Assembly: GCA_937922785.1 (NCBI GenBank)
Contig: CALAJQ010000029.1
Location: 1 to 64,000 of the forward strand
Source of the DNA: an uncultured Acidimicrobiales bacterium
GTDB taxonomy: Bacteria > Actinomycetota > Acidimicrobiia > Acidimicrobiales > SZUA-35
Reading direction: 5' to 3'
DNA length: 64,000 nt
Position numbers and translations under genes: made by a program. Positions 1 through 64,000 of the stretch are shown one piece after another; within the stretch, counting starts at the first letter, position 1, and each line of letters begins with the position of its first letter. Below the pieces are notes generated by a model. That model was not told the DNA's origin, searched no databases, and saw nothing but the letters and a program-made list of their open reading frames with translations.

Positions 1-43
1 GAAGGCTCAGCACCAGCAAGCGCGGACCCCCAGACATGTAACA

Positions 44-111
44 CAACTACCGGAACCCGTAACCCAACCACCGGACCCGCGTCCCCAAACTGGAACACAC
101 CTACCGGAGCC
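44..111. repeat. Three copies of a CAMCYACCGGA motif
   Basis: The motif CAACTACCGGAACCC at 44 recurs as CAACCACCGGACCCG at 65 and CACCTACCGGAGCC at 98. A weaker fourth copy lies near 118. No gene can be supported in bases 1-240: this stretch holds these motifs and the hairpin at 144-183. The repeats could be a worn remnant of an element or a coding end lying outside the window. I cannot assign a role. Confidence 0.4.
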
Positions 112-143
112 AACATGTCAACTATGAACCGGACTTCTACAAA

Positions 144-183
144 AGCCCCGGCAAAGGTGAGAAGTCTCACTTTTGGCGGGGCT
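144..183 (-). terminator. Hairpin terminator after tRNA-Ser
   Basis: Two 19-nt arms (144-162 and 165-183) pair with only two mismatches around a tiny loop. Read on the minus strand, the GGGGCT end of the stem is followed by TTTTG. The hairpin lies about 55 bp beyond the 3' end of the tRNA-Ser gene on the same strand, so intrinsic termination of that transcript is the natural reading. The T tract is short. Confidence 0.6.
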
Positions 184-240
184 ATAGATGTTCTGCTTGT
201 ATTCCTACTCATTACTGGGGTTCGAACATGAACCTTTTGG

Positions 241-325
241 CGGAGAGAGGGGGATTCGAACCCCCGGAACCCGTAGGCTCAACGGTTTTCAAGACCGACG
301 CAATCGTCCACTCTGCCATCTCTCC
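241..325 (-). tRNA. tRNA-Ser (anticodon TGA)
   Basis: This 85-nt gene folds as a class II tRNA with a long variable arm. The acceptor arms GGAGAGA (319-325 on the complement) and TCTCTCC (242-248) pair perfectly. The anticodon loop reads CTTGAAA with anticodon TGA, and the T arm is GGGGGTTCGAATCCCCC. A CCA end is encoded at 238-240. It decodes UCA and other UCN codons. A hairpin terminator lies downstream at 144-183. Confidence 0.95.
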
Positions 326-374
326 GTTGACGAGAATAGCAGTCTCAGGCGCTGTTTGGTCCTAGTTTGTTGCC

Positions 375-764
375 GTGTCGTTCGAGATTGTGGTGCAGAT
401 CAGCCGCCTTGCCGTTGTGGCGGCCTTTGTAGCCGCGGGAATAGCCAAACTTCTGGCTCCCGAACGCACTCGAACTGAATTCGCCGACATCGGTGTCCCC
501 TATCCGAACATCGCCGCCTGGGTGGTCCCGATCATCGAATTGGTCGTTGCCGGCGCACTTGCGATCGTCCCGCCCTGGGGTGCCATTGCTGCGTTCACCT
601 TGCTCACCGGATTCACCACAACCCTGGCTTCAATCATCAAAAGCGGCCGAACAGTCAGCTGCGCATGCTTTGGCGCAATCGCCACTACCCCGGTTGGCAA
701 GAACCAGATCTACCGCAACCTGGTACTGATGGCAATGGCCCTCGTGGTAGCGCTGGCTGGCTAG
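375..764 (+). CDS. MauE/DoxX-like membrane protein
   Basis: A 129-residue integral membrane protein with about four hydrophobic segments (roughly 6-24, 46-66, 69-88 and 110-128). The order of segments and a CACFG motif near residues 95-99, just before the last segment, match the MauE/DoxX-like family. Members are linked to quinone or thiol redox chemistry and cysteine maturation. The start is GTG, about 50 bp from the divergent tRNA-Ser. No redox partner gene lies next to it, so the substrate is unknown. Confidence 0.7.
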   Translation: MSFEIVVQISRLAVVAAFVAAGIAKLLAPERTRTEFADIGVPYPNIAAWVVPIIELVVAGALAIVPPWGAIAAFTLLTGFTTTLASIIKSGRTVSCACFGAIATTPVGKNQIYRNLVLMAMALVVALAG

Positions 765-840
765 CGAGCTCGGCGTTCCAACGAGGCAGTGCTCAAACGG
801 GTCGGCGGTCAGTGTCATAGGGCCTCGTCATAATTGGATT

Positions 841-1248
841 ATGGATTGGAATGATTTTGCCGAGCCAGACGAAGACCACGTTCGTGGCCGGGTGCTGCGA
901 TTCTTGGTGACTCGAGAGCTTCGAAGGGCCCGTCGGGCGATGACGATGGTTGAACTGATCGAGCGCATAGAGGGCTACGGATTTGTGGTGAGGGGACGCG
1001 CTTCGAAAACGATTTCTGACTCCTTGCGTTGGGAGATCGCAAAAGGCCGTGTGGTTCGGGTGAGCCGGGGTGTCTATCGGTATGGTTCGGCGCCACAAAG
1101 CACGACGCGTCGGATAGATCGCTTGTGTCTGGCGGCGCTGGACTGGATTGTCGCTATAACGCGGACAAACCTCTCGCACCCAGTAACTAACCAGACCGAA
1201 TATGTCCCGAAACCCTGGGACGACTACCGGTGGCTGTGGCGGACCTAG
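841..1248 (+). CDS. Small protein with winged-helix-like domain, unknown role
   Basis: A 135-residue basic protein. Residues 35-85 (MTMVELIERIEGYGFVVRG to VVRVSRGVYRYG) read as a winged-helix DNA-binding fold: predicted helix, an RASKTISDSLR recognition-type helix, then a VVRVSRGVYR beta wing. The C-terminus is tryptophan-rich and matches nothing I know. The ATG start is preceded by no clear Shine-Dalgarno site. The flanking DNA at 1249-1415 is non-coding and carries a TGTCCC/GGGACA inverted repeat at 1291-1310, so the gene may be a passenger of a former element. An overlapping reverse frame is judged to be a shadow. Confidence 0.55.
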   Translation: MDWNDFAEPDEDHVRGRVLRFLVTRELRRARRAMTMVELIERIEGYGFVVRGRASKTISDSLRWEIAKGRVVRVSRGVYRYGSAPQSTTRRIDRLCLAALDWIVAITRTNLSHPVTNQTEYVPKPWDDYRWLWRT

Positions 1249-1370
1249 CCATTTCGAAGTGGTCAGACACTCGAACAACACATATGAAGTTGTCCCACTC
1301 GAACGGGACATTGAGCGCGCCGTCTCGGCGGAACCCTTAAGGGTGTCCCAGTAAGACCGGACAGCTCCCA

Positions 1371-1415
1371 GTTATCCACAGAACAGACACCTGGCTACTT
1401 TTGAGACTTGACCCC
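1371..1415. repeat. Dispersed DnaA-box repeat, copy A
   Basis: A perfect DnaA-box consensus TTATCCACA (1372-1380) followed by G, an 18-bp spacer, then TTTGAGACTTGACCCC (1400-1415). The repeat ends exactly at the stop codon of pheA, which reads inward from the other side. The same bipartite unit with the same 18-bp spacer occurs at 15045-15088 (reverse orientation) and 21607-21650, and the second block alone at 20214-20229. Confidence 0.8.
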
Positions 1416-2339
1416 TTAGGAGATCTGACCGTGGATCTCGGAGAGCCATTGTTGGGCGTCGCTGGGCTCTATGTCGGCGGCGCCGGTTGCGGTGGCTGGA
1501 CGGCGGGCGGCAGCGGGGTATGAACCTAGAAACTTGACGTCGGCTAGATCGGTCTTTATGTGTAGCAGCGCCTCGCTCAACGACTCGTCACCAATGTGGC
1601 CTTCAGCGTCGATCAGGAAACAGTATTGCCCCATAACGGTCTTGGCTGGACGTGAAGTTAGCTTCGTCAGGTTGATTCCCCGGTCAGCGAACTCGTGCAA
1701 GATTGCCAGCAGCGAACCTGCTCGGTTCTGGCGCTGGAAGATTGCCAACGTGGTCTTGTCGGCACCGGTAGCCGGCGGGATTCCAGAAGCGCCAACCAGC
1801 ACAAAGCGAGTTTGGTTGCCAACCCGGTCAGCAACGTCTGCGGCAACAACCTCTAGCCCATAAAGCTCTCCAGACAGCGTGTTACACAGAGCGGCTTCGT
1901 TAGTGCGCTCCCCGACAATGCGGGCCGCTTCGGCGGTCGAAGTGGCAACCCGAATCTCGGCGTAACCCATCTCTTTGGCCAGGAACTCACGGCACTGGCC
2001 ATTGGCAGTGGGGTGCGAGGTGACCACTTCAATGTCTGCCATTGAAACCCCGGGCGGCGCCATCAGGTTCATCTTCACGTCAAGAAGAACTTCACGTTGA
2101 ATCAGTAGCTCGTTGTCAAAAGCCAGCGAATCCAAAGTGGCGTTAACTGTTCCCTCAAGAGCGTTCTCGATAGCCACAAACCCACGCTCAACCGAACCGT
2201 CGGCCACGGCGTCAAGAATCTGCCCGAACGTACGCATCGGTACCAAGTCGGCCTCGGCCAAATCGGTCTGGGTCCGCAAAGCTTGTTCAGTAAAGGTGCC
2301 AAAGGGACCCAGGAAGGCCAGCCGGTTCGAATCACTCAC
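1416..2339 (-). CDS. pheA: Prephenate dehydratase
   Basis: Converts prephenate to phenylpyruvate in phenylalanine synthesis (cytosolic, normally oligomeric). It is a monofunctional PDT without a chorismate mutase domain, 307 residues, the usual length. The N-terminal signature LAFLGPFGTFTEQAL lies at residues 7-21, the catalytic TRF at 177-179, and an ACT domain at about 195-275 with the TSRP effector motif at 228-231, so allosteric control by Phe is expected from the family. The start is GTG. Only 24 bp separate it from the divergent MBL hydrolase gene, so the two promoters must overlap the neighbouring coding starts. Confidence 0.93.
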   Translation of the reverse strand: MSDSNRLAFLGPFGTFTEQALRTQTDLAEADLVPMRTFGQILDAVADGSVERGFVAIENALEGTVNATLDSLAFDNELLIQREVLLDVKMNLMAPPGVSMADIEVVTSHPTANGQCREFLAKEMGYAEIRVATSTAEAARIVGERTNEAALCNTLSGELYGLEVVAADVADRVGNQTRFVLVGASGIPPATGADKTTLAIFQRQNRAGSLLAILHEFADRGINLTKLTSRPAKTVMGQYCFLIDAEGHIGDESLSEALLHIKTDLADVKFLGSYPAAARRPATATGAADIEPSDAQQWLSEIHGQIS

Positions 2340-2363
2340 CTAACCAAGCCTAGGCTCAGTCCT

Positions 2364-3080
2364 ATGGATGACCGCTTCTATTTCCGTCAGCTCCTTTCCG
2401 GCCAGGACTTTGCCGTGGGCGACCCGCTCGCCACTCAGATGGTGAACTTCTGCTACGTAATCGGAGACAAAGTAACCAAGGAAGCGGTAATCGTTGACCC
2501 CGCCTATGACGTCAAGGGCATCATCGCCACACTTCAAGCCGATGACATGGAGGTGGTTGGCGCCCTCGCCACCCACTATCACGCCGACCACGTAGGCGGC
2601 TCAATGATGGGTTACGACATGGAGGGCATTGCCGAGCTACTTGCCCACAAAGACGTGCCGATTCATGTGAACGCAGCCGAGGCCGAATTCGTCACCAAGG
2701 TCACCGATGTAGGCGGAGACCACTTAGTGTCACACGCATCGGGCGACAAAGTGACCGTCGGCGAGATCGACATTGAACTGATTCACACACCCGGCCATAC
2801 GCCTGGCAGCCAATGTTTTCTCGTACACGATTGTCTGGTCAGCGGAGACACTCTTTTCTTGGACGGATGTGGACGAACCGATCTTCCCGGTGGGGATCCC
2901 GAGGAGTTGTATAAGTCACTCACCGAAAGACTTAGCGTGGTTCCTGACCGCGCTAGGTTGTTTCCTGGGCACCTCTACTCACCCCCTGAGACCGACCGCT
3001 CCATGGGAGAGACACGAGAACGTAATATTGTGTACAAACCAAAGAGTGCTGAGCAATGGCTGATGATGTTCGGCCATTAG
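2364..3080 (+). CDS. MBL-fold metal hydrolase, glyoxalase II/persulfide dioxygenase-like
   Basis: A 238-residue metallo-beta-lactamase-fold enzyme. Metal ligands are visible: THYHADHVGG at 70-79, H145 in HTPGHTPGS, D162 in GDTLF and H203 in FPGH. The GRTDLPGGDPEELYKSL segment after the bridging Asp is typical of the persulfide dioxygenase/glyoxalase II branch, so a thioester or persulfide substrate is likely. Which one cannot be decided here, and no rhodanese domain is fused. I chose ATG 2364. The frame stays open upstream to 2283, but that would overlap pheA. Confidence 0.82.
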   Translation: MDDRFYFRQLLSGQDFAVGDPLATQMVNFCYVIGDKVTKEAVIVDPAYDVKGIIATLQADDMEVVGALATHYHADHVGGSMMGYDMEGIAELLAHKDVPIHVNAAEAEFVTKVTDVGGDHLVSHASGDKVTVGEIDIELIHTPGHTPGSQCFLVHDCLVSGDTLFLDGCGRTDLPGGDPEELYKSLTERLSVVPDRARLFPGHLYSPPETDRSMGETRERNIVYKPKSAEQWLMMFGH

Positions 3081-3122
3081 CCCCCAAATATTCTCCACCG
3101 CACTTCTGAGAAAGTCCCCGTT

Positions 3123-3410
3123 ATGAAACTCACCAAAAAAACGTTGGCCGGCGGTGGTGCCGTGGGCATCTGCGTCTTGATGGTCGCTTCCTTCGCAGTT
3201 GCCGCAAAGTCCAAGCCGACCCCAGTGCGCCCCCGTCGCCGGTCAGTTGCGGCAACAACTGTTTCCACAACCGTTGAAGACTCACTGGTTGGCGCTCCGC
3301 CAAAAGAACAAAACGCTCGGCTTGGGCAAATGCAAAAAAGAGCTGCAACAAGCGCTTCAAGGCTGATTTCGGCCGGAAATCGCCAGTCTCGGTATAAAGG
3401 TGGCGAGTAA
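3123..3410 (+). CDS. Small exported protein, unknown
   Basis: A 95-residue protein with a clear signal peptide: the basic MKLTKK start, a hydrophobic core at about 9-26, and a likely cleavage after AVAA. The mature part is basic and low in complexity (KPTPVRPRRRS, then a Thr/Ser stretch) with no recognisable domain. It lies between the MBL hydrolase and a coiled-coil gene on the same strand, with gaps of about 40 bp on each side, so co-transcription is plausible. No function can be assigned. Confidence 0.55.
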   Translation: MKLTKKTLAGGGAVGICVLMVASFAVAAKSKPTPVRPRRRSVAATTVSTTVEDSLVGAPPKEQNARLGQMQKRAATSASRLISAGNRQSRYKGGE

Positions 3411-3447
3411 CGCTTAGATAAGCCGTTCATTGTCCGATTGAAGGACC

Positions 3448-4044
3448 ATGAACGCCGATGCCGCAATCGCTAAAGCCGAACAGTCACCTGAAGTTGTTGC
3501 CGCCCGAGCGGCAGTGCACTTGCTCATGCAGCAAGAGACTGTGCTGTCACGCGAAGTCGATCGTCTCGCTGACGAACGCAAGAACCTCCAGGCCGACTTA
3601 GCTTCGATGCTCATCACCAAGCAAGACACCCGCGAAACGCTCGACTCGGCTCGGCGTCAGCACGGTGAGCTGGCCAGCAAGATCGCAGCGATCTTTCGCC
3701 AAACCGAGACCGCCCGCGAAGAGTTCACCGCAATGGCTACCCACAAGGCCGATCTTGAGGTTCACATTTCAACTCTGAAGTCTGAAATCGAACTTCTTGA
3801 ACGGGCCCGTATCGGAGCTAGCCGGGCCGCAATTTCAGCCAACGTCGCCCCCAAGCCCGAGCATCGCAAAGCTCCAAAGGCCCCTGCGGTAAGGCCCGAC
3901 GGCCAGATCGTCTCAAGGGCCGAACTGGCAATGATGGCAACACCAGAAGCTGAAGCCGCTGAAGAAGCTGCGTTTGATGACTTTTTCAATACCGAGCTTG
4001 AGCACGACAAGGCCAGGGATTGGATTCTGAGCGACGCTCACTAG
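3448..4044 (+). CDS. Coiled-coil protein, unknown
   Basis: A 198-residue protein. Residues 1-130 are almost continuous charged heptads (for example LSREVDRLADERKNLQADLA) and should form a long coiled coil. The rest has a proline/lysine-rich linker (VAPKPEHRKAPKAP) and an acidic alanine-rich tail. There is no signal peptide or membrane segment. A structural or scaffolding role would be typical of such proteins, but nothing in the sequence or neighbours defines it. Confidence 0.6.
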   Translation: MNADAAIAKAEQSPEVVAARAAVHLLMQQETVLSREVDRLADERKNLQADLASMLITKQDTRETLDSARRQHGELASKIAAIFRQTETAREEFTAMATHKADLEVHISTLKSEIELLERARIGASRAAISANVAPKPEHRKAPKAPAVRPDGQIVSRAELAMMATPEAEAAEEAAFDDFFNTELEHDKARDWILSDAH

Positions 4045-4057
4045 GAGAAATATTGGG

Positions 4058-4086
4058 TGGAGCGAGTGCCTGAGGAGCCCTATAGT
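4058..4086 (+). promoter_or_regulatory. Possible promoter of tRNA-Arg
   Basis: TATAGT at 4081-4086 is a good -10 hexamer and would place the transcript start about 7 nt before the tRNA 5' end. The best -35 candidate, TGGAGC at 4058-4063 (17-bp spacing), is poor. Weak call. Confidence 0.3.
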
Positions 4087-4099
4087 GGTTGGTTCCTAG

Positions 4100-4173
4100 G
4101 CGCCCGTAGCTCAATTGGATAGAGCATCTGATTACGGATCAGAAGGTTGGGGGTTCGAGTCCCTCCGAGCGCA
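4100..4173 (+). tRNA. tRNA-Arg (anticodon ACG)
   Basis: A 74-nt cloverleaf. The acceptor GCGCCCG/CGAGCGC has one C-A mismatch, the D arm contains AGCTCAATTGGATAGAGC, the anticodon loop TTACGGA gives anticodon ACG (A34 normally becomes inosine through TadA), and the T arm is GGGGGTTCGAGTCCCTC. CCA is not encoded. It decodes CGU/CGC/CGA. Confidence 0.95.
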
Positions 4174-4187
4174 CAAAATAGTTCCGG

Positions 4188-5471
4188 TTATTCACTAGCG
4201 GCGTCAAACTCCCAAGTCTGGGTGGCCCCGGGCAGAGTGAACCAAAACACCGAACCAACCCCAGGTTCTGATTCCACGCCGATCTCGCCTTTGTGGCGCT
4301 CAACCACTCGCTTGGCAAAGGCCAAACCCACTCCGGTCCCGTCCTTGCCGTCGCCCGGATCTAAGCGGCTGAACATGTCGAACACACTGTCTTTGAACGC
4401 AGGATTGAGCCCAATTCCGTTGTCGGCCACGTTGATCCGCCAGAAGTTGACCCGACCGCGCGAGTGTGCGGCCTGAGCCGAGATAGTCACAACCGGTGCC
4501 ACCCCTTCTTTTTGATAGCGAACCGCATTAGAGATCATGTTTGCCAGCAGTTGCCTGATCAGTACAGCATCGCCAATGACGTCGGGGAGATACCCGTCCA
4601 GCACAATTGAACCGCCGCTGGATTGAAGCTCCTCGGCCATGACATCTTTGATTCCAGCAATCGACCCAGCGATAGAGACCGTCGTGTCTGGCACCGCAGT
4701 AGTCACCGCGGTTGAGTAATGCAGGACATCGTTAAGAAGGCGATCGAGGTAGGCGGCCTGATCCTTAATGGTCGCTGCGTAGCCAGAGGCCTTTTCTGTG
4801 GGCTCACCAATCTCACGCATGAGCAGCTGGACATATGAAGAAATACGCCTAAGCGGACCCCGCAAGTCATGGGCAACTACCGCCGCATAGCTTTCCAGGT
4901 CAGAGTTCGACCGCTCCAACTCGGCCCCCCGCTCGGCCAAAGTCTCGCGCTCTTCGATCCTGATTACGTTTTGGGCGACTAGCTCGGCAATCTCGCCTAT
5001 GACAAACGGTGCGTGGTCAGTTAAGTCCTGCTCGTGGGCAAAGCGGAACATTATTGAACCAATTACCGACTCCTCCCAACGAAGAGGCTGGCTAATTACC
5101 GCTAGTGGGCCCAGCTCACCGAGAATTTCTATGACCCTCGGGTGTAGCCGAGCAAACTCTTCCCCGGTAGCGGCAACCTCTGGGTTGCCGCTGCGAATTG
5201 CTGCGGCGAGCGGAGTCGGTGCATCCAAGCCCACCGTTTCAATTTCGTCATAGCCCCCCAGCGTGTTAGGACCCCTAAAGATCTGCACCGACTCTCCATC
5301 GGGCTCCAGAACGGCGACGCTCGCATTTGCCGCTCCCGTGAGATCTCCAGCCGAAGAATTAATCAAGTGTCTAAGGTCATCAATAGTAAGCGCAACCGAA
5401 AGCTGCTTGCCTAGCCTCAGGAGCCCCTGCAGGATGTGAGCATCTTTGATCTCGGCAAGTGTCGAGTCCAT
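4188..5471 (-). CDS. GAF-domain sensor histidine kinase
   Basis: A 427-residue kinase without membrane segments, so a cytosolic sensor. Residues about 20-165 form a GAF-type input domain, followed by a short coiled coil (172-193). The HisKA H-box VVAHDLRGPL carries the phospho-acceptor H201. The HATPase domain shows the N-box N315 (NMISNAV), G1 DNGIG at 350-354 and G2 GTGVGLA at 378-384. The C-terminal order is that of phytochrome-like kinases. No response regulator gene is adjacent, so it is an orphan. The stop lies 14 bp from the convergent tRNA-Arg. Confidence 0.9.
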   Translation of the reverse strand: MDSTLAEIKDAHILQGLLRLGKQLSVALTIDDLRHLINSSAGDLTGAANASVAVLEPDGESVQIFRGPNTLGGYDEIETVGLDAPTPLAAAIRSGNPEVAATGEEFARLHPRVIEILGELGPLAVISQPLRWEESVIGSIMFRFAHEQDLTDHAPFVIGEIAELVAQNVIRIEERETLAERGAELERSNSDLESYAAVVAHDLRGPLRRISSYVQLLMREIGEPTEKASGYAATIKDQAAYLDRLLNDVLHYSTAVTTAVPDTTVSIAGSIAGIKDVMAEELQSSGGSIVLDGYLPDVIGDAVLIRQLLANMISNAVRYQKEGVAPVVTISAQAAHSRGRVNFWRINVADNGIGLNPAFKDSVFDMFSRLDPGDGKDGTGVGLAFAKRVVERHKGEIGVESEPGVGSVFWFTLPGATQTWEFDAASE

Positions 5472-5527
5472 GTCTCCTTCCTAGCGCTTGATGAACCATG
5501 TAACTCAGTCAACGTATAAAAGTTAGG

Positions 5528-7114
5528 CTAGGAGCCTTCCAGTTCGCGGCGCAACAGTTCCTCCAACAGTTCCTCTGTTGTAAACCCTTCAATACCTTCT
5601 GGTCGCTCGCCCGAAGGATCACCAGTACCACTTCTGGAGCCCGATATTCCTCTGAGAGCGCCCACTGAGGCGGGCGGATCATCGGCGTTGTCACATCGCA
5701 AGACTGAAGTCGACCGACCGGCCCTCACACAAACCTCGCCAACGGCGTTGTTAGTGGTCAACTCGGCTTCGATGTCGAATCGATAAGTTGCCAATTGTCC
5801 GTTGATCGCAGTTGCCACCAAGCGGCCTTCGGCCCCTGGTGTGACCTCGGTTAACAACGTTCCGGCATCGATAGACCAGTCAATGTCAGCGTCATAAAGC
5901 GACTGCACTCTTTCCGAAACAGCGCCCGGACCGGCCTCGGTTTCGTCCAACCGGTAGAGAACCGCTTTGGGTAGCTGGCCCCTGTTCATGCTGTCAGCGT
6001 CAACCACCAAATAGGCCGACACATTGTCAGAGGCCCCGAGCGGTGTAAGCGGAGTTACGTACTTGGAGCGACCTTCAAGATCAATTAGCAGGAACTCTGA
6101 GGAGTTGAAGCGGTTAACCGACTCACCCGACTCTTCATCCACCGACACCACCGGCCCATAGGATTCGGTTGAGTCCAACGTCATCGGGCTTCGCCGATTC
6201 TGGATGTGAGCGCGATATCCAAAGCGTGAGTTCAAAGAGGTCCGTATGTCTTCTGCAACCTGAATTGCAAGCACAGGGCCCGGAATCTCACCGGCGGTAA
6301 CACTGTCTCGATAGTTCAGAACACCGTTGGTATCCACAGTGACGACTCCAGCAGGAGCCTTGTAGCCAGCGCTTCCACCGATGCGTTCAATCAAGGGGAT
6401 AACTAAGACTGGTTCGCCTGATTCATCGATGTAGGCATACACCGAATCGTTTGCTGGCACTGCCCCGTTGGTTTGACGCTGTGCTGCGATCAACGTTGAG
6501 CTCCTTAGGATCCCGTCTCGATGGGCGGGGGCAGGAACGTTGAACTTGGCCATCTGTGAAGAGCCATCGGAGAGCACACAGGCCACCGAAGTAACTTCGT
6601 TGCGGAACACGGTCTGCTTCTGTTCCAAGAATCCACACCAGCGATCGCCCACATAGGTCACGTCGCTTATGTCACCGACCTCGGACTCAAGGGCTCGAGT
6701 CACTGCCCGCTGACCTTGGGTATAAGGCATCCGGTCGACAAAAGCTGGACGTTTGCCAGCTTCCTCTAGTACGCCGTCCGCCACTGTCGAAGAAGCCCGG
6801 TAACCGTTGGAGAACATCAGCGCCAGCCCAACCAATCCAAGCAGCACTCCCCCACCGATTCCACGTAGCAGACCGTTCTTTCCTAAGGCTTCATGCGCTC
6901 CGGCTGAAACAATCACAGTCGCCAGCCCAGCTAGCAGCAACCAGAACGAAAACAGGTCAAAACCCAAGCGCCATATCAGGTGGGGCATGAACTCTCTGAC
7001 GGCAAAAAAGACACCGGCAACAAGAGCGGCAGTTATGAGACCGGCCTTGGAGATTTGGCTTCGGTTGAGGCTTAACTTCGCCCCGGATTTGGATTTGGAT
7101 TTGGATTTGGCCAT
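5528..7114 (-). CDS. Membrane protein with large extracytoplasmic domain, unknown
   Basis: A 528-residue protein. After a basic start (MAKSKSKSKSGAK) come three transmembrane segments at about 25-43, 51-71 and 84-104. The remaining 420 residues are hydrophilic and probably lie outside the membrane. They contain one tyrosine/aspartate-rich beta region and an acidic C-terminus (EELLEELLRRELEG). I recognise no family. The N-terminal SKSKSKSKS is encoded by a hexamer microsatellite (7085-7110). The 134-bp gap to the divergent GGDEF gene must hold both promoters. Confidence 0.7.
   Translation of the reverse strand: MAKSKSKSKSGAKLSLNRSQISKAGLITAALVAGVFFAVREFMPHLIWRLGFDLFSFWLLLAGLATVIVSAGAHEALGKNGLLRGIGGGVLLGLVGLALMFSNGYRASSTVADGVLEEAGKRPAFVDRMPYTQGQRAVTRALESEVGDISDVTYVGDRWCGFLEQKQTVFRNEVTSVACVLSDGSSQMAKFNVPAPAHRDGILRSSTLIAAQRQTNGAVPANDSVYAYIDESGEPVLVIPLIERIGGSAGYKAPAGVVTVDTNGVLNYRDSVTAGEIPGPVLAIQVAEDIRTSLNSRFGYRAHIQNRRSPMTLDSTESYGPVVSVDEESGESVNRFNSSEFLLIDLEGRSKYVTPLTPLGASDNVSAYLVVDADSMNRGQLPKAVLYRLDETEAGPGAVSERVQSLYDADIDWSIDAGTLLTEVTPGAEGRLVATAINGQLATYRFDIEAELTTNNAVGEVCVRAGRSTSVLRCDNADDPPASVGALRGISGSRSGTGDPSGERPEGIEGFTTEELLEELLRRELEGS
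7085..7110. repeat. Hexamer microsatellite (GGATTT)4
   Basis: Four perfect GGATTT units plus GG, lying in the first codons of the membrane protein and encoding alternating Lys-Ser. Copy-number change would add or remove two residues without shifting the frame, so it alters the basic N-terminus but is not a phase switch. Confidence 0.85.
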
Positions 7115-7248
7115 GTGCGATTTGAACGCTCATTGAGGTCATTTGGTTCCGCTTGGCGAACGTGGGGAACTGATGTCTCATCGAGTAGCCACCAATGTAG
7201 TAGCGCTCCACTTACTAATTTCGAATACGAGGCTGCCGATGGAGCGCC

Positions 7249-8826
7249 ATGGAAGTATCCCACTCTCGACTCGGCGCGGTCCTACCGATGGCCTCGATTG
7301 TGGTTTTGGGGATTATCGCCTCCTTAGCCCTGGCCAGCTATGTAGGGACCCAAAACATTGGCGACTCCGAGCAAGCCTTCGACCGCGACGCTTCTGCAGC
7401 AACCGCCGAAATCGAGCGCGAAATCGAGCGGCACGTCACAGTCATCGACGACACCGTCCAGTTTGCAGAGTCAACCTGGCCAGGAGAAATCGACGAGTGG
7501 CGGCACTACGTCGAAGGTCGAATCACCGGTGGCACCCACCTGGCCTTCAGTTCCACCGCAGCGCTTATCGAACGCATTCCGGCGGACCAAGTTGAGGCGG
7601 TGACCGAACGCGAGTCAGCCACGTCTGGCCGACCATTCTCAATTAGCCAATTTGCACCCCTGCCCACCGAGGCGGATCGCCTTGTACTTACCCGCACTGG
7701 CGAAGACAGCACAGCCGGTCTGGACATCCTTGGTCTGGAAGTAACTGCTGCGGTGAACATGTTGGGCGTTTCACTACCCGGTACCGATGAGGGTTTGGGT
7801 CTAACTTCAGTGAACACAGCACCCGAACCAATCATTGAGCTTCTCGGTATCCAGCGCAACGAGTTCATCCAAAACGATGTCTTTAACACCAACGCCATCT
7901 TCGTCCGGGCCGTCGGTCCTGAGAGCGAACCCCCACTGGGATGGGTAGTGGTTCCAGCGGAACTGGGCTACCTGCTGGTGAACGCAGTTGGCGACCTCGA
8001 CGGAGGCGACCTGAATATCACCGTCAACATTCCCGGTGCCTACATAGACGGGGACCTCGGACGCTACGTCGGCGACGTCTCGACTGACCTAATGTCAACG
8101 TCGCGGTTCAAGAACACCACGATTGATCTCGGTGGTTGGAACTGGGTTGTCACCGTCTGGGCATCTGAAGACTACGGGATCGGATCAAATCGGGTGAGGG
8201 GTGTCCATGTGCTCTTGGGCGGCCTCGCGATTACGGCCCTGCTAGCCGTGCTCACCGAGCTTAGGCGCCGACACGGAATCAGGCTGATGTTGGCCGAGTT
8301 CGAAGTCGAACTACAAAAGACTTTGGCCGAAACCGACCCGCTAACCGGCCTACTGAATCGCCAAGGACTCAGAGCTTTGCGACACGACGAAGCTGCGATC
8401 GAAACAATCACTGCCGACGGTGCAGGCACGTTCTTCCTTGACCTCGACGGTTTCAAACAGATCAATGACGAACTAGGCCACGCCGCTGGCGACTCAATCC
8501 TTGTTGCGGTGGCCAAAGCGGTACGAGGGGTAGCCCGAGACCATGACTATGTCGGCCGAATAGGTGGCGACGAGTTTGTGCTTGTGTGCCCTGGAATCGC
8601 CGACGAAGAATCGGCCCAGCTGCTAGCTGGCCGCATGCGTGAAGCGATAGCAGAAATTCAGGACCCTGGACCAGTTGGAGTAAGCATCGGGCTAGCGATC
8701 AACCGTCCGGGCAATCCATTCCACTTTGACAGCGCATTGGAGCTGTCCGATTCTGCGATGTACCTAGACAAAAAGGCTGGCAAGAACAGCCAAGCGGCCA
8801 GTCTTGTCAAGGTTGGCAAGAACTAG
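7249..8826 (+). CDS. CHASE-like sensor diguanylate cyclase
   Basis: Makes cyclic di-GMP from two GTP. The 525-residue protein has a transmembrane segment at about 12-31, a periplasmic CHASE-like sensor (about 65-305), a second segment at 319-337, then a GGDEF domain. The active-site motif GGDEF is at 439-443, the metal Asp D398 in FLDLDGFK, and DPLTGLLNR at 363-371. The inhibitory I-site RDHD (430-433) lies exactly five residues before GGDEF, so product feedback is expected. No EAL domain is fused. The sensor ligand is unknown; CHASE domains bind small external molecules. Confidence 0.9.
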   Translation: MEVSHSRLGAVLPMASIVVLGIIASLALASYVGTQNIGDSEQAFDRDASAATAEIEREIERHVTVIDDTVQFAESTWPGEIDEWRHYVEGRITGGTHLAFSSTAALIERIPADQVEAVTERESATSGRPFSISQFAPLPTEADRLVLTRTGEDSTAGLDILGLEVTAAVNMLGVSLPGTDEGLGLTSVNTAPEPIIELLGIQRNEFIQNDVFNTNAIFVRAVGPESEPPLGWVVVPAELGYLLVNAVGDLDGGDLNITVNIPGAYIDGDLGRYVGDVSTDLMSTSRFKNTTIDLGGWNWVVTVWASEDYGIGSNRVRGVHVLLGGLAITALLAVLTELRRRHGIRLMLAEFEVELQKTLAETDPLTGLLNRQGLRALRHDEAAIETITADGAGTFFLDLDGFKQINDELGHAAGDSILVAVAKAVRGVARDHDYVGRIGGDEFVLVCPGIADEESAQLLAGRMREAIAEIQDPGPVGVSIGLAINRPGNPFHFDSALELSDSAMYLDKKAGKNSQAASLVKVGKN

Positions 8827-8837
8827 GGCAGAAAAAG

Positions 8838-10676
8838 CTAGATCGGCGGCACTACCGGCAGAACCAACCTTGATGGTCTGGAGTTGTCATGGAAGAGTGA
8901 CTGGCTTGCAACCTCGAATCGTTCATTGCGGCCCAGCGGTTCGCCGGTATTCGGGTTCACGTCGAAGTGAGGAAAGTTACTGCTAGAAATGTCAACCCGT
9001 ATGCAGTGACCAGCCGCGAAATAGTTGCTGGTGGCCTGAAGCGTGAGCTCAATCTCATAGATCGTGCCAGGATTCATGAACTCGGGTTCTGTGAATCCGT
9101 TGCGGTAGCGCATACGCAAAATCGAATCACCAAGGTTCAGCGCGTAACCCTTCGGATAGTCCGAATTGGGCGGGTACTCATCGATCAGCTTGACGGTGAA
9201 ATCTGTGTCTATTGCGCTTGAGCTAACCCATAGCCGGCATCGCACTGCCCCGGTGACTTCTACTGCCTCGGTAAGGGGTTCGGTTCGAAACACGACAACG
9301 TCAGGTCGATCTTCCAAGGGAGCGACCACTCCGGAGTCTCCCGACATTGTGCCACTCAACTGGTTGTAGCCGCCGCCCTCCAGGAATCCGGATGTTCCGT
9401 AGTTCGTGAAGTTGCCGCCGACGGTTGGAACAGGGTTGGTCGGGTCAAATTCAAACTTGGATGGAACGCCATCGTCAACGGCGGCTTCGGTTTCTAGCTT
9501 GCCGCCCGCTCTGAGATACAAAGGCGTGTCAACGACTCTGGCGAGGGGCCACTCGTGCTCATCTCGCCAACGACCGCCGTGCATAAGCCGGCCAACAGAA
9601 TTGCGTCGCCCGCTGCCTCCGCCCATCACGAACAGCCGCACCGGAGGCTCGGTATCCAGTCCAGTGCGCAAACCCTTCATGTGTTGGTCAAACCAACGAA
9701 GGCGCAAGCTGTTGTTGTCTTCAAGCGCGGCCTCAGGTCCAAAGTCAACATCGCCAGCCCAGGACTGAGCCAACATGTCGCCACCATGCAACCAGGTTCC
9801 GATCACCAAGTGCTTGGGCGTTTTGTGTCGCTTCTTTAGCTCCTCATACTTCCAGAGGGTCGCCGTGATGTGATGTCCGAACCAAGAGGTTTCCAGCAAC
9901 AGTGGGATGTCGGGATAGTCATCTATGAACTCCTCCAAGCAGAGGTCAGGGGTAACCCAATAGTCAGTGAACTCAGACGTGGTCAACATGTCGAAGAACC
10001 ACTTCTCGTAGTCGGGCGTCATTGCCAGAGCGGTCTCGCCGGGCTTGATCGCCTGATGTCCCGGCCAGCTGGTTAGCGACGCCCACATCTCATCAAGCTC
10101 GGCCTTTACGTTAGGTTCAGCCAACGCCTTCTTGGAAACACGAGCCATAAAGACGACGTACTGGAAGGCAATCCCGTACTCGCACGCGCCGCCATGGCGC
10201 ATCGTCTGTCGGAAATAGTTGTACGGCCCATCGAACAACGCTTGGGTTGACAGCTTCGGCGGGTTCTTCACAGCTAGCGCTTGCTGGGTTGCCGTTGTGT
10301 ATGAGATCCCTAACGTGCCAATCTGTTGACACCAAGTCTGGGCTGCCAACCATTGCATCGTGGCCAGTCCGTCGTCGGCTTCGTTGCGCAGGAACTCGAA
10401 TTCTCCATCTGAGCTGTAGCGACCGCGGACATCTTGAATTACATAGACATAACCGCGTTTCGCGAAGAATCTTCCTGTGGTCGAATGGGCAAGCCGAGAC
10501 TTGTCATAAGGTCCGCGTTCCAGAAGGACCGGCCATTCGCCTTCAACTGCCTCACCATCTAGAGCCGGCCTGTAGATGTCTGAATACAGAATTGAACCAT
10601 CAAACATCTCGGTCCGAACATCGTGCTCTAGGACAAAGTCGAACTGATGAAACGAACCTTCGAAGCCTCTACTCAC
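8838..10676 (-). CDS. CocE/NonD family serine hydrolase
   Basis: A 612-residue alpha/beta hydrolase of the S15 X-Pro dipeptidyl-peptidase/CocE type. The N-terminal catalytic domain shows RGPYDKS (54-60), the QDVRGRYSSDGEF strand, and the nucleophile S125 in GTLGISYTT, where the family usually has GxSYxG. The last 230 residues read as the jelly-roll C-terminal domain of this family. There is no signal peptide. Likely an esterase or acylase; the substrate is unknown. The GTG start overlaps the stop of the SDR gene upstream (GTGA), so the two are translationally coupled and may act in one pathway. Confidence 0.85.
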   Translation of the reverse strand: MSRGFEGSFHQFDFVLEHDVRTEMFDGSILYSDIYRPALDGEAVEGEWPVLLERGPYDKSRLAHSTTGRFFAKRGYVYVIQDVRGRYSSDGEFEFLRNEADDGLATMQWLAAQTWCQQIGTLGISYTTATQQALAVKNPPKLSTQALFDGPYNYFRQTMRHGGACEYGIAFQYVVFMARVSKKALAEPNVKAELDEMWASLTSWPGHQAIKPGETALAMTPDYEKWFFDMLTTSEFTDYWVTPDLCLEEFIDDYPDIPLLLETSWFGHHITATLWKYEELKKRHKTPKHLVIGTWLHGGDMLAQSWAGDVDFGPEAALEDNNSLRLRWFDQHMKGLRTGLDTEPPVRLFVMGGGSGRRNSVGRLMHGGRWRDEHEWPLARVVDTPLYLRAGGKLETEAAVDDGVPSKFEFDPTNPVPTVGGNFTNYGTSGFLEGGGYNQLSGTMSGDSGVVAPLEDRPDVVVFRTEPLTEAVEVTGAVRCRLWVSSSAIDTDFTVKLIDEYPPNSDYPKGYALNLGDSILRMRYRNGFTEPEFMNPGTIYEIELTLQATSNYFAAGHCIRVDISSSNFPHFDVNPNTGEPLGRNERFEVASQSLFHDNSRPSRLVLPVVPPI

Positions 10677-11479
10677 GATGTCTGGAACCGACCCAAAGTG
10701 CGTGCCGCTTGGACACCACGGTCGATCGTCAGGTTCACACCGTTGATGTAGCTGGAAGACTGGCTGTCTGCCAAAAAGAGCAGCGCAGGAGCCATTTCCT
10801 CCGGTTGGGCTATTCGACCAGAAAGCTGAATTGCATTGTCAATGACTTCTGCCCCCACGCCCGCCCTAAAGTCGTCCGCAATTGGGGTTGCGGTAACTCC
10901 GGGGGACACGGCATTCATTCTGATGTCGTTTCGGATCGTCTCGATTGATCGACTCAGCGTGTAGTGCACAACAGCTTCCTTAGAGAACGAATACCCGTCA
11001 CCGACAATCCCAGCGTTGGCCCCAATCCAATCCTCCAACTCTCCAATTGTGTCAATGGCAGCCATCTGTTCAATCTGTTCGCTCCGTTCAACCCAGCCCC
11101 GTGCTGCGGTCGACGCCACATGAACCACCGAACTTCCAGCCCCCATCGTCGCTAGAAGACCCTCGGTCAGAAGACGCAAGCCAAACCAATTGACGTTCAT
11201 CACCTGAGTCGGACTAAACCGGCCACCATTAGGGAGACCCGCGCAATTGAGCAGGCAATCAACCTTGTCAGGCAGGGCCCGCACCAAATCAGCAACCTCT
11301 GCCGGCCTGGCCAAATCCGCCGCATGGCACACAGCCGTTGACTCTGACATAGCGGCAAGGTCCACCGCGTGCACAGTTGCCTCGGTGCCAACAAACATCT
11401 CTAGTGTTGCCTTGCCGATTCCGCTGGCAGCTCCGGTAACCACAACTGTCTTGCCCGCGAAGTTCATCAGATCGCCCAT
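10673..11479 (-). CDS. SDR-family oxidoreductase
   Basis: A 268-residue NAD(P)-dependent short-chain dehydrogenase. The nucleotide motif TGAASGIG is at 15-22, NCAG at 78-81, catalytic S123 and the YxxxK pair Y163/K167. The insertion between S123 and Y163 is long, as in 3-alpha-hydroxysteroid-dehydrogenase-like SDRs. I chose ATG 11479. A second ATG at 11467 is possible, and the frame stays open to 11578, but that extension (TWLIVTWPPGCALC) is encoded by a tandem duplication and overlaps the divergent gene. It is coupled to the CocE-type hydrolase by a 4-bp overlap. Confidence 0.85.
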   Translation of the reverse strand: MGDLMNFAGKTVVVTGAASGIGKATLEMFVGTEATVHAVDLAAMSESTAVCHAADLARPAEVADLVRALPDKVDCLLNCAGLPNGGRFSPTQVMNVNWFGLRLLTEGLLATMGAGSSVVHVASTAARGWVERSEQIEQMAAIDTIGELEDWIGANAGIVGDGYSFSKEAVVHYTLSRSIETIRNDIRMNAVSPGVTATPIADDFRAGVGAEVIDNAIQLSGRIAQPEEMAPALLFLADSQSSSYINGVNLTIDRGVQAARTLGRFQTS

Positions 11480-11511
11480 CGGGCCATTCTGGCAGAGAGC
11501 GCAACCCGGCG

Positions 11512-11541
11512 GCCAAGTGACAATCAGCCAAGTGACAATCA
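11512..11541. repeat. 15-bp exact tandem duplication
   Basis: GCCAAGTGACAATCA occurs twice in direct succession (11512-11526 and 11527-11541) in the short divergent gap between the SDR gene and the PPOX gene. A recent slippage or duplication event is likely. It lengthens the shared promoter region by about 1.5 helical turns. Confidence 0.85.
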
Positions 11542-11577
11542 GATGCGCCGCCGGGCATCGCCAGCTAAGTTTCTGCA

Positions 11578-11967
11578 ATGGCTCTTTCCGATGAGAAGTA
11601 CCTAAGTCTGACTACCTTCAAGAAGGACGGCACCCCTAAGCCCACCCCAATCTGGATCGCCGACCTCGGCGACGGGACGATGGGGTTCACAACGAACCAA
11701 GATTCTTGGAAGGTCAAACGACTCAAGAACAACCCAAACGTCATGCTCCAGCCGTGCGATATGAAGGGTGAGATTGAAGAGGGAACAACGGCGGTCGAAG
11801 CCACGGCGACCTATGTAACAGGCGGCCCCGAGTTTGAAAAGGTCCGGGGACTGATTGACAAGAAGTACGGGTTCGCCGTGAAGGTGATCAAGGTTCTGAA
11901 CTCGGTACGAAGCATGCTAGGCAAAGGCGGCCAAAGTGATACCGCCATCATTATCACGCTTAAGTAG
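11578..11967 (+). CDS. PPOX-class F420-dependent oxidoreductase-like protein
   Basis: A 129-residue split-barrel flavin/F420-binding protein. The start LSDEKYLSLTTFKKDGTPKPTPIWIADLGDG and the NPNVMLQPCD strand match the small PPOX family close to mycobacterial Rv2061. Such proteins use F420H2 or flavin to reduce unknown substrates. The downstream DUF2461 gene starts 2 bp after the stop, so they form an operon. Confidence 0.75.
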   Translation: MALSDEKYLSLTTFKKDGTPKPTPIWIADLGDGTMGFTTNQDSWKVKRLKNNPNVMLQPCDMKGEIEEGTTAVEATATYVTGGPEFEKVRGLIDKKYGFAVKVIKVLNSVRSMLGKGGQSDTAIIITLK

Positions 11968-11969
11968 CC

Positions 11970-12641
11970 ATGGGTTTCGACGGATTTTCCAAAGAAGGTG
12001 CAGAGTTCCTGGCGGGACTAGGCAACAAGGACAAACCCTGGTTCGACGCAAACAGAAAGATCTATCTCGCCGAAGTGGCTGAGCCAGCAAAACGATTCGT
12101 TGAAGCGATGGGCCTACATCTCAACGAGAACATGTCACCAGACATCGTGGCTTTACCCAAGACCAACGGCTCGATCGCTCCAATCAACAACGATCTACGA
12201 TTCAGCCCGGACGCCTCTCCATACAAAGATCATCTGATGTTCCGGTTCTGGGAAGGCCCAACAAAGAAGACCGCTGCAACGCTGATGTTGCGCGTGCACC
12301 CAACCGACGGTGTAGGAATCGCAACTGGGATCGGCTTTGACGATGTCAAGCGGTGGCGCGAGCTGGTCGACTCCGACGCAGGCGCCGATCTCGACGCGGC
12401 GATCAAGAAACTTGTCAGTAGAACTGGCGCTGACGTAGTTGGTGAGGGCCTGAAGAAGGTCCCTAAGCCATATGACCCCGATCACCCACGTGGGGACCTC
12501 TTACGCCACAAGGGCCTTCAGGTCCGATGGATCCCAAAACGCAAAGCACCAATCAATTCGCCGAAGCTGGTTGATTGGTGCGGTGATGAGCTAGCTAAGG
12601 CCCAAGAGGTCCACAGCTGGCTAGTTGACCACCTGGTGTAA
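11970..12641 (+). CDS. DUF2461 family protein
   Basis: A 223-residue protein matching DUF2461 along its length: the start GFSKEGAEFLAGLGNKDKPWFDANRK, the RFSPDASPYKDHLMFRFW core and the PKPYDPDHPRGDLLRHKGL segment are the family's conserved blocks. It is soluble and its biochemical function is unknown. It follows the PPOX gene at 2 bp. It may have been annotated elsewhere as TIGR02453-type. Confidence 0.8.
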   Translation: MGFDGFSKEGAEFLAGLGNKDKPWFDANRKIYLAEVAEPAKRFVEAMGLHLNENMSPDIVALPKTNGSIAPINNDLRFSPDASPYKDHLMFRFWEGPTKKTAATLMLRVHPTDGVGIATGIGFDDVKRWRELVDSDAGADLDAAIKKLVSRTGADVVGEGLKKVPKPYDPDHPRGDLLRHKGLQVRWIPKRKAPINSPKLVDWCGDELAKAQEVHSWLVDHLV

Positions 12642-12683
12642 CCAGGCGTTCGTGTTGGTTTGTGTCTAGAGAATTTGTGAACT

Positions 12684-12732
12684 TACTCGCTGGCTGACGC
12701 CAGCTGTGACCTACTCGCTGGCTGACGCCAGC
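12684..12732. repeat. 21-bp direct repeat duplicating a gene's 3' end
   Basis: TACTCGCTGGCTGACGCCAGC occurs at 12684-12704 and 12712-12732. The second copy holds the last codons (ASASE) and stop of the 12711-12983 gene. The first copy, just past the stop, would encode the same LASASE-stop again. Each unit also folds as GCTGGC-TGAC-GCCAGC, so the transcript ends in two consecutive hairpins that could aid termination, although no T tract follows. Confidence 0.8.
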
Positions 12733-12983
12733 ATTGCCGCCATCGAAATACGATCGATCGCAGCTACGAATTCCTCCGCCTTGACAATCTGTCCGTGGCT
12801 GAAGTCAGGAAGCACTTCCTTGATTTCGTCTCTTACAACCGGAATGTCAGTTGCGTTCAGCGCGTCGAGGAGCCAGTCGGCACTTCTTGAGCGAGAGACA
12901 AAGTCTTCACCGTCGGCGGTTGCCCGGGCGGCGGTTAGAACATCTTGGATGTCTTCGGTACGGGTCTCTTTTGTTGCATTCAT
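12711..12983 (-). CDS. Small soluble protein, unknown
   Basis: A 90-residue acidic, mostly helical protein (MNATKETRTEDIQDVLTAAR...) with no cysteine, signal or membrane segment. The start is set by an AAGGAG Shine-Dalgarno site 9 bp before ATG 12983. A TTG nine bases upstream would leave no room for it. I recognise no family. It is divergent from the equally small basic gene at 13297, from which it is separated by 313 bp. Confidence 0.6.
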   Translation of the reverse strand: MNATKETRTEDIQDVLTAARATADGEDFVSRSRSADWLLDALNATDIPVVRDEIKEVLPDFSHGQIVKAEEFVAAIDRISMAAMLASASE

Positions 12984-13296
12984 ATCGAACAACTCCTTAT
13001 GAGTATGTAACTACTAACCACCCGACCATGGGAATGGTTCCCTAGGACAGAACTATTGAGTAACAGCACCCAAAGCTTGACACAAATCATTAACCACTAG
13101 TGCATCGGGTTCAGAACTCTGAGCAGGTAAAACGCAGGATTTATCTCCTGTTAATAATTCATCGACAGCTCTTTTCCTGTGCGGCGATGTGACCCAAGGC
13201 ATAGCTGATCTGTGTTCGAGGCGATGGAACGACCCTTGGCGAAGGTTCAAGCTGTAGTTGCTCAACTCAACCACACACGACGTGGAGGCATCAGAG
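12984..13296. other. Divergent intergenic region
   Basis: 313 bp with no supportable gene. It holds the Shine-Dalgarno sites of both flanking genes (AAGGAG for the left one, GGAGG at 13284-13288 for the right one), a short GGGAA-TGG-TTCCC hairpin (13030-13042) and a perfect -35-like TTGACA at 13077 with no convincing -10. It is noticeably more AT-rich than its surroundings. A long reverse frame across 13053-13487 is arginine-rich shadow coding and is not called. Confidence 0.5.
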
Positions 13297-13506
13297 ATGC
13301 TTACGACAACAACATCACGAGCCACCGAATCGGCCAGAATCTTAGGAACCAAGCGCCGCTGGCGACGAGCCAAACGGCTGGCAGCCCTTCTCGTGTCAGC
13401 AAGGCAGCGCCGGCGAGAACGGCGAGAGTTCCGAGTGCAGCCAACAGAGGCCGACCGCTTAGACAACGTGATCAAGGACGTATACAAGGGGTTCGGTCAG
13501 TTCTAA
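13297..13506 (+). CDS. Small basic protein, unknown
   Basis: A 69-residue protein with a very basic middle (TKRRWRRAKRLAALLVSARQRRRERREFR) and an amphipathic C-terminus (DRLDNVIKDVYKGFGQF). The start is decided by GGAGG 8 bp before ATG 13297. The Arg-rich helix could bind nucleic acid, which is inference from composition only. A tandem duplication begins at the stop codon. No family recognised. Confidence 0.5.
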   Translation: MLTTTTSRATESARILGTKRRWRRAKRLAALLVSARQRRRERREFRVQPTEADRLDNVIKDVYKGFGQF

Positions 13507-13542
13507 AACGCTCTGCCGGTCTAGAACGCTCTGCCGGTCTAG
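13507..13542. repeat. 18-bp exact tandem duplication
   Basis: AACGCTCTGCCGGTCTAG is present twice without a gap, directly after the TAA stop of the small basic gene. It is one of several short exact tandem duplications in this window. Confidence 0.85.
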
Positions 13543-13633
13543 ACAGTGGCCACCCATTCCCATCATGATTTTTTCATCGGCGGGTGTGGGCGTGACCTTG
13601 ACCCGTGCCTCAACAGCTAGATGAGCCCCTACC

Positions 13634-14863
13634 TTGGCGACTGTGTCCCTACCTCAAGTTTCTGATCGACGACTAGCCGCCAGGCTCACAAAGGACGCCT
13701 TGCGACAGGTCCGAGGCGGTCACCCTTGGGTTTTTGATGGTGCAATCAAGTCGATCTCTGACGGCGGCAGCCCGGGGGACCTCGCTGTCATCTTCGACGA
13801 CAACCGACGTTTTGTTGCCATTGGCCTGTTCGATCCAACTTCACCAATTCGGCTAAGAGTGCTGCATCAGGGCAAGCCTGTCCAAATTGATGCAGCGTTC
13901 TTTGCCGGCAGGATTTCAGCTGCGGTGGCTGCCCGAAATCAACTGGTCACAGATCCTGGCACAACCGCGTACCGCTTGGTAAACGGCGAGAACGACGGTC
14001 TGGGCGGGCTCATAATTGACCGCTATGAATCAGCGGCGGTAGTCAAGCTCTATTCAGCGGCCTGGTTCCCGCATCTGCAAGGTGTTATCGACGGTGTGGA
14101 GGCGCTTGACGGGATTGAATCAGTTGTGATCCGTCTAAGCCGTGAAGTCTCAGCCGGACAAACCTTCGGCCTTTCAGACGGAGATTCGTTGGCCGGCCCT
14201 GAGGTGCCAGAGATCGTCGAATTCCTAGAGCACGGTTTGACCTTTGGTGCTGACGTTCGGATTGGCCACAAGACCGGACACTTCCTCGACCAGCGGGACA
14301 ACCGGCAGCGGGTCCGGCAACTAAGCGCCGGCAAGAATGTGCTTGATGTCTTCTGCTGCACCGGTGGATTCTCGGTGTATGCCGCGGCCGGTGGAGCAAA
14401 GGCGGTAACCAGCATCGACGTCAGCGAGCCGGCGATGGAGTTCGCCACACAAAACATGATCCGTAACGCGGAGGTCACCTCTGCGACCCGACACCTAACG
14501 ATCGTCGACGATGCCTACCGGGCGCTCGCCCGACTGGCTGAGTCAGGCCAGACGTTTGATCTTGTCGTCGTCGACCCTCCGTCGTTCGCCCACTCGAACG
14601 ACCAAGTCAGACGGGCACAGAAGGCCTATCGCCGACTTGCGGAGGCCGCCTCAAAGGTTGTTTCTTCTGGCGGAGAACTCTTTCACGCATCTTGTTCGAA
14701 CCGAATCGACGAGAACATGTTCTATGAGTTGGTTGCCGACGGCGTTCGTGACGCCGGGCGAAAAGCCACTCAACTAGGGCGCTACGGCCACGCGCTGGAT
14801 CATCCTGTGACATTCCCGCAAGGCAACTATCTGAAGGCTGTGCATCACCAGCTTGCGCCGTAA
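13634..14863 (+). CDS. rlmI: PUA-domain rRNA cytosine methyltransferase, RlmI family
   Basis: A 409-residue SAM-dependent methyltransferase predicted to methylate a cytosine (C5) of 23S rRNA, as E. coli RlmI does at C1962. The N-terminal PUA domain covers about 10-90 (RQVRGGHPWVFDGAI), the central RlmI-like domain includes DRYES, and the Rossmann fold has VLDVFCCTGGFSVYA (about residue 236) and the DPPSF catalytic loop. The annotated start is TTG 13634. A GTG three codons later is equally possible. A strong terminator follows 145 bp downstream. The exact target base is inferred from the family. Confidence 0.85.
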   Translation: MATVSLPQVSDRRLAARLTKDALRQVRGGHPWVFDGAIKSISDGGSPGDLAVIFDDNRRFVAIGLFDPTSPIRLRVLHQGKPVQIDAAFFAGRISAAVAARNQLVTDPGTTAYRLVNGENDGLGGLIIDRYESAAVVKLYSAAWFPHLQGVIDGVEALDGIESVVIRLSREVSAGQTFGLSDGDSLAGPEVPEIVEFLEHGLTFGADVRIGHKTGHFLDQRDNRQRVRQLSAGKNVLDVFCCTGGFSVYAAAGGAKAVTSIDVSEPAMEFATQNMIRNAEVTSATRHLTIVDDAYRALARLAESGQTFDLVVVDPPSFAHSNDQVRRAQKAYRRLAEAASKVVSSGGELFHASCSNRIDENMFYELVADGVRDAGRKATQLGRYGHALDHPVTFPQGNYLKAVHHQLAP

Positions 14864-14945
14864 TCGCGTTTTAATCAGTTGACGCTAACCGGAAGTTGAG
14901 AAGAGCAATGATTTACAAAGATCACTCAGAACAACTGAATGCTGT

Positions 14946-15009
14946 GCTTCGGAAGGAGTTCGACTGCTAACAACGCGTTAGCAACATCCTCGAACTCTGT
15001 GTCCGAAGC
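14946..15009 (+). ncRNA. Three-tier stem-loop, candidate structured RNA
   Basis: Three stacked helices fold this stretch: GCTTCGGA (14946-14953) with TCCGAAGC (15002-15009), GAGTTCGA (14956-14963) with TCGAACTC (14990-14997), and TGCTAAC (14965-14971) with GTTAGCA (14977-14983) around a 5-nt loop. All 23 pairs are Watson-Crick. The stem runs straight into an intrinsic terminator whose left arm shares its last two bases. It could be a small RNA, the 3' end of the rlmI transcript, or an attenuator. No coding frame explains it, and I do not recognise a known RNA family. Confidence 0.55.
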
Positions 15010-15040
15010 CGCCTCCCACTGAACGGGAAGGCGGCTTTTC
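15008..15040 (+). terminator. Rho-independent terminator
   Basis: GCCGCCTCCC (15008-15017) pairs with GGGAAGGCGGC (15025-15035, one bulged A) around a 7-nt loop and is followed by TTTTC TT. It ends the rlmI and/or stem-loop RNA transcript and insulates the tRNA-Gln/HNH block. Confidence 0.85.
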
Positions 15041-15044
15041 TTAT

Positions 15045-15088
15045 GGGGTCAAGTCTCAAACATGACTAGCTCACAAAACTGTGGATAA
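15045..15088. repeat. Dispersed DnaA-box repeat, copy B (inverted)
   Basis: Reads GGGGTCAAGTCTCAAA (15045-15060), an 18-bp spacer, then CTGTGGATAA (15079-15088), the reverse complement of the unit at 1371-1415. It begins 5 bp after the terminator T tract. The spacer sequence differs from the other copies while its length is identical. Bases 15089-15264 hold nothing further that I can support. Confidence 0.8.
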
Positions 15089-15264
15089 CTAGCCCCTGAC
15101 TGACTCCCCTGATCCGAAGCGATCGCAAACAAATTCTACATAGTTGCAAGGTGCATGCCGGTTCAGGAACAGACCCCGAGGAGGTTCCGGCGAAGAGGTC
15201 AGCCTCGCAACGTTTAGTTCCAAGAGGAATATCAATACTCGAGTCCTTGCCACACCACTGCTAC

Positions 15265-15337
15265 ATCGGAATCGTCCAACTGGCTAGGACAGCGGGCTTT
15301 GAACCCGCAGATGAAGGTTCGAGTCCTTCTTCCGGTT
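15265..15337 (+). tRNA. tRNA-Gln (anticodon TTG)
   Basis: A 73-nt cloverleaf. The acceptor ATCGGAA pairs with TTCCGGT (one G-U), the D stem is GTCC/GGAC, the anticodon stem GCGGG/CCCGC has loop CTTTGAA (anticodon TTG), and the T arm is GAAGGTTCGAGTCCTTC. CCA is encoded at 15338-15340. It reads CAA and CAG. It lies 109 bp upstream of the HNH nuclease gene on the same strand, with no terminator seen between them. Confidence 0.92.
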
Positions 15338-15404
15338 CCACACCCGACAAACACAACCTCAACAACGCCGAGATACGGCGACCCGACCACCGAGCCCTAC
15401 ACAC

Positions 15405-15434
15405 GCGGCCTCCGTGGCCGGAGAACGGCAAGAA
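15405..15434 (+). promoter_or_regulatory. Leader element shared with rtcB, copy 1
   Basis: A 30-nt block, GCGGCCTCCGTGGCCGG followed by AGAACGGCAAGAA, that is identical in 29 of 30 positions to 17791-17820 just ahead of rtcB. Here it sits directly before the AAGGAGG ribosome site of the HNH gene. It contains a CGGCC-TCCGT-GGCCG hairpin. The TROVE gene leader holds a shorter relative (GCCGAACGGCAGGGG near 16100). This suggests a common post-transcriptional control of the three genes. Confidence 0.6.
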
Positions 15435-15448
15435 AGGAGGCGACTCAA

Positions 15449-15955
15449 ATGACAGTGCTATTGCTAAACGCCTCCTATGAACCGCTTGCCGTTGTCTCGT
15501 GGAAGCGAGCTATGACGTTGGTCCTGACCGGCCGCGCTGAAATGGTGGAACAAGACGGTTCCCGCGTTGTTCGTTCAGCGGGCGGAGTCGAGTTCCCACT
15601 ACCTGGCGTTGTCCGCCTAATGCAGATGGTCAGCTTTGCCTCAATGCGAGCCAAACGGTCACCCAACTACTCACGTGCCGGGCTAGTTGCCCGAGACAAC
15701 GGCGAGTGCCAGGTGGCCGGTTGTGAAAAGCCAGGCTCCACGGTTGACCACGTCATCCCTCGTTCGCGAGGTGGCGACAACTCCTGGGAAAACTGCGTGC
15801 TGATGTGTCTGAGTCACAATTCACGCAAGGGTGATCAATCACTTGAAGAGCTCGGCTGGACCCTAAAGCAGCGTCCGGTAGCGCCTCACGGGTTAATGGT
15901 TACTCTTCCGGTCGCTCGAAAAAGCGATTGGGCGCAGTGGGCTACTTCTGGTTAG
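15449..15955 (+). CDS. HNH endonuclease
   Basis: A 168-residue HNH-family nuclease. The start is fixed by AAGGAGG 8 bp before ATG 15449. The N-terminal half (MTVLLLNASYEPLAVVSWKRA...) is the domain usual in actinobacterial HNH proteins. The nuclease core includes DNGECQVAGC, the motif VDHVIPRSRGGDNSWENCVLMC, and LSHNSRKGD, with two cysteine pairs for a structural zinc. Stand-alone proteins of this type are common and their substrate is mostly unknown. Its leader shares a 30-nt element with rtcB, and the TROVE gene follows 169 bp downstream, so a link to the RNA-repair genes is plausible but unproven. Confidence 0.85.
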   Translation: MTVLLLNASYEPLAVVSWKRAMTLVLTGRAEMVEQDGSRVVRSAGGVEFPLPGVVRLMQMVSFASMRAKRSPNYSRAGLVARDNGECQVAGCEKPGSTVDHVIPRSRGGDNSWENCVLMCLSHNSRKGDQSLEELGWTLKQRPVAPHGLMVTLPVARKSDWAQWATSG

Positions 15956-16124
15956 GGCCTAACAGCCCGCTGTTTCGACACCGCTTCCCCGTGCACTGGT
16001 TCTCTGGCAACTCCCGAAAATTACAAATTCAATATTCAACCGATCACTTCGCACATCGATGTTTTGGCCGCAGGCCGAAACTCGGTTAGAGAGGCGAAGC
16101 CGAACGGCAGGGGCAAAAACGACA

Positions 16125-17729
16125 ATGGCAAAGTTCTCTGCGAAGAATGTTCGCACCAATCCAATTTCAGCGATCAAGACCTTGCGCACTCGCGCCCTGA
16201 CTCACGAGCGGGGACTCGGCTACGAGCCGAACCTCGAAACTGAGCTGTTCCTCATGGCCGCTACTTACATGGCGGGCGAGAACTCGTTCTACGAGTCGGC
16301 GTCAGCTCGCGAAGAGCGCTTCGTTGATCTCGTACATCAAGTGACGGCTGACAACCCAGACTTCATCGTTCGCTTTGCCCCATACCTGCGTAACGAACTG
16401 AAGATCCGTTCTGCATCAGTAATGCTGGCGGCTGAGTATGTGGCCGCTGGCGGCGAAGGTGGCCGAGCTGTTGTGAACTCTGTGCTTCAGCGTGGTGATG
16501 AGCCCGCCGAAATGCTGGGCTACTGGCAGTCCCGGTACGGACGTTCAATGAAGATGGCAGTCAAGCGAGGCATCGCTGACGCGGTCGTTCGTCTATACAA
16601 CGAACGTTCTGCTCTTCGATACGACGGCACGGGCCGTGGCATTCGAATGGCTGACGTAATCGAGCTAACCCACCCAAAGACGCGTGATGCACAGCAGAAC
16701 GCACTCTTCAAGTGGCTACTCGATCATCGTCACCACAACGATGCCGTGGCCGATCCACGCCTGCTGCCCGTATTGGCGGCAGCTAAGGCTCAAGCCGACG
16801 TTGCACCCGAAGCACGTCGTGAAGCTCTCCGTGAGAACGGCCCCGAAGCACTGGCAAAGGCCGGCGTTTCTTGGGAACGTCTCTCGGCTTGGCTTGGCGA
16901 TGGCATGGACGCTGAAGCGTGGGAATCAGTAATTCCCACGATGGGCGTCATGGCGTTGATTCGTAACCTGCGCAACTTCGACGAGCAAGGCGTAAGCCAA
17001 GCAGCGATTGATGTTGTAACAGATCGAATCACCCATGCTGCCTCGGTGGCACGGGCTCGAATCTTCCCGTACCAGGTGTGGGCTGCCTACAAGTACGCTC
17101 CGTCTGACACTTGGAAGACTGCGCTCGGTACGACTCTGCAACTTACTACTGCCAACGTGCCTCGACTTGATCGAACCCTTGTGGTTATCGACATGTCGGG
17201 CTCGATGCAGGCGCCGGTTGCAGGCAAGTCAAGGATGTCTCGAGTTGAGGTTGCGTCGCTAATGGCTTCGGTCACGGCGGCTCGCTCACCTAAGACTGAC
17301 GTTGTGATCTTCGGACACTCGAACAAGACAGTGAAGCTTCCGAAGGGAGCATCGGTGCTTGGAAACGTGGAACGGATCATGGCTCTGCTTGGTTCGGTTG
17401 GTCACGCAACTTATGGCCACACCGCGATTCGCGACCACTTCGACGCTCGTCGTCACGACCGAGTTGTGATGTTCACAGATGACCAGATGCAAGACGCTGG
17501 TCGCGTAAACATCGACAACGTCCCGGTCATTTACACAATCGATCTTGCTGGGTATCGACCTCGGTCAATGCCAACAGGATCAAAGGGTCGATACACCCTT
17601 GCCGGATTCTCCGACGCAACCTTCACTTTGATGGAAACATTGGAGTCAGGGCCGTTCGGCTTCGCCTCACTAACCGAGTTTCGGCCTAGCGGCCAAAACC
17701 TCGCAGCCGACGGAGACTGGCCGTTCTAA
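16125..17729 (+). CDS. rsr: TROVE-domain protein (Ro60/Rsr)
   Basis: Ro60 orthologue: a ring of HEAT-like repeats that binds misfolded or damaged RNA ends and, in bacteria such as Deinococcus and Salmonella, Y RNAs that tether it to PNPase. The 534 residues comprise the TROVE domain (about 1-340, starting NPISAIKTLRTRALTHERGLGYEPN) and a von Willebrand A domain whose MIDAS motif DMSGS begins near residue 356, with the later TDD loop. I chose ATG 16125 (MAKFSAKN). The frame is open to 16059, but the added residues are low complexity. It is followed by a structured segment and rtcB, the order seen in the Salmonella rsr-Y RNA-rtcBA locus. Confidence 0.92.
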   Translation: MAKFSAKNVRTNPISAIKTLRTRALTHERGLGYEPNLETELFLMAATYMAGENSFYESASAREERFVDLVHQVTADNPDFIVRFAPYLRNELKIRSASVMLAAEYVAAGGEGGRAVVNSVLQRGDEPAEMLGYWQSRYGRSMKMAVKRGIADAVVRLYNERSALRYDGTGRGIRMADVIELTHPKTRDAQQNALFKWLLDHRHHNDAVADPRLLPVLAAAKAQADVAPEARREALRENGPEALAKAGVSWERLSAWLGDGMDAEAWESVIPTMGVMALIRNLRNFDEQGVSQAAIDVVTDRITHAASVARARIFPYQVWAAYKYAPSDTWKTALGTTLQLTTANVPRLDRTLVVIDMSGSMQAPVAGKSRMSRVEVASLMASVTAARSPKTDVVIFGHSNKTVKLPKGASVLGNVERIMALLGSVGHATYGHTAIRDHFDARRHDRVVMFTDDQMQDAGRVNIDNVPVIYTIDLAGYRPRSMPTGSKGRYTLAGFSDATFTLMETLESGPFGFASLTEFRPSGQNLAADGDWPF

Positions 17730-17757
17730 CTATCAAGCAATAAAACAAAAACACCAA

Positions 17758-17815
17758 GCCCGTTTCCCGGCTACAGAGCCGGCCACGCAGGCGGCCTCCG
17801 TGGCCGGGGAACGGC
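17758..17815 (+). ncRNA. Three-way-junction RNA, candidate Y-RNA-like or rtcB leader
   Basis: Between the TROVE and rtcB genes the sequence tiles perfectly into three helices with no unpaired junction bases. P1 pairs 17758-17768 with 17806-17815 (one bulged C, one U-G). P2 is GGCT-acag-AGCC (17769-17780). P3 is GGCCACG (17781-17787) with CGTGGCC (17799-17805) around an 11-nt loop. An alternative 6-bp P2 and 9-bp P3 compete with P1, so switching is possible. In other bacteria this position holds Y RNAs. Identity as a Y RNA is inference; it may instead be a leader of rtcB, whose ATG is 10 nt downstream. Confidence 0.5.
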
Positions 17816-17820
17816 AAGAA
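17791..17820 (+). promoter_or_regulatory. Leader element shared with HNH gene, copy 2
   Basis: The second copy of the 30-nt block found at 15405-15434, differing by a single A/G. Here it forms the 3' half of the three-way junction (P3 loop, P3', P1') and ends 5 nt before the rtcB ATG. No independent Shine-Dalgarno site is visible, so folding of P1 would directly affect access to the start. Confidence 0.6.
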
Positions 17821-17825
17821 CTCTC

Positions 17826-19055
17826 ATGACTAACGAAAACGCAAACACACCGGTTCGAGACAACGATGTCCTTTCATGGGCGACTGACCTGGACCCGCAG
17901 ACTTTGGCCCAGGCTCATCGGACTGCCGCGCTAGACATCGTTCATAAGCCGTTAGCTCTAATGCCTGACGCTCACCTTGGCATCGGCGCAACCGTCGGTT
18001 CGGTTGTGGCCACCGAAGGTTCGATCATCCCCGCCGCGGTTGGCGTGGACATCGGTTGTGGCATGGTCGCTCAGAAGACAATCTTCACGCGAGATCAGGT
18101 CGATGCTCATCTTCCAAAGATTCATGACGGCATCCGCAAGGCTGTGCCGTCAGGTCAGCCAAAGTCGGGCAACCGACGGTCGGGTTCACACAAGGTCGGT
18201 GTTCGATCAAAGGCTTTGGATCGACTGGTTCGGGACGCGCCACATGTTGAGAGCGACAAGTTCAACTCGGGCAAGATCGCGGCTCAGTTCGGAACACTTG
18301 GTGGTGGAAACCACTTCGTTGAGCTGACCGTTGATGAAGACGATCGGGTTTGGATTGTCCTGCACTCGGGGTCACGCGGCCCTGGAAACTTGTTTGCCCA
18401 GCAGCACATCGGGCGAGCTCGAAACCAGATGAAGCGTGTTCTCGACAACCCACTGGAAGACCCGGACCTCGCTCACGTAGTTGAGGGAACCGATGAGTTC
18501 AAGGAGTACATCGAAGGCATGCTTTGGGCACAGGACTACGCGCTCGAAAACCGCGGCCAGATGATGATTGCAGTTGCCGGGGTCTTGGCGGAAGTCATGA
18601 CTGACGGCGCTGGTCACAAGTCTGGCGATGCTGTTACAGCGGGTCGCCAAATTCAGTGTCATCACAACTATGCGAGCTGTGAAGAGCATCACGGTGTTGA
18701 GATGTGGGTTACCCGTAAGGGCGCCATCGATGCATCGGAAGGTAAGTGGGGAGTCATTCCCGGTTCGATGGCGACAGGTTCGTTCATCGTGTCAGGACTG
18801 GGTAACCCCGACTCATATCGATCAGCATCACACGGCGCTGGTCGGCGATTGTCACGACGTGCTGCTCGCAAGCAATTGAGCACCAAGTCTTTGATTGAAG
18901 CAATGGACGGCATTGCCTGGAATGACGATGCTGACGCGCTGCTTGATGAGCACCCCGATGCGTACAAGGACATTGGTGAGGTGATGGACAACCAGGCGGA
19001 TCTCGTAAAGATCGAACACCGCCTCGAAACGATCCTGAACTACAAGGGCACATAA
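17826..19055 (+). CDS. rtcB: RNA-splicing ligase RtcB
   Basis: Joins 2',3'-cyclic phosphate (or 3'-phosphate) RNA ends to 5'-hydroxyl ends using GTP and Mn2+, as in repair of cleaved tRNA or rRNA. The 409 residues contain all key motifs: D75/C78 in GVDIGCGM, LGGGNHFVEL, HSGSRG, CHHNYA, IPGSMATGSFIVSG and the guanylylated H336 in SASHGAGRRLSRR. No archease gene or rtcA cyclase is adjacent. It follows the TROVE gene by 96 bp and was probably transcribed with it. Length and motif set fit the shorter bacterial RtcB subfamily. Confidence 0.95.
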   Translation: MTNENANTPVRDNDVLSWATDLDPQTLAQAHRTAALDIVHKPLALMPDAHLGIGATVGSVVATEGSIIPAAVGVDIGCGMVAQKTIFTRDQVDAHLPKIHDGIRKAVPSGQPKSGNRRSGSHKVGVRSKALDRLVRDAPHVESDKFNSGKIAAQFGTLGGGNHFVELTVDEDDRVWIVLHSGSRGPGNLFAQQHIGRARNQMKRVLDNPLEDPDLAHVVEGTDEFKEYIEGMLWAQDYALENRGQMMIAVAGVLAEVMTDGAGHKSGDAVTAGRQIQCHHNYASCEEHHGVEMWVTRKGAIDASEGKWGVIPGSMATGSFIVSGLGNPDSYRSASHGAGRRLSRRAARKQLSTKSLIEAMDGIAWNDDADALLDEHPDAYKDIGEVMDNQADLVKIEHRLETILNYKGT

Positions 19056-19057
19056 GC

Positions 19058-19567
19058 GTGAACTTCCCTCGTACCTTCGTTCGGTTGATGCTGGCCGTCT
19101 GTGTCGCAGCGAGTTGTTCGCAAAGCGCAGACGGCCAGTTAGACCCCGGCGTGTTGGCCAGCCTCGAAGAGCAATCGGTCAAAGTTACTGTCGATCGGTG
19201 GCAAGACGATGCGGGCCAGATCTTGCTTCGCGCAACCTTTGAGCCGACCGAATCGGGCCTACACCTTTACGATGTCGACCTACCTCCAACCGGTGTTCAG
19301 GGTGTCGGCCGCCCAACGCGACTTGCTGTCATCGCCGACCCAACAGCCACTCCAAATGCTGATTTGAAGCCTATGCCATTGTTGATCGACGCGTTTGAGG
19401 AACCTCTCAGCATCTATCCCGATAGCGCTGTGACTCTGGTTCTCAAGAGCCCGCTCGTTGAGGCCGATAACGGATCCATAGAAATTTCGATCACCTACAT
19501 GGCGTGCTACACCGACGGCGGCTGCAAGTTTCCCGTTGAGGACCGCCGCTTCCTAATCACTTGGTGA
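19058..19567 (+). CDS. Exported lipoprotein, DsbD N-terminal-domain-like
   Basis: A 169-residue protein with a signal peptide ending in a lipobox (VAASC, C20). The mature part is beta-rich. The C-terminal ITYMACYTDGGCKFPVEDRRFLI, with C150 and C156, resembles the YxxC...C motif of the nDsbD/DsbD-alpha fold that relays electrons to periplasmic thiol oxidoreductases. The GTG start lies 2 bp after the rtcB stop, so it is in the same operon. The assignment to the DsbD-alpha fold is by motif only. Confidence 0.6.
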   Translation: MNFPRTFVRLMLAVCVAASCSQSADGQLDPGVLASLEEQSVKVTVDRWQDDAGQILLRATFEPTESGLHLYDVDLPPTGVQGVGRPTRLAVIADPTATPNADLKPMPLLIDAFEEPLSIYPDSAVTLVLKSPLVEADNGSIEISITYMACYTDGGCKFPVEDRRFLITW

Positions 19568-19602
19568 CCAGCCACCACCAATCTCTTTGAAAGCACCCTC
19601 AC

Positions 19603-20208
19603 ATGAAACTCCCACGAATCAAGGCCGTCGTTACCGGGCTGGTACTTCTCTCAGGCGCATGCGCCGCCGAGTCAGAACCCGCCGCCGTCGCTACTACTGC
19701 GCAGGTAGAAACTACTGAAGCACCCACCACGACTACTGCGCCAACAACGACTCAAGCACCCACCACGACTGCTGCGCCGACAACAACCGAAGCTTCCACA
19801 ACGTCGGTCCCACCAAAGCTGTATGAGGTCGGAATCTATGATCCCGAACGCGACCCTCAGACTGATCTCGAAGCAGCACAATTACGCGCATCGACCGAAG
19901 GCAAACAAGTGATCTTGGAAGTTGGTGGTGACTGGTGTCCCGATTGTGTGAACCTTGTTGCCTTCTTGGAGGCCAATCCAGAGGTAAACGCACAACTTGC
20001 CGAACGTTTCGTGATGGTGAAAGTGAACCTCTCTGCTGAGAACGAAAACAAAGAATTTCTATCTGGCTATCCCGCCTTTGAATGGGTTCCGCACTTCTAC
20101 ATCGTCAATGCCGACGGGTCGTTAGCGGAGTCTTATGACACCCGCGGCCTCCAGGAGAATACGAAGTTCACGGTCGCCGCTTTCGATGCTTTCCTAGCGG
20201 GTCGCTAG
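19603..20208 (+). CDS. Thioredoxin-like lipoprotein
   Basis: A 201-residue protein. Signal peptide with lipobox LSGAC (C20), a Thr/Pro-rich spacer made of APTTT repeats (40-68), then a thioredoxin-fold domain with the active-site-like WCPDC at 111-115 and the cis-proline region VPHFYI. This is the DUF255/thioredoxin_7-like pattern of exported thiol-disulfide proteins. Placed directly after the DsbD-alpha-like lipoprotein, the two may form an extracytoplasmic reducing pair. No membrane electron carrier (CcdA/DsbD-beta) is nearby. Confidence 0.75.
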   Translation: MKLPRIKAVVTGLVLLSGACAAESEPAAVATTAQVETTEAPTTTTAPTTTQAPTTTAAPTTTEASTTSVPPKLYEVGIYDPERDPQTDLEAAQLRASTEGKQVILEVGGDWCPDCVNLVAFLEANPEVNAQLAERFVMVKVNLSAENENKEFLSGYPAFEWVPHFYIVNADGSLAESYDTRGLQENTKFTVAAFDAFLAGR

Positions 20209-20213
20209 CCACT

Positions 20214-20229
20214 TTTGAGACTTGACCGC
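20214..20229. repeat. Dispersed repeat, half copy D
   Basis: TTTGAGACTTGACCGC matches the second block of the DnaA-box repeat in 14 of 16 positions. The DnaA-box half is absent, since coding sequence of the thioredoxin-like gene occupies that position. It sits in the 29-bp gap between two convergent stop codons. Confidence 0.65.
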
Positions 20230-20237
20230 CTAGGCAG

Positions 20238-21527
20238 TTAGCTTGCTGCGGCGAAGCTTTCGTTGAGAATGCGGAAGCCTTCTTCGATGTCGGTCTCGGT
20301 CGCTACCAGCGGCACCAACACTCGGATGCAGTTGGAGTCAACGCCGGCGCCCATGATTATCAGCCCACGGGAAAAGGCCTCCTCGACGATCTTGGCAGTA
20401 GTTGCTGCGTCGGGCTTGCCGCTGCTGTCCACCACTTCAATTGCCTGCATAGGGCCGAGACCACGGACCTCTCCAATTGAAGGGTTCTTAGCTGCCAGGT
20501 CCTGCAGGCGTGCCATCATGCGCTCGCCCAGAGCTTTGGCCGAGTCTTGGAAGTCAGAATCGAGCACCTGGCCGATTGCGACTTTTGCTGCGGCGCAAGA
20601 AAGCGGATTGCCGCCATAAGTTCCGCCGATCCCACCCTTGTGGACCGAGTCCATGATCTCGGCCCTGCCAGTGACTCCAGAGATTGGAAGACCGCCACCC
20701 ATCGACTTGCCCCAGGTCATGAGGTCAGGCTCTATCCCGTAGTGGGAAATTGCCGATGGCATTCCGGTTCTGCCCATTCCCGACTGGACTTCATCAGCTA
20801 TCACCAAGATGCCGTGCTCAGCTGCGATCTCAGCGACCCGGGCTGGGTAGTCCTCAGGCATGGGCAAGAAGCCACCTTCGCCCTGAACTGGTTCAAAGAT
20901 GATTGCTGCCACATTGGTCGGATCAACCTGGTTCTTAAGAAGCCGATGCAGCCCGTCGATTGCGTCATCGCTGGAGATCCCACGGAACGGGTAAGGGCCC
21001 GTCGAGCGGTAAATCTCAGGAGCGAATGGTCCCATGCCCAGCTTGTAAGGGCGGACTTTTGCGGTGAGGGTCATGGTCAACAAAGTACGACCGTGGAATG
21101 CGTTGTCGAGACAGACAATGCCCTGACGCTTGGTGTAATAGCGTGCGATCTTCACTGCGTTTTCAACCGCTTCGGCACCCGAGTTCAGCAGTATGGCCTT
21201 CTTGTCGAAGTCGCCTGGATGACATTGGGCCAGCAGTCGGCATACGTCTACATAAGGCTCATATGAACTGAAGCTGAAGCACTGGTGCAAATAGTGGTCA
21301 AGCTGTTCCCTAACGGCTGCTACAACCTCAGGATTGGTATGACCGTGATTCGCTGTACCGATGCCACCGACGAAGTCGAGAAACTCTCGCCCATCAACAT
21401 CCCAGATTCTCGCCCCGAGGGCCCGTTCAACAAAGAAGGGCCGACCTGCTGTGCCTGAGGCAACCCAACGATCTCGATCGGCAGCAAGACGCTCGGTGTT
21501 GGGTAGAGGTGTGGCTTGTGTGTTCAT
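20238..21527 (-). CDS. gabT: 4-aminobutyrate aminotransferase-type class III transaminase
   Basis: A PLP-dependent class III aminotransferase of 429 residues. Landmarks are GGIGTANHGHTNPEVV (54-69), NSGAEAVENAVKIAR (115-129), D245 in IADEVQSGMGRTG and the PLP lysine K274 in TWGKSMGGGLP. Overall similarity is to GabT/PuuE, which convert 4-aminobutyrate and 2-oxoglutarate to succinate semialdehyde and glutamate; other omega-amino acids are possible substrates. I chose ATG 21527; the frame extends to 21614 across the promoter. A succinate-semialdehyde dehydrogenase is not nearby. An operator-like palindrome precedes the gene. Confidence 0.85.
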   Translation of the reverse strand: MNTQATPLPNTERLAADRDRWVASGTAGRPFFVERALGARIWDVDGREFLDFVGGIGTANHGHTNPEVVAAVREQLDHYLHQCFSFSSYEPYVDVCRLLAQCHPGDFDKKAILLNSGAEAVENAVKIARYYTKRQGIVCLDNAFHGRTLLTMTLTAKVRPYKLGMGPFAPEIYRSTGPYPFRGISSDDAIDGLHRLLKNQVDPTNVAAIIFEPVQGEGGFLPMPEDYPARVAEIAAEHGILVIADEVQSGMGRTGMPSAISHYGIEPDLMTWGKSMGGGLPISGVTGRAEIMDSVHKGGIGGTYGGNPLSCAAAKVAIGQVLDSDFQDSAKALGERMMARLQDLAAKNPSIGEVRGLGPMQAIEVVDSSGKPDAATTAKIVEEAFSRGLIIMGAGVDSNCIRVLVPLVATETDIEEGFRILNESFAAAS

Positions 21528-21550
21528 CGATGAACCCTTCTGTCCAAATC

Positions 21551-21594
21551 GTTTGGTACCAAACAATCTATATTTGTTGCTTGCAGTAGTCCAA
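21551..21594 (-). promoter_or_regulatory. gabT promoter with palindromic operator
   Basis: On the minus strand TTGGAC (21589-21594) and TATAGA (21567-21572) form -35 and -10 boxes with a 16-bp spacer. Directly downstream, over the expected start point, lies the perfect 14-bp palindrome GTTTGGTACCAAAC (21551-21564). A related half-site (CCAAACGTTT) lies at 21591-21600. This is the classic layout for a repressor site. The repressor gene is not in the adjacent DNA. Confidence 0.6.
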
Positions 21595-21606
21595 ACGTTT
21601 CTGTAG

Positions 21607-21650
21607 TTATCCACAGAAACGCGAGTTAGCCAACTTCGAAACTTGACCCC
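21607..21650. repeat. Dispersed DnaA-box repeat, copy C
   Basis: TTATCCACA (21607-21615) plus G, an 18-bp spacer, then TTCGAAACTTGACCCC (21635-21650; two changes from copy A). It lies between the gabT promoter and the stop codon of the pirin gene, which begins 2 bp beyond it, the same abutment as at pheA. Confidence 0.78.
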
Positions 21651-21652
21651 AT

Positions 21653-22690
21653 TTAGCGTTCTTCTTTGGTGCCGTCGGCGTGGATTGCGAAACGGCCTAG
21701 GTCAGCGGCGTGGGTGGGATCATCTGATGGCCAAGGCCATCCGCCAAATTCTGTGCGGCGATAGTCATCAAAGGCCTGCCGGATCTCTTCGTCGGTGTTC
21801 ATTACAAAGGGTCCATATTGGGCGACCGGCTCACCGATTGGACGGCCTTGCAGCATCACCAACTCAACAGCCTGGTCCCCGGCTCCGAGCGACACCGCAA
21901 CGTCTGAGTCCACCACGATTCCGGTATCAACATCAAAGCTTTGCGCCCCAACTGTCAAGCCTGAGCCTTCGTACAGATAAAGCGTACGAACCGTTTCCGC
22001 GCCAGCAGCGGCCGGAAGCTCAAGACTCGCACCAGCCTCGATTCTGATATGCCAAATTGCTAAATCAGCCTCTGGCCTAGAGGCCCAGGAATTCGGCGGC
22101 GGCGCAGGCGCCGGAGGCAGTTCGCCGTAGGTCCCAACGATGGTCGTGATAGTGGCCTCTCCCCCATTTGAATCGGCCACTACCACGCTCGGAATATCTT
22201 CGTTCCACAACATCGTAAAGTACGGATCAACCATCTTGTCTTCGGCCGGCAAATTGAGCCAAACCTGAAACATTTGCATCGGATTGGGGCTGTCAGTGTT
22301 CACAAGCGGGAACATTTCGGCGTGAACAATTCCTTTGCCGGCAGTCATCCATTGCACGTCGCCAGCCCCAAAACGAGCGGTTGCGCCCAACGAGTCGGCG
22401 TGATCGATCAGGCCGCGACGTACAAAACTGACTGTCTCAAATCCGCGGTGGGGATGCTGAGGGAAGCCAGGGATGTGAGAACCGTGGTACATGTTCCAGC
22501 CATCGACTCCAGCAAAGTCGTTTCCGATGCTACGGCCAGAAAGCGAGGCATCAGGTGACATATCGTTGCGGGCCGAAGGGTATTTGTCATCGTGGTGAGC
22601 GCAAAATAGAAACGGGTCAACCGTCGGCCATTGTGTCCCTAAAGGAACAGATTGGCGAACCGGTCCGATGGAATCGGAGTTTTCAGGCAT
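21653..22690 (-). CDS. Pirin family protein
   Basis: A 345-residue bicupin of the pirin family, longer than the usual 230-290. The N-terminal cupin carries the metal-binding block HPHRGFETVSFVRRG and the GDVQWMTAGKGIVHAEMFP segment. Bacterial pirins bind Fe or other metals, and some have quercetinase activity. The C-terminal extension past the second cupin is rich in Asp/Trp (PWPSDDPTHAADLGRF). No functional partner is adjacent. Confidence 0.85.
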   Translation of the reverse strand: MPENSDSIGPVRQSVPLGTQWPTVDPFLFCAHHDDKYPSARNDMSPDASLSGRSIGNDFAGVDGWNMYHGSHIPGFPQHPHRGFETVSFVRRGLIDHADSLGATARFGAGDVQWMTAGKGIVHAEMFPLVNTDSPNPMQMFQVWLNLPAEDKMVDPYFTMLWNEDIPSVVVADSNGGEATITTIVGTYGELPPAPAPPPNSWASRPEADLAIWHIRIEAGASLELPAAAGAETVRTLYLYEGSGLTVGAQSFDVDTGIVVDSDVAVSLGAGDQAVELVMLQGRPIGEPVAQYGPFVMNTDEEIRQAFDDYRRTEFGGWPWPSDDPTHAADLGRFAIHADGTKEER

Positions 22691-22723
22691 GCTCTAAGTC
22701 TAAGAGCGCCTGGTCGTGCGCAA

Positions 22724-23983
22724 CTAGCTGCCGACGTACCAGAACTCAATTGCGGCGCCCAACTCGTTGTCAGAGCGCAAGGCCTTCCACGCTGTGATTT
22801 CAGCCTTGCTTGGCATCCTGTCATAGCGCAAAAGGGTGAGCGCTGTTATTTCGGACCGGTTACGCGTCAGGTTGCGCATCTCAAGGCTTTCGGTGAATTG
22901 AACCACAATCGAGCCGCGATCTAGCTGGCCCGATTCGAGCAACGAGAGCCAATACGCCTTGCCTTCTTCATCTGAAGGCCGATCCAACACATTGGTGTAA
23001 AGCTCGTCCAGGAATATTCCGAACTCAACGTCTCCGTAGGAGTTCACGAATTCGTTTCCAAGCGCAAAGTTCTCGGCAATGACGTTCACGTCAGTCCCGT
23101 CGCCGCTAACTCCTAGCCAGTACTCAAGACCTTCCTGATCCGCCGTTCGCTGGAAGAAGGCAAAGTAAAGCCGGTCGATGACTCCAGCCGCAGAGAACTC
23201 CCCTACTCGAGGAGCTATCGATTGCCACAGCCCGTTTTGACGAATGTCGGCGGCAAACAGGGTGCGCTCGGTTGGCGTAGCCGATCTTCCATACGTTGTC
23301 TGGTAAAGATCTTCGGCCAACTCGTCAAAGGAGCTCCATGGAGCTACGAGTTCTGGATTTACCAAAGGCCCACTGACTACAACTTGCAGCGCAGCGTCAA
23401 CCGACGGCGTCGGGTTGATCGGCGTCACGCCAGATCCAGTTGGCTTGTAAATCTCAAAGTGAAGGTGCGGAGTTGTGTGCTCGGCATTGCCGCCGTCGCC
23501 CATGAAGCCGATGAACTCGCCTTCGCTAACCGTGAAGCCGTGCTCGAACTTCTTGGTGGACGGGTTCCACGCATCACATATTCGGGCTGAGAAGGTATCG
23601 GTGCAGGTAGCCAACTTGTCGTCGGTGCCGGGGGTGTCATTGTTGAAGTGGATGTACTGATATTGCCAACCGTCGGCATCCTCAAGCTTCAAAATGGAGC
23701 CCCGTGCGTTATCAAATCGGCCCCAGGCAATTACCGAGTCCTTAACTGCCACCATGGGAATCATCTTCGAGCCCAGCATGTCAACGCCGATGTGGGAACG
23801 CCCGCCACCACGAGGGGCACCCCATGTGTCTGACCAGCGGACCTGATCTATATAGGCCGGATCGATCGGCAGTGTTATTGGTCGAACTTCGCTTGCAGTG
23901 GCCGGCAAAGGCGCCAACGCTGGGCCGATGAGGGCGAGCAGGCCCAGCACTGCTATAGAAATTGTCTCCCGAACGCTCCGCAC
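22724..23983 (-). CDS. Secreted M23 peptidase with DUF4214 domain
   Basis: A 419-residue exported protein. After a signal peptide (1-30) comes a LytM/M23 zinc metallopeptidase domain with HxxxD H64/D68 (RSHIGVDM) and HLHFE H173-H175, so peptidoglycan cross-bridge hydrolysis or a cell-wall regulatory role is expected. Residues about 215-419 carry DUF4214-type helical repeats (LYQTTYGRSATPTERT, LYFAFFQRTADQEGLEYWL, LYTNVLDRPSDEEGKAYWL), common in Acidimicrobiia surface proteins. The loop between the M23 motifs contains a likely disulphide pair (C127, C136). Confidence 0.85.
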   Translation of the reverse strand: MRSVRETISIAVLGLLALIGPALAPLPATASEVRPITLPIDPAYIDQVRWSDTWGAPRGGGRSHIGVDMLGSKMIPMVAVKDSVIAWGRFDNARGSILKLEDADGWQYQYIHFNNDTPGTDDKLATCTDTFSARICDAWNPSTKKFEHGFTVSEGEFIGFMGDGGNAEHTTPHLHFEIYKPTGSGVTPINPTPSVDAALQVVVSGPLVNPELVAPWSSFDELAEDLYQTTYGRSATPTERTLFAADIRQNGLWQSIAPRVGEFSAAGVIDRLYFAFFQRTADQEGLEYWLGVSGDGTDVNVIAENFALGNEFVNSYGDVEFGIFLDELYTNVLDRPSDEEGKAYWLSLLESGQLDRGSIVVQFTESLEMRNLTRNRSEITALTLLRYDRMPSKAEITAWKALRSDNELGAAIEFWYVGS

Positions 23984-24219
23984 TTGAGCAACCCGCCTTG
24001 TATTGATGCCGTGAACGCAAAGTTCTTCGGCACGACTTGCCCCACAACTGAGCGTCGTCTCGAATTTGTAACACTTTCCTATCCGATGTCATTACCCAAG
24101 CGCAACCGAGACGTCAGCTAAATTGACCGCAGAGAGTCCGCAGTAGTGGATTCCGCCAGGGTTAGCTACCCTTTGTGAGCTGCGGAGCGTTCAGACTCTG
24201 TACTAATTCGAGGTTCGTT

Positions 24220-24456
24220 ATGACTAAGACCTGCCAAGTAACCGGCCGCAAGCCGAGTTTCGGTAATTCAATATCGCACTCCCACCGTGTAACCAAGCGT
24301 CGCTGGGATCCCAACATTCAGCGTCAGCGCTTTTGGGTTCCTTCAGAGAAGCGTTGGATCAAGCTGGACGTGAGCGCCAAGGGCATTAAGACGATCAACA
24401 AAAAGGGCATCGAGTCAGTAGTTGCTGACATGCGTCGCCGAGGGGTGAAGTTCTAA
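24220..24456 (+). CDS. rpmB: 50S ribosomal protein L28
   Basis: A 78-residue L28. The sequence [21 protein letters not shown] resembles the zinc-independent type, keeping one cysteine instead of the CxxC pairs of zinc-binding L28. ATG 24220 is the start that matches the family. The stop overlaps the rpmG start (TAATG), so translation is coupled. Confidence 0.93.
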
Positions 24457-24623
24457 TGGCAAAAGGTAGCGGCAAGCGCCCAATCGTGAAGATGCGTTCA
24501 ACCGAAGGCACCGGCACCACCTACACAACACGAAAGAACAAGACCAACACTCGTGAGCGTCTTGAGCTTCGTAAGTACGACCCAAAGCTTCGCAAGCACG
24601 TCATGTTCAAGGAAGAGCGCTAA
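24456..24623 (+). CDS. rpmG: 50S ribosomal protein L33
   Basis: A 55-residue L33 ([20 protein letters not shown]..., ending KHVMFKEER) with no cysteine, so the zinc-free form. The ATG overlaps the last base of the rpmB stop. The rpmB-rpmG pair is the common bacterial arrangement. It is too short for many gene finders but unmistakable. Confidence 0.93.
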
Positions 24624-24653
24624 GGCGTCTCTACCTGCTTTGGCGGTCACCTA

Positions 24654-25646
24654 GTGGCAACACTGAAGCGACGGATAATTACAATCCCGGCAGCAATTGT
24701 CTTGCTGCCGGTTTTTGTATTTTTGGCCCCCGTCGTAGCGGTGATTGGATCATTGTGGGATTGGTACGGCAAGCGGAGCGGTCAACCCAGCCTTCGTTTG
24801 TGGCTGTATGGGACGGTGTGGCTGGTCTGTGAGTGGATAGCGATTGTCGCAGCGGCCCTCTTGTCGGTTTTGGGCCTGATCAAGCCAGATCGGGCTATGC
24901 GGGGCTATGAACGCATGCAGGGCTGGTGGGCTGGCTCATTGCTCGGTTGGGCCCGTCGGCTGCTCGCAGTCAATCTCGACATCCAAGACCCTGAAACCAT
25001 GCCTGAGGGCCAAGTTATTGTTGTCAGCCGACATGCAAGCCCAGTCGATGCGATCATTCCAGCCTGGCTCTTTCCAAAGGTTCTCGGACGTCCAGTTCAC
25101 TATGTCATCAAGAAAGAACTGCTTTGGATGCCATCAATTGACTTGTTTGGCTCAAAGATGGGCAATCATTTCGTTACACGGGGCGGAAATACTGAGGCCG
25201 AGGTGGCGGCAATCACCAAAGTTGGACGCAACAGTGAGAACGACGCCGGGCTAGTCATCTTTCCCGAAGGGACCTATTCCACCGGACCCGTTCGGGAACG
25301 GGTCCGGGCTTCACTTCGGCGCAAAAACGAGACTGCGTTAGCCGATATGGCTGACCGCTTACAACACCTGTTGCCGCCAAAGTTTGCTGGTTTTGAAGCA
25401 TTCTTGGACTCCGCCCCGTCAGCTTCGGTTGTGGTACTGGGCCACGCTGGCCTTGAAGGCGTTGCCGAGCTTTCATCGTTGCGCAACGCCCTACCCCTCA
25501 CTCAAGACGTTCTGGTGAGGTGGTGGACCACAGAGCGAGCCGTGTTGCCATCTGAGACCAAGCAGCGAGAGAGTTGGCTTGGGTCAGAGTGGCTCAAACT
25601 AGATAGTTGGCTCGAATCATGCCGCGAAGGCGATCAAACAATCTGA
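24654..25646 (+). CDS. 1-acyl-glycerol-3-phosphate acyltransferase-like (PlsC family)
   Basis: A 330-residue membrane-bound acyltransferase. Hydrophobic segments lie at about 9-33 and 50-75. The catalytic H(x4)D is H127/D132 in SRHASPVDA, followed by the substrate motif FPEGTYS (203-209). This is PlsC-type chemistry, acylating lysophosphatidate or a related lipid. The protein is longer than classic PlsC, with a C-terminal region resembling eukaryotic LPAAT (AGPAT)-like proteins. The GTG start lies 30 bp after rpmG. Confidence 0.8.
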   Translation: MATLKRRIITIPAAIVLLPVFVFLAPVVAVIGSLWDWYGKRSGQPSLRLWLYGTVWLVCEWIAIVAAALLSVLGLIKPDRAMRGYERMQGWWAGSLLGWARRLLAVNLDIQDPETMPEGQVIVVSRHASPVDAIIPAWLFPKVLGRPVHYVIKKELLWMPSIDLFGSKMGNHFVTRGGNTEAEVAAITKVGRNSENDAGLVIFPEGTYSTGPVRERVRASLRRKNETALADMADRLQHLLPPKFAGFEAFLDSAPSASVVVLGHAGLEGVAELSSLRNALPLTQDVLVRWWTTERAVLPSETKQRESWLGSEWLKLDSWLESCREGDQTI

Positions 25647-25666
25647 TCTGTGCCAAAGTTGGGGCT

Positions 25667-26407
25667 ATGAGCGCAATGAGTACTGCTGACTACCTTCATC
25701 TTCTACGAACAGAGAGCGCCCGACTGAGTCAGGTTGCCGAGACCAATCTGGCTGACCCAGTCCCCCATGTTGAGGGCTGGACTGTTCAAGATGTTGTTGG
25801 TCACACGGGGTGGGTCTTTCGTTACGTGACGGCGGTTATCGCTACCGATCCTGATAATCCGCCCTCTCGATCAGCCATTCCCGAGCCACCAGCGGGCCCA
25901 GAAGTCATTCAATGGTTTGCTGACGCTTCCGAAGGGGTCATCAAAGCCTTAGAAGCTGCCGATCCCAACCACATCTGTCCGAGCTTTGTCGGTCCCCAGC
26001 CCGTGAGCTGGTGGATTAGAAGGATGGCGCACGAAGTCTCGATGCACCGATGGGACGCATTCTCCGCGTCCGGCAGTCCCAACCCAATACATGAGAGCTT
26101 GGCCGCTGATGGCATCGACGAAGTACTTGAGGTCTTTGTGCCGTCACGTCTTGAGTTTGGCGAGCTAGGCGGAAATGGAGAAACCATTCACCTTCATGCC
26201 ACTGATTACGAGGCAGGCGAATGGCTTCTCCATCTTGGAGCCAATGAAATTACGTGGGAGCGGACGCACGCCAAAGGCGACGTCGCTGCCAGGGGTCCAG
26301 CCTCAGACTTGCTGCTGATGATGTGGAGTCGAATCCCACCAAGCCGGCTTGAAGTGTTCGGTGACGCTTCAATCCTGGACCGCTGGCAACAGGCTGCCAG
26401 TTTCTAG
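25667..26407 (+). CDS. DinB-fold, maleylpyruvate-isomerase-like protein
   Basis: A 246-residue protein of the maleylpyruvate isomerase/mycothiol-dependent family. Typical blocks are the start YLHLLRTESARLSQVAE, VPHVEGWTVQDVVGHTGWV (the first metal His), and WWIRRMAHEVSMHRWDA (the HExxxHxxD-like second site), with a C-terminal MDMPI-like domain. Such enzymes use mycothiol, the actinobacterial thiol. The reaction is unknown. ATG 25667 was chosen; the upstream frame overlaps the acyltransferase. Its stop overlaps the convergent sigma-factor stop in CTAG. Confidence 0.78.
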   Translation: MSAMSTADYLHLLRTESARLSQVAETNLADPVPHVEGWTVQDVVGHTGWVFRYVTAVIATDPDNPPSRSAIPEPPAGPEVIQWFADASEGVIKALEAADPNHICPSFVGPQPVSWWIRRMAHEVSMHRWDAFSASGSPNPIHESLAADGIDEVLEVFVPSRLEFGELGGNGETIHLHATDYEAGEWLLHLGANEITWERTHAKGDVAARGPASDLLLMMWSRIPPSRLEVFGDASILDRWQQAASF

Positions 26408-27480
26408 AGAGTTACTGCTGCCCTTACTGGCAGCAGAGGCTCTTCAGGGATGTCGTACTCGGTGTCCCATCGGTTAAGTCGATTCTTCCAGTCACTTTCG
26501 CCAGATAGTGCGTCGGCATAGGCGGCCTGACGTTTGGCTACTCGACCCGTTGGAGCTTCGTCTTCACCGGTGTCGTACTGGGCTTCAATTCCGAGCTTGA
26601 GGTTTCGCAACGCTTCTGATCGAAGCTGGGAAACGCGGCTTTCGGTAACACCGAGGAAGCGGGCTAGATCTTGGGAGGTCTTGCCCTCAAGGAAGTAGCC
26701 GACAATTACAAAGCGCTGACGTTCTGGCAGAAGCTTCACTGCGTCACGAAGGTAGGTGTGCAGTTCGCGGGTTTCCAGTTCTTCGGATGGTTCGACGGCT
26801 GAAGCGTCGCTGAGAACGTCAACCAATGTCAGTTCTTCGTCGCCTTCGGAGGACGTCTCGTGGTCTAGGGCCAGAACTACTGAACGGAACAGACGGTCCT
26901 GGAGGCGAGCTAGTTCGTCGATGCCAACATTTAGTGTGCGGGCCATTTCGGCCACTGTTGGCACCCGACCTAGTTCAGATGCGAGCTGTTGCTCGGTGCT
27001 TTCGAGGCGGCGAGCCAGCAAGCGAACCGAACGTGGTGCCCAGTCAGCGGCCCGCACCGAATCAAGAATCGCTCCACGGATTCGCTGCGCTGCGAACCGT
27101 TCGAACGGAACGCCTCGACTTTCGTCATAGCGTCGGGAGGCTTCAACCAGTCCAAGTGCTCCGGCCCGGGCCAAGTCTTCACGATCAACGTGTCGGGGGA
27201 AATGAACAGCAACTTGGAACACTACGTGCTTCACAAGCGGAAGATGCTGCTCGATACGAGCGTTGATCTCAGCCATTGAAGCTTTGACGTCTGGTGTCTT
27301 TGCTACTGACGGTGCATCACCAATGTCTGTGACATTGTCGGCGTCAGATGGCTTTCGCCCAGGCGCCTTCGCTGACTTCTTGGCTGTTGCCGTTTTGCCA
27401 GTAGCACTCTTCTTTGTGCCGGCAGAAGCCCTTTTTGTGCTCGCTGCTGGCTTGGTTGCTGTCTTGCTTCGCTCGCCCAT
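26404..27480 (-). CDS. RNA polymerase sigma factor, FliA/WhiG type
   Basis: A 358-residue sigma-70 family protein lacking region 1.1. Region 2 includes HLPLVKHVVFQVAVHFPRHVDREDLARAGALGLVEA and the -10-reading FAAQRIRGAILDSVRAADW. Region 3 is ARRLESTEQQLASELGRVPTVAEMA. Region 4 is LLPERQRFVIVGYFLEGKTSQDLARFLGVTESRVSQLRSEAL. This is the group 3 (WhiG/FliA) type. The first 70 residues are a Lys/Ala-rich extension like those of SigA homologues in actinobacteria. The start is ATG 27480 with AAGGA 8 bp upstream. No flagellar genes are nearby, so sporulation-like or stress control is more likely. Confidence 0.88.
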   Translation of the reverse strand: MGERSKTATKPAASTKRASAGTKKSATGKTATAKKSAKAPGRKPSDADNVTDIGDAPSVAKTPDVKASMAEINARIEQHLPLVKHVVFQVAVHFPRHVDREDLARAGALGLVEASRRYDESRGVPFERFAAQRIRGAILDSVRAADWAPRSVRLLARRLESTEQQLASELGRVPTVAEMARTLNVGIDELARLQDRLFRSVVLALDHETSSEGDEELTLVDVLSDASAVEPSEELETRELHTYLRDAVKLLPERQRFVIVGYFLEGKTSQDLARFLGVTESRVSQLRSEALRNLKLGIEAQYDTGEDEAPTGRVAKRQAAYADALSGESDWKNRLNRWDTEYDIPEEPLLPVRAAVTL

Positions 27481-27642
27481 CGGGATGGTCCTTTGCGGGT
27501 TGGTCTCCACTACGGAAATAGTTCTCGACACAACTGGCGCGAAACTTGAGAAGAAATCTCATAATTCTTCCTGCATCGTTATGTTCGACCACAATTGGTG
27601 AGAACTTGAGCCGAAGCTGTCACTTTTGGTGGGATTGATCCG

Positions 27643-28569
27643 TTAGGCCCCGCTGAAAGTCTCGATTTTGAGCCCTGCGACCCTAAAGGACTCCAGCCAA
27701 GGCACTGGATCGCCCTGTTCGGCCATACCTCGCGCCCCAGGTATGCATTGGCCATCAGCGATCATCTTTGCCGCAGTGCTGGCAACGATCGCCGTGGCGT
27801 GAGACGGTGCAGCCACTACCCCAAAGACCGCAGTTTTGTAGCCTTCGGCACCTTTCCCACGCACTTCCACCCTAATTGCGCCCGGGCCGCCATCTTTGTG
27901 AGGTGGACGCAACATAGGCAGCCTGGAGGTCAGTCGGTCTCTTCGACTAGCCGACATTCGGGCAGTAATCCGCTGGGCGTCAGGCAAGATCCGCTTCAGC
28001 AGCACCGGACTTGGAAGACCCGCTCGATAACAGTCCTTGGCCCCAACTGAGTCCGGAAACCAAACCAGATCTCGTCCACTACCAGCTGGACGGGTTAGGA
28101 AAGCACCGTCAACCCAGTCATAGGCGCTCTGTTTAGAGGCCCTATGGTGCTGCCTTGCACAGGCTGGGCCGCCAGTTCCGTGCTTTGAGATACTGATTCC
28201 GTCAATCTCATCCAGTTTTGAAGCGCCGTGTCGAGCAAGAACACAGCTGAGCCCTGGTGCAAAGCCCGCTCCGACGATCACCGTTGAGCTCGCCGCTCTT
28301 GCTGTGCGGTCGAGTTCGAGAAGAGCATGGACTTCGTTAGTAGCGTCGGTTGTGGACACCACATGTGAACCACGCCGCACTGCAGCGCTCGCAAGCTCGA
28401 GATGGGTACCGCAAGGTGTGGCGAGAATGGCCACGTCGCCGGCCTCAAGATGCTGCGCAGCGTCTTTGCCCGAGCCTTTGCGATCAACCGCAATAGTTGG
28501 GTGGTAGGTCTTGAGCATCGAGACAGCTTGTGTGCCGACCGCGCCCATACCAAACACGACTATTTTCAC
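27643..28569 (-). CDS. Saccharopine-dehydrogenase-like NAD(P)-binding protein
   Basis: A 308-residue Rossmann-fold protein. It begins MKIVVFGMGAVGTQAVSML (GxGxxG), continues with DVAILATPCGTHLELASAAVRRGSHVVSTTD, then VGAGFAPGLSCVLARHGA, the pattern of saccharopine dehydrogenase and related homospermidine-synthase-like reductases. The substrate is unknown. The remainder includes a conserved-looking KHGTGGPACARQHHRA segment. It stands alone between two intergenic repeat regions. Confidence 0.75.
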   Translation of the reverse strand: MKIVVFGMGAVGTQAVSMLKTYHPTIAVDRKGSGKDAAQHLEAGDVAILATPCGTHLELASAAVRRGSHVVSTTDATNEVHALLELDRTARAASSTVIVGAGFAPGLSCVLARHGASKLDEIDGISISKHGTGGPACARQHHRASKQSAYDWVDGAFLTRPAGSGRDLVWFPDSVGAKDCYRAGLPSPVLLKRILPDAQRITARMSASRRDRLTSRLPMLRPPHKDGGPGAIRVEVRGKGAEGYKTAVFGVVAAPSHATAIVASTAAKMIADGQCIPGARGMAEQGDPVPWLESFRVAGLKIETFSGA

Positions 28570-28746
28570 CGCTTAGTCCAGCTCGGGGCCAGATACTTCG
28601 CGCCAGCCCCCTGTGCGAGGAGGCACTCCGCCACTACCTCGCAGCCGAATCAAGGTCGCAGCCATCCCACCCATCGCAAAAGCCGCAACAACTCGTCGAA
28701 CAAGCGCAAACACAACCAAAGCCTACCCCTACACAACAAAACAATC

Positions 28747-28801
28747 CCGTTCTGGCGGTCCACAAGCCCTCATAAGGGCCCAACCACAGCCAGAACGGAA
28801 A
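28747..28801. repeat. REP-like inverted repeat, copy 1
   Basis: CCGTTCTGGC and GCCAGAACGG are 10-bp perfect arms 32 bp apart. The 17-mer CACAGCCAGAACGGAAA (28785-28801) recurs in reverse complement at 43122-43138, between jag and rsmG, again as an arm of a hairpin. On the minus strand the hairpin is followed by GATTGTTTTGTTG and might act as a terminator. Confidence 0.5.
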
Positions 28802-28818
28802 AGGGAAGCCACTTCCGC

Positions 28819-28982
28819 CACAAGCGAAGCCCGCAACCCTCGAGGGGCAAGTTTTGGCGCAGCCAAAACTGCAAGAAACGGCGACGAAGTCGCCGTTTAC
28901 TCCACAAGCGAAGCCCGCTACCAGCGAAGGGCAAGTTTTGGCGCAGCCAAAACTGCAAGAAACGGCGACGAAGTCGCCGTTT
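28819..28982. repeat. Two 80-bp double-hairpin units after tRNA-Ile
   Basis: Units at 28819-28898 and 28903-28982 agree in 76 of 80 positions. Each carries GTTTTGGC-GCA-GCCAAAAC (8-bp stem) and AAACGGCGAC-GAA-GTCGCCGTTT (10-bp stem). Read on the minus strand, the second hairpin lies 3 bp from the tRNA-Ile 3' end and is followed by TTTCTTG, so it probably terminates that transcript; the second unit would repeat the signal. Confidence 0.85.
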
Positions 28983-28985
28983 CAG

Positions 28986-29059
<74 letters not shown>

Positions 29060-29099
29060 GGCTACGGCCCAGTACGGTACCGCCAATTTCGGCCTAGGC

Positions 29100-30518
29100 C
29101 TACTTAGTTATGCGGACTGGTTCCTCTTCGATGACTGTTACGCGGATTCCGCCCACAATGTCTGAGATCAAATTGAAGAACACTGTGAGCAAAACCATCA
29201 TCACTGATGACGCAATTGCCAGTAGACCAGCGATCATTGCAGCGGATCGGACCAGAACACCCTGGTCAATCTCGAAGTCAGGCTTGTCTGCCAGCTCGGC
29301 CCAGAAGTCTTCAGCGTTTTCAATCAGTCCAGCTCCGTCGGCAAATCGCCAGACCAAAACACTGGCCAAAAGAAGCGCCCCGAAGACACAGGCGTGGAAA
29401 ATAACCGAGAAGGTCAGAACACTCCAGGGATCAATGTGGCGGATTTGGCGACGGACCTTGCGAGATCGAATTCGTGTGCGGCCAGATCGGGTTGGTGCCC
29501 GGTAGACGTTCGGCTCAGCCGGATCTTCGATGATTCGAATTTCAGGATCTGGGGCTAGGGCCGGAGGTGACGTCGCAGGGCCATCTGTGGCAGGGGCATT
29601 AGGGACCATCGGAGGCGACTCGGCAACTCGGGCGTCGATCACCGATTCCGACGGTGAAGTGGAGGGCTTCGCTTTGGCAGCCTTTGCCGGGCCAGTCTTT
29701 GTTGGCGTGGCCGCGGGTGCCGCTGAAGCTACCTCAGCGGTGAGCGTCTCGGCGTTTTCCACAACCTTTGCCTGTACTTCGCCCACTGACGCTTCGGACG
29801 AGCTGCCGTTACCAGACTTGAATCGGGAGAAGGCACCCTTGAAGCTAGGTAGCTGTACGTCTGAGAACCCGTAGGTGGCTGGAGATGGCTCACTAAGTAG
29901 CACCGCATTTGCGGCCACAGGGGGTGGTGGCGCTACTGAGAATCCGGGCTCCTCACCTTTGTTGGAGCCAGTCTTGCCGAGATCCGACTGGGCTGGCTTT
30001 GCTTTGGTGCGTGCTGGGGAGCCACTGGTGGAAGACTTTGCGGCATCGGGCTTCGACATGTCGGGTGGTGACTGGTCGGCCTTGATCTTTGTGGGCAGCG
30101 TCTTAGCTTCGGCTAGCTTCTCTCCCGTTTTGGCTGCTGCAGACTTGGCTCTTGACTTAAGCGCATCGGCAGACTTGGACTCTGCGTTCAGCCGGTCAAC
30201 AAGGCTGGACTTTTTGGCTGCCGGCGCGTCAGCACCAGGTTGGGTCTTGGCCTTCTTCTTTGTCTTGTTCGACGTCTTGTTCGACTTTTGGCTCGGTGGA
30301 CCCGAGGTGGTCTTGGCCGAAGGTGCGGGTGACGCCTTCTTGGCTTCGGGGACCGACTCCTTAGTTGACACCCGTATGTCATCGCTAGAGATGGATAGAT
30401 CATCGTTAAGAGCGTCGTCGACGATGAGAATGTCGCTAGCGGGCTCGAACCCGAGGGCTGCCACTAGGTCCTCATCGATTTTTGTTGAGTCATCGCTCGT
30501 GGCGTTTTCCACGTTCAC
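29100..30518 (-). CDS. DUF3566 membrane protein with long low-complexity N-terminus
   Basis: A 472-residue protein. The last 130 residues are the DUF3566 domain: RRQIRHIDPWSVLTFSVIFHACVFGALLLASVLVW, then a second membrane segment (MIAGLLAIASSVMMVLLTVFFNLISDIVGGIRVTVIEE), as in mycobacterial Rv0007 at the same position. The first 340 residues are Lys/Ala/Ser/Pro-rich and probably disordered and cytoplasmic. The function is unknown, but the link to gyrA is conserved across Actinomycetota. The two membrane helices place the large tail on the inner face. Confidence 0.85.
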   Translation of the reverse strand: MNVENATSDDSTKIDEDLVAALGFEPASDILIVDDALNDDLSISSDDIRVSTKESVPEAKKASPAPSAKTTSGPPSQKSNKTSNKTKKKAKTQPGADAPAAKKSSLVDRLNAESKSADALKSRAKSAAAKTGEKLAEAKTLPTKIKADQSPPDMSKPDAAKSSTSGSPARTKAKPAQSDLGKTGSNKGEEPGFSVAPPPPVAANAVLLSEPSPATYGFSDVQLPSFKGAFSRFKSGNGSSSEASVGEVQAKVVENAETLTAEVASAAPAATPTKTGPAKAAKAKPSTSPSESVIDARVAESPPMVPNAPATDGPATSPPALAPDPEIRIIEDPAEPNVYRAPTRSGRTRIRSRKVRRQIRHIDPWSVLTFSVIFHACVFGALLLASVLVWRFADGAGLIENAEDFWAELADKPDFEIDQGVLVRSAAMIAGLLAIASSVMMVLLTVFFNLISDIVGGIRVTVIEEEPVRITK

Positions 30519-30555
30519 CCGCTTGATTGTAGGTTCACTACTTGTTGCAACCGTG

Positions 30556-30897
30556 TCACCCCCCGCCAGTTGCCACTAAGTGACGCTCGGCATGGGCATA
30601 CGATCTGATTCCATCTAACAGAAGTACCACGCTTACCGTGCTGCCGTCGATGCTAAATGTTAGAAGATTTGCCCCATACTTTTGGGCCATTCGGCCAGCT
30701 TCACCTTTCCCCCCGGCAGCGCCAGCCAAAGCTACGGCATCCGCAGCAGATTGAGCGCGGGTCCGTTTACTCGCTTCAGCGCCGATTCCGACGATCAGCA
30801 GGCCGAGAACCATAAACAAGGCCAACGAAAAAGCCAGCATGGGTATAGCCGCGCCGCGTTGGGATTGTCGGTACGAGATAGTGCGATTGTCGCTCAT
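30556..30897 (-). CDS. TadE/TadG-like small membrane protein
   Basis: A 113-residue protein with the Flp/Tad pilus signature: QRGAAIPMLAFSLALFMVLGLLIVGIGAEASKRTRAQSAADAVALAGA, a single N-terminal helix after a basic, glutamine-rich start, followed by the typical RxRAQxAADAxALAGA stretch. It is shorter than full TadG. Proteins of this kind sit in tad operons; here it is inserted between gyrA and the DUF3566 gene, with no other pilus gene nearby. It is co-directional and likely co-transcribed. Confidence 0.75.
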   Translation of the reverse strand: MSDNRTISYRQSQRGAAIPMLAFSLALFMVLGLLIVGIGAEASKRTRAQSAADAVALAGAAGGKGEAGRMAQKYGANLLTFSIDGSTVSVVLLLDGIRSYAHAERHLVATGGG

Positions 30898-30978
30898 TTA
30901 GGGCCTTTGGATCTACAAGATTTGATTGGCCCTGAAAGGTGCGAGAACCCGAACGGTACTCGTACCTAGAACTAATCG

Positions 30979-35579
<4,601 letters not shown>

Positions 35580-35630
35580 TCACAGCATTGGGCTCCAAGC
35601 AGGTTTGCGAGTGCTCCGACACGTCGATTT

Positions 35631-35933
35631 TCAGCGGTCGATTTTTACCTTGAGACGCCCAACTTCAAGACCCTCAAACAGCTCAGATACCCGCAATTTG
35701 ATCTGTCCTTCGGACCATGTGATTTGCGAAGCCCAAGCCGGGTCATCACATATGACGGTAAGCGTCCCAGATACAAAGCCTGATGGTCGGGTGTGGGCAG
35801 CAAGAACTGGCCCCACGATGTCTGACCAGCGGCTCTCGAAGCCTCCAAGCGCCTTTGCTGGGGGTGACCCCATCTGAGTCAGAAATCGATCCAGCGCCGT
35901 TCCTACGACTTCAGGCTCAGGCGAGTTACTCAC
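35631..35933 (-). CDS. dciA: DciA-family (DUF721) helicase-loading protein
   Basis: A 100-residue DUF721 protein. The core VGPVLAAHTRPSGFVSGTLTVICDDPAWASQITWSEGQI matches the DciA KH-like fold. DciA recruits the replicative helicase DnaB to the origin in bacteria that lack DnaC/DnaI, and dnaB is at 61935 in this window. The start overlaps the recF stop by 4 bp. The position between recF and gyrB is the standard actinobacterial one. Confidence 0.85.
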   Translation of the reverse strand: MSNSPEPEVVGTALDRFLTQMGSPPAKALGGFESRWSDIVGPVLAAHTRPSGFVSGTLTVICDDPAWASQITWSEGQIKLRVSELFEGLEVGRLKVKIDR

Positions 35934-36991
35934 AATTGGCCAATACGCATTACGTGATCGGCAATTGTGGACGGCGGAAGTTCCGATGCCGAAGTGATAA
36001 CCGTCTGGCCTTTTGGCAGATTGGTCAACAAAGCGTGGCCCCGGTCGGGATCCAGCTCGCTTAAGACGTCATCGAGAAGCAGCAGCGGAGCCTCCCCCAG
36101 CTTGTTTGCAACCAGCTGGTGACCGGCAAAACGTAAAGCAAGCGCCAACGTACGTTGCTCGCCCTGTGAAGCTTCAGTTCGGCTCGCAAATCCGTCAAGC
36201 GTTAATGCGATGTCATCGCGATGAGGACCAACCGTTGTAACCGCCCGACGAACATCATCGTTGCGTACCGAACCCAAACCAGCCGCCAGGGTGTCTGCTG
36301 CCCAAGAACGCGTGTAGGTGGCAACCACGGGTGCGGGGTCAGATGCAAACATCTCATAGGCCGCTGCCACGCCAGGCATTAACTCAGCCAGCAGATCTTC
36401 ACGGGCCGCTACCAGTCGGTCGCCTGCTTCACCAAGCTTTTGGTCCCAAACGTCCAGAGTGAATCCGGCTGAAGAGTCAAGGCGACCTTTCGACTGGCGC
36501 AACAGAGCATTACGTTGCTTAAGCGCCTTGTCGACGTCACTAATGGTTGCGTCCATCCGAGGGTCCAACGCAACCAAAACATCATCCAAGTAACTCCGCC
36601 GAATTGATGGCCCCTCTTTGACCAAAGCAAGATCGTCGGGAGCAAACACGGTGATCCGAAGTGCACCAAGAAGATCCCGCGTTCGTTGCAGCTTCTGGCG
36701 ATTCACCTGGGCCCGAGTTCTACCCTTGGCCAGTTCCAGCTCTATCAGGACCTCACGATCCTCACGAAGACCAAGGCCTCGGATAATCGCCCTATCGGCG
36801 CCTCGTCTTATGAGAGATTCCGTCGGCGGGCCCCTGAAGGACTTAAGCGTTGCCAAGCAACCGAGCGCCTCAAGAATGTTTGTCTTGCCAGTTCCGTTCG
36901 GGCCAATGATGGCGGTCAGCCCATCATCAAAGTCCAGCTCAATCGACTCGTAGCTGCGGAAGTTCTCCAGCCACAGACGCTTAAGAAGCAC
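35930..36991 (-). CDS. recF: DNA replication and repair protein RecF
   Basis: An SMC-like ATPase that helps load RecA at gaps. 353 residues: Walker A IGPNGTGKTNILEALG near 30-45, the signature and Walker B segment QGEQRTLALALRFAGHQL and LLLDDVLSELD. Length is normal. It starts 6 bp after dnaN and overlaps dciA by 4 bp, so the operon dnaN-recF-dciA is tight. Confidence 0.95.
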   Translation of the reverse strand: MLLKRLWLENFRSYESIELDFDDGLTAIIGPNGTGKTNILEALGCLATLKSFRGPPTESLIRRGADRAIIRGLGLREDREVLIELELAKGRTRAQVNRQKLQRTRDLLGALRITVFAPDDLALVKEGPSIRRSYLDDVLVALDPRMDATISDVDKALKQRNALLRQSKGRLDSSAGFTLDVWDQKLGEAGDRLVAAREDLLAELMPGVAAAYEMFASDPAPVVATYTRSWAADTLAAGLGSVRNDDVRRAVTTVGPHRDDIALTLDGFASRTEASQGEQRTLALALRFAGHQLVANKLGEAPLLLLDDVLSELDPDRGHALLTNLPKGQTVITSASELPPSTIADHVMRIGQL

Positions 36992-36997
36992 TCGAAA

Positions 36998-38089
36998 TCA
37001 CGAAACGCGAACAGGCATCAAGAGATACAAGAAGCCCGGGTCGGACTCGCTTTTTACCAACGCAGGCTTGAGCTCATCGATGGTGCTCAAGGTCAGCTCT
37101 TCACCGGGAGCAACTTCCACACCTTCCAGCAGATACTGGGGGTTGAACGCCACGGTCAGATCGGTTCCGGCGTAGCTGCCCTCTACCTGTTCCTTGGCGT
37201 TGCCAACATCTTGAGTGACGGCCACAAGCTCTAGTCCGGCGCTGCTCATTTCCAAACGAACCGGCGTTGCTTCACGAGCCAATAGCTTCACCCGCCTCAG
37301 GGCATCCAAAAGATCATCTCGGCGCAATGTCAAAACATTGGGGTGGGAGTCAGGAATCAGGCTCCGGTAGTTCGGGTATTCCCCTTCGATAAGGCGGGTG
37401 ATCAATTGAACGTTTCCAACTTCAAACGAGGCCTCGTTGTCCCCAAAGCGAACGGAGACTTCCTTGCCTTGCCCCAAGATTCGCTTTAGCTCAGCTAGAC
37501 CCTTCGACGGGATAAGGACCGTTTGGTCTTCGTCAAGCACCGAGGTGTCAGGCAGGTCACGCATTGCTAGTCGATAAGAGTCGGTTGCTACTAGGCGCAC
37601 TCCCCCGTCTTGGTTGGCTAGAAGGACACTCGTTAGCACGGGGCGGGCATCATCAGAGGAGGCAGCGCCGACTACTTGTTCAAGTGCAGCCTCAAGAGTT
37701 TCACTTTGTAGGACGACTGGCTCAGTTGGCAGATCGGAAAGTTGTGGGAACTCATCGGCGGCAATGAGGCGAATCGAGAAATCGGAACGCCCGCTAGAGA
37801 TCGACAGCTCATCGCCATCTGAGGTCAAGTTGACTGCGCCAGGAGCAAGTGACTTCACAATGTCTGTTGCCAAGCGAGCAGGGATGACCGCATCGCCGTC
37901 AGATTCACCCGAAACAGTCACCGTTAGTGAAATCGTCAAATCTAGGTCAGAGCCAGTGAGGCGCAGTTCATCGCCGCTTAGCTCAGCCTTCACACCTGAC
38001 AGACCGGGCAATGTGCCGCGACCTGACACAGCACGCCCGGCAATGCCTAGTGCTTCGACCAACACGTCTCGTTCGCAGCGGAACTTCAT
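36998..38089 (-). CDS. dnaN: DNA polymerase III beta clamp
   Basis: The sliding clamp, 363 residues, with three clamp domains. Recognisable parts are MKFRCERDVLVEALGIAGRAVSGRG, the ATDSYRLAMRDL strand of the second domain, and the C-terminal FNPQYLLEGV...FLYLLMPVRV that forms the protein-binding pocket. It is the first gene after oriC and is transcribed away from dnaA's end. Confidence 0.96.
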   Translation of the reverse strand: MKFRCERDVLVEALGIAGRAVSGRGTLPGLSGVKAELSGDELRLTGSDLDLTISLTVTVSGESDGDAVIPARLATDIVKSLAPGAVNLTSDGDELSISSGRSDFSIRLIAADEFPQLSDLPTEPVVLQSETLEAALEQVVGAASSDDARPVLTSVLLANQDGGVRLVATDSYRLAMRDLPDTSVLDEDQTVLIPSKGLAELKRILGQGKEVSVRFGDNEASFEVGNVQLITRLIEGEYPNYRSLIPDSHPNVLTLRRDDLLDALRRVKLLAREATPVRLEMSSAGLELVAVTQDVGNAKEQVEGSYAGTDLTVAFNPQYLLEGVEVAPGEELTLSTIDELKPALVKSESDPGFLYLLMPVRVS

Positions 38090-38366
38090 CGTTTAGTTGT
38101 CCTCATATTTCAACTCTTCTTTGTCTTATAAAAACTAGTTGTATTAGTAGGTGCTGTGGATTGTGGACAGCAGATTGTTTTGGCAGTTCAAAGACCATTT
38201 GGGTGTCCACACCCCTTGTGGAGTTACCCACATCGCAAGAGCTTAGTCGTCCGGTGGTTGGGGATAACAGTGAGTCCATCCACGGCTTGTACCCCGATGT
38301 TTCCCCCGGGTTTTCCCCAGGCATCTACCTCAGACTTATGCACCTGACTTGTAGCTGGACTTAGCA
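38090..38366. other. Chromosomal replication origin oriC (predicted)
   Basis: The dnaN-dnaA intergenic region, the actinobacterial position of oriC. DnaA-box-like 9-mers: TGTGGATTG (38156), TGTGGACAG (38162), GTGTCCACA (38203), TGTGGAGTT (38217), TTACCCACA (38224), TGGGGATAA (38259) and CATCCACGG (38277). All are one or two changes from TTGTCCACA/TTATCCACA, the expected loose array. An AT-rich stretch at 38105-38150 next to dnaN is a good unwinding candidate. C-rich runs follow at 38296-38320. Assignment rests on position and boxes. Confidence 0.8.
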
Positions 38367-39809
38367 CTAATCGTCTCCAGCCTTAGCTCTTGCTCGTACG
38401 GCTTTGTCTAGCGATGTGACGTCGTGGTAGGTCTGAGACTTCTCGATCATTTGGGTAGCGATCTTGTCACAGGCGTGCATGACAGTGGTGTGATCTCGGC
38501 CCCCGAACTCCTGGGCAATAGCTGGAAAGCTCAGATCAGTGAGTTCACGGGCTACATACATTGCAACTTGTCTGGCGTTGACCAAAGGCCGCCGACGAGA
38601 ACGTCCGGTGAGGTCTTCAAGTGTGAATGAGAACTGACTTGTTGTCTCAGCCAGGATCATCTTGACAGTGATGGGTCTTGGCTTTGAGTCAGAGATGACA
38701 TCCCGAAGGACTTGCTCTGCTAGCTCGCGGTTCATGGCGAGGTTGTGAATGTTGGCGTAGGCGGTAACTCGGTTCAGGGCGCCTTCAAGCTCTCTGATGT
38801 TGTTGGTGATGTTCTCGGCAATGAACTCACAGACCTCGTTTGGCAAGAAGTAGCCGTCACGGTCGGCCTTCTTGCGCAAGATCGCCATTCGGGTTTCGAT
38901 CTCCGGCGGCTGAACGTCGCACAGAAGGCCCGACTTGAAGCGGCTTCTTAGCCGGTCTTCAAGTGTTGGAATCTCATCTGGCTTTCGATCAGACGAAAGA
39001 ACGATCTGGTGGCCCTTACCGTGAAGATCGTTGAAGGTATGGAACAGCTCTTCTTGGAGTCTTTCTTTTCCAGCAATGAACTGAACGTCATCCAACAACA
39101 GCACATCTATGGATCGATAGCGCCGCTTAAAGGAGTTGCCGTCTGAGTTCTTGATCGAATCCACGAGTTCGTTCAGGAAAGTTTCGGTAGACACGTACTT
39201 GACTGTGAGGTCCGGGTACTGGTCATTGATGTAGTGGCCGATTGCCTTAAGCAAGTGAGTCTTGCCCAAGCCTGCAGCGCCATAGATGAACAGCGGGTTA
39301 AAGGATCCACCTGGTCGTTCTGCCACCGAAAGTGCAGCCGCATGGGCAAATCGGTTTGAGGTTCCAGCAACAAATGAGTCGAATGTGTAGCGACGGCCAA
39401 CATCAGAACCTGCGGGAGAGTCGGTCAGGTCAATTCGATCGCCAACGGCGGGCATTGCCGGTCCGGTCTGGGGCACTTTGTGGCCGGTATTGTTACGGGC
39501 CTCTTGGTGAGTTGGTGGGATCTCGGGATCGGCCGGCAAGTGGTCAAACAGAGTTGGGACTGCGGAGGTTTCGAACTGGACTCGAAGATCAATCGTGGCC
39601 GATTCAGCTACGGCCTCTTCCACTAGCGCTCGGTACTTCCCGTCTAGCCGTTCCCTGACCAAAGCGTTTGGAACTCCCAAAACCAAAGAATCAGAACTGA
39701 TGTCGATTGGATCGACCTGGGCAAAGGTTGATAGCCAAACACCGTCAGAAACCTGTGATCGCAAAATGTCGGCTGCAGAATCCCAGATATCGGATGCGTT
39801 TCCTACCAT
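38367..39809 (-). CDS. dnaA: Chromosomal replication initiator DnaA
   Basis: The AAA+ initiator that binds DnaA boxes and melts oriC. 480 residues: domain I (about 1-85), a Pro-rich linker, the AAA+ domain with Walker A GAAGLGKTHLLKAIG and Walker B VLLLDDVQFIAGKE, then domain IV with the DNA-binding signature GGRDHTTVMHACDKI. ATG 39809 fits the family start (IWDSAADILRSQVSDGVWLSTF). More DnaA boxes lie upstream at 39892-39949, a usual autoregulatory layout. Confidence 0.97.
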   Translation of the reverse strand: MVGNASDIWDSAADILRSQVSDGVWLSTFAQVDPIDISSDSLVLGVPNALVRERLDGKYRALVEEAVAESATIDLRVQFETSAVPTLFDHLPADPEIPPTHQEARNNTGHKVPQTGPAMPAVGDRIDLTDSPAGSDVGRRYTFDSFVAGTSNRFAHAAALSVAERPGGSFNPLFIYGAAGLGKTHLLKAIGHYINDQYPDLTVKYVSTETFLNELVDSIKNSDGNSFKRRYRSIDVLLLDDVQFIAGKERLQEELFHTFNDLHGKGHQIVLSSDRKPDEIPTLEDRLRSRFKSGLLCDVQPPEIETRMAILRKKADRDGYFLPNEVCEFIAENITNNIRELEGALNRVTAYANIHNLAMNRELAEQVLRDVISDSKPRPITVKMILAETTSQFSFTLEDLTGRSRRRPLVNARQVAMYVARELTDLSFPAIAQEFGGRDHTTVMHACDKIATQMIEKSQTYHDVTSLDKAVRARAKAGDD

Positions 39810-40212
39810 TGCGTTTGCCAGTGCTCGTTACGACATTCTCGCCGGAGTTGATTATTGGGCCTCACTAGCTTTCTCCCCACTTCCCACAGATTTATCCACA
39901 GGTCTTGATCCACGGCCTCGGAGGCGTATTGCAATCTATGTTGTCCACAGAGCAAAACCCACTCCTAAGAGGGAATTATGCCGTTTCCCCAGGTTCACTT
40001 ACCGTGAACGGATACAACGAGTTTGGCTCCCAACAAGTTGGCGAGCTTCCGAGCGAGATCGAAATTTAGGCAAGGTTTGATCTCTCCGCAACCCAAACTC
40101 TGAATCTGTCCAACACACCGCTAGCATTGTTGAGCGCGTCGAACCTCTGCTGGCATCTCCCCTCGTCGGACCCCGGCAACTCGAACCCCCTTTTACGCAG
40201 GAGCCTGAATAG
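39810..40212. promoter_or_regulatory. Divergent dnaA-rpmH regulatory region with DnaA boxes
   Basis: 403 bp without a gene. It carries a perfect TTATCCACA (39892-39900), TGATCCACG (39906), TTGTCCACA (39941-39949, the Streptomyces/Mycobacterium consensus), and a GTTCAC-TTACC-GTGAAC hairpin near 39990-40006. It contains the dnaA promoter, probably DnaA-controlled, and the rpmH leader ending with GGAG 9 bp before the rpmH ATG. It may also serve as part of a bipartite origin. Confidence 0.65.
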
Positions 40213-40350
40213 ATGAGCAAGAGAACTTTCCAGCCAAATAGCCGTAAGCGCTCGAAGAAGCATGGTTTCCGAAGTCGCTCAGCTACCCGCGCTGGCCGGG
40301 CGGTCCTCAAGGCCCGTCGCCGTCGGGGACGCGCCAAGCTGAGTGCGTGA
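40213..40350 (+). CDS. rpmH: 50S ribosomal protein L34
   Basis: A 45-residue, strongly basic L34: [20 protein letters not shown], then [20 protein letters not shown]. Complete match to the family. GGAG lies 9 bp upstream of ATG 40213. The stop overlaps the rnpA start (GTGA). First gene of the rpmH-rnpA-yidD-yidC-jag-rsmG run. Confidence 0.96.
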
Positions 40351-40700
40351 TTGCGCCGGTCAGCGGACCCGCAGTCTTTTCAGCCCTGGCGAAAGCACCA
40401 AGGTTTCGCACTCCACTGCTGTGGGTTAGCTACGTCGAAAGCTCAGTAACCGGACGCGAGGATCTGGGTGTTGCGTTTGCAATTAGCCGCAAGTTCGGAA
40501 ACGCCGTAGAGCGAAACCGCGCCCGTCGGCGCCTGCGTGCAGCCTTTAGAACAGCAGTTGACCAGGGTGCACCAGGATCTGGTGCAGTCCTAGTTCGATG
40601 TAATCGCAAGGTCCTAACTGCACCGCATGATGCAATTGTTGATGCTGTGGGCGCTTGCCTATCCGCAGCTGCAGCCCAGAGCTCAAAAAGCCTCTCATGA
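40347..40700 (+). CDS. rnpA: Ribonuclease P protein component
   Basis: The protein subunit of RNase P, which matures tRNA 5' ends. 117 residues with the RNR signature [20 protein letters not shown] at about 46-66. GTG start at 40347, overlapping the rpmH stop by 4 bp. The ATGA overlap at its end couples yidD. Length is normal for actinobacteria. Confidence 0.93.
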
Positions 40701-40915
40701 AGACGATTCTGCTGAAGATTATTGGTGCCTATAGGGCAACTGCAGCAGTACGCAGGCCCCGTTGTCGGTACATCCCCACTTGTTCTGCCTATGCCCTAGA
40801 AGCAATCGAAATACATGGAGCCGCACGAGGAAGCTGGCTTGCGACACGCCGCATTTGTCGTTGCCACCCCCTTGGCTCTTACGGAGTTGACCCTGTACCC
40901 GGTGGAGGGAACTAA
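40697..40915 (+). CDS. yidD: Membrane protein insertion efficiency factor YidD
   Basis: A 72-residue protein: [41 protein letters not shown], then [10 protein letters not shown], with the conserved cysteines of the family. An amphipathic membrane-associated factor that assists YidC. ATG 40697 overlaps the rnpA stop. Slightly short but complete (ends GYDPVP-like GVDPVPGG). Confidence 0.93.
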
Positions 40916-40918
40916 CTA

Positions 40919-42136
40919 ATGGGAAATATGATTAACGGTCTGTTTGATGCCATTGGCGCTGCCATGGCTTTCTTCTATGACTTGCCGACACCCCTAGGCA
41001 ACAGCTTTGGCATTGCCATCATCTTGTTGACCGTGGCAGTCATGATCTTGTTAATGCCTCTCACGTTGAGGGCGACAAGATCCACAATCAAGATGCAGCT
41101 TGCAGCTCCAAAGCTCAAGGCCATTCAGAAGGAGTTCAAAGACGACAAAGAGGCCATGAACCGCGAGGTTATGGCCTTCTATCAAAGCGAGGGCATCAAC
41201 CCGGTTGGCGGCTGCCTACCCATGATTGCTCAGCTACCAGTCTTTCTTGTTCTGTTTCGCCTCCTTCGTGGGTTGTCACGGCGCAACAGCGACCTGGTTT
41301 TTGTCAGCCTTGCCAACAAGGTCAGAGACGCCAACGGACTTGCGCCTCAAAGCGCAGATCTAATACACCCCAACAACATCCCTAGAGATAGTCAGATGTT
41401 CCGAGATCTGGTCGTGGAGACCGAGATCCCGTTCGGTCCGTTCGATTTGGCTGCTCAAGCTGGCGACGTTCTCCAGACATCGTTCGGCAGTTTCATTCCC
41501 TATCTCATCCTCATCTTGTTTGTTCTGGGCACGAGCTATTACCAGCAGTACCAGGTAAGTGCTCGACGAGGTCCTGATGGTCCAGCCATCCCAAGTCAGC
41601 AGCAGGCAATTCTCAGGTTCCTGCCACTGATGACTGCGGCCTGGTGCTTCTTCTTCCCCGCGGGTCTAGTTGTGTACTGGGCTACTTCAAACCTGTTTCG
41701 CATTGGCCAGCAGGCCTACATCACAAAGAGCATCTATGGCGATGACTCCGATGGGCAACGGGCGCTTGAGGCATCAAAGGCCCAAGCCAAAGAGTCCAAA
41801 TCGAAAGGCTCTAGCGAGTCAACTTCGGCAGAGGCAAGCGCTAAAGAACCATCAGGTTCAGTGGCAGTAGCTGATAAGCCAGCCAAAAAGTCCAAAACAA
41901 AGCCAGATTCAGACAAGCCAAAACCGGCCAAGTCGACCGACCAGAGTTCAGCATCTTCAAACGCTGGGCTGACCCGGGAAGAACGGTGGAAAAAGCGCAG
42001 CGAAGAAGCTCGTGCTAAATCCGCCGCTCGAAACGCAAAGCTCACAGGGGAAAAAGGCCCTAACGGTTCGAATTCGGCTTCAGGAAGGGTGACCCCAAAG
42101 GGCACCAAATCCCAGAAGAAGAAAAAGAAGAGGTAA
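40919..42136 (+). CDS. yidC: Membrane protein insertase YidC
   Basis: Inserts and folds inner-membrane proteins with or without SecYEG. 405 residues, Gram-positive-type topology with no large periplasmic domain: transmembrane segments at about 12-30, 36-56 (LLTVAVMILLMPLTLRATRS), a hairpin with KLKAIQKEFKDDKEAMNREVMAFYQSEGINPVGGCLPMIAQLP, and further segments near 200 and 240-260. The last 130 residues are a long Lys/Ser-rich cytoplasmic tail ending KSQKKKKKR, which could contact the ribosome. It starts 3 bp after yidD. Confidence 0.95.
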   Translation: MGNMINGLFDAIGAAMAFFYDLPTPLGNSFGIAIILLTVAVMILLMPLTLRATRSTIKMQLAAPKLKAIQKEFKDDKEAMNREVMAFYQSEGINPVGGCLPMIAQLPVFLVLFRLLRGLSRRNSDLVFVSLANKVRDANGLAPQSADLIHPNNIPRDSQMFRDLVVETEIPFGPFDLAAQAGDVLQTSFGSFIPYLILILFVLGTSYYQQYQVSARRGPDGPAIPSQQQAILRFLPLMTAAWCFFFPAGLVVYWATSNLFRIGQQAYITKSIYGDDSDGQRALEASKAQAKESKSKGSSESTSAEASAKEPSGSVAVADKPAKKSKTKPDSDKPKPAKSTDQSSASSNAGLTREERWKKRSEEARAKSAARNAKLTGEKGPNGSNSASGRVTPKGTKSQKKKKKR

Positions 42137-42142
42137 TAAATC

Positions 42143-43114
42143 ATGGAATGGGTGGAAACCACTGCCAGTTCGGTGACCGAGGCGAAAGACCTTGCACTCG
42201 ACAAACTCGGCGTTCACGACTCTGACGCCCTGTTTGAGATACTCGAAGAGCCAACCAAGGGATTTCTCGGAAGGACTAAGGGAGTTGCTCGCGTACGGGC
42301 CCGCATCGCTCCTAAGGCTCCCCCGCCCAAAAATGATCGCGGACGTAAGCGTGGCAAGTCCAACAACAAGGACCGAACCAAGAGTCGTAACCGCAACGAT
42401 GACTCTCGCAACAAGTCCAAGTCTCGCAACGGTGGCGAGTCAAATAGCGACTCGGGCCGAAACTCTGGGAAGTCAGGATCAGGCAAGAAGAAGGCCGCCG
42501 CTGCTAAGGGTTCGGCAACTGCCGAGGCCTCTGCCCAGGGGCAAAAGCAAAAGAACGAACGCAAACCCAAATCAAGAGCTGAGAAGCCAAAGAAAGAGGA
42601 GACTCCGGTGGAGCAGGTAGTTGAACGAGTTGAAGATTTCCTGAGCGGCCTAGTTGGCGCATTCGGGCTTGAGGGTGAAGTGACGTCCAGCCTCGACGGC
42701 GATGATTTGATGGCAAACGTTGGTGTTACCGACGGCGTTCTGATCGGCCCTAAGGGTCGAACACTAGATTCCATTCAGGAGCTAACTCGGGTTAGCGCTC
42801 AGCGTCTAGGCCCAACTTCAGCCCGTATCAAGGTTGACATTGGCGGCTACCGCGAGGCTCGCAAGGTTGCCCTGGTTGCCTTTGCTGGCAAGGCTGCGGC
42901 AAAGGCAATGTCTGACCAAGTAGAAGTAGTTCTAGAGCCCATGTCATCGTCGGACCGCAAGGTGCTACACGACGCCTTAGGCGACATTGAAGGGGTAGGC
43001 AGCCGATCGGCAGGCAATGAGCCACGGCGCAGAGTGGTTGTTGTGCCTGACGCTCCACAGGGCGATGCCGACAACGCTTCTTCAGACAGCGCTGTTAAAG
43101 ACGAGGAAGAGTAA
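42143..43114 (+). CDS. jag: Jag/KhpB RNA-binding protein
   Basis: A 323-residue protein. The Jag-N domain covers 1-60 (MEWVETTASSVTEAKDLALDKLGV), then a 100-residue Lys/Arg/Asn/Ser-rich disordered linker, a KH domain (GVTDGVLIGPKGRTLDSIQELTRV) and an R3H domain ending in EPRRRVVVVPD. KhpB/Jag binds small RNAs and mRNAs and affects cell elongation in other bacteria. The linker is unusually long. It follows yidC at 6 bp. Confidence 0.9.
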   Translation: MEWVETTASSVTEAKDLALDKLGVHDSDALFEILEEPTKGFLGRTKGVARVRARIAPKAPPPKNDRGRKRGKSNNKDRTKSRNRNDDSRNKSKSRNGGESNSDSGRNSGKSGSGKKKAAAAKGSATAEASAQGQKQKNERKPKSRAEKPKKEETPVEQVVERVEDFLSGLVGAFGLEGEVTSSLDGDDLMANVGVTDGVLIGPKGRTLDSIQELTRVSAQRLGPTSARIKVDIGGYREARKVALVAFAGKAAAKAMSDQVEVVLEPMSSSDRKVLHDALGDIEGVGSRSAGNEPRRRVVVVPDAPQGDADNASSDSAVKDEEE

Positions 43115-43121
43115 GAACCTG

Positions 43122-43174
43122 TTTCCGTTCTGGCTGTGTCAGCAACCGAATCCGGGCCCTGACACAGCCAGAAC
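43122..43174. repeat. 16-bp perfect inverted repeat, REP-like copy 2
   Basis: GTTCTGGCTGTGTCAG (43127-43142) and CTGACACAGCCAGAAC (43159-43174) pair without a mismatch around a 16-nt loop. The left side extends to TTTCCGTTCTGGCTGTG (43122-43138), whose reverse complement occurs at 28785-28801. No T tract follows, and rsmG starts 10 bp downstream, so a terminator is unlikely unless partial; control of rsmG or an element remnant are the alternatives. Confidence 0.75.
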
Positions 43175-43183
43175 AACGTCGTC

Positions 43184-43783
43184 GTGACTTCGCTAATTGA
43201 GGTCCTACAACGTTCGCGGGCGGCCGGCTTTCTAGGGCCGGGCCCGCTGGAGCCCCATATTGCCCATGCCCAGCGCTACGCAGCTGCATTAGGGTCAGCC
43301 CAGGGGCTAAACGTTCTTGATCTTGGCTCAGGTGGCGGACTGCCAGGTCTGGTCATCTTCTCCGAGAGGCAAGACCTCACTGGTTGGCTCCTGGATGCGA
43401 TGTTGAAGCGCACGGCCTTCCTCGAATGGGCCGTCGCCGAACTCGGCCTGTCCGATCGCGTACAGGTTGCCCGTGGGCGGGCAGAGGACCTTGCCCATAC
43501 CGAAGCGCATAGGGCAAAGTTTGACGCAGTCATTGCCCGAAGCTTTGGACCGCCAGCAGCAACGGTTGAGGCTGCGCTTGGTTTCTTGAAAGCCGAATCC
43601 AAGCTGATCATCAGCGAGCCGCCTGATGGCAGAACTTGGCCAGATCTCAGTGAGTTGAACCTAGAGCTTGCTCCCCCATCCCAGACACCTGCGGGCACTG
43701 CAGTCTTTACCTGCACAGCAGTTGCTGAACCCTTGTATCCGCGGCCCATACGCAAGCAGCAACGCAACCCTCTTTTTGGTTAA
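43184..43783 (+). CDS. rsmG: 16S rRNA (guanine-N7) methyltransferase RsmG
   Basis: Methylates G527 (E. coli numbering) of 16S rRNA. 199 residues: SAM motif NVLDLGSGGGLPGLV, WLLDAMLKRTAFLEWAV, VARGRAEDLAH and the C-terminal YPRPIRKQQRNPLFG typical of the family. GTG start at 43184, directly after the inverted repeat. Loss of this enzyme gives low-level streptomycin resistance in other bacteria. Confidence 0.93.
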   Translation: MTSLIEVLQRSRAAGFLGPGPLEPHIAHAQRYAAALGSAQGLNVLDLGSGGGLPGLVIFSERQDLTGWLLDAMLKRTAFLEWAVAELGLSDRVQVARGRAEDLAHTEAHRAKFDAVIARSFGPPAATVEAALGFLKAESKLIISEPPDGRTWPDLSELNLELAPPSQTPAGTAVFTCTAVAEPLYPRPIRKQQRNPLFG

Positions 43784-43824
43784 CCCTCCGCGTTTGGCCC
43801 CTGGGCAAGCCCTATGTTTGCCTA

Positions 43825-44733
43825 GTGCCTATCCCTCTGGAAACCATGGGGCTGCGGGAGGCTGCGGAACGCTTTGGCGTATCGGTAGACACCTTGCGCC
43901 GGAGAATCAAAGATGACGCCCTGCCTGAGGCTTTCAAAGCTGAGGGCAAGTTCGGAACCACATGGGTTGTGCCCATTGCAGCTATGGGCACCATCGCCGA
44001 GCGAGAGCGTTGGGTTCTCAAACTCGATGTTGAACCCGAGGTTCTTCCAGATCTAGCCCACTCTGCTTCTTTAGCCCACCCTCCATCTCTAGCCCACCCT
44101 CCTTCTACTGGTGAGCTTGCCCAGGTTGGGGTTCCTAGCAGTGAGCTTGCCCAGAGCCAGCCAGACACCGCACAAGGGTCGCAAGGGGTTGCCCATGGTA
44201 CAGATGCCAATCAGCACACCCCTATGCCCAAGGGTGACAACCCTATGCCATCTGGCATGTCGTCGCCCGCTGAGGGCACCTCCGAATCGGCGAATAACGC
44301 ACTGTTTACTGAGGAAAATCTCGAATGGGTTGAGAGGCTTTTGGCAGCCGAGACACGTGCCACGGGAGCCGAGACCCGCCTAGAGTCGATTGAAGCAGAT
44401 GCACAGGCTTCTGAAAGGCGCATTGCGCAATTAACTCGAGACCTAGAGCACGAACGAGCCGAACTACGACGCCTCCGCACCGACTTGGCTTCGGAAGAAA
44501 AGGCGAAGGCGGTTGCTGTGGCCCGGACAGATGAACTGCGGGGTCAACTCAAGAGTGACAGGCAAGACCTTGAGGCTCGAATCGGGGTCGCTAAGGCCGA
44601 GGCTAAGAATGAGTCTGAGCGGGCCGACGAACTACAGGCAAGGCTGGGCGACGCTCAAGCAGCAATGGGATGGTGGTCAAAGCGTCGCTTGAACAAGATC
44701 TCATCTGTTCCCACGTCCCCAAAAGGGAAATAG
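43825..44733 (+). CDS. HTH plus coiled-coil protein next to parAB, unknown
   Basis: A 302-residue protein. Residues 8-45 form a MerR/Xre-like helix-turn-helix (GLREAAERFGVSVDTLRRRIKDDALPEAFK). Then come low-complexity repeats (SLAHPPSLAHPPST and a duplicated GELAQ/SELAQ), and residues about 165-285 are a long coiled coil (AETRATGAETRLESIEADAQ...). The layout resembles plasmid KfrA-like DNA-binding/coiled-coil proteins. It lies between rsmG and parS/parA, so a role in segregation or nucleoid organisation is a reasonable guess only. GTG start. Confidence 0.65.
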   Translation: MPIPLETMGLREAAERFGVSVDTLRRRIKDDALPEAFKAEGKFGTTWVVPIAAMGTIAERERWVLKLDVEPEVLPDLAHSASLAHPPSLAHPPSTGELAQVGVPSSELAQSQPDTAQGSQGVAHGTDANQHTPMPKGDNPMPSGMSSPAEGTSESANNALFTEENLEWVERLLAAETRATGAETRLESIEADAQASERRIAQLTRDLEHERAELRRLRTDLASEEKAKAVAVARTDELRGQLKSDRQDLEARIGVAKAEAKNESERADELQARLGDAQAAMGWWSKRRLNKISSVPTSPKGK

Positions 44734-44920
44734 ATATTAGCAAAGACAAGCTAAGACAATTAACTATTCGTCGATCTGGGTCGACTGGTAGCTCCGTATA
44801 GGCGTTTGCTGTACGCAAAACTGCCCATATGGAACGCAAAAGAAGACAAAACGGTAGATCAACACTAGAACTGAATCTAGAGGTTGAGAAACCGATAGGA
44901 ATTTGAAACACCGGCTACGT

Positions 44921-44938
44921 CAGTTTCACGTGAAACTG
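44921..44938. other. parS centromere site
   Basis: CAGTTTCACGTGAAACTG is an 18-bp perfect palindrome containing GTTTCACGTGAAAC, the universal chromosomal parS core recognised by ParB. It lies just ahead of parA, and 6.6 kb from oriC. No second parS was found in the window. Confidence 0.95.
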
Positions 44939-45096
44939 AGGCATTATTGGTTGGGATAAGTGGAGGCATTCGGTTGACGGTTGACGGACAGGCCCTAGAG
45001 GGCCGACAAGCGAGCACTGGACAGCACGAGATAGCACGCCCGCTAACAAGGCGGGTGCCGTCTGAGTCGTTCGGGGAACAGACCACACATCAGGAC

Positions 45097-45903
45097 ATGC
45101 AACAAAATGAGCAGCACATGCAAATGCCAAAGGTGAAAGAGCCGCGGATCATTGCTGTAGCCAACCAGAAGGGTGGGGTAGGCAAGACAACTACAACCAT
45201 CAGTCTGGGAGCCGCAGCCGCTGATTTGGGTCATCGCGTGCTAATTGTCGATCTAGACCCTCAGGGCAATGCATCAACTGGCCTTGGAATCAATCCGCGC
45301 AACCTTGACGCCTCAATTTATGAGGTCCTACTACATGACGTTCCTTTGGAAGATGCCATCGAGGCCTCGTCAGTAAAGAATCTATTTGTCGCTCCAGCAA
45401 CATTAGATCTTGCCGGAGCAGAAATAGAACTCGTGCCGGCGTTCAGTCGTGAAAGTCGCTTGAAACAGGCAATTTCGGGCGTCGCAGAAGACTTCGACGT
45501 TGTCCTCATCGATTGCCCACCCTCACTTGGTCTTCTAACCGTCAACGCTCTGGCCGCCGCCAAAGAGGTCTTGGTGCCAATTCAGTGTGAGTACTACGCA
45601 CTCGAGGGCCTTGGGCAACTCCTACGCAACGTCAACCTTGTGCAAAGGAACCTGAACGCAGAGCTTGAGGTCTCGAACATCGTTCTGGTGATGTATGACG
45701 CTCGTACCAAGCTTTCTGCTCAGGTAGCTGGTGAAGTCCGCCAGCACTTTGGCCCTAAGGTCTGCCGGTCAGTTATTCCACGGACAGTACGACTTTCCGA
45801 GGCTCCTTCCTATGGGCAGCCCATAACTACCTATGCGCCCATGACCAGGGGTGCAATCGCTTACCGGGATTTGGCCAGCGAGGTCTTCGGTGACCCCTCC
45901 TAA
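45097..45903 (+). CDS. parA: Chromosome partitioning ATPase ParA
   Basis: A Walker-type ATPase that moves ParB-bound origins. From ATG 45097 it is 268 residues: P-loop KGGVGKTTTTISLG, the A' motif DLDPQGNASTGLG, and the switch II VLIDCPPSLGLLT. The frame is open to a TTG at 44947, and ATG 45118 is another possible start. The exact start is unsettled, as no strong Shine-Dalgarno site is visible. Its end overlaps parB by 14 bp. Confidence 0.93.
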   Translation: MQQNEQHMQMPKVKEPRIIAVANQKGGVGKTTTTISLGAAAADLGHRVLIVDLDPQGNASTGLGINPRNLDASIYEVLLHDVPLEDAIEASSVKNLFVAPATLDLAGAEIELVPAFSRESRLKQAISGVAEDFDVVLIDCPPSLGLLTVNALAAAKEVLVPIQCEYYALEGLGQLLRNVNLVQRNLNAELEVSNIVLVMYDARTKLSAQVAGEVRQHFGPKVCRSVIPRTVRLSEAPSYGQPITTYAPMTRGAIAYRDLASEVFGDPS

Positions 45904-46834
45904 TCAGGACATTCCCGATTCCGAATCTGGCATGGTCAAATCTGGCTCTGGTAAGGGCGGCCTTGGCCCATGGGCAGCCCGTGGGGGAGGCATAGGCAGC
46001 CTCATACCCCTAGGCGATGACGATTTGGTTATCGATCTCCGTGAGATCCCCGTAGGTGCGGTAGAGGCAAACGAGTATCAGCCCCGCGAGGTATTTGACG
46101 AAGAAGCCCTAGGCGGGCTTACCGATTCAGTACGCGAGCTTGGCGTGCTGCAGCCTATTTTGGTCCGCCCCAGCGGACCTGACAGCTTCGAGCTAATCGC
46201 GGGCGAGCGTCGCTGGCGCGCTGCTCGGCGCGCTGGATTGTCAACCATTCCGGCAGTCATTCGTGAGATCAATGATCAAACCTCGCTAGAGCACGCACTG
46301 GTAGAGAACCTCCATCGCCAAGATCTCAACGCTTTGGAGGAGGCAGCTGCATTCCAGCAACTGATAGATGAGTTCGGACTAACTCAAGAGCAAGTGGCCA
46401 GCCGTACTGGCAAGAGCCGCTCCGCTGTTGCGAATACTCTTCGGTTGTTTCAGCTGCCTGGAGCCGTGCAGCGTATGGTGGCCACCAGCGAGCTGACTGC
46501 AGGCCATGCTCGAGCGTTGCTGGGCCACCCAGACGCTCAATTCCAATTGGATTTGGCTGGGCGGATTATCGCCGAAGGGCTAAATGTCCGTCAGGTAGAA
46601 GCCGAGGTTAGGCAGGCTCTAGGCAAAGCCACAGAGGTTGACGACAAGCCCATACGCACTGCCCATACCCCTTCTGTCGCTGAGTTGGAAGTGCAAGACG
46701 TCTTGGGAACACTGCTCGACACGAGAGTAAAAGTGCAGCAGGGGAGCGGAGTTGGCAAAATCGTCATCTCATTCGCTGATGACGATGACTTAGACCGAAT
46801 TTTCCGGGCAATTGCTCGTGCGGAGCGCATCTAG
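45890..46834 (+). CDS. parB: Chromosome partitioning protein ParB
   Basis: Binds parS, hydrolyses CTP and slides along DNA as a clamp. From GTG 45890 it has 314 residues: ParB/Srx CTP-binding motifs ANEYQPRE and GERRWRAARRAG, the ENLHRQDLNALEEA block, the HTH (LTQEQVASRTGKSRSAVANTLRLFQLP) and the C-terminal dimerisation domain. ATG 45932 is a later alternative start. The N-terminus (GLGRGL-like GGLGPWAARGG) suits interaction with ParA. Confidence 0.94.
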   Translation: MTPPNQDIPDSESGMVKSGSGKGGLGPWAARGGGIGSLIPLGDDDLVIDLREIPVGAVEANEYQPREVFDEEALGGLTDSVRELGVLQPILVRPSGPDSFELIAGERRWRAARRAGLSTIPAVIREINDQTSLEHALVENLHRQDLNALEEAAAFQQLIDEFGLTQEQVASRTGKSRSAVANTLRLFQLPGAVQRMVATSELTAGHARALLGHPDAQFQLDLAGRIIAEGLNVRQVEAEVRQALGKATEVDDKPIRTAHTPSVAELEVQDVLGTLLDTRVKVQQGSGVGKIVISFADDDDLDRIFRAIARAERI

Positions 46835-46963
46835 TCCGACGCCTGGGGATAAGGCTGTGGAAGCTGTGGGAATTGGTACATGCAGCGTGATGCAAGTCAT
46901 GTCCGTATTTAGCTGCTCTTGTGCCTATGGGCGAGCTTTATGCAGGCGCTGGGGCCTTGGGCG

Positions 46964-47287
46964 CTAGATGCCGATCTCTTCCATGATCTGAGTCTTGCTC
47001 TTGCCGCCCGTAATGCGCTTGGTGATCTCGCCATTTTCGAACAGCAGCATGGTTGGCAGGCTCATGACCTGATATCGCATTCCGATCGACTGGTGATCAT
47101 CTACGTTGATCTTCGCAATTTTCACCCGATCAGGATGCTCCTGTGCGATTTCTTCGAGGAACGGAGCAATCGCTTTGCAAGGACCGCACCATTCAGCCCA
47201 GAAGTCAACCAACATGGGGGTCCCGCCTGCGGCGGTTAGGGCGTCATCGAAGGAATCGGCGGTTAGATCAGCTACGTGGTCGCTCAT
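46964..47287 (-). CDS. trxA: Thioredoxin
   Basis: A 107-residue cytosolic thioredoxin with the active site WCGPC (about 33-37), the FWAEWCGPCKAIAPF strand-helix and cis-proline MSLPTMLLF. It is reduced by the thioredoxin reductase encoded 85 bp upstream on the same strand. The trxB-trx order next to a SigM-like sigma factor matches mycobacterial Rv3911-Rv3914. Confidence 0.95.
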   Translation of the reverse strand: MSDHVADLTADSFDDALTAAGGTPMLVDFWAEWCGPCKAIAPFLEEIAQEHPDRVKIAKINVDDHQSIGMRYQVMSLPTMLLFENGEITKRITGGKSKTQIMEEIGI

Positions 47288-47371
47288 GAGGTTTGCTTTC
47301 TTTCTACTGCGGGTTCTAAAGATCGGTCGGATAGATCGCTTGCGCTAACGGGCCTGGGGCCATTTAACACC

Positions 47372-48334
47372 TTAGTGTTGGTCTTCGAGCCAACGCTCTG
47401 CATCGATTGCGGCGACACAGCCAGACCCGGCGGAGGTGATCGCCTGTCGGTAAGTGCTGTCTTGGACGTCGCCACACGCAAACACGCCTTCGACGTCGGT
47501 GTAGCTAGACGGTGCCTTGGTGGCCAAATAGCCGTTGTCTCGCATTTCGAGCTGGCCTTTGAACAGATCTGTGTTTGGACGGTGGCCAATTGCCACAAAC
47601 ATGCCAGTGACGTCCAAGACAGTCTCTTCGTCAGTCTTGACGTTTTTGATCTTTATGCCTGAAAGCTGCTCATCGCCCAAGATCTCGGTAACGGTGGAGT
47701 CCCAGATGAACTTGATCTTAGGGTTAGCCATGGCCCGGTCTTGCATGATCTTTGAGGCTCGGAGCTCATCGCGGCGATGGATGATCGTTACCGACTTGCC
47801 GAACTTGGTTAGGAAGCTCGCCTCTTCAAGCGCAGAGTCGCCTCCACCGATCACAGCGATGTCGTGATCACGGAAGAAGAATCCGTCACAGGTGGCACAG
47901 GTAGACACTCCTCGGCCAATTAGGCGCGTCTCGTTCTCGAGGTTCAACATGAGCGCCTTGGCTCCAGTGGAAACAATTACCGAGTTGGCTTTGAGAGTTG
48001 GCTCTGGCGCGTCGGGATCGCCGACCCAAAGGCTGAATGGCCGATTCGAGAAGTCCACCTTGGTGACCTTGTCGATGCGGATATCTGCTCCGAACCGCTT
48101 TGCCTGTTCCTGGAACTCCATCATCAGGTCAGGACCCATGATTCCGTCTTTGAACCCTGGATAGTTCTCTACTTCGGTGGTCAACATGAGCTGTCCGCCA
48201 GGCTGATCGCCGGTACTTGAGGGTTCGCCGGCGATGACCACAGGATCAAGCCCGGCCCGGGCGGTGTAGATGGCTGCGGTAAGACCTGCTGGTCCGGAGC
48301 CAATGATTACTACGTCGTGAATTTCTGAACTCAT
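47372..48334 (-). CDS. trxB: Thioredoxin reductase
   Basis: FAD/NADPH enzyme reducing thioredoxin, 320 residues. FAD motif IIGSGPAGLTAAIYTARAG, redox-active CATCDG, the NADPH-binding GGGDSALEEA, and the final GCVAAIDAERWL. ATG 48334 overlaps the stop of the small membrane gene upstream (ATGA), which fixes the start; the longer frame to 48406 is not needed. Confidence 0.95.
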   Translation of the reverse strand: MSSEIHDVVIIGSGPAGLTAAIYTARAGLDPVVIAGEPSSTGDQPGGQLMLTTEVENYPGFKDGIMGPDLMMEFQEQAKRFGADIRIDKVTKVDFSNRPFSLWVGDPDAPEPTLKANSVIVSTGAKALMLNLENETRLIGRGVSTCATCDGFFFRDHDIAVIGGGDSALEEASFLTKFGKSVTIIHRRDELRASKIMQDRAMANPKIKFIWDSTVTEILGDEQLSGIKIKNVKTDEETVLDVTGMFVAIGHRPNTDLFKGQLEMRDNGYLATKAPSSYTDVEGVFACGDVQDSTYRQAITSAGSGCVAAIDAERWLEDQH

Positions 48335-48690
48335 ATGTCCTTTTTCCGCCATGAGCTCCACCCCAAGAAGATGAAGAGGGTTCCCATGATCAAGTAGGCC
48401 AACCAAACTTCGCCGTCGCTAAGGAACGGCAATAAGTTGGTCAGTGCGACCAAGAATCGCACCATCATGATTAAGCCCAAAATGGCCAGCATTATTCCAA
48501 TTAGGCCCGCAGCCAAGAAATAAACTGCGGCTCGAGATGCCACAAGAGCCTTGCCGGTAGTGGCGCCCCGTACAGTGTCGACATATCCGACCACCGTGGC
48601 TGTGGCCTTCCCAGCCCAGTCCTCAGACTCTGACAAGTCTGACGCCAAAGAATCTGGCGTCAATGAATCTGAAGTGGCATCGCTGTCCAT
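48331..48690 (-). CDS. Small membrane protein, unknown
   Basis: A 119-residue protein: acidic Ser/Asp-rich N-terminus (1-25), then two transmembrane segments at about 52-80 (AAVYFLAAGLIGIMLAILGLIMMV) and 93-113 (WLAYLIMGTLFIFLGWSSW), with a basic end RKKDI. No family recognised. It couples to trxB by a 4-bp overlap and follows the anti-sigma gene at 19 bp, so it is part of the sigma-anti-sigma-trxB operon. Confidence 0.65.
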   Translation of the reverse strand: MDSDATSDSLTPDSLASDLSESEDWAGKATATVVGYVDTVRGATTGKALVASRAAVYFLAAGLIGIMLAILGLIMMVRFLVALTNLLPFLSDGEVWLAYLIMGTLFIFLGWSSWRKKDI

Positions 48691-48709
48691 AGCTGGCCAG
48701 CGTAGCGAC

Positions 48710-49606
48710 TTAGCTTTGGCTGAGCACCTCGCAGCGCTCGTTGACGATCAACGCGGTGCGGCCGCCATCAGCGCCGGTGTCATAGATAAGTACCTCTGCC
48801 GGCTCGCCAGAGCGAGTGAATGGGATGACCAGAACCAACTCCCCGTCAGGAGCATCGAAGTTGTGCTCGGGTCCGCAACGGTCATAAGTCTCAGGTTCGA
48901 TTGGAGGCTGCTTGGTAGCGAGCTCGGCTACTCGGCTAGGGGTAAGAGTCTCGTTCGTGACAAAGGGCGCACCGTCTAGATCGATTAGATCTGGAAGTTC
49001 AAAGCCTAATTCTGCCTCATCTTCCATAGCGTCGTCTTCCATTGCCTCGTCGGCAGAGTCATCGTCTGACATAGCTTCGGTCGACTCTGGCATCGCAGCT
49101 CCGGACTCTGCTCCCTCCTCCATGCGGTCATCGATTGCGTCGCCATCGGATCCGCTGTCTGCGGCAATCATTGACTCCATAGCCTCGGTTGTTGCGGTTG
49201 CTTGGTCCGCGGCTGATTCTGAGTCTCCTCCACCTGAGAAGTTCTGCGCAGCTATTCCAAGTCCGGCTAGCACCGCAATCGAACAAAACGCAGGGACGAA
49301 CCATCTAGGGAATCCCCATTTGGAGGCTTTTGCGGCACCGGTTTGAGGTGGGACCGAGGGCTGGGCGGCTAGAACCGCTCGCTGGGCAGCGTCGGCGCGA
49401 AATTGGTCCATTGCCAAGGCGATCTGGGCCTGAGCCAGCCCCGCAGGAGCCTTTGGCACCTCTGACTGGGATACAAACTCCGACGCCACTTCCAGTTGGC
49501 TTTTGGCAGCACTGAACCCGGGATCGCCTTCATAGCGAGCTAGCTCTTCTGCGGTGGCTTCACCGTCTATCGCTGCGGAGGCGATTTTGTCGATTTCAGG
49601 ATTCAT
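48710..49606 (-). CDS. Membrane anti-sigma-factor-like protein
   Basis: A 298-residue protein. The N-terminal 90 residues are helical and alanine-rich, with the start MNPEIDKIASAAIDGEATAEELARYEGDP as in anti-sigma factors of the RsmA/zf-HC2-like class but without Cys/His zinc ligands. One transmembrane segment at about 104-122, then a very acidic Asp/Glu/Met/Ser spacer (160-210) and a C-terminal extracytoplasmic domain with two cysteines (CGPE and NERCEV). It starts 6 bp after the ECF sigma gene, so it most likely controls it. Confidence 0.75.
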   Translation of the reverse strand: MNPEIDKIASAAIDGEATAEELARYEGDPGFSAAKSQLEVASEFVSQSEVPKAPAGLAQAQIALAMDQFRADAAQRAVLAAQPSVPPQTGAAKASKWGFPRWFVPAFCSIAVLAGLGIAAQNFSGGGDSESAADQATATTEAMESMIAADSGSDGDAIDDRMEEGAESGAAMPESTEAMSDDDSADEAMEDDAMEDEAELGFELPDLIDLDGAPFVTNETLTPSRVAELATKQPPIEPETYDRCGPEHNFDAPDGELVLVIPFTRSGEPAEVLIYDTGADGGRTALIVNERCEVLSQS

Positions 49607-49612
49607 TGCGAT

Positions 49613-50113
49613 CTATTGACGTTTCTCGGGGTCAGTTTGGTTCCCCGGGTCTTCAAGGATTTTGGCCAAGTGTCTGCGACCTCTGGCGATTCGGGATCTC
49701 ACGGTGCCTGCAGGAAGCTCAAGCGTGGCCGCTATCTCGGCATAATCCATGCCTAGGAGGTCTCGAAGAACCACTGGGGCCTGGAATTCTTCGGGAATTT
49801 GAGGCAAAGCGTCGTCGATGGCCAGGCGGTTGGCTATTTCGGAATCGATAGATGGCGCAGTAGAGGGAACTTCGATATCGGCCATGGCGGGAGTAGGTCT
49901 ACGTTTGCGGCGACGAAGTTCATCCAGTGCGGCATTTGTTGCAACTCGGTAACTCCAAGTCTTAAAGCTGGCCCGACCGTCAAAGCGATGAATGCCTTTC
50001 ACGATTGCCATCAGGGCCTCCTGTGAAGCGTCCGCTGCGTCGGCGTCGTTGCCAGCAAGTCGTCTACAGATGGCATAGATCCGGTCATAATGGGTCGCCA
50101 AAAGAGAGTTCAT
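49613..50113 (-). CDS. ECF sigma factor, SigM-like
   Basis: A 166-residue extracytoplasmic-function sigma factor. Region 2: THYDRIYAICRRLAGNDADAADASQEALMAIVKGIHRFDGRASFKTWSYRVATNAALDELRRRKRR. Region 4: ALPQIPEEFQAPVVLRDLLGMDYAEIAATLELPAGTVRSRIARGRRHLA. The context sigma/anti-sigma/trxB/trx equals that of mycobacterial sigM, which responds to oxidative and late-growth stress. Orthology is inferred from synteny, not proven. Confidence 0.88.
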   Translation of the reverse strand: MNSLLATHYDRIYAICRRLAGNDADAADASQEALMAIVKGIHRFDGRASFKTWSYRVATNAALDELRRRKRRPTPAMADIEVPSTAPSIDSEIANRLAIDDALPQIPEEFQAPVVLRDLLGMDYAEIAATLELPAGTVRSRIARGRRHLAKILEDPGNQTDPEKRQ

Positions 50114-50179
50114 CGCATCTGCGTCACCACCCTGGGCAGCAGAAACAAGCTGGTCGTCTGATCTAGCGATTTGGAGATC

Positions 50180-51793
50180 CTAGCCGAGCGATATCTCGCC
50201 AAGTTCGAAGCTCTCCCCAACAAGATCATCCTCGCTTCTTTGGGGCGACACGCCCGGGCTAGTTATCCACAACAAGAGCTGGTTGCCGATCGCTCCGTCA
50301 ACTGAGATCTCAGCGCTTCCGTTTTGATCTGTGACTACTGCTTCGGGTTCTCCCCACGAACCTGGTCCTTCGGAGAAGTCATCGGCGACGTAAATGCTTG
50401 CCGACCAGCCCTGAGTTTCGGTAGTGATGCTGATGGTGTTGACCTCTGAAAGGCGACCCATGTTGATGAGCAGACCAACTCCCGCCTTTTGGTTCGCAAA
50501 GCTGGTCCGGTAGGTCTCGGTTTTCCACACAGTGTTGGGATCACCATCGAATGCGTCGTTGACCAACTCGTCGTGTTCAACGCCGTCGCCCTCAGGGTCA
50601 ACGGCCGCAGCACTCACGATTGATGGTGGGAAGATCTCGGTTGAGTCAAGCAGGGGAGTGGTGGTCTCGGCGGAGGATCCGATGCTTGGAATCGACGGGG
50701 TCACACTTGATATTGGCGACCTCGTAATCAGGACACCAGCCAACAATAAGGCACCCGCCACAAGGGCCAGAAGTAAGGCCGGCACGATCCATGATCGCTC
50801 TGACTTCAGAAAACTCACGGGCTGTTCGGGATCGTCAGGGATTATCTCTATGTCGTCGTGATGTTCGGCCCAATCGTGGGAATCGGCCCAATCGTGGGAA
50901 TCGGAGACCATGATGGTTTGGTCCAAGCCGTCACTTGAGTGGTTTTGATCCCAGCTTTTGGATTCATAGCCAAGCGCCGCCCGGACATCAGCCGCTGTCC
51001 CGAACCTGTCGTTGGGATCTCGTTGCAGCAAACGGTTGACAATGTCATCGATTGTTCGTCCGATGTCACTTCGCAATTGAGAGGCCCGAGGAGCAGGGCC
51101 TTGCAGACGAGCGAACGCAGTAGCAACGTCTGTTTCAGCCGAGAATGGCGGTTTGCCGGTGAGCGCCTCGAACATCACGATTCCAAGTGAATAGAGATCG
51201 GTTCGCGGATCAGCCTCATCACCGTTTACTTGTTCAGGTGCCAGATACTTGGCTGTGCCCAGCAACGTGCCGGTGACTGTTAGATCTGTGTCTTCTCCCG
51301 CTTTTGCAATGCCAAAGTCGGTGACCATGACACGACGATCAGACCTGACCAGGATGTTGGAAGGCTTGATGTCGCGGTGGACAACGCCGTTCCGATGAGC
51401 CATCTCAAGAGCGCTACAGACCTGCTGGCCCACGTCAACTACGTCGCTGGGACGCAAGTAACCGTGATCGTCCAACAGACTTCTTAGCGTTCGACCGCGC
51501 ACGTATTCCATCACGATCGCCTCGACACCGTTATCGGAAACGGTGTCATAAATTTGGACGATGTTGGCGTGGGAGAGCTTGGCGGCGTTCTTTGCTTCCT
51601 GCTTGAAGCGAAGTAGGAAACCAGTGTCAGTTGCCAGGTGAGGGTGCAATAGCTTTACAGCAACTTCGCGTCCCAGAACTGGGTCATGTGCTCGCCAAAC
51701 CTGGGCCATGCCACCTGTGGCCACTGGTTCAAGCAACTCATAGCGTCCACCGAGACGAGTGCCTTGGGTAGCGGTGAATTGGCCGGGAATCAC
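50180..51793 (-). CDS. Ser/Thr protein kinase with discoidin-like C-terminus
   Basis: A 537-residue membrane kinase. The Hanks domain looks catalytically complete: GGMAQV glycine loop, AVKLL lysine, VVHRDIKPSNIL, TDFGIAK and APEQ. A linker with a duplicated SDSHDWA follows, then one transmembrane segment (about 333-353) and an outer domain (SIVSAAAVDPEGDGVEHDELVNDAFDGDPNTVWKTE) resembling the C-terminus of mycobacterial Rv3910. In Rv3910 this part is fused to MurJ and a pseudokinase; here MurJ is absent. GTG start, overlapping the DUF6049 stop. Confidence 0.88.
   Translation of the reverse strand: MIPGQFTATQGTRLGGRYELLEPVATGGMAQVWRAHDPVLGREVAVKLLHPHLATDTGFLLRFKQEAKNAAKLSHANIVQIYDTVSDNGVEAIVMEYVRGRTLRSLLDDHGYLRPSDVVDVGQQVCSALEMAHRNGVVHRDIKPSNILVRSDRRVMVTDFGIAKAGEDTDLTVTGTLLGTAKYLAPEQVNGDEADPRTDLYSLGIVMFEALTGKPPFSAETDVATAFARLQGPAPRASQLRSDIGRTIDDIVNRLLQRDPNDRFGTAADVRAALGYESKSWDQNHSSDGLDQTIMVSDSHDWADSHDWAEHHDDIEIIPDDPEQPVSFLKSERSWIVPALLLALVAGALLLAGVLITRSPISSVTPSIPSIGSSAETTTPLLDSTEIFPPSIVSAAAVDPEGDGVEHDELVNDAFDGDPNTVWKTETYRTSFANQKAGVGLLINMGRLSEVNTISITTETQGWSASIYVADDFSEGPGSWGEPEAVVTDQNGSAEISVDGAIGNQLLLWITSPGVSPQRSEDDLVGESFELGEISLG
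50865..50900. repeat. 18-bp tandem duplication in the kinase linker
   Basis: TCGGCCCAATCGTGGGAA is repeated exactly, giving SDSHDWADSHDWAEHH in the protein between the kinase domain and the membrane helix. The frame is preserved. Confidence 0.85.
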
Positions 51794-53778
51794 GTCAGCA
51801 CGCTACCCGGTGTAGAGGTACCGGTCGGGTCGGTTTTGCCTAATTGATCTCCCGATCGTCCTAGGTGGTTCGGGCTGGCTCCACCAGTGTTGTCAAAATC
51901 GGCCGGGTTCTGGGTTGATTCGAGTCCCTGTCCGCGTTCGCGCCGGCGCCTATTCCTCGCGTTTGTAATCCACCAGATGATGAGGACGGCCAGGGCCGCT
52001 CCCGACAAAGCAAAACCCAAGCCGGGCACCGCTGTAGATCGGATCTGGAAGCGAGTTGACGCTAGCTCTACGGCGCCATCGGGCGAGAGAACTTCGACTT
52101 CCAGCGGGGACAGTCCCAATGACCGAGCCTCGACGTTGATTTCCAGCGTGTTCACGCCTGGGTCAAGCACATACAACGCGTTTTGTTCCAGTACCTGAAC
52201 CTTGCGGCTGGTGAAACGCAGCTGAACTTGGCGAGGCCCGTCTGCGTTGTTGGAGATCGTAAGCGGGATCACGCTCTTGGTTGCGGCCAGAGTTATCGCC
52301 GGCCCCTGAGGCATTTCGATCGGAGCTAGTGCTTCCTCCAGGCCCATCCGTGCTGCCCTGAGTGCCCGTAGTCTGTCGTCGGGGTTTCGTTCACGGCTAA
52401 AGCTGGTAAGGATGTTGTTCTCCGCAGTTACCGGGTGTAGCCCGCCCGAAACGTGGAAGTCGCGGTAGGTGTCCAGAAGGCGAATAACCGAATCCAGTTC
52501 GGCCCCAATTGCGGCCAAATCCTGCGTCGGGCGCTCAGCGGGCCGGATCGGCAGCGAGGATGCGAATTCAGCCGAATCAGCAAGCGAGATCGGCCTCATC
52601 AACCCTGATGACCCGACAGCGGCCAGGAACGTGTCGGCTGAGTCGAGTCCAAGGGAAGTGACCGCGTTGCCGCCCAGAAGAATTGGCTCAGACTCGCGAG
52701 ATTGTCTTATTGCCAATATTGCGATCAGGCGGTGAGTGTTCTCGATGGCAAGCGGCCCAGCTGCCAGTTCGTTAGTCAACTCACTATCGGCCTCGATTAC
52801 TTTGATTGTGTTGGACTCGCTACCGATCTCGCCCGCTGATCCAGCGCCACCTGCCGAGCGGACGACCGTGGTGATTCCGGCCTCGCGAAGTAGCTGCGCA
52901 CCTGACTCGGTTAGTTCGGCGTCCAAAGCAACAATGCCGGGCACAGAATTGAGCCTGAGTTCTGCCAGTTCACTGGCCGTGCGTTCAACTGAAGTTAGGT
53001 AGAGCGCCTGGTGAGCGATTTCTGCTAGCGCCGACGGGTCGAGGTCAAATGACGGGGACACCAGCACAGGTCGATCACCCAAAGCGGCTCGAAAGTCATC
53101 CGCTAGCGCTGAGTCGGTGGCTAGCTGGGTGAGAGCGCCCTCATCCAACTGAACAGTCAGGGGAAGATCGGGCCGCAGCGTGAGCAGCCCTGTGGCGTCG
53201 GCGATAGTTATGTCCTCTGCTGCGGACACGCCCAAGATGAACCCCACGGGTAGCGGTTCAATTTCGGCAATATCGTTTGGCAGTCGGACAAGGTTTGACC
53301 TAAGAGAGGCGACCGTGCCGACCTCGCCCCGAACCTCGATTGAAACCGGGTACACGCCGGCCTCACGCAGAAGAATCCGATCGTCACTTCCAGAAACTGC
53401 ACGTATTGGAATGGAGATCTGGATCCGATTGTCGCTTCTGAGAAGCGCAGTTATCGGTGTCGGGGTTGTCCTGTTTAGGACGCCGGTCGGGTTCGAAGTG
53501 ACCTCAGATTCGGAACTGATCGGCGTATGAATAAGTACCGATACCGCAAGGTCAGACGTGAATGGACCCGTCCACTCCAACTCTGCTTCGAAGACGCCTT
53601 CGGCTGGTACATATGCTGACTGGCGCAACAGTCTTAACCGGCCGTCCTGAGCGCTGGAAGCTGGACTAAGCAGGGCCAAACTGAGTGCAGAGGTCAGTCC
53701 GAAAGTCACTATCGCCGCCAGAACGACGACCACAATATCTGTTTGTTTGGGTCGGGTTTCTCGCTTGGGAAATCTCAT
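51790..53778 (-). CDS. DUF6049 family secreted/membrane protein
   Basis: A 662-residue protein with an N-terminal membrane anchor (about 15-40), a long extracytoplasmic region, a C-terminal transmembrane segment (GLGFALSGAALAVLIIWWIT) and a basic tail. It corresponds by position and layout to mycobacterial Rv3909 (DUF6049), which lies between the nudix/pcnA genes and the MurJ protein. Function unknown; the context suggests cell-wall assembly. The stop and start overlap both neighbours by 4 bp. Confidence 0.8.
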   Translation of the reverse strand: MRFPKRETRPKQTDIVVVVLAAIVTFGLTSALSLALLSPASSAQDGRLRLLRQSAYVPAEGVFEAELEWTGPFTSDLAVSVLIHTPISSESEVTSNPTGVLNRTTPTPITALLRSDNRIQISIPIRAVSGSDDRILLREAGVYPVSIEVRGEVGTVASLRSNLVRLPNDIAEIEPLPVGFILGVSAAEDITIADATGLLTLRPDLPLTVQLDEGALTQLATDSALADDFRAALGDRPVLVSPSFDLDPSALAEIAHQALYLTSVERTASELAELRLNSVPGIVALDAELTESGAQLLREAGITTVVRSAGGAGSAGEIGSESNTIKVIEADSELTNELAAGPLAIENTHRLIAILAIRQSRESEPILLGGNAVTSLGLDSADTFLAAVGSSGLMRPISLADSAEFASSLPIRPAERPTQDLAAIGAELDSVIRLLDTYRDFHVSGGLHPVTAENNILTSFSRERNPDDRLRALRAARMGLEEALAPIEMPQGPAITLAATKSVIPLTISNNADGPRQVQLRFTSRKVQVLEQNALYVLDPGVNTLEINVEARSLGLSPLEVEVLSPDGAVELASTRFQIRSTAVPGLGFALSGAALAVLIIWWITNARNRRRRERGQGLESTQNPADFDNTGGASPNHLGRSGDQLGKTDPTGTSTPGSVLT

Positions 53779-54437
53779 GGGGTCCAGCTGAGAACCGACA
53801 GCTTTTCGGTCTGAAGCACAAAGCCGACATGTTCATAGAGCCCGAGCGCCCGACTGTTGTGTTCTTGAGTGTTAACAAGGATCTCGCTGGCCCCCTTGTT
53901 CCTAAGCCAGCCGAACCCATCATTGATCAGCGAAGTGCCGAGTCCTTGGCCTTCAAGCCCTGGCCGAACGGCCAGTCGCTGCAGATAACCGCGCGTTCCA
54001 GCACGACCAACAATCGCATAACCCACAACAGTCTTGTCTTGGACAATCACCCGAAACCTGTGGGTTGGCGTGGCTCGCCGAGCCTCATTCAGCGCGCCAA
54101 GATCAAAACGCCAGAACGGTTCGAACGAAGCTGCGTCAACCTCAAGTGCGCCTTGGCGATGCCACGGGGCGCCAGGGCGCGACTTGTGGCGGGGCTTGTC
54201 AAACGGCTGGCTAAGCGGACGTGACAACAAGTGGAGGTACTCATGCAAGCCGAAACCGGCTTCCAAAAACGGCTGGGCGTCCCAGGTGCTTAGTGCTGGA
54301 GTTAGAGCGCGATAGACGCCTCTGGAGCGCAGACCTTCTAAGCATCGAACTACATCAAGAGTCTCTGTGCGCCTGTGGCCTCTCGATGGGCTTACTTGCG
54401 CAATGAATCTCTCGCCCCGCCAACGCGATACTCGCAC
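53775..54437 (-). CDS. GNAT-family N-acetyltransferase
   Basis: A 220-residue GNAT protein. The acetyl-CoA-binding motif is RLAVRPGLEGQGLGTSLINDGFGWLRNKGA, followed by VNTQEHNSRALGLYEHVGF. The C-terminal half is a complete domain and the N-terminal half a weaker GNAT-like fold. The start is unclear. I take GTG 54437. The frame runs on to a start that overlaps the divergent deacetylase gene (CATG at 54549-54552). The stop overlaps the DUF6049 start (ATGA). The substrate is unknown. Confidence 0.75.
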   Translation of the reverse strand: MRVSRWRGERFIAQVSPSRGHRRTETLDVVRCLEGLRSRGVYRALTPALSTWDAQPFLEAGFGLHEYLHLLSRPLSQPFDKPRHKSRPGAPWHRQGALEVDAASFEPFWRFDLGALNEARRATPTHRFRVIVQDKTVVGYAIVGRAGTRGYLQRLAVRPGLEGQGLGTSLINDGFGWLRNKGASEILVNTQEHNSRALGLYEHVGFVLQTEKLSVLSWTP

Positions 54438-54549
54438 ACGCGACGAAGTGCTCGGTCGGGCCGAGATTCCGGATGTGTGGAGATCGACTGCTGGGTTATC
54501 CACCAACCTCAATCCTACGCTGTTGTTAGGTGCGGGTACCGTTAGCTGC

Positions 54550-55566
54550 ATGAGCCTTTTAGTAGCCACCCACGATGTCTTCGTTGAGCACCTCACCGGC
54601 GCCGGCCATCCTGAGCGTCCAGCTCGACTTGGGGCAGTACTTGACGGCTTGGCCACGCTTGATCCTGACGCCGTCAAGTGGGTTAGCGCACCAATTGCCT
54701 CAGATGATGATTTGCAGCGTGTCCACCCAGCGCACCTAATAAGCGATATGGAAGATCTTTGTGCCAACGGCGGCGGATCGATCGATCCCGATACCTACGT
54801 CTCAGTTAAGTCAGCAGAGGCTGCACGACGGGCGGCGGGCGCTGGCTTGGAGCTGGTCAAACGGCTTGATCAAGGCGAAGGAGAAGTTGGCTGGTCTGTG
54901 GTTAGGCCGCCGGGCCACCACGCACTTTCAGACCGCCAGATGGGGTTCTGTCTTATCAATAACGTGGCCGTGACCGCGGCAAGTTTGGCTGCCAGGGGTG
55001 AACGAGTAGCCATTGTGGACCTTGACGCTCACCACGGAAACGGCACCGAGTCAATCTTCTATGACGACCCCAACGTGCTGTTCGTTAGCACCCACCAAGG
55101 ACAGTGGTATCCGTTCACCGGTGCCGTCACTGATGTTGGCAATGGCCAAGGTCGGGGAGCGAACGTCAACATTCCGCTACCGGCTGGATCAGCGGGAGAT
55201 GCACTTCGTCTTGCCTATGACCAAGTTATCGAACCGGTGCTTGACCGTTTCGGGCCAACCTGGGTGTTGCTCTCTGCAGGCTTTGACGGTCATCGTGATG
55301 ACCCTCTAGCCGAGCTTGGTTTCACCTCTACCGACTATGCCGAGGTAATGGCCAAGGTCTTGGCTAATGCTGTGCCCGGTAAGCGAATGCTGTTCCTAGA
55401 AGGCGGCTATGACCTAGATGCGCTGGGTCACTGCACTGCAGCGGTTGGTTCGGCTGCGATTGGTTTGGACCACCGACCCGAAGAGACATCGTCGGCGGGG
55501 CTTGGTTCAAAAATAGTTGCCGAGGCTCGATCAGTTCATCTTGGCGGTGGGGCTGGCGATCTGTGA
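54550..55566 (+). CDS. Histone-deacetylase-family deacetylase
   Basis: A 338-residue zinc deacetylase of the HDAC/AcuC/polyamine-deacetylase superfamily. Typical elements are GAGHPERPARLGAV, RPPGHHALSDRQMGFCLINNVAV (catalytic His pair) and VDLDAHHGNGTESIFYDD (zinc Asp and His), with LSAGFDGHRDDPLA (second zinc Asp). The substrate may be an acetylated protein, polyamine or small molecule. ATG 54550 is chosen because it matches the family's start. Confidence 0.88.
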   Translation: MSLLVATHDVFVEHLTGAGHPERPARLGAVLDGLATLDPDAVKWVSAPIASDDDLQRVHPAHLISDMEDLCANGGGSIDPDTYVSVKSAEAARRAAGAGLELVKRLDQGEGEVGWSVVRPPGHHALSDRQMGFCLINNVAVTAASLAARGERVAIVDLDAHHGNGTESIFYDDPNVLFVSTHQGQWYPFTGAVTDVGNGQGRGANVNIPLPAGSAGDALRLAYDQVIEPVLDRFGPTWVLLSAGFDGHRDDPLAELGFTSTDYAEVMAKVLANAVPGKRMLFLEGGYDLDALGHCTAAVGSAAIGLDHRPEETSSAGLGSKIVAEARSVHLGGGAGDL

Positions 55567-55588
55567 ACAAAGGCGATCTGTGAACAAA
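55555..55588. repeat. 17-bp tandem duplication at a stop/start junction
   Basis: GGCGATCTGTGAACAAA occurs twice in a row. The first copy contains the deacetylase stop (TGA, 55564-55566). The second contains the GTG start of pcnA (55580). Before the duplication the two genes would have shared a GTGA overlap. Confidence 0.88.
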
Positions 55589-56839
55589 GAAGCTGAACCC
55601 GCGATGAGACATCCAGCGGTGACCTTCCTCGACCCCCTGGCTCAAGCTTTTGCTAAGGCAGGCAAGCACCTGTACTTGGTGGGTGGAATTGTTCGCGGAA
55701 TGGAATTGGGTGTCTACAGCACCGACGATGACCTCGATCTAACTACCGACGCGCGCCCTCCGGAGATAAAGAAGATCATCGAGAGTGTTGTCACCAGCGT
55801 CTGGACCCAAGGTGAGAAGTTCGGCACCATCGGGGCCCGGTTTAAGGGCCGCCCGGTGGAAATTACAACCCACCGGGCCGAGAGCTACACCACAGATTCC
55901 CGCAAGCCCGTTGTGCAGTTCGGAGACGATCTTCAGACCGATCTGTCACGCAGAGACTTCACCATAAATGCAATGGCACTTTCGCTTCCTGATGGGGTCT
56001 TGGTTGACCCTTACGGCGGGCGGATTGATCTGATCGAGCGGCGGTTGGCCACTCCACTTGATCCGCTTATCTCTTTCGGCGACGATCCGCTGCGAATTCT
56101 GCGTGCGGCCCGCTTCATTAGCCGTTTCAACCTGACTCCGGAGCCTTCTTTGGCCGAGGCGGCGGTGAAAATGTTGAGTCGATTGGACATCGTGTCGATC
56201 GAGAGAATCCAGATTGAGATCGAGCTCCTTCTTGGCTTGGAGCATCCCGGTGAAGGAATCGAGTTTCTCTCTGACATTGGCGTCATGGGCTATGTGTTTG
56301 GGGCAATGGATTCGGAGCCCGCTAGGAAAGCAGCATCAACCCCAGGGCTGTCGGTTCTAGTTCGCAGGTGCGCCCTCGTCGGGCATGCCGGGCCGGATCG
56401 AACACGTGAATGGCTATCGGACCACCGATACTCCACCGAAGAGCGTCAGCTAACCACGGCAATCGTTACCGGAGCGCACCAGCTGAGTTCAGCTGAGGCG
56501 TCACCTTCGGGTGTTAGAGCATTTGTGGCAGCTACCGGGATTGATCGACTTGATGACGTTTTTGCCCTGGCCCGCCTTCGCCCCGATATCTACGCCGATC
56601 CATCGCCGATCCAAGATCTAGTCGAAACGTTGGGGAAGTCAGAAGACTTGTCTGACCTTGGATCGCCATTGACCGGGGCTGAAGTGATGGAAGCGCTAAG
56701 TATTGGTCAGTCTCGTGCCGTCGGGGCGGCCACAAAGTTTCTAGCAGCACAGCGAATAGAGCGCGGCACGATAGGAAAGCGTGATGCAATCGAGCTTGTG
56801 CAGCAGTGGTGGGATGGCGGCAGCGATTCCAGCAAGTAG
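55580..56839 (+). CDS. pcnA: CCA tRNA nucleotidyltransferase
   Basis: Adds or repairs the CCA end of tRNAs. 419 residues from GTG 55580 (ATG 55604 is an alternative). Class II nucleotidyltransferase motifs: LVGGIVRGMELG, the catalytic DDDLDLTTDA, RRDFTINAMAL and the nucleotide-selecting GDDPLRILRAARFISRF. No HD domain is fused. It is needed here because several tRNA genes (Arg, Ile) lack an encoded CCA. Neighbouring DUF5318 and ponA follow on the same strand. Confidence 0.93.
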   Translation: MNKEAEPAMRHPAVTFLDPLAQAFAKAGKHLYLVGGIVRGMELGVYSTDDDLDLTTDARPPEIKKIIESVVTSVWTQGEKFGTIGARFKGRPVEITTHRAESYTTDSRKPVVQFGDDLQTDLSRRDFTINAMALSLPDGVLVDPYGGRIDLIERRLATPLDPLISFGDDPLRILRAARFISRFNLTPEPSLAEAAVKMLSRLDIVSIERIQIEIELLLGLEHPGEGIEFLSDIGVMGYVFGAMDSEPARKAASTPGLSVLVRRCALVGHAGPDRTREWLSDHRYSTEERQLTTAIVTGAHQLSSAEASPSGVRAFVAATGIDRLDDVFALARLRPDIYADPSPIQDLVETLGKSEDLSDLGSPLTGAEVMEALSIGQSRAVGAATKFLAAQRIERGTIGKRDAIELVQQWWDGGSDSSK

Positions 56840-56886
56840 GGGCTTCGGTAGTAGCGAGGCCCGCTCGACCCTCTACCCTCAAAGGC

Positions 56887-57285
56887 GTGGTTTCTTCTGC
56901 CTCCGAGACATCTGACGCTGTTGTCAGCTACCGCTTAGCGCGGGACCGTCAGATCAAGGCATTCCACGAAGGCACCAAGACCGAAGCCGAAGTCTGTGAT
57001 GCTCAGCCTGAGCTTCGAAGGGTCGCTCATCATCACGGCGTTGCACTTACTGACGAGTGCCCTATCTGCGAACTTCCCGAACTTGTTCTGGTTACTTTTG
57101 CATTTGGCGCGGGTCTACCCAATGGCGGACGGGTTATTTCGAAGCTGAGGGACGTAAGACGGCTCCGGGCGAGGGGTAAGCCGTCAGATTGTTACCGCAT
57201 CGAGGTCTGCCAAAGTTGCTGGTGGAACCACTTGCGGGAGTCATTTTCGGTTGACGGTGGGCAGCCCGCGACCTCAACCGGCTGA
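56887..57285 (+). CDS. DUF5318 family protein
   Basis: A 132-residue protein of the DUF5318 family (mycobacterial Rv0049), which always sits near ponA1. It contains two CxxC pairs (CPIC and CQSC), probably a zinc ribbon, and a conserved VSYRLARDRQIKAFHEG start. GTG 56887 is the family-like start. Function unknown; possibly linked to cell-wall synthesis through its neighbour. Confidence 0.82.
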   Translation: MVSSASETSDAVVSYRLARDRQIKAFHEGTKTEAEVCDAQPELRRVAHHHGVALTDECPICELPELVLVTFAFGAGLPNGGRVISKLRDVRRLRARGKPSDCYRIEVCQSCWWNHLRESFSVDGGQPATSTG

Positions 57286-57320
57286 TTGCCAAGTAAAACC
57301 TAGTGTTTCTTCTATGCGAC

Positions 57321-57380
57321 CTGTAATAGCGAATCCTGTACTAGCTACTTCTGTACTAGCTAGTCCCGTACTAACGACGA
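57321..57380. repeat. Four 15-bp tandem repeats upstream of ponA
   Basis: Units CTGTAATAGCGAATC (57321), CTGTACTAGCTACTT (57336), CTGTACTAGCTAGTC (57351) and CCGTACTAACGACGA (57366). The central two agree in 12 of 15 positions; the outer ones are worn. They fill most of the gap between DUF5318 and ponA, and each contains a TANTAG/TACTAG core that could act as a -10 box or protein-binding iteron. Confidence 0.75.
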
Positions 57381-57402
57381 ACCCTTGTGACTAACCGCCC
57401 CC

Positions 57403-59646
57403 ATGTCTGACAACCCTCCTATCTGGAATCCACTTGGTGGACCGCGCCAGCCTAGAAATCGTCGCCGAAACCCTTTGTGGCGTATCCGCCGGCTGCTGCT
57501 GTTGTTGGCGATGTTTGGTGTCGCCGGCTTTGCCATTGGCATCAATGAGCTGTCGAACATCCCGCTACCCGAAGATGATTTTGATTCGTTAAACCAGACA
57601 ACGTTTATTTGCAGCAGCGATGTTGCCGCTGGCTGTGATCAGAATTCCGCAGTTGCAAGACTGATTTCTGGCGAAGATCGTGACTTTGTCAACTACAACC
57701 AGATCCCTGACGTGATGATTCAGGCCGTTGTTGCAACCGAAGACAAAGACTTCTTCCAACACTATGGGATCGACGCTGTCGGCATCGCCCGAGCCCTTTA
57801 CCAGGACATTCGCGAGCAGAGCGCTAGCCAGGGCGGCTCTACCATTACCCAGCAATATGTGAAGAACGCATATCTGACAAACGAGCGGACGCTCACTAGA
57901 AAGATCCGCGAGGCCACGCTGGCAATCAAGCTGGAGCGAACTCTCACCGGCACTGAAGACGATGAGTTCGCTGGCAAGAAGGAGATCCTGAACCGATATC
58001 TAAACCGGATCTATTTCGGCCGTGGTGCCTATGGCGTCCAAGCAGCTTCCCAGGCCTACTTTGGCAAGGATGTGGAGGATATCGACTTGGCTGACGCTGC
58101 CTTATTGGTGTCCAGAATTCGGGCCCCGAACAGCGGCGATCCCTACGAAGACCCCGAGGAGGCGACGAGGCGCCGAGCCACTGTGCTGACCCGCATGGTG
58201 ATCGACGGCTACATCGACCAGGACCAGGCTGACGAGGCCAACGAACGTTCTTGGGAGAGTGTTGCTAACCCTGAAGATCGCGAGGGTCTTGGCGTAGTTA
58301 AGGGGTCTGAGTACGGCACCGAGTACTTCGTTGAGGCTGTACGTCAGCAGTTGGCCCGTCTGTATCCCAACGACTACTACAGCGCTGGCCTACGGGTGTA
58401 CACAACCCTGGATCATGATCTCCAGCGCATTGCGTACGAAACGGTCACCGAGGAACTCCCTCCCGAAGATCCTGACAACCCTCAGGCGTCGATCGTTGCA
58501 GTAGACGGTGACGGCAAAGTGGTTGCCATGATGGGTGGGTCTGACTTTGGAAAGTCAGAAGTCAACCTCGCAATGGGCCGTCTCGGTGGCGGTTCTGGCC
58601 GTCAACCCGGTTCCTCGTTCAAGACGTTTGCCCTGGCTGAGGCCCTAGATCAGGGCATCTCGGCTCAGTCGTTGTACTCGGCTCCTTCAAACATCACTTT
58701 GGACAACGACGGCGAGCCTTGGAAGGTTCGGGGCGGTGGTTCGGCTAAGGGCTACCGAGATTTGCTTGACAGCCTACGGGCGTCATCGAACGTGGTTTTC
58801 GCCCAACTGATGCTTGACATCGGAGCCCCCCAAGTTGTCGACATGGCCACAAACTTAGGTGTGACTGCACCTCTGCCTCCAGTAAACGCTTTGGTACTGG
58901 GCTCGGGCGAAGTTTCTGTGCTTGATATGGCTTCGTCCTATTCGACCCTGGCCCGCGAAGGTCAGGCGCTCCCACCTGTCATTATCACCAGAATCGAAAA
59001 TTCAAACGGTGAAATCATCTGCTGGTATCCAGAGCTGGAGAGCACAGATTGCCGGGCCGATGAAGACCGCAAGTCATCCCAGGTGCTGCCAGCGGACAAG
59101 GCTCGCCAAGTCAACTACGCGCTTTCACAGGTGGTGGAAGCCGGAACCGGCCGCAACGCACAGTTCAGCCGACCCGCAGCAGGCAAGACGGGCACCACTC
59201 AAGACGCCCGAGATGCTTGGTTTGTGGGATTCACTTGTGACCTGACCGCAGCGGTGTGGATGGGATATGCGGGTGCTCCTGGCGAACCGGTCCGCTTCAT
59301 GGACAACTTCCGAGGCATTGAGGTGCACGGTGGCGACTTCCCGGCCCAAATGTGGAGCCGGTTTATGGAGCGAGCTACGTCACGACCCGACACCCCGCCT
59401 TGTAACGGATTGCCAACTCAACAAGAGTTCCCGGGCACGATCTTGAATCGCCAACTTTCTACGACCACGCTGCCTGACTGCTTGCCGCCTGAAGCTCCGC
59501 GAGAAACGTTGCCTGGAGAGATCACCCTTCCGCCAAGTACAGAGCCCTGCGCGCCGCCAACAACGGTTGAAGGCGAGACCGATCCGAACGCTCCGGCCGA
59601 TGGCGGCGCCCCGCCTGCGCCCACCACAACCAACCCCGACGGTTAA
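57403..59646 (+). CDS. ponA: Class A penicillin-binding protein (PBP1-type)
   Basis: A bifunctional peptidoglycan glycosyltransferase and transpeptidase, 747 residues. N-terminal membrane anchor at about 30-47. The transglycosylase domain has EDKDFFQHYGID and GGSTITQQYVKN. The transpeptidase domain has SxxK PGSSFKTF, the SSN motif in RASSNVVFAQ, and KTGTTQDARDAWFVGFT. The Pro/Thr-rich C-terminal tail (about 680-747) is unstructured. Beta-lactams would target it. The position between DUF5318 and rpsF matches mycobacterial ponA1. No clear ribosome-binding site is seen. Confidence 0.94.
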   Translation: MSDNPPIWNPLGGPRQPRNRRRNPLWRIRRLLLLLAMFGVAGFAIGINELSNIPLPEDDFDSLNQTTFICSSDVAAGCDQNSAVARLISGEDRDFVNYNQIPDVMIQAVVATEDKDFFQHYGIDAVGIARALYQDIREQSASQGGSTITQQYVKNAYLTNERTLTRKIREATLAIKLERTLTGTEDDEFAGKKEILNRYLNRIYFGRGAYGVQAASQAYFGKDVEDIDLADAALLVSRIRAPNSGDPYEDPEEATRRRATVLTRMVIDGYIDQDQADEANERSWESVANPEDREGLGVVKGSEYGTEYFVEAVRQQLARLYPNDYYSAGLRVYTTLDHDLQRIAYETVTEELPPEDPDNPQASIVAVDGDGKVVAMMGGSDFGKSEVNLAMGRLGGGSGRQPGSSFKTFALAEALDQGISAQSLYSAPSNITLDNDGEPWKVRGGGSAKGYRDLLDSLRASSNVVFAQLMLDIGAPQVVDMATNLGVTAPLPPVNALVLGSGEVSVLDMASSYSTLAREGQALPPVIITRIENSNGEIICWYPELESTDCRADEDRKSSQVLPADKARQVNYALSQVVEAGTGRNAQFSRPAAGKTGTTQDARDAWFVGFTCDLTAAVWMGYAGAPGEPVRFMDNFRGIEVHGGDFPAQMWSRFMERATSRPDTPPCNGLPTQQEFPGTILNRQLSTTTLPDCLPPEAPRETLPGEITLPPSTEPCAPPTTVEGETDPNAPADGGAPPAPTTTNPDG

Positions 59647-59700
59647 GTACGCAGATCGGGCCAGCAACGAGCCGACCCCACCAAGCCTCATCTCCAAATG

Positions 59701-59802
59701 TCAGCTGTAGGTGACAAAACCCCGAAAAATCAGCTGGAGGTGACAACTATTGTCACCTGGGGCAGAAATTTGGGGAAATTGTCACCTGGGGCAGAAATTT
59801 GG
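59701..59802. repeat. Symmetric array of GGTGACAA/TTGTCACC units, 29-bp period
   Basis: TCAGCTGtAGGTGACAA (59701) and TCAGCTGgAGGTGACAA (59730) lie 29 bp apart. TTGTCACCTGGGGCAGAAATTTGG recurs in full at 59750 and 59779, again 29 bp apart. The two halves meet in the perfect palindrome AGGTGACAA-CTA-TTGTCACCT (59738-59758). Multiple inset copies at both ends are typical of IS21-type termini, here abutted tip to tip as in an excised circle or dimer junction. No transposase remains. A regulatory iteron array is the alternative. Confidence 0.7.
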
Positions 59803-59956
59803 CGGCACCAGCGCAGGGCTGCCAGCAATCGAGTGCAGGGCTGCGAGCGATAGTGTCATAGGTCGCCTTTAAGGTTTGCGTGTGGGTGCAGATCGGCACC
59901 GGTAGCCTTAGCGGGTTGCCTTTATTGGTCAACACCCTGCTCTGAAGTCCAGAGCT

Positions 59957-59972
59957 CCGGGGACCACCCCGG
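59957..59972 (+). promoter_or_regulatory. rpsF leader hairpin, possible S6:S18 control element
   Basis: CCGGGG-acca-CCCCGG lies 21 bp before the TTG start of rpsF and overlaps nothing coding. Many bacteria have an rpsF leader motif bound by the S6:S18 complex. This hairpin is in the right place, with flanking CTCTG/CAGAG arms, but I could not match the conserved bulge. Confidence 0.3.
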
Positions 59973-59993
59973 ATCCAGAGGGAGGCGCTTGCT

Positions 59994-60317
59994 TTGCGAG
60001 CCTACGAACTCATGATTATCTTCAAGTCTGATCTTGAAGAATCAGCAGTACAAACCAACATCAACAAACTTGAAGCCCTAGCCAAAGAAGTTGGCGGCAC
60101 ACTCGAGAAGGTTGATAAGCGAGGCGTCCGTCGCTTCGCTTTTGAAATCAAGCACATGTGGGAAGGCTTCTATGTCGTCCTGGAATTCGTCTCGCCTAAG
60201 CCGTTGGACGAAATCGATCGCACGCTGCGTCTTGCAGATGATGTGATCCGACATAAGTTCATGCGGTTGCCAGTACCCGAGGCGCACAAGCGCGGCCTCG
60301 TTGGCACCACCAACTAG
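59994..60317 (+). CDS. rpsF: 30S ribosomal protein S6
   Basis: A 107-residue S6: MRAYELMIIFKSDLEESAVQ, KVDKRGVRRFAFEIKHMWEGFYVVLEF, IDRTLRLADDVIRHKFMRL. Binds 16S rRNA together with S18. The start is an unusual TTG, supported by GGAGG 8 bp upstream (59981-59985) and by the family N-terminus. First gene of rpsF-ssb-rpsR-rplI. Confidence 0.95.
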   Translation: MRAYELMIIFKSDLEESAVQTNINKLEALAKEVGGTLEKVDKRGVRRFAFEIKHMWEGFYVVLEFVSPKPLDEIDRTLRLADDVIRHKFMRLPVPEAHKRGLVGTTN

Positions 60318-60328
60318 GGAGCGCCTTC

Positions 60329-60817
60329 ATGGCAATAGACAACACAGTCACAGTTACAGGAAACGCAACACGCGAACCTGAACTTCGATACACCCCAGGC
60401 GGCCAGTCAGTGGCCAGCTTCGGGTTGGCGGTAAACCGCCGCTGGCAGAACCGCCAGACACAAGAGTGGGAAGAAAGCACGTCTTTCTTCGACGTGACCT
60501 GCTGGTCACAGTTGGCAGAAAACGCCGCTGAATCAGTAGGCCGAGGTACACGGGTAACTGTTACCGGCCGTCTGGACCAGCGCAGCTGGGAAAACCAAGA
60601 CGGAGACAAGCGCTCAAAGGTAGAAATCGTCGCTGACGATGTCGCCGTGAGCCTTCGTTGGGCAACTGCCAGCGTAATGAAAAACGAACGCTCCAATGAC
60701 GGTGGCGGCGGAGGCGGCGGACGCTCCTTCGGCGGTAACTCTGGCGGAGGCAACTCCGGTGGCGGCGGTCAAACACAAACTGTTCCAAACTACGATCCAA
60801 ACGAGGAGCCCTTCTAA
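60329..60817 (+). CDS. ssb: Single-stranded DNA-binding protein
   Basis: A 162-residue SSB. OB-fold [36 protein letters not shown], a Gly/Ser/Asn/Gln-rich linker (120-148) and the conserved acidic tip DPNEEPF that binds partner proteins. It lies 11 bp after rpsF and ends at the base where rpsR starts. This is the replicative SSB by synteny. Confidence 0.95.
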
Positions 60818-61275
60818 TGGCAACACAATCCAAGCGCCGTATGAAGCCCAAGGACTCAAAGCACCGCAAGAAGAAGGTGTCTCCCCTTAGCGCAGACAAG
60901 ATTGAATACGTCGATTACAAAGACGTCGATCTGCTTCGTCGGTTCATGTCCGACCGGGCCAAGATCCGCGGTCGTCGAGTTACCGGCAACAACGTTCAGC
61001 AGCAGCGAGTAATCAACACTGCTATCAAGAACGCCCGCGAAATGGGCCTCTTGCCATACACCAGCAGAGTCACAACCCAGCGTCGTAGTGGCGGTGGCCG
61101 TGATCGTGGAGATCGTCCAGACCGCGGAGACCGTGGCGACCGAGGCGATCGTCCAGATCGCAACGAAGATGTTCCACAGGTAGACGATGCAGTGCTAGCA
61201 ACGCCTGATGCTGCAGTTGATACAGCTGTGGTTGAAACAGCAGCTGCTCCTGAAACTGGCGAGGTGGCAGAATGA
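60817..61275 (+). CDS. rpsR: 30S ribosomal protein S18 with long C-terminal extension
   Basis: 152 residues, against about 75-90 for normal S18. The S18 body is residues 1-90 ([63 protein letters not shown]). The extra 60 residues consist of an Arg/Gly/Asp repeat ([20 protein letters not shown]) followed by an acidic Ala/Val tail. The RGD-type region may add RNA contacts; this is inference. It overlaps ssb by one base and rplI by four. Confidence 0.93.
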
Positions 61276-61721
61276 AAATCGTTCTTCACGACCGCATCAC
61301 TGGCTTAGGCAACCGAGGCGACGTAGTAATCGTTGCTGACGGATATGCCCGTAACTTCCTCATTCCTGCTGGCAAGGCCTCGATGGCTGCTGCAGGAGCT
61401 GAGGCTCAGGCGGCGCAGATGAAGCGCACCTGGGAAGTTCAGAACACTAAGGACCGTGCTGGAGCAGAAGAAATGGCCAAGGCACTAGTTGCACGGCCAA
61501 TTTCAATTAGCGCTCGAGCTTCGGCCGAAGGCAAGCTGTTTGGCTCGGTTTCATCTTCTGATGTAGCTGAAGCCATCTCAGATCAGGCAGGAATCGAAAT
61601 CGATCGCAAGATGATCGAGGTCGAAGATAGCTCCATCAAAGAGGTCGGTTCCCACATGGTTACCGTTAAGCCTCACCCTGATGTGCAGTTCCCTGTAACT
61701 GTAGAAGTAACAGCTGCGTAA
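61272..61721 (+). CDS. rplI: 50S ribosomal protein L9
   Basis: A 149-residue L9: [36 protein letters not shown], the central helix, and the C-terminal domain ending [14 protein letters not shown]. The ATG overlaps the rpsR stop (ATGA). Last gene of the rpsF operon. Confidence 0.96.
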
Positions 61722-61729
61722 TTCACAGA

Positions 61730-61760
61730 CGGTCCCGGCTCTCGTAAAGGGCCGGGACCG
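61730..61760 (+). terminator. Hairpin after rplI, weak terminator
   Basis: CGGTCCCGGC (61730-61739) and GCCGGGACCG (61751-61760) pair perfectly around an 11-nt loop, 9 bp after the rplI stop. It is followed by CTCTATCT rather than a T run, so intrinsic termination would be inefficient. Confidence 0.45.
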
Positions 61761-61807
61761 CTCTATCTAAGCTATCTCTGCACTCCTATTCGGACGCGTG
61801 CAGCCAC

Positions 61808-61827
61808 TTATCCACGGGTTATCCACA
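61808..61827. promoter_or_regulatory. Paired DnaA boxes upstream of dnaB
   Basis: TTATCCACG (61808-61816) and TTATCCACA (61819-61827) lie in direct orientation with an 11-bp repeat distance, one helical turn, 108 bp ahead of dnaB. DnaA may regulate helicase expression here; a TTGACA at 61859 is a possible -35, without a good -10. Confidence 0.6.
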
Positions 61828-61934
61828 TTTTGACTATCCCCATGTTATTAACAGGCAATTGACAGGCAAATGGCACTAATTCACAGGCTGTCGGGTCTAT
61901 CGGTCCACAGGCTGAATGAAGGAGGATTGAAGCG

Positions 61935-63335
61935 ATGTCACTAATCAACCTCAGCGCCCAAAAACCCGAGCGGGCCAACCAGAGAGTTCCGCCGCACAAC
62001 CTCCAGGCGGAAGAATCGGTTCTGGGTGCCATGATGCTCAGCCGTGAGGCGATTGCCGACGTCGTGCAGGTTATTGACGCCAGCCATTTCTACAAGCCGA
62101 CTCACGCCCACGTATATGAGGCAATTCTCAGCCTCTATAGCGGCGGCGAGCCAATCGACTCAGTCACAGTTGCCGAAGAGTTGGAGCGAGCCGGGCTGCT
62201 GGAATCGGTCGGCGGTCCGTCGGTCTTGCTCGAGCTTCAGATCAACACCCCAGCTATTTCTAACGCCGAGTTTTACGCCAAGATCGTGGAAGAGCGGGCG
62301 CTTCTGCGCCGCATGATCTCCGTTAGTGCCGAGATTGCTGAGACTGCCTACAGCGTTCCCGAAGATGTAATTGGGGCGCTTGATGAGGCCGAGGCAAAGA
62401 TCTTCGACGTCGCTCAGAAGCGAGTGACTGACACCACTTCGGCTATGAGTGAAGTCATAGGCGCAACGCTGGATCGAATTGAAGCTCTTTATGACCGGGG
62501 CGATGCAATCACCGGTACCGCATCTGGTTATAGCGATCTCGACAAAGTTCTGGCCGGCCTGCAACCCAACGCTTTCTATGTAGTTGGGGCTCGCCCCGCA
62601 ATGGGAAAGACGGCGTTTGCTCTCGGTATGGCCACCCACGCTGCGGTACGAGAGAATCGTCCGGTTCTGTTCTTCTCCCTCGAGATGTCCAAGCTTGAGC
62701 TAACACAGCGTGTTCTGTGCTCTGAGGCCCGAATTGACGCCTCAAAGCTAAAGATCGGCGACCTCAGCGAAGGAGACTGGCAGCGTATTTCTCACGCTGT
62801 TGGCCCTCTAACGGAGTCACCGATCTATATCGATGACAACCCGCACACTTCGGTAATGGAAATCAGGGCTAAGTCCAGGCGGCTCAAGTCAAAGCTGGGG
62901 GATCTTGGCCTTGTGATTGTGGACTACATCCAGTTGATGTCGGGCCGCACCAACGCTGAGAGCCGCCAGGTCGAGGTGGCTGAAATCAGTCGAAACCTCA
63001 AGATCCTGGCTCGCGAACTTGAATGTCCGGTTATCGCGCTTGCGCAGTTGAATCGTGGTGTTGAGCAACGCCAAGATAAGCGGCCGATGCTCAGTGACCT
63101 TCGAGAGTCAGGCTCGCTGGAACAAGATGCCGACGCAGTGATGTTTCTATACCGCGATGAGATTTATGACCCGCAAAGCCAAGATGCGGGCATTGCCGAA
63201 GTGATTATTGCCAAGCACCGTGCTGGCCCAACGGCCACTGTCAGGTTGGCTTTTGTAGGAAAGCACACCCGCTTTGCCGACATGGCCCGGGCCTATCAGT
63301 CTGCACCCTCATCGCCGGGGCCCGAAGAGTTTTAG
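61935..63335 (+). CDS. dnaB: Replicative DNA helicase DnaB
   Basis: The hexameric 5'-3' replication helicase, 466 residues, with no intein. N-terminal domain: VPPHNLQAEESVLGAMMLS. RecA-like motor: Walker A GARPAMGKTAFALG, Walker B LGLVIVDYIQLMSG, RDKRPMLSDLRESGSLEQDAD and the arginine-finger segment AKHRAGPTATV. GGAGG lies 9 bp before ATG 61935. Together with DciA (35631) it gives the helicase and its loader. Confidence 0.97.
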   Translation: MSLINLSAQKPERANQRVPPHNLQAEESVLGAMMLSREAIADVVQVIDASHFYKPTHAHVYEAILSLYSGGEPIDSVTVAEELERAGLLESVGGPSVLLELQINTPAISNAEFYAKIVEERALLRRMISVSAEIAETAYSVPEDVIGALDEAEAKIFDVAQKRVTDTTSAMSEVIGATLDRIEALYDRGDAITGTASGYSDLDKVLAGLQPNAFYVVGARPAMGKTAFALGMATHAAVRENRPVLFFSLEMSKLELTQRVLCSEARIDASKLKIGDLSEGDWQRISHAVGPLTESPIYIDDNPHTSVMEIRAKSRRLKSKLGDLGLVIVDYIQLMSGRTNAESRQVEVAEISRNLKILARELECPVIALAQLNRGVEQRQDKRPMLSDLRESGSLEQDADAVMFLYRDEIYDPQSQDAGIAEVIIAKHRAGPTATVRLAFVGKHTRFADMARAYQSAPSSPGPEEF

Positions 63336-63421
63336 CTACCGCTTAGCTATTCGCCGGCGCGCTTGTGTGTGCCTACATTTGGCGCGGGCCTACGTCAGGG
63401 AAACCATCTAGCTGGCTGAGG

Positions 63422-63739
63422 TCAGTCGGTCTGTATTAGAACCGCTGGAGGAGCTGCGTCTGGAGAAGAAGCGGGAATTGTCTCGGCGCCTCCGCTGCTC
63501 AGAGTTGCGATTGCGCCGACCAAGGTCAGACACGTCGCGGCGGCCAGGACCACCTGAAGAATCATCGTTGTGCGCTGTGTTGTTGCCCCTGAAACCTGGC
63601 CCATAGGTATCTCGGGCCTGCTTGCTACTGGTGAGGGCATAGGTGGCGCAACAACTGGACGTCGTCGAACTCGACGCGTTACCGAGGTTTTGTTGTCGGT
63701 CTTGTAGGCCACATATGAAAGATCGGCCCGAGAAGCCAA
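63422..63739 (-). CDS. Small single-pass membrane protein, unknown
   Basis: A 105-residue protein: a basic region (TSVTRRVRRRPV), a Pro-rich stretch, one transmembrane segment at about 60-82 (ILQVVLAAATCLTLVGAIATL) and a short acidic tail. No family recognised. The start is uncertain: TTG 63739 or GTG 63712. Transcribed toward dnaB. Confidence 0.5.
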   Translation of the reverse strand: MASRADLSYVAYKTDNKTSVTRRVRRRPVVAPPMPSPVASRPEIPMGQVSGATTQRTTMILQVVLAAATCLTLVGAIATLSSGGAETIPASSPDAAPPAVLIQTD

Positions 63740-63788
63740 AATCTTTAGGTCACGGGCGATTTACCCACCTATAGCCGGGCTAGTAGGT

Positions 63789-63998
63789 CTAACCCACCAG
63801 TGAGGCAATCGCCCACAGGCAGGCTAAGAGGCCGATGACGATCTGGATTGCACTCCGTTTCAGCGGGGGAGCCTCGAGACTGCCTTCCTTGAGATGCGGC
63901 GGTGGCTTGATCAGGGCCACGATGTTGCCACCGGCCAGAGCGGCTCCAAGGGCCAAAGTAAGGAGGGAGAAGAAGTTTTCGCCTAGTAGTTGTTCCAC
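63789..63998 (-). CDS. Small membrane protein, possibly partial
   Basis: 69 residues in this window with two hydrophobic segments: SLLTLALGAALAGGNIVALI (about 11-30) and AIQIVIGLLACLWAIASLVG (50-69). A GTG at 63998 could be the start, but the window ends 2 bp beyond, so the gene may continue upstream. Family unknown. Confidence 0.55.
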   Translation of the reverse strand: MEQLLGENFFSLLTLALGAALAGGNIVALIKPPPHLKEGSLEAPPLKRSAIQIVIGLLACLWAIASLVG

Positions 63999-64000
63999 AA

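Follow-up and report, generated by a model that had tools for sequence, protein, structure and literature searches.

A TROVE, RtcB and HNH gene cluster as the probable remaining core of a tRNA-array and RNA-repair island in Acidimicrobiales

We find that an HNH endonuclease gene, a TROVE-VWA (Ro60/Rsr-like) gene and an RtcB RNA ligase gene, standing in a row in the genome of an uncultured Acidimicrobiales bacterium, probably (at roughly 70%) represent the protein core that survives from an island for tRNA supply and RNA repair in this order. Fuller forms of the island comprise a tRNA array, one to three tRNA-like Y RNAs and a TROVE gene, with an HNH gene in some and RtcB in 8 of 15 related loci. 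In the window, by which we mean the whole 64,000-nucleotide stretch that was analysed, the island looks eroded, with one tRNA-Gln, a 79-nt Y RNA remnant and a repeat within the TROVE gene, and we infer that it was derived from a fuller form by loss.

The order proposed in the earlier note is borne out, with intact open reading frames (ORFs) and a Pfam match above the curated cut-off for each of the three proteins: a tRNA-Gln(ttg) gene (15265..15340) is followed by genes for HNH (15449..15955; 168 aa), TROVE-VWA (16125..17729; 534 aa) and RtcB (17826..19055; 409 aa), all on the plus strand. Copies of two repeat families lie between and within them. Family B, a 36-nt direct repeat, occurs directly 5' of the HNH start (15399..15434, plus strand) and 5' of RtcB (17785..17820, plus strand), while family A occurs 5' of TROVE (16057..16108, plus strand) and, inverted, near the TROVE 3' end (17651..17703, minus strand), where its insertion adds 18 residues and keeps the frame. 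Both were considered as parts of the cassette and rejected as dispersed, with 52 (family B) and 21 (family A, as an inverted repeat around TROVE) matches at E<=1 in the host genome. Likewise, the inverted pair 15042-15070/20204-20232 was not taken as the ends of a mobile element, because its motif recurs at 1400 and at other host loci. Promoter-like and terminator-like sites were not above chance, and an Rfam scan of 14800-20300 returned, besides the tRNA, just two weak matches (E > 2). An rRNA methyltransferase encoded upstream has relatives in 6 of 12 other genomes searched, at 49-55% identity.

All three proteins have open frames and still look constrained. RtcB matches PF01139 (4.8e-102) over positions 1-426 of 426 and is thus full-length, and its D-x-x-C, GGGNH, HSGSRG and SHGAGR stretches, which we take to hold the metal and guanylylation residues, align with the solved RtcB 4dwr. 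The TROVE protein belongs to the TROVE/Ro60 family (PF05731, 1.4e-13; 51.3 bits against a cut-off of 23), and a profile built from its alignment (A1) matches 9l5y, 9kop, 2nvo (Rsr) and 1yvp (Ro60). Its longest frame runs from 16059, and we placed the start at ATG 16125 because relatives begin at the corresponding residue. DxSxS is the metal-site motif of VWA domains, and DxS(G/S)SM is present in all five rows of the alignment; the VWA profile PF25045 scores 26.1 bits, slightly below its cut-off of 27.7. Since the Rsr equivalog NF041674 requires 900 bits and the window protein reaches 40.7, the protein is, as judged from its sequence, Ro60-like and outside that equivalog. The HNH protein matches PF01844 above the curated cut-off (1.4e-9). 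PADLOC returned three weak Cas9-type or restriction-type HNH matches for it, and no model matched TROVE or RtcB at 1e-5. In the HNH and the RtcB trees the window sequence falls within an 8-row subclade (support 100/100 in each), and in the TROVE tree within a 16-row set (100/99) whose other members are 14 bacterial rows and one viral contig.

The context of these genes in relatives carries the main reading. In relatives, mostly Acidimicrobiales, TROVE genes of the same clade lie 3' of same-strand clusters of up to 24 tRNAs. Among 15 related loci (TROVE identity of at least 56%; seven of the window's TROVE subtype and eight of a sister subtype), 14 have a same-strand tRNA upstream of TROVE, the remaining one being cut by a contig end; three or more such tRNAs are found in 12, and RtcB lies within or past the tRNA cluster in 8. 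A tRNA array unit has been defined as 20 or more clustered tRNA genes (PMC5966550), a size reached at L162 (24 tRNAs), L163 (22) and in genome G123 (25); the window has one tRNA. This tRNA-Gln is supernumerary, as the host has others (ttg at C34:16173, ctg at C6), and it is 60% identical to the host's own ttg gene and 89%, 84% and 80% identical to the array tRNA-Gln of L162, L160 and L163, respectively, so that by sequence it is probably the last remaining tRNA of an array. The ORFs scanned around L162 (10 of 23) and L163 (10 of 22) showed no integrase or transposase domain.

Directly 5' of TROVE, relatives carry one to three Y RNAs supported by covariation. Bacterial Y RNAs are marked by a long basal stem and a tRNA-like module of T and D arms, and the relatives' RNAs agree with this structure. 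We aligned 13 type 1 and 12 type 2 RNAs. In each set 96% of cells are paired, and two-sided changes affect 17 of 35 pairs in type 1 and 15 of 25 in type 2; the covariation score was reached by none of 500 shuffles. The D-arm helix has no covariation support because it never varies. One of these RNAs matches the Rfam YrlA model RF02553 at 38.5 bits (E 4.5e-7), below the gathering score of 69. In the window, a truncated remnant (15929..16007, plus strand) overlaps the HNH 3' end. It is the top-scoring match of covariance model R1 in 5.5 kb and its sole match at E<=1 in the host genome (24.0 bits, E 0.039), a score that barely exceeds that of a tRNA-pair match in L161 (20.5 bits); its lower stem is gone, and it folds no better than shuffled sequences. 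Model R2 gave eight host matches at E<=1, the best of which (36.2 bits) spans a tRNA-Asn/tRNA-Met pair and was rejected as a type 1 Y RNA. Array context, Y RNA remnant and repeat insertions had all been missed by the earlier note. More distant TROVE loci (38-45% identity) have Y RNAs and no tRNA array in 8 of 8 cases, so that an array is no prerequisite for Ro60. The four viral-contig loci have no tRNA in the stretch, three of them having identical coordinates and several Y RNA matches each.

The HNH gene had been called an unexpected member of the cassette. This is not supported, given that among the protein genes of tRNA arrays in mycobacteria those for HNH-type endonucleases are described as the most widespread (PMC5966550), and we regard it as a known kind of companion because distant kin occur within tRNA arrays on plasmids of Nostoc and Mycolicibacterium, although these do not cluster with the window HNH in the tree. 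Taken together, the family is not bound to arrays, since among 16 hand-picked plasmid and phage regions (stretches of about 8 kb) eight have no tRNA, one has two (L196) and seven have at least four (L194, L198, L200, L206, L207, L209, L212). Nor, by the refuting condition set in the earlier note, is HNH obligatory at TROVE loci: a tblastn search (1e-6) did not find it in two of the seven same-subtype loci (L164, L169) or in any of the eight of the sister subtype, some of these contigs being short. The three-gene order recurs in G138 (locus L161) and also in L162 and L163, where other genes separate TROVE from RtcB. In L164 and L169, which have tRNAs and TROVE, RtcB is absent from the 9.5 and 6.8 kb downstream, respectively.

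It might be argued that such an order is a chance adjacency of unrelated genes, given that the wider HNH family occurs in 124 of 148 genomes of the order and RtcB in 40. However, HNH proteins of at least 62% identity and TROVE (E<=1e-10) each occur in only 5 of the 148, the host's own counted, yet they stand side by side in all three genomes in which they co-occur (G000, G138, G145), and the recurrence in L161, L162 and L163 contradicts chance, which we consider very improbable. A self-standing, functional three-gene operon for RNA quality control, resembling Salmonella rsr-yrl-rtcBA and with the tRNA as an incidental neighbour, would accord with the three intact ORFs and with the concentration of differences at third codon positions (positions 1/2/3: TROVE against L060, 103/70/281 over 515 codons; HNH against L060, 36/28/91 over 162; RtcB against L061, 74/43/212 over 395), as well as with a terminal TROVE branch (0.22) not longer than that of G138 (0.24), which has four tRNAs. 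Against it speak the tRNA context in 14 of 15 relatives, the array-like and redundant tRNA-Gln and the missing partners: a search of the host genome with two covariance models yielded no intact Y RNA, and RtcA, already noted as missing, was not found in the host assembly either (PF01137; 95.7% complete; control genomes positive in 5 of 14). We therefore consider this operon unlikely.

The same branch length and third-position excess argue against a decaying island without present function, whose ORFs would be open merely through recent decay, although neither dates the loss. Such decay would fit the reduced array and Y RNA, the inserted repeats and the partial versions of the island in G027, G070, G042 and G071, and we hold it to be improbable. 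Against the main reading stand a TROVE fragment with no tRNA in 16 kb (G135), same-clade RtcB with no tRNA, HNH or TROVE in 17 kb (L098, L099) and HNH without TROVE or RtcB (L100, with a contig end about 0.6 kb upstream); the RtcB-only and HNH-only loci suggest that parts of the island can act alone.

Of known systems, tRNA array units with HNH in mycobacterial chromosomes, plasmids and phages share with the relatives' loci an embedded HNH gene, a patchy spread and dense clusters whose tRNAs cover most amino acids (PMC5966550, PMC12803027, PMC6582537, PMC9569102). However, the terms RtcB, TROVE and Ro60 are absent from the main text of these four papers, whereas the arrays here hold TROVE, Y RNAs and often RtcB, and the window keeps one tRNA. 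Salmonella rsr-yrlBA-rtcBA unites a Ro60-type protein, Y RNA and RtcB at one locus (PMC7790460); the host differs in that no RtcA or intact Y RNA was found, with HNH and an array-like tRNA present instead. In Anabaena, TrcR represses the 26-tRNA trn operon, rtcB and the HNH gene all8564, which are raised in translational stress (PMC10272220), but rtcB is there a separate chromosomal gene and TROVE/Ro60 is absent from the main text of that paper. Arthrobacter phage Atuin and Streptomyces phage LuckySocke carry a "Ro-like RNA binding protein" gene and Y RNA matches inside tRNA arrays (23 and 16 ARAGORN tRNAs in the fetched stretches). Their TROVE proteins are 34-37% identical to that of the window and fall outside its 16-row set, and tblastn found no RtcB or HNH in these stretches; in Atuin, an HNH relative adjoins two tRNAs about 19 kb away. 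RtcB matches come to 599 records in phages and 98 in plasmids, all of them below 60% identity. Ro60-Y RNA-RtcB and HNH-tRNA array associations are thus each known, and we have not found their union in bacterial chromosomes described.

The description as an RNA damage/repair cassette is backed by genomic context, namely the Y RNAs, the tRNA arrays and, in L162, an ATP-type RNA ligase and RlaP between TROVE and RtcB; L097 has a broken RlaP. A potential mechanism would begin with phage attack or toxin activation, in the course of which an anticodon nuclease or similar RNase cuts tRNAs. The array would provide variant replacement tRNAs; TROVE and Y RNA, the latter a tRNA mimic with a presumed TROVE-binding stem in place of the anticodon arm, would capture or sort damaged tRNA; and RtcB would join 2',3'-cyclic-phosphate and 5'-OH ends. 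HNH would most likely act in spreading or rearranging the array rather than in RNA repair. As the window has neither an array nor a foldable Y RNA, the whole system may not work there. More tentatively, Ro60 and tRNA-mimicking Y RNAs may be standing parts of a family of chromosomal islands directed against anticodon nucleases, in which cut tRNAs are replaced from the array, the Y RNAs, because the TROVE-binding stem replaces the anticodon arm, act as uncuttable tRNA decoys and scaffolds, and the remaining repair falls to RtcB, RNA ligase and RlaP. This would also suggest array tRNAs as the origin, or a continuing source, of bacterial Y RNAs.

These loci add new sequences for two forms of Y RNA, both with good covariation, and they link two open questions, the purpose of tRNA arrays and the role of Ro60 and Y RNAs in bacteria. 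Should array, Y RNA, TROVE and RNA ligases form one unit, both could be tested by a single set of gene removals under tRNA-cleaving stress, and damaged tRNA would be the substrate on which bacterial Ro60 acts.

Three same-strand genes follow a tRNA-Gln(ttg) gene (15265-15340, + strand) on contig C29 of the 4.9 Mb host assembly, as the earlier note had described, and their open reading frames are intact: an HNH nuclease gene (15449-15955, +; PF01844), a TROVE-VWA gene (16125-17729, +; PF05731) and an RtcB ligase gene (17826-19055, +; PF01139). None of the three products reaches an NCBIfam equivalog cut-off. The longest TROVE frame opens at 16059, and the start in relatives corresponds by alignment to the ATG at 16125. 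Codon position 3 holds most differences from relatives in all three genes, and the end branch of the window TROVE in our tree (0.22) is like that of genome G138 (0.24). The window protein carries 18 residues ahead of its terminal DWPF that are missing from the other four sequences of the alignment, and these coincide with the inverted copy of a dispersed repeat, family A.

Family A (~52 nt) occurs at 16057-16108 (+) and 17651-17703 (-), the latter inserted in frame in TROVE, and has 18 places in the host at E<=0.01, 4 of which have a tRNA 3' end 1-36 nt off. Palindromic elements inserted in frame are known from Rickettsia, and we liken the copy in TROVE to these. A second dispersed family, B, lies at 15399-15434 and 17785-17820, has 52 host matches at E<=1 and a core of ~30 nt forming a GGCC..GGCC hairpin; three clusters that we read consist of tandemly repeated units, 43-66 bases each. 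Additionally, a 14-base motif has three exact copies in the window (1400, 15047 and 20214) and 4 matches at up to two mismatches, a number reached by 0 of 100 shuffles; its 13-base core also occurs at other host loci, and two copies flank the cassette, inverted relative to each other.

The system is rare and patchy in distribution. Counting the host's own genome, TROVE is found in 5 of 148 genomes of the order (E<=1e-10; in G135 just a short piece). RtcB is present in 40 of them and the HNH family, taken widely, in 124, with HNH proteins of at least 62% identity in five (G000, G145, G138, G070 and G027). Across the class, 9 of 395 genomes match the TROVE profile at E<=1e-15, again with the host included.

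Scanning the TROVE alignment over genome contigs gave 25 loci, all of which were analysed with ARAGORN and tblastn. TROVE identity is at least 56% in 15 (L159-L172 and L179), a set in which L166 and L179 represent one genome, L159 and L160 are 99% identical in the HNH-TROVE interval, and the L169 record is titled Rhodobacteraceae. Raw ARAGORN counts were 5, 15, 4, 25, 22, 3 and 11 for L159-L165, and 20, 1, 3, 4, 1, 11, 3 and 13 for L166-L172 and L179. Four calls overlapping Y RNAs were removed (L162 Met, L167 Ile, L169 Lys, L172 Ala), as was a downstream, opposite-strand Arg call in L166. With these five dropped, at least one same-strand tRNA lies upstream of TROVE in 14 of the 15 loci and at least three in 12; the exception without any is L167, whose contig opens 394 bases ahead of TROVE, right at a Y RNA boundary. 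Given 46 tRNA matches in the 4.9 Mb host genome, a random 2.5 kb stretch would contain a tRNA about 2% of the time.

Two island subtypes are apparent. In that of the window (seven loci, 68-72% identity: L159-L164 and L169), the fullest order is array, HNH, Y RNA, TROVE, RtcB. In five of the seven (L159-L163) an HNH gene separates the array from TROVE, and RtcB follows TROVE in three, the contigs of L159 and L160 stopping ~1 kb past TROVE. The HNH-TROVE-RtcB order that the earlier note had read as an RNA damage/repair cassette is conserved in part: L161, L162 and L163 have all three genes, and L164 and L169 have only TROVE of the three, tblastn finding neither HNH nor RtcB on these loci. In the sister subtype (eight loci: L165-L168, L170-L172 and L179), RtcB (50-53% identity) lies inside the array with TROVE after it in L165, L166, L171, L172 and L179, and is absent from the 3-4 kb contigs of L167, L168 and L170.

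Further genes may intervene between TROVE and RtcB: a GNAT protein in L163, and an RNA ligase (PF09414 and PF21189) and RlaP (PF10127) in L162. The latter pair (11579-13883) comprises an ATP-type ligase with a PHA02142 OB-fold and an RlaP nucleotidyltransferase; a tblastn search of the other loci for their relatives gave only an RlaP in L097. The downstream side is shared by L162 and L163, with a sigma factor and a PLP enzyme in both, and this suggests a chromosomal location for the island. Within the order, G027 combines four tRNAs with HNH, RtcB and an RlaP whose frame is broken, TROVE being missing, and G123 has 25 tRNAs next to a remoter HNH (47%) and RtcB (50%), without TROVE. G115 holds two array-RtcB-TROVE islands, on C146 and C182 (L062 and L063), the second with its TROVE match in two pieces in different frames. 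The manA RNA motif (RF01745) exceeds its gathering score within the arrays of L162 (2366-2563) and L163 (4455-4656).

In relatives, the interval ahead of TROVE carries between one and three conserved RNAs. Type 1, 137-161 nt long, is built from an extended basal stem followed by a hairpin resembling a T arm, a closed stem of acceptor type and then a hairpin resembling a D arm, in effect a permuted tRNA with the basal stem in place of the anticodon arm; type 2 is ~90-120 nt long. For types 1 and 2 respectively, RNAalifold gives 35 and 25 pairs, with 96.2% and 95.8% of cells paired and two-sided changes in 17 and 15 pairs, the D-arm helix being invariant across the alignment. The covariation score was reached by 0 of 500 shuffles, and slid controls were only 30-48% paired, a comparison that favours structures derived, as these were, from the alignments tested. 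No Rfam Y RNA family reached its gathering score in nine loci; YrlA matched the L163 type 1 RNA, scoring 38.5 bits (E 4.5e-7) against a gathering score of 69.

A clear Y RNA is present in 14 of the 15 loci, L172 having only a weak match (36.5 bits). On loci outside the building set, our covariance models place Y RNAs upstream of TROVE in Jiangella, Kineococcus, Nocardia (two), Micromonospora, an Actinobacteria bin, an Armatimonadetes bin, Azohydromonas and viral contigs, and likewise in phages VanLee and LuckySocke; further matches lie within the array of phage Atuin and on one Rhodococcus plasmid. The type 1 model also matches neighbouring tRNA pairs, at up to 43 bits (L097) and 47 bits (L165), so weak matches are unsafe. 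At eight TROVE loci of 38-45% identity, a Y RNA match lies within ~1 kb upstream in seven, L181 having none, and no tRNA array was found at any (ARAGORN 0 or 1 call each), three of these contigs beginning 2-4 kb upstream of TROVE. A Ro-like gene with Y RNA matches also occurs in phage arrays, with 23 ARAGORN tRNAs in Atuin (L202, Arthrobacter) and 16 in LuckySocke (L204, Streptomyces). An annotated tRNA-Arg of Gordonia phage VanLee (L203 3698-3769) and tRNA-Ser of LuckySocke (L204 3771-3844) lie within Y RNA matches of 85.8 and 45.3 bits, and may each be the tRNA-like module of a Y RNA.

What remains of the island in the window is less complete. Its tRNA-Gln shares 89%, 84% and 80% identity with the tRNA-Gln(ttg) of the L162, L160 and L163 arrays, 60% with the ttg gene that the host has elsewhere and 48-50% with the pair in the G123 array; besides the window copy the host has that second tRNA-Gln(ttg) and a tRNA-Gln(ctg). 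The best type 2 match in 5.5 kb is 15929-16007 (24.0 bits; runner-up 10.2), which is also the sole host-genome match at E<=1 (E 0.039, with 150 of 2940 first-look candidates scored) and sits where a Y RNA is expected. We call it a putative truncated Y RNA remnant, because its lower stem is gone and its folding does not beat that of shuffled sequences (z 0.4 and 1.1). It overlaps the final 27 bases of HNH, and a deletion may have joined the end of HNH to the interior of a Y RNA.

In the trees, from which duplicate loci (L159, L161, L166 and L179) were omitted and pieces covering less than ~63% of the query removed (the coverage filter costing us the L063 TROVE), the window TROVE falls in a set of 16 rows (support 100/99), and its RtcB and HNH each in a set of eight (100/100). 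Resolution within these sets is too low to prove joint descent of the three. The window RtcB has as its sister (99/95) the solitary RtcB of L099, which is of the same family as the host, and the phage TROVEs, those of Atuin and LuckySocke, cluster with Streptomyces scabiei, apart from the window.

Judged by sequence, HNH, which the earlier note had made an unexpected third member, is probably not an RNA-repair enzyme, since the solved chains matching it are mainly IscB/Cas9-type HNH domains with a few other HNH nucleases. Among 16 hand-selected, non-random regions around HNH relatives (34-45% identity) from phage and plasmid records, seven have at least four tRNAs, one has two and eight have none. 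Among the seven are stretches with 21 and 20 tRNAs in Nostoc and 27 and 25 in Mycolicibacterium plasmids, and one with six in a Pseudarthrobacter plasmid, where a tRNA-Gln(ttg) lies ~120 nt before HNH. In the tree these array HNHs fall outside the group of the window HNH, so a shared array demonstrates no kinship.

Parts of this arrangement may already be covered in the survey of RNA repair systems that Burroughs and Aravind published in 2016. tRNA arrays with HNH are described in PMC5966550, PMC12803027, PMC6582537 and PMC9569102, an Anabaena trn operon, rtcB and HNH all8564 are placed under TrcR and translational stress (PMC10272220), and a Salmonella RNA repair operon is treated in PMC7790460. 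Jumbo phage tRNAs, RtcB, TROVE and RlaP are presented as RNA-repair systems (PMC7824862), and a Listeria phage has an Rsr-like gene and putative Y RNAs downstream of its tRNA genes (PMC12282133). Our search, light on subscription papers, found no description of bacterial-chromosome arrays with TROVE, Y RNA and RtcB.

The anatomy of the island recurs in relatives together with its Y RNAs, and the window holds a reduced form, which we infer arose by loss from a fuller island. RtcB can do without RtcA where cuts leave 2',3'-cyclic phosphates. Under tRNA-cleaving stress the island would supply tRNAs and repair them: damaged tRNA would be handled by TROVE and Y RNA, and cut tRNA sealed by RtcB. HNH is best seen as a gene for array mobility or maintenance. 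That the window is the surviving core of such a tRNA-supply and RNA-repair island is a reading to which we give a probability of about 0.70, lowered slightly because the full set proved less regular than first thought, with RtcB in 8 and HNH in 5 of the 15 loci. At present the window proteins may work on host tRNAs with no Y RNA involved, or else the island may be in the course of being lost.
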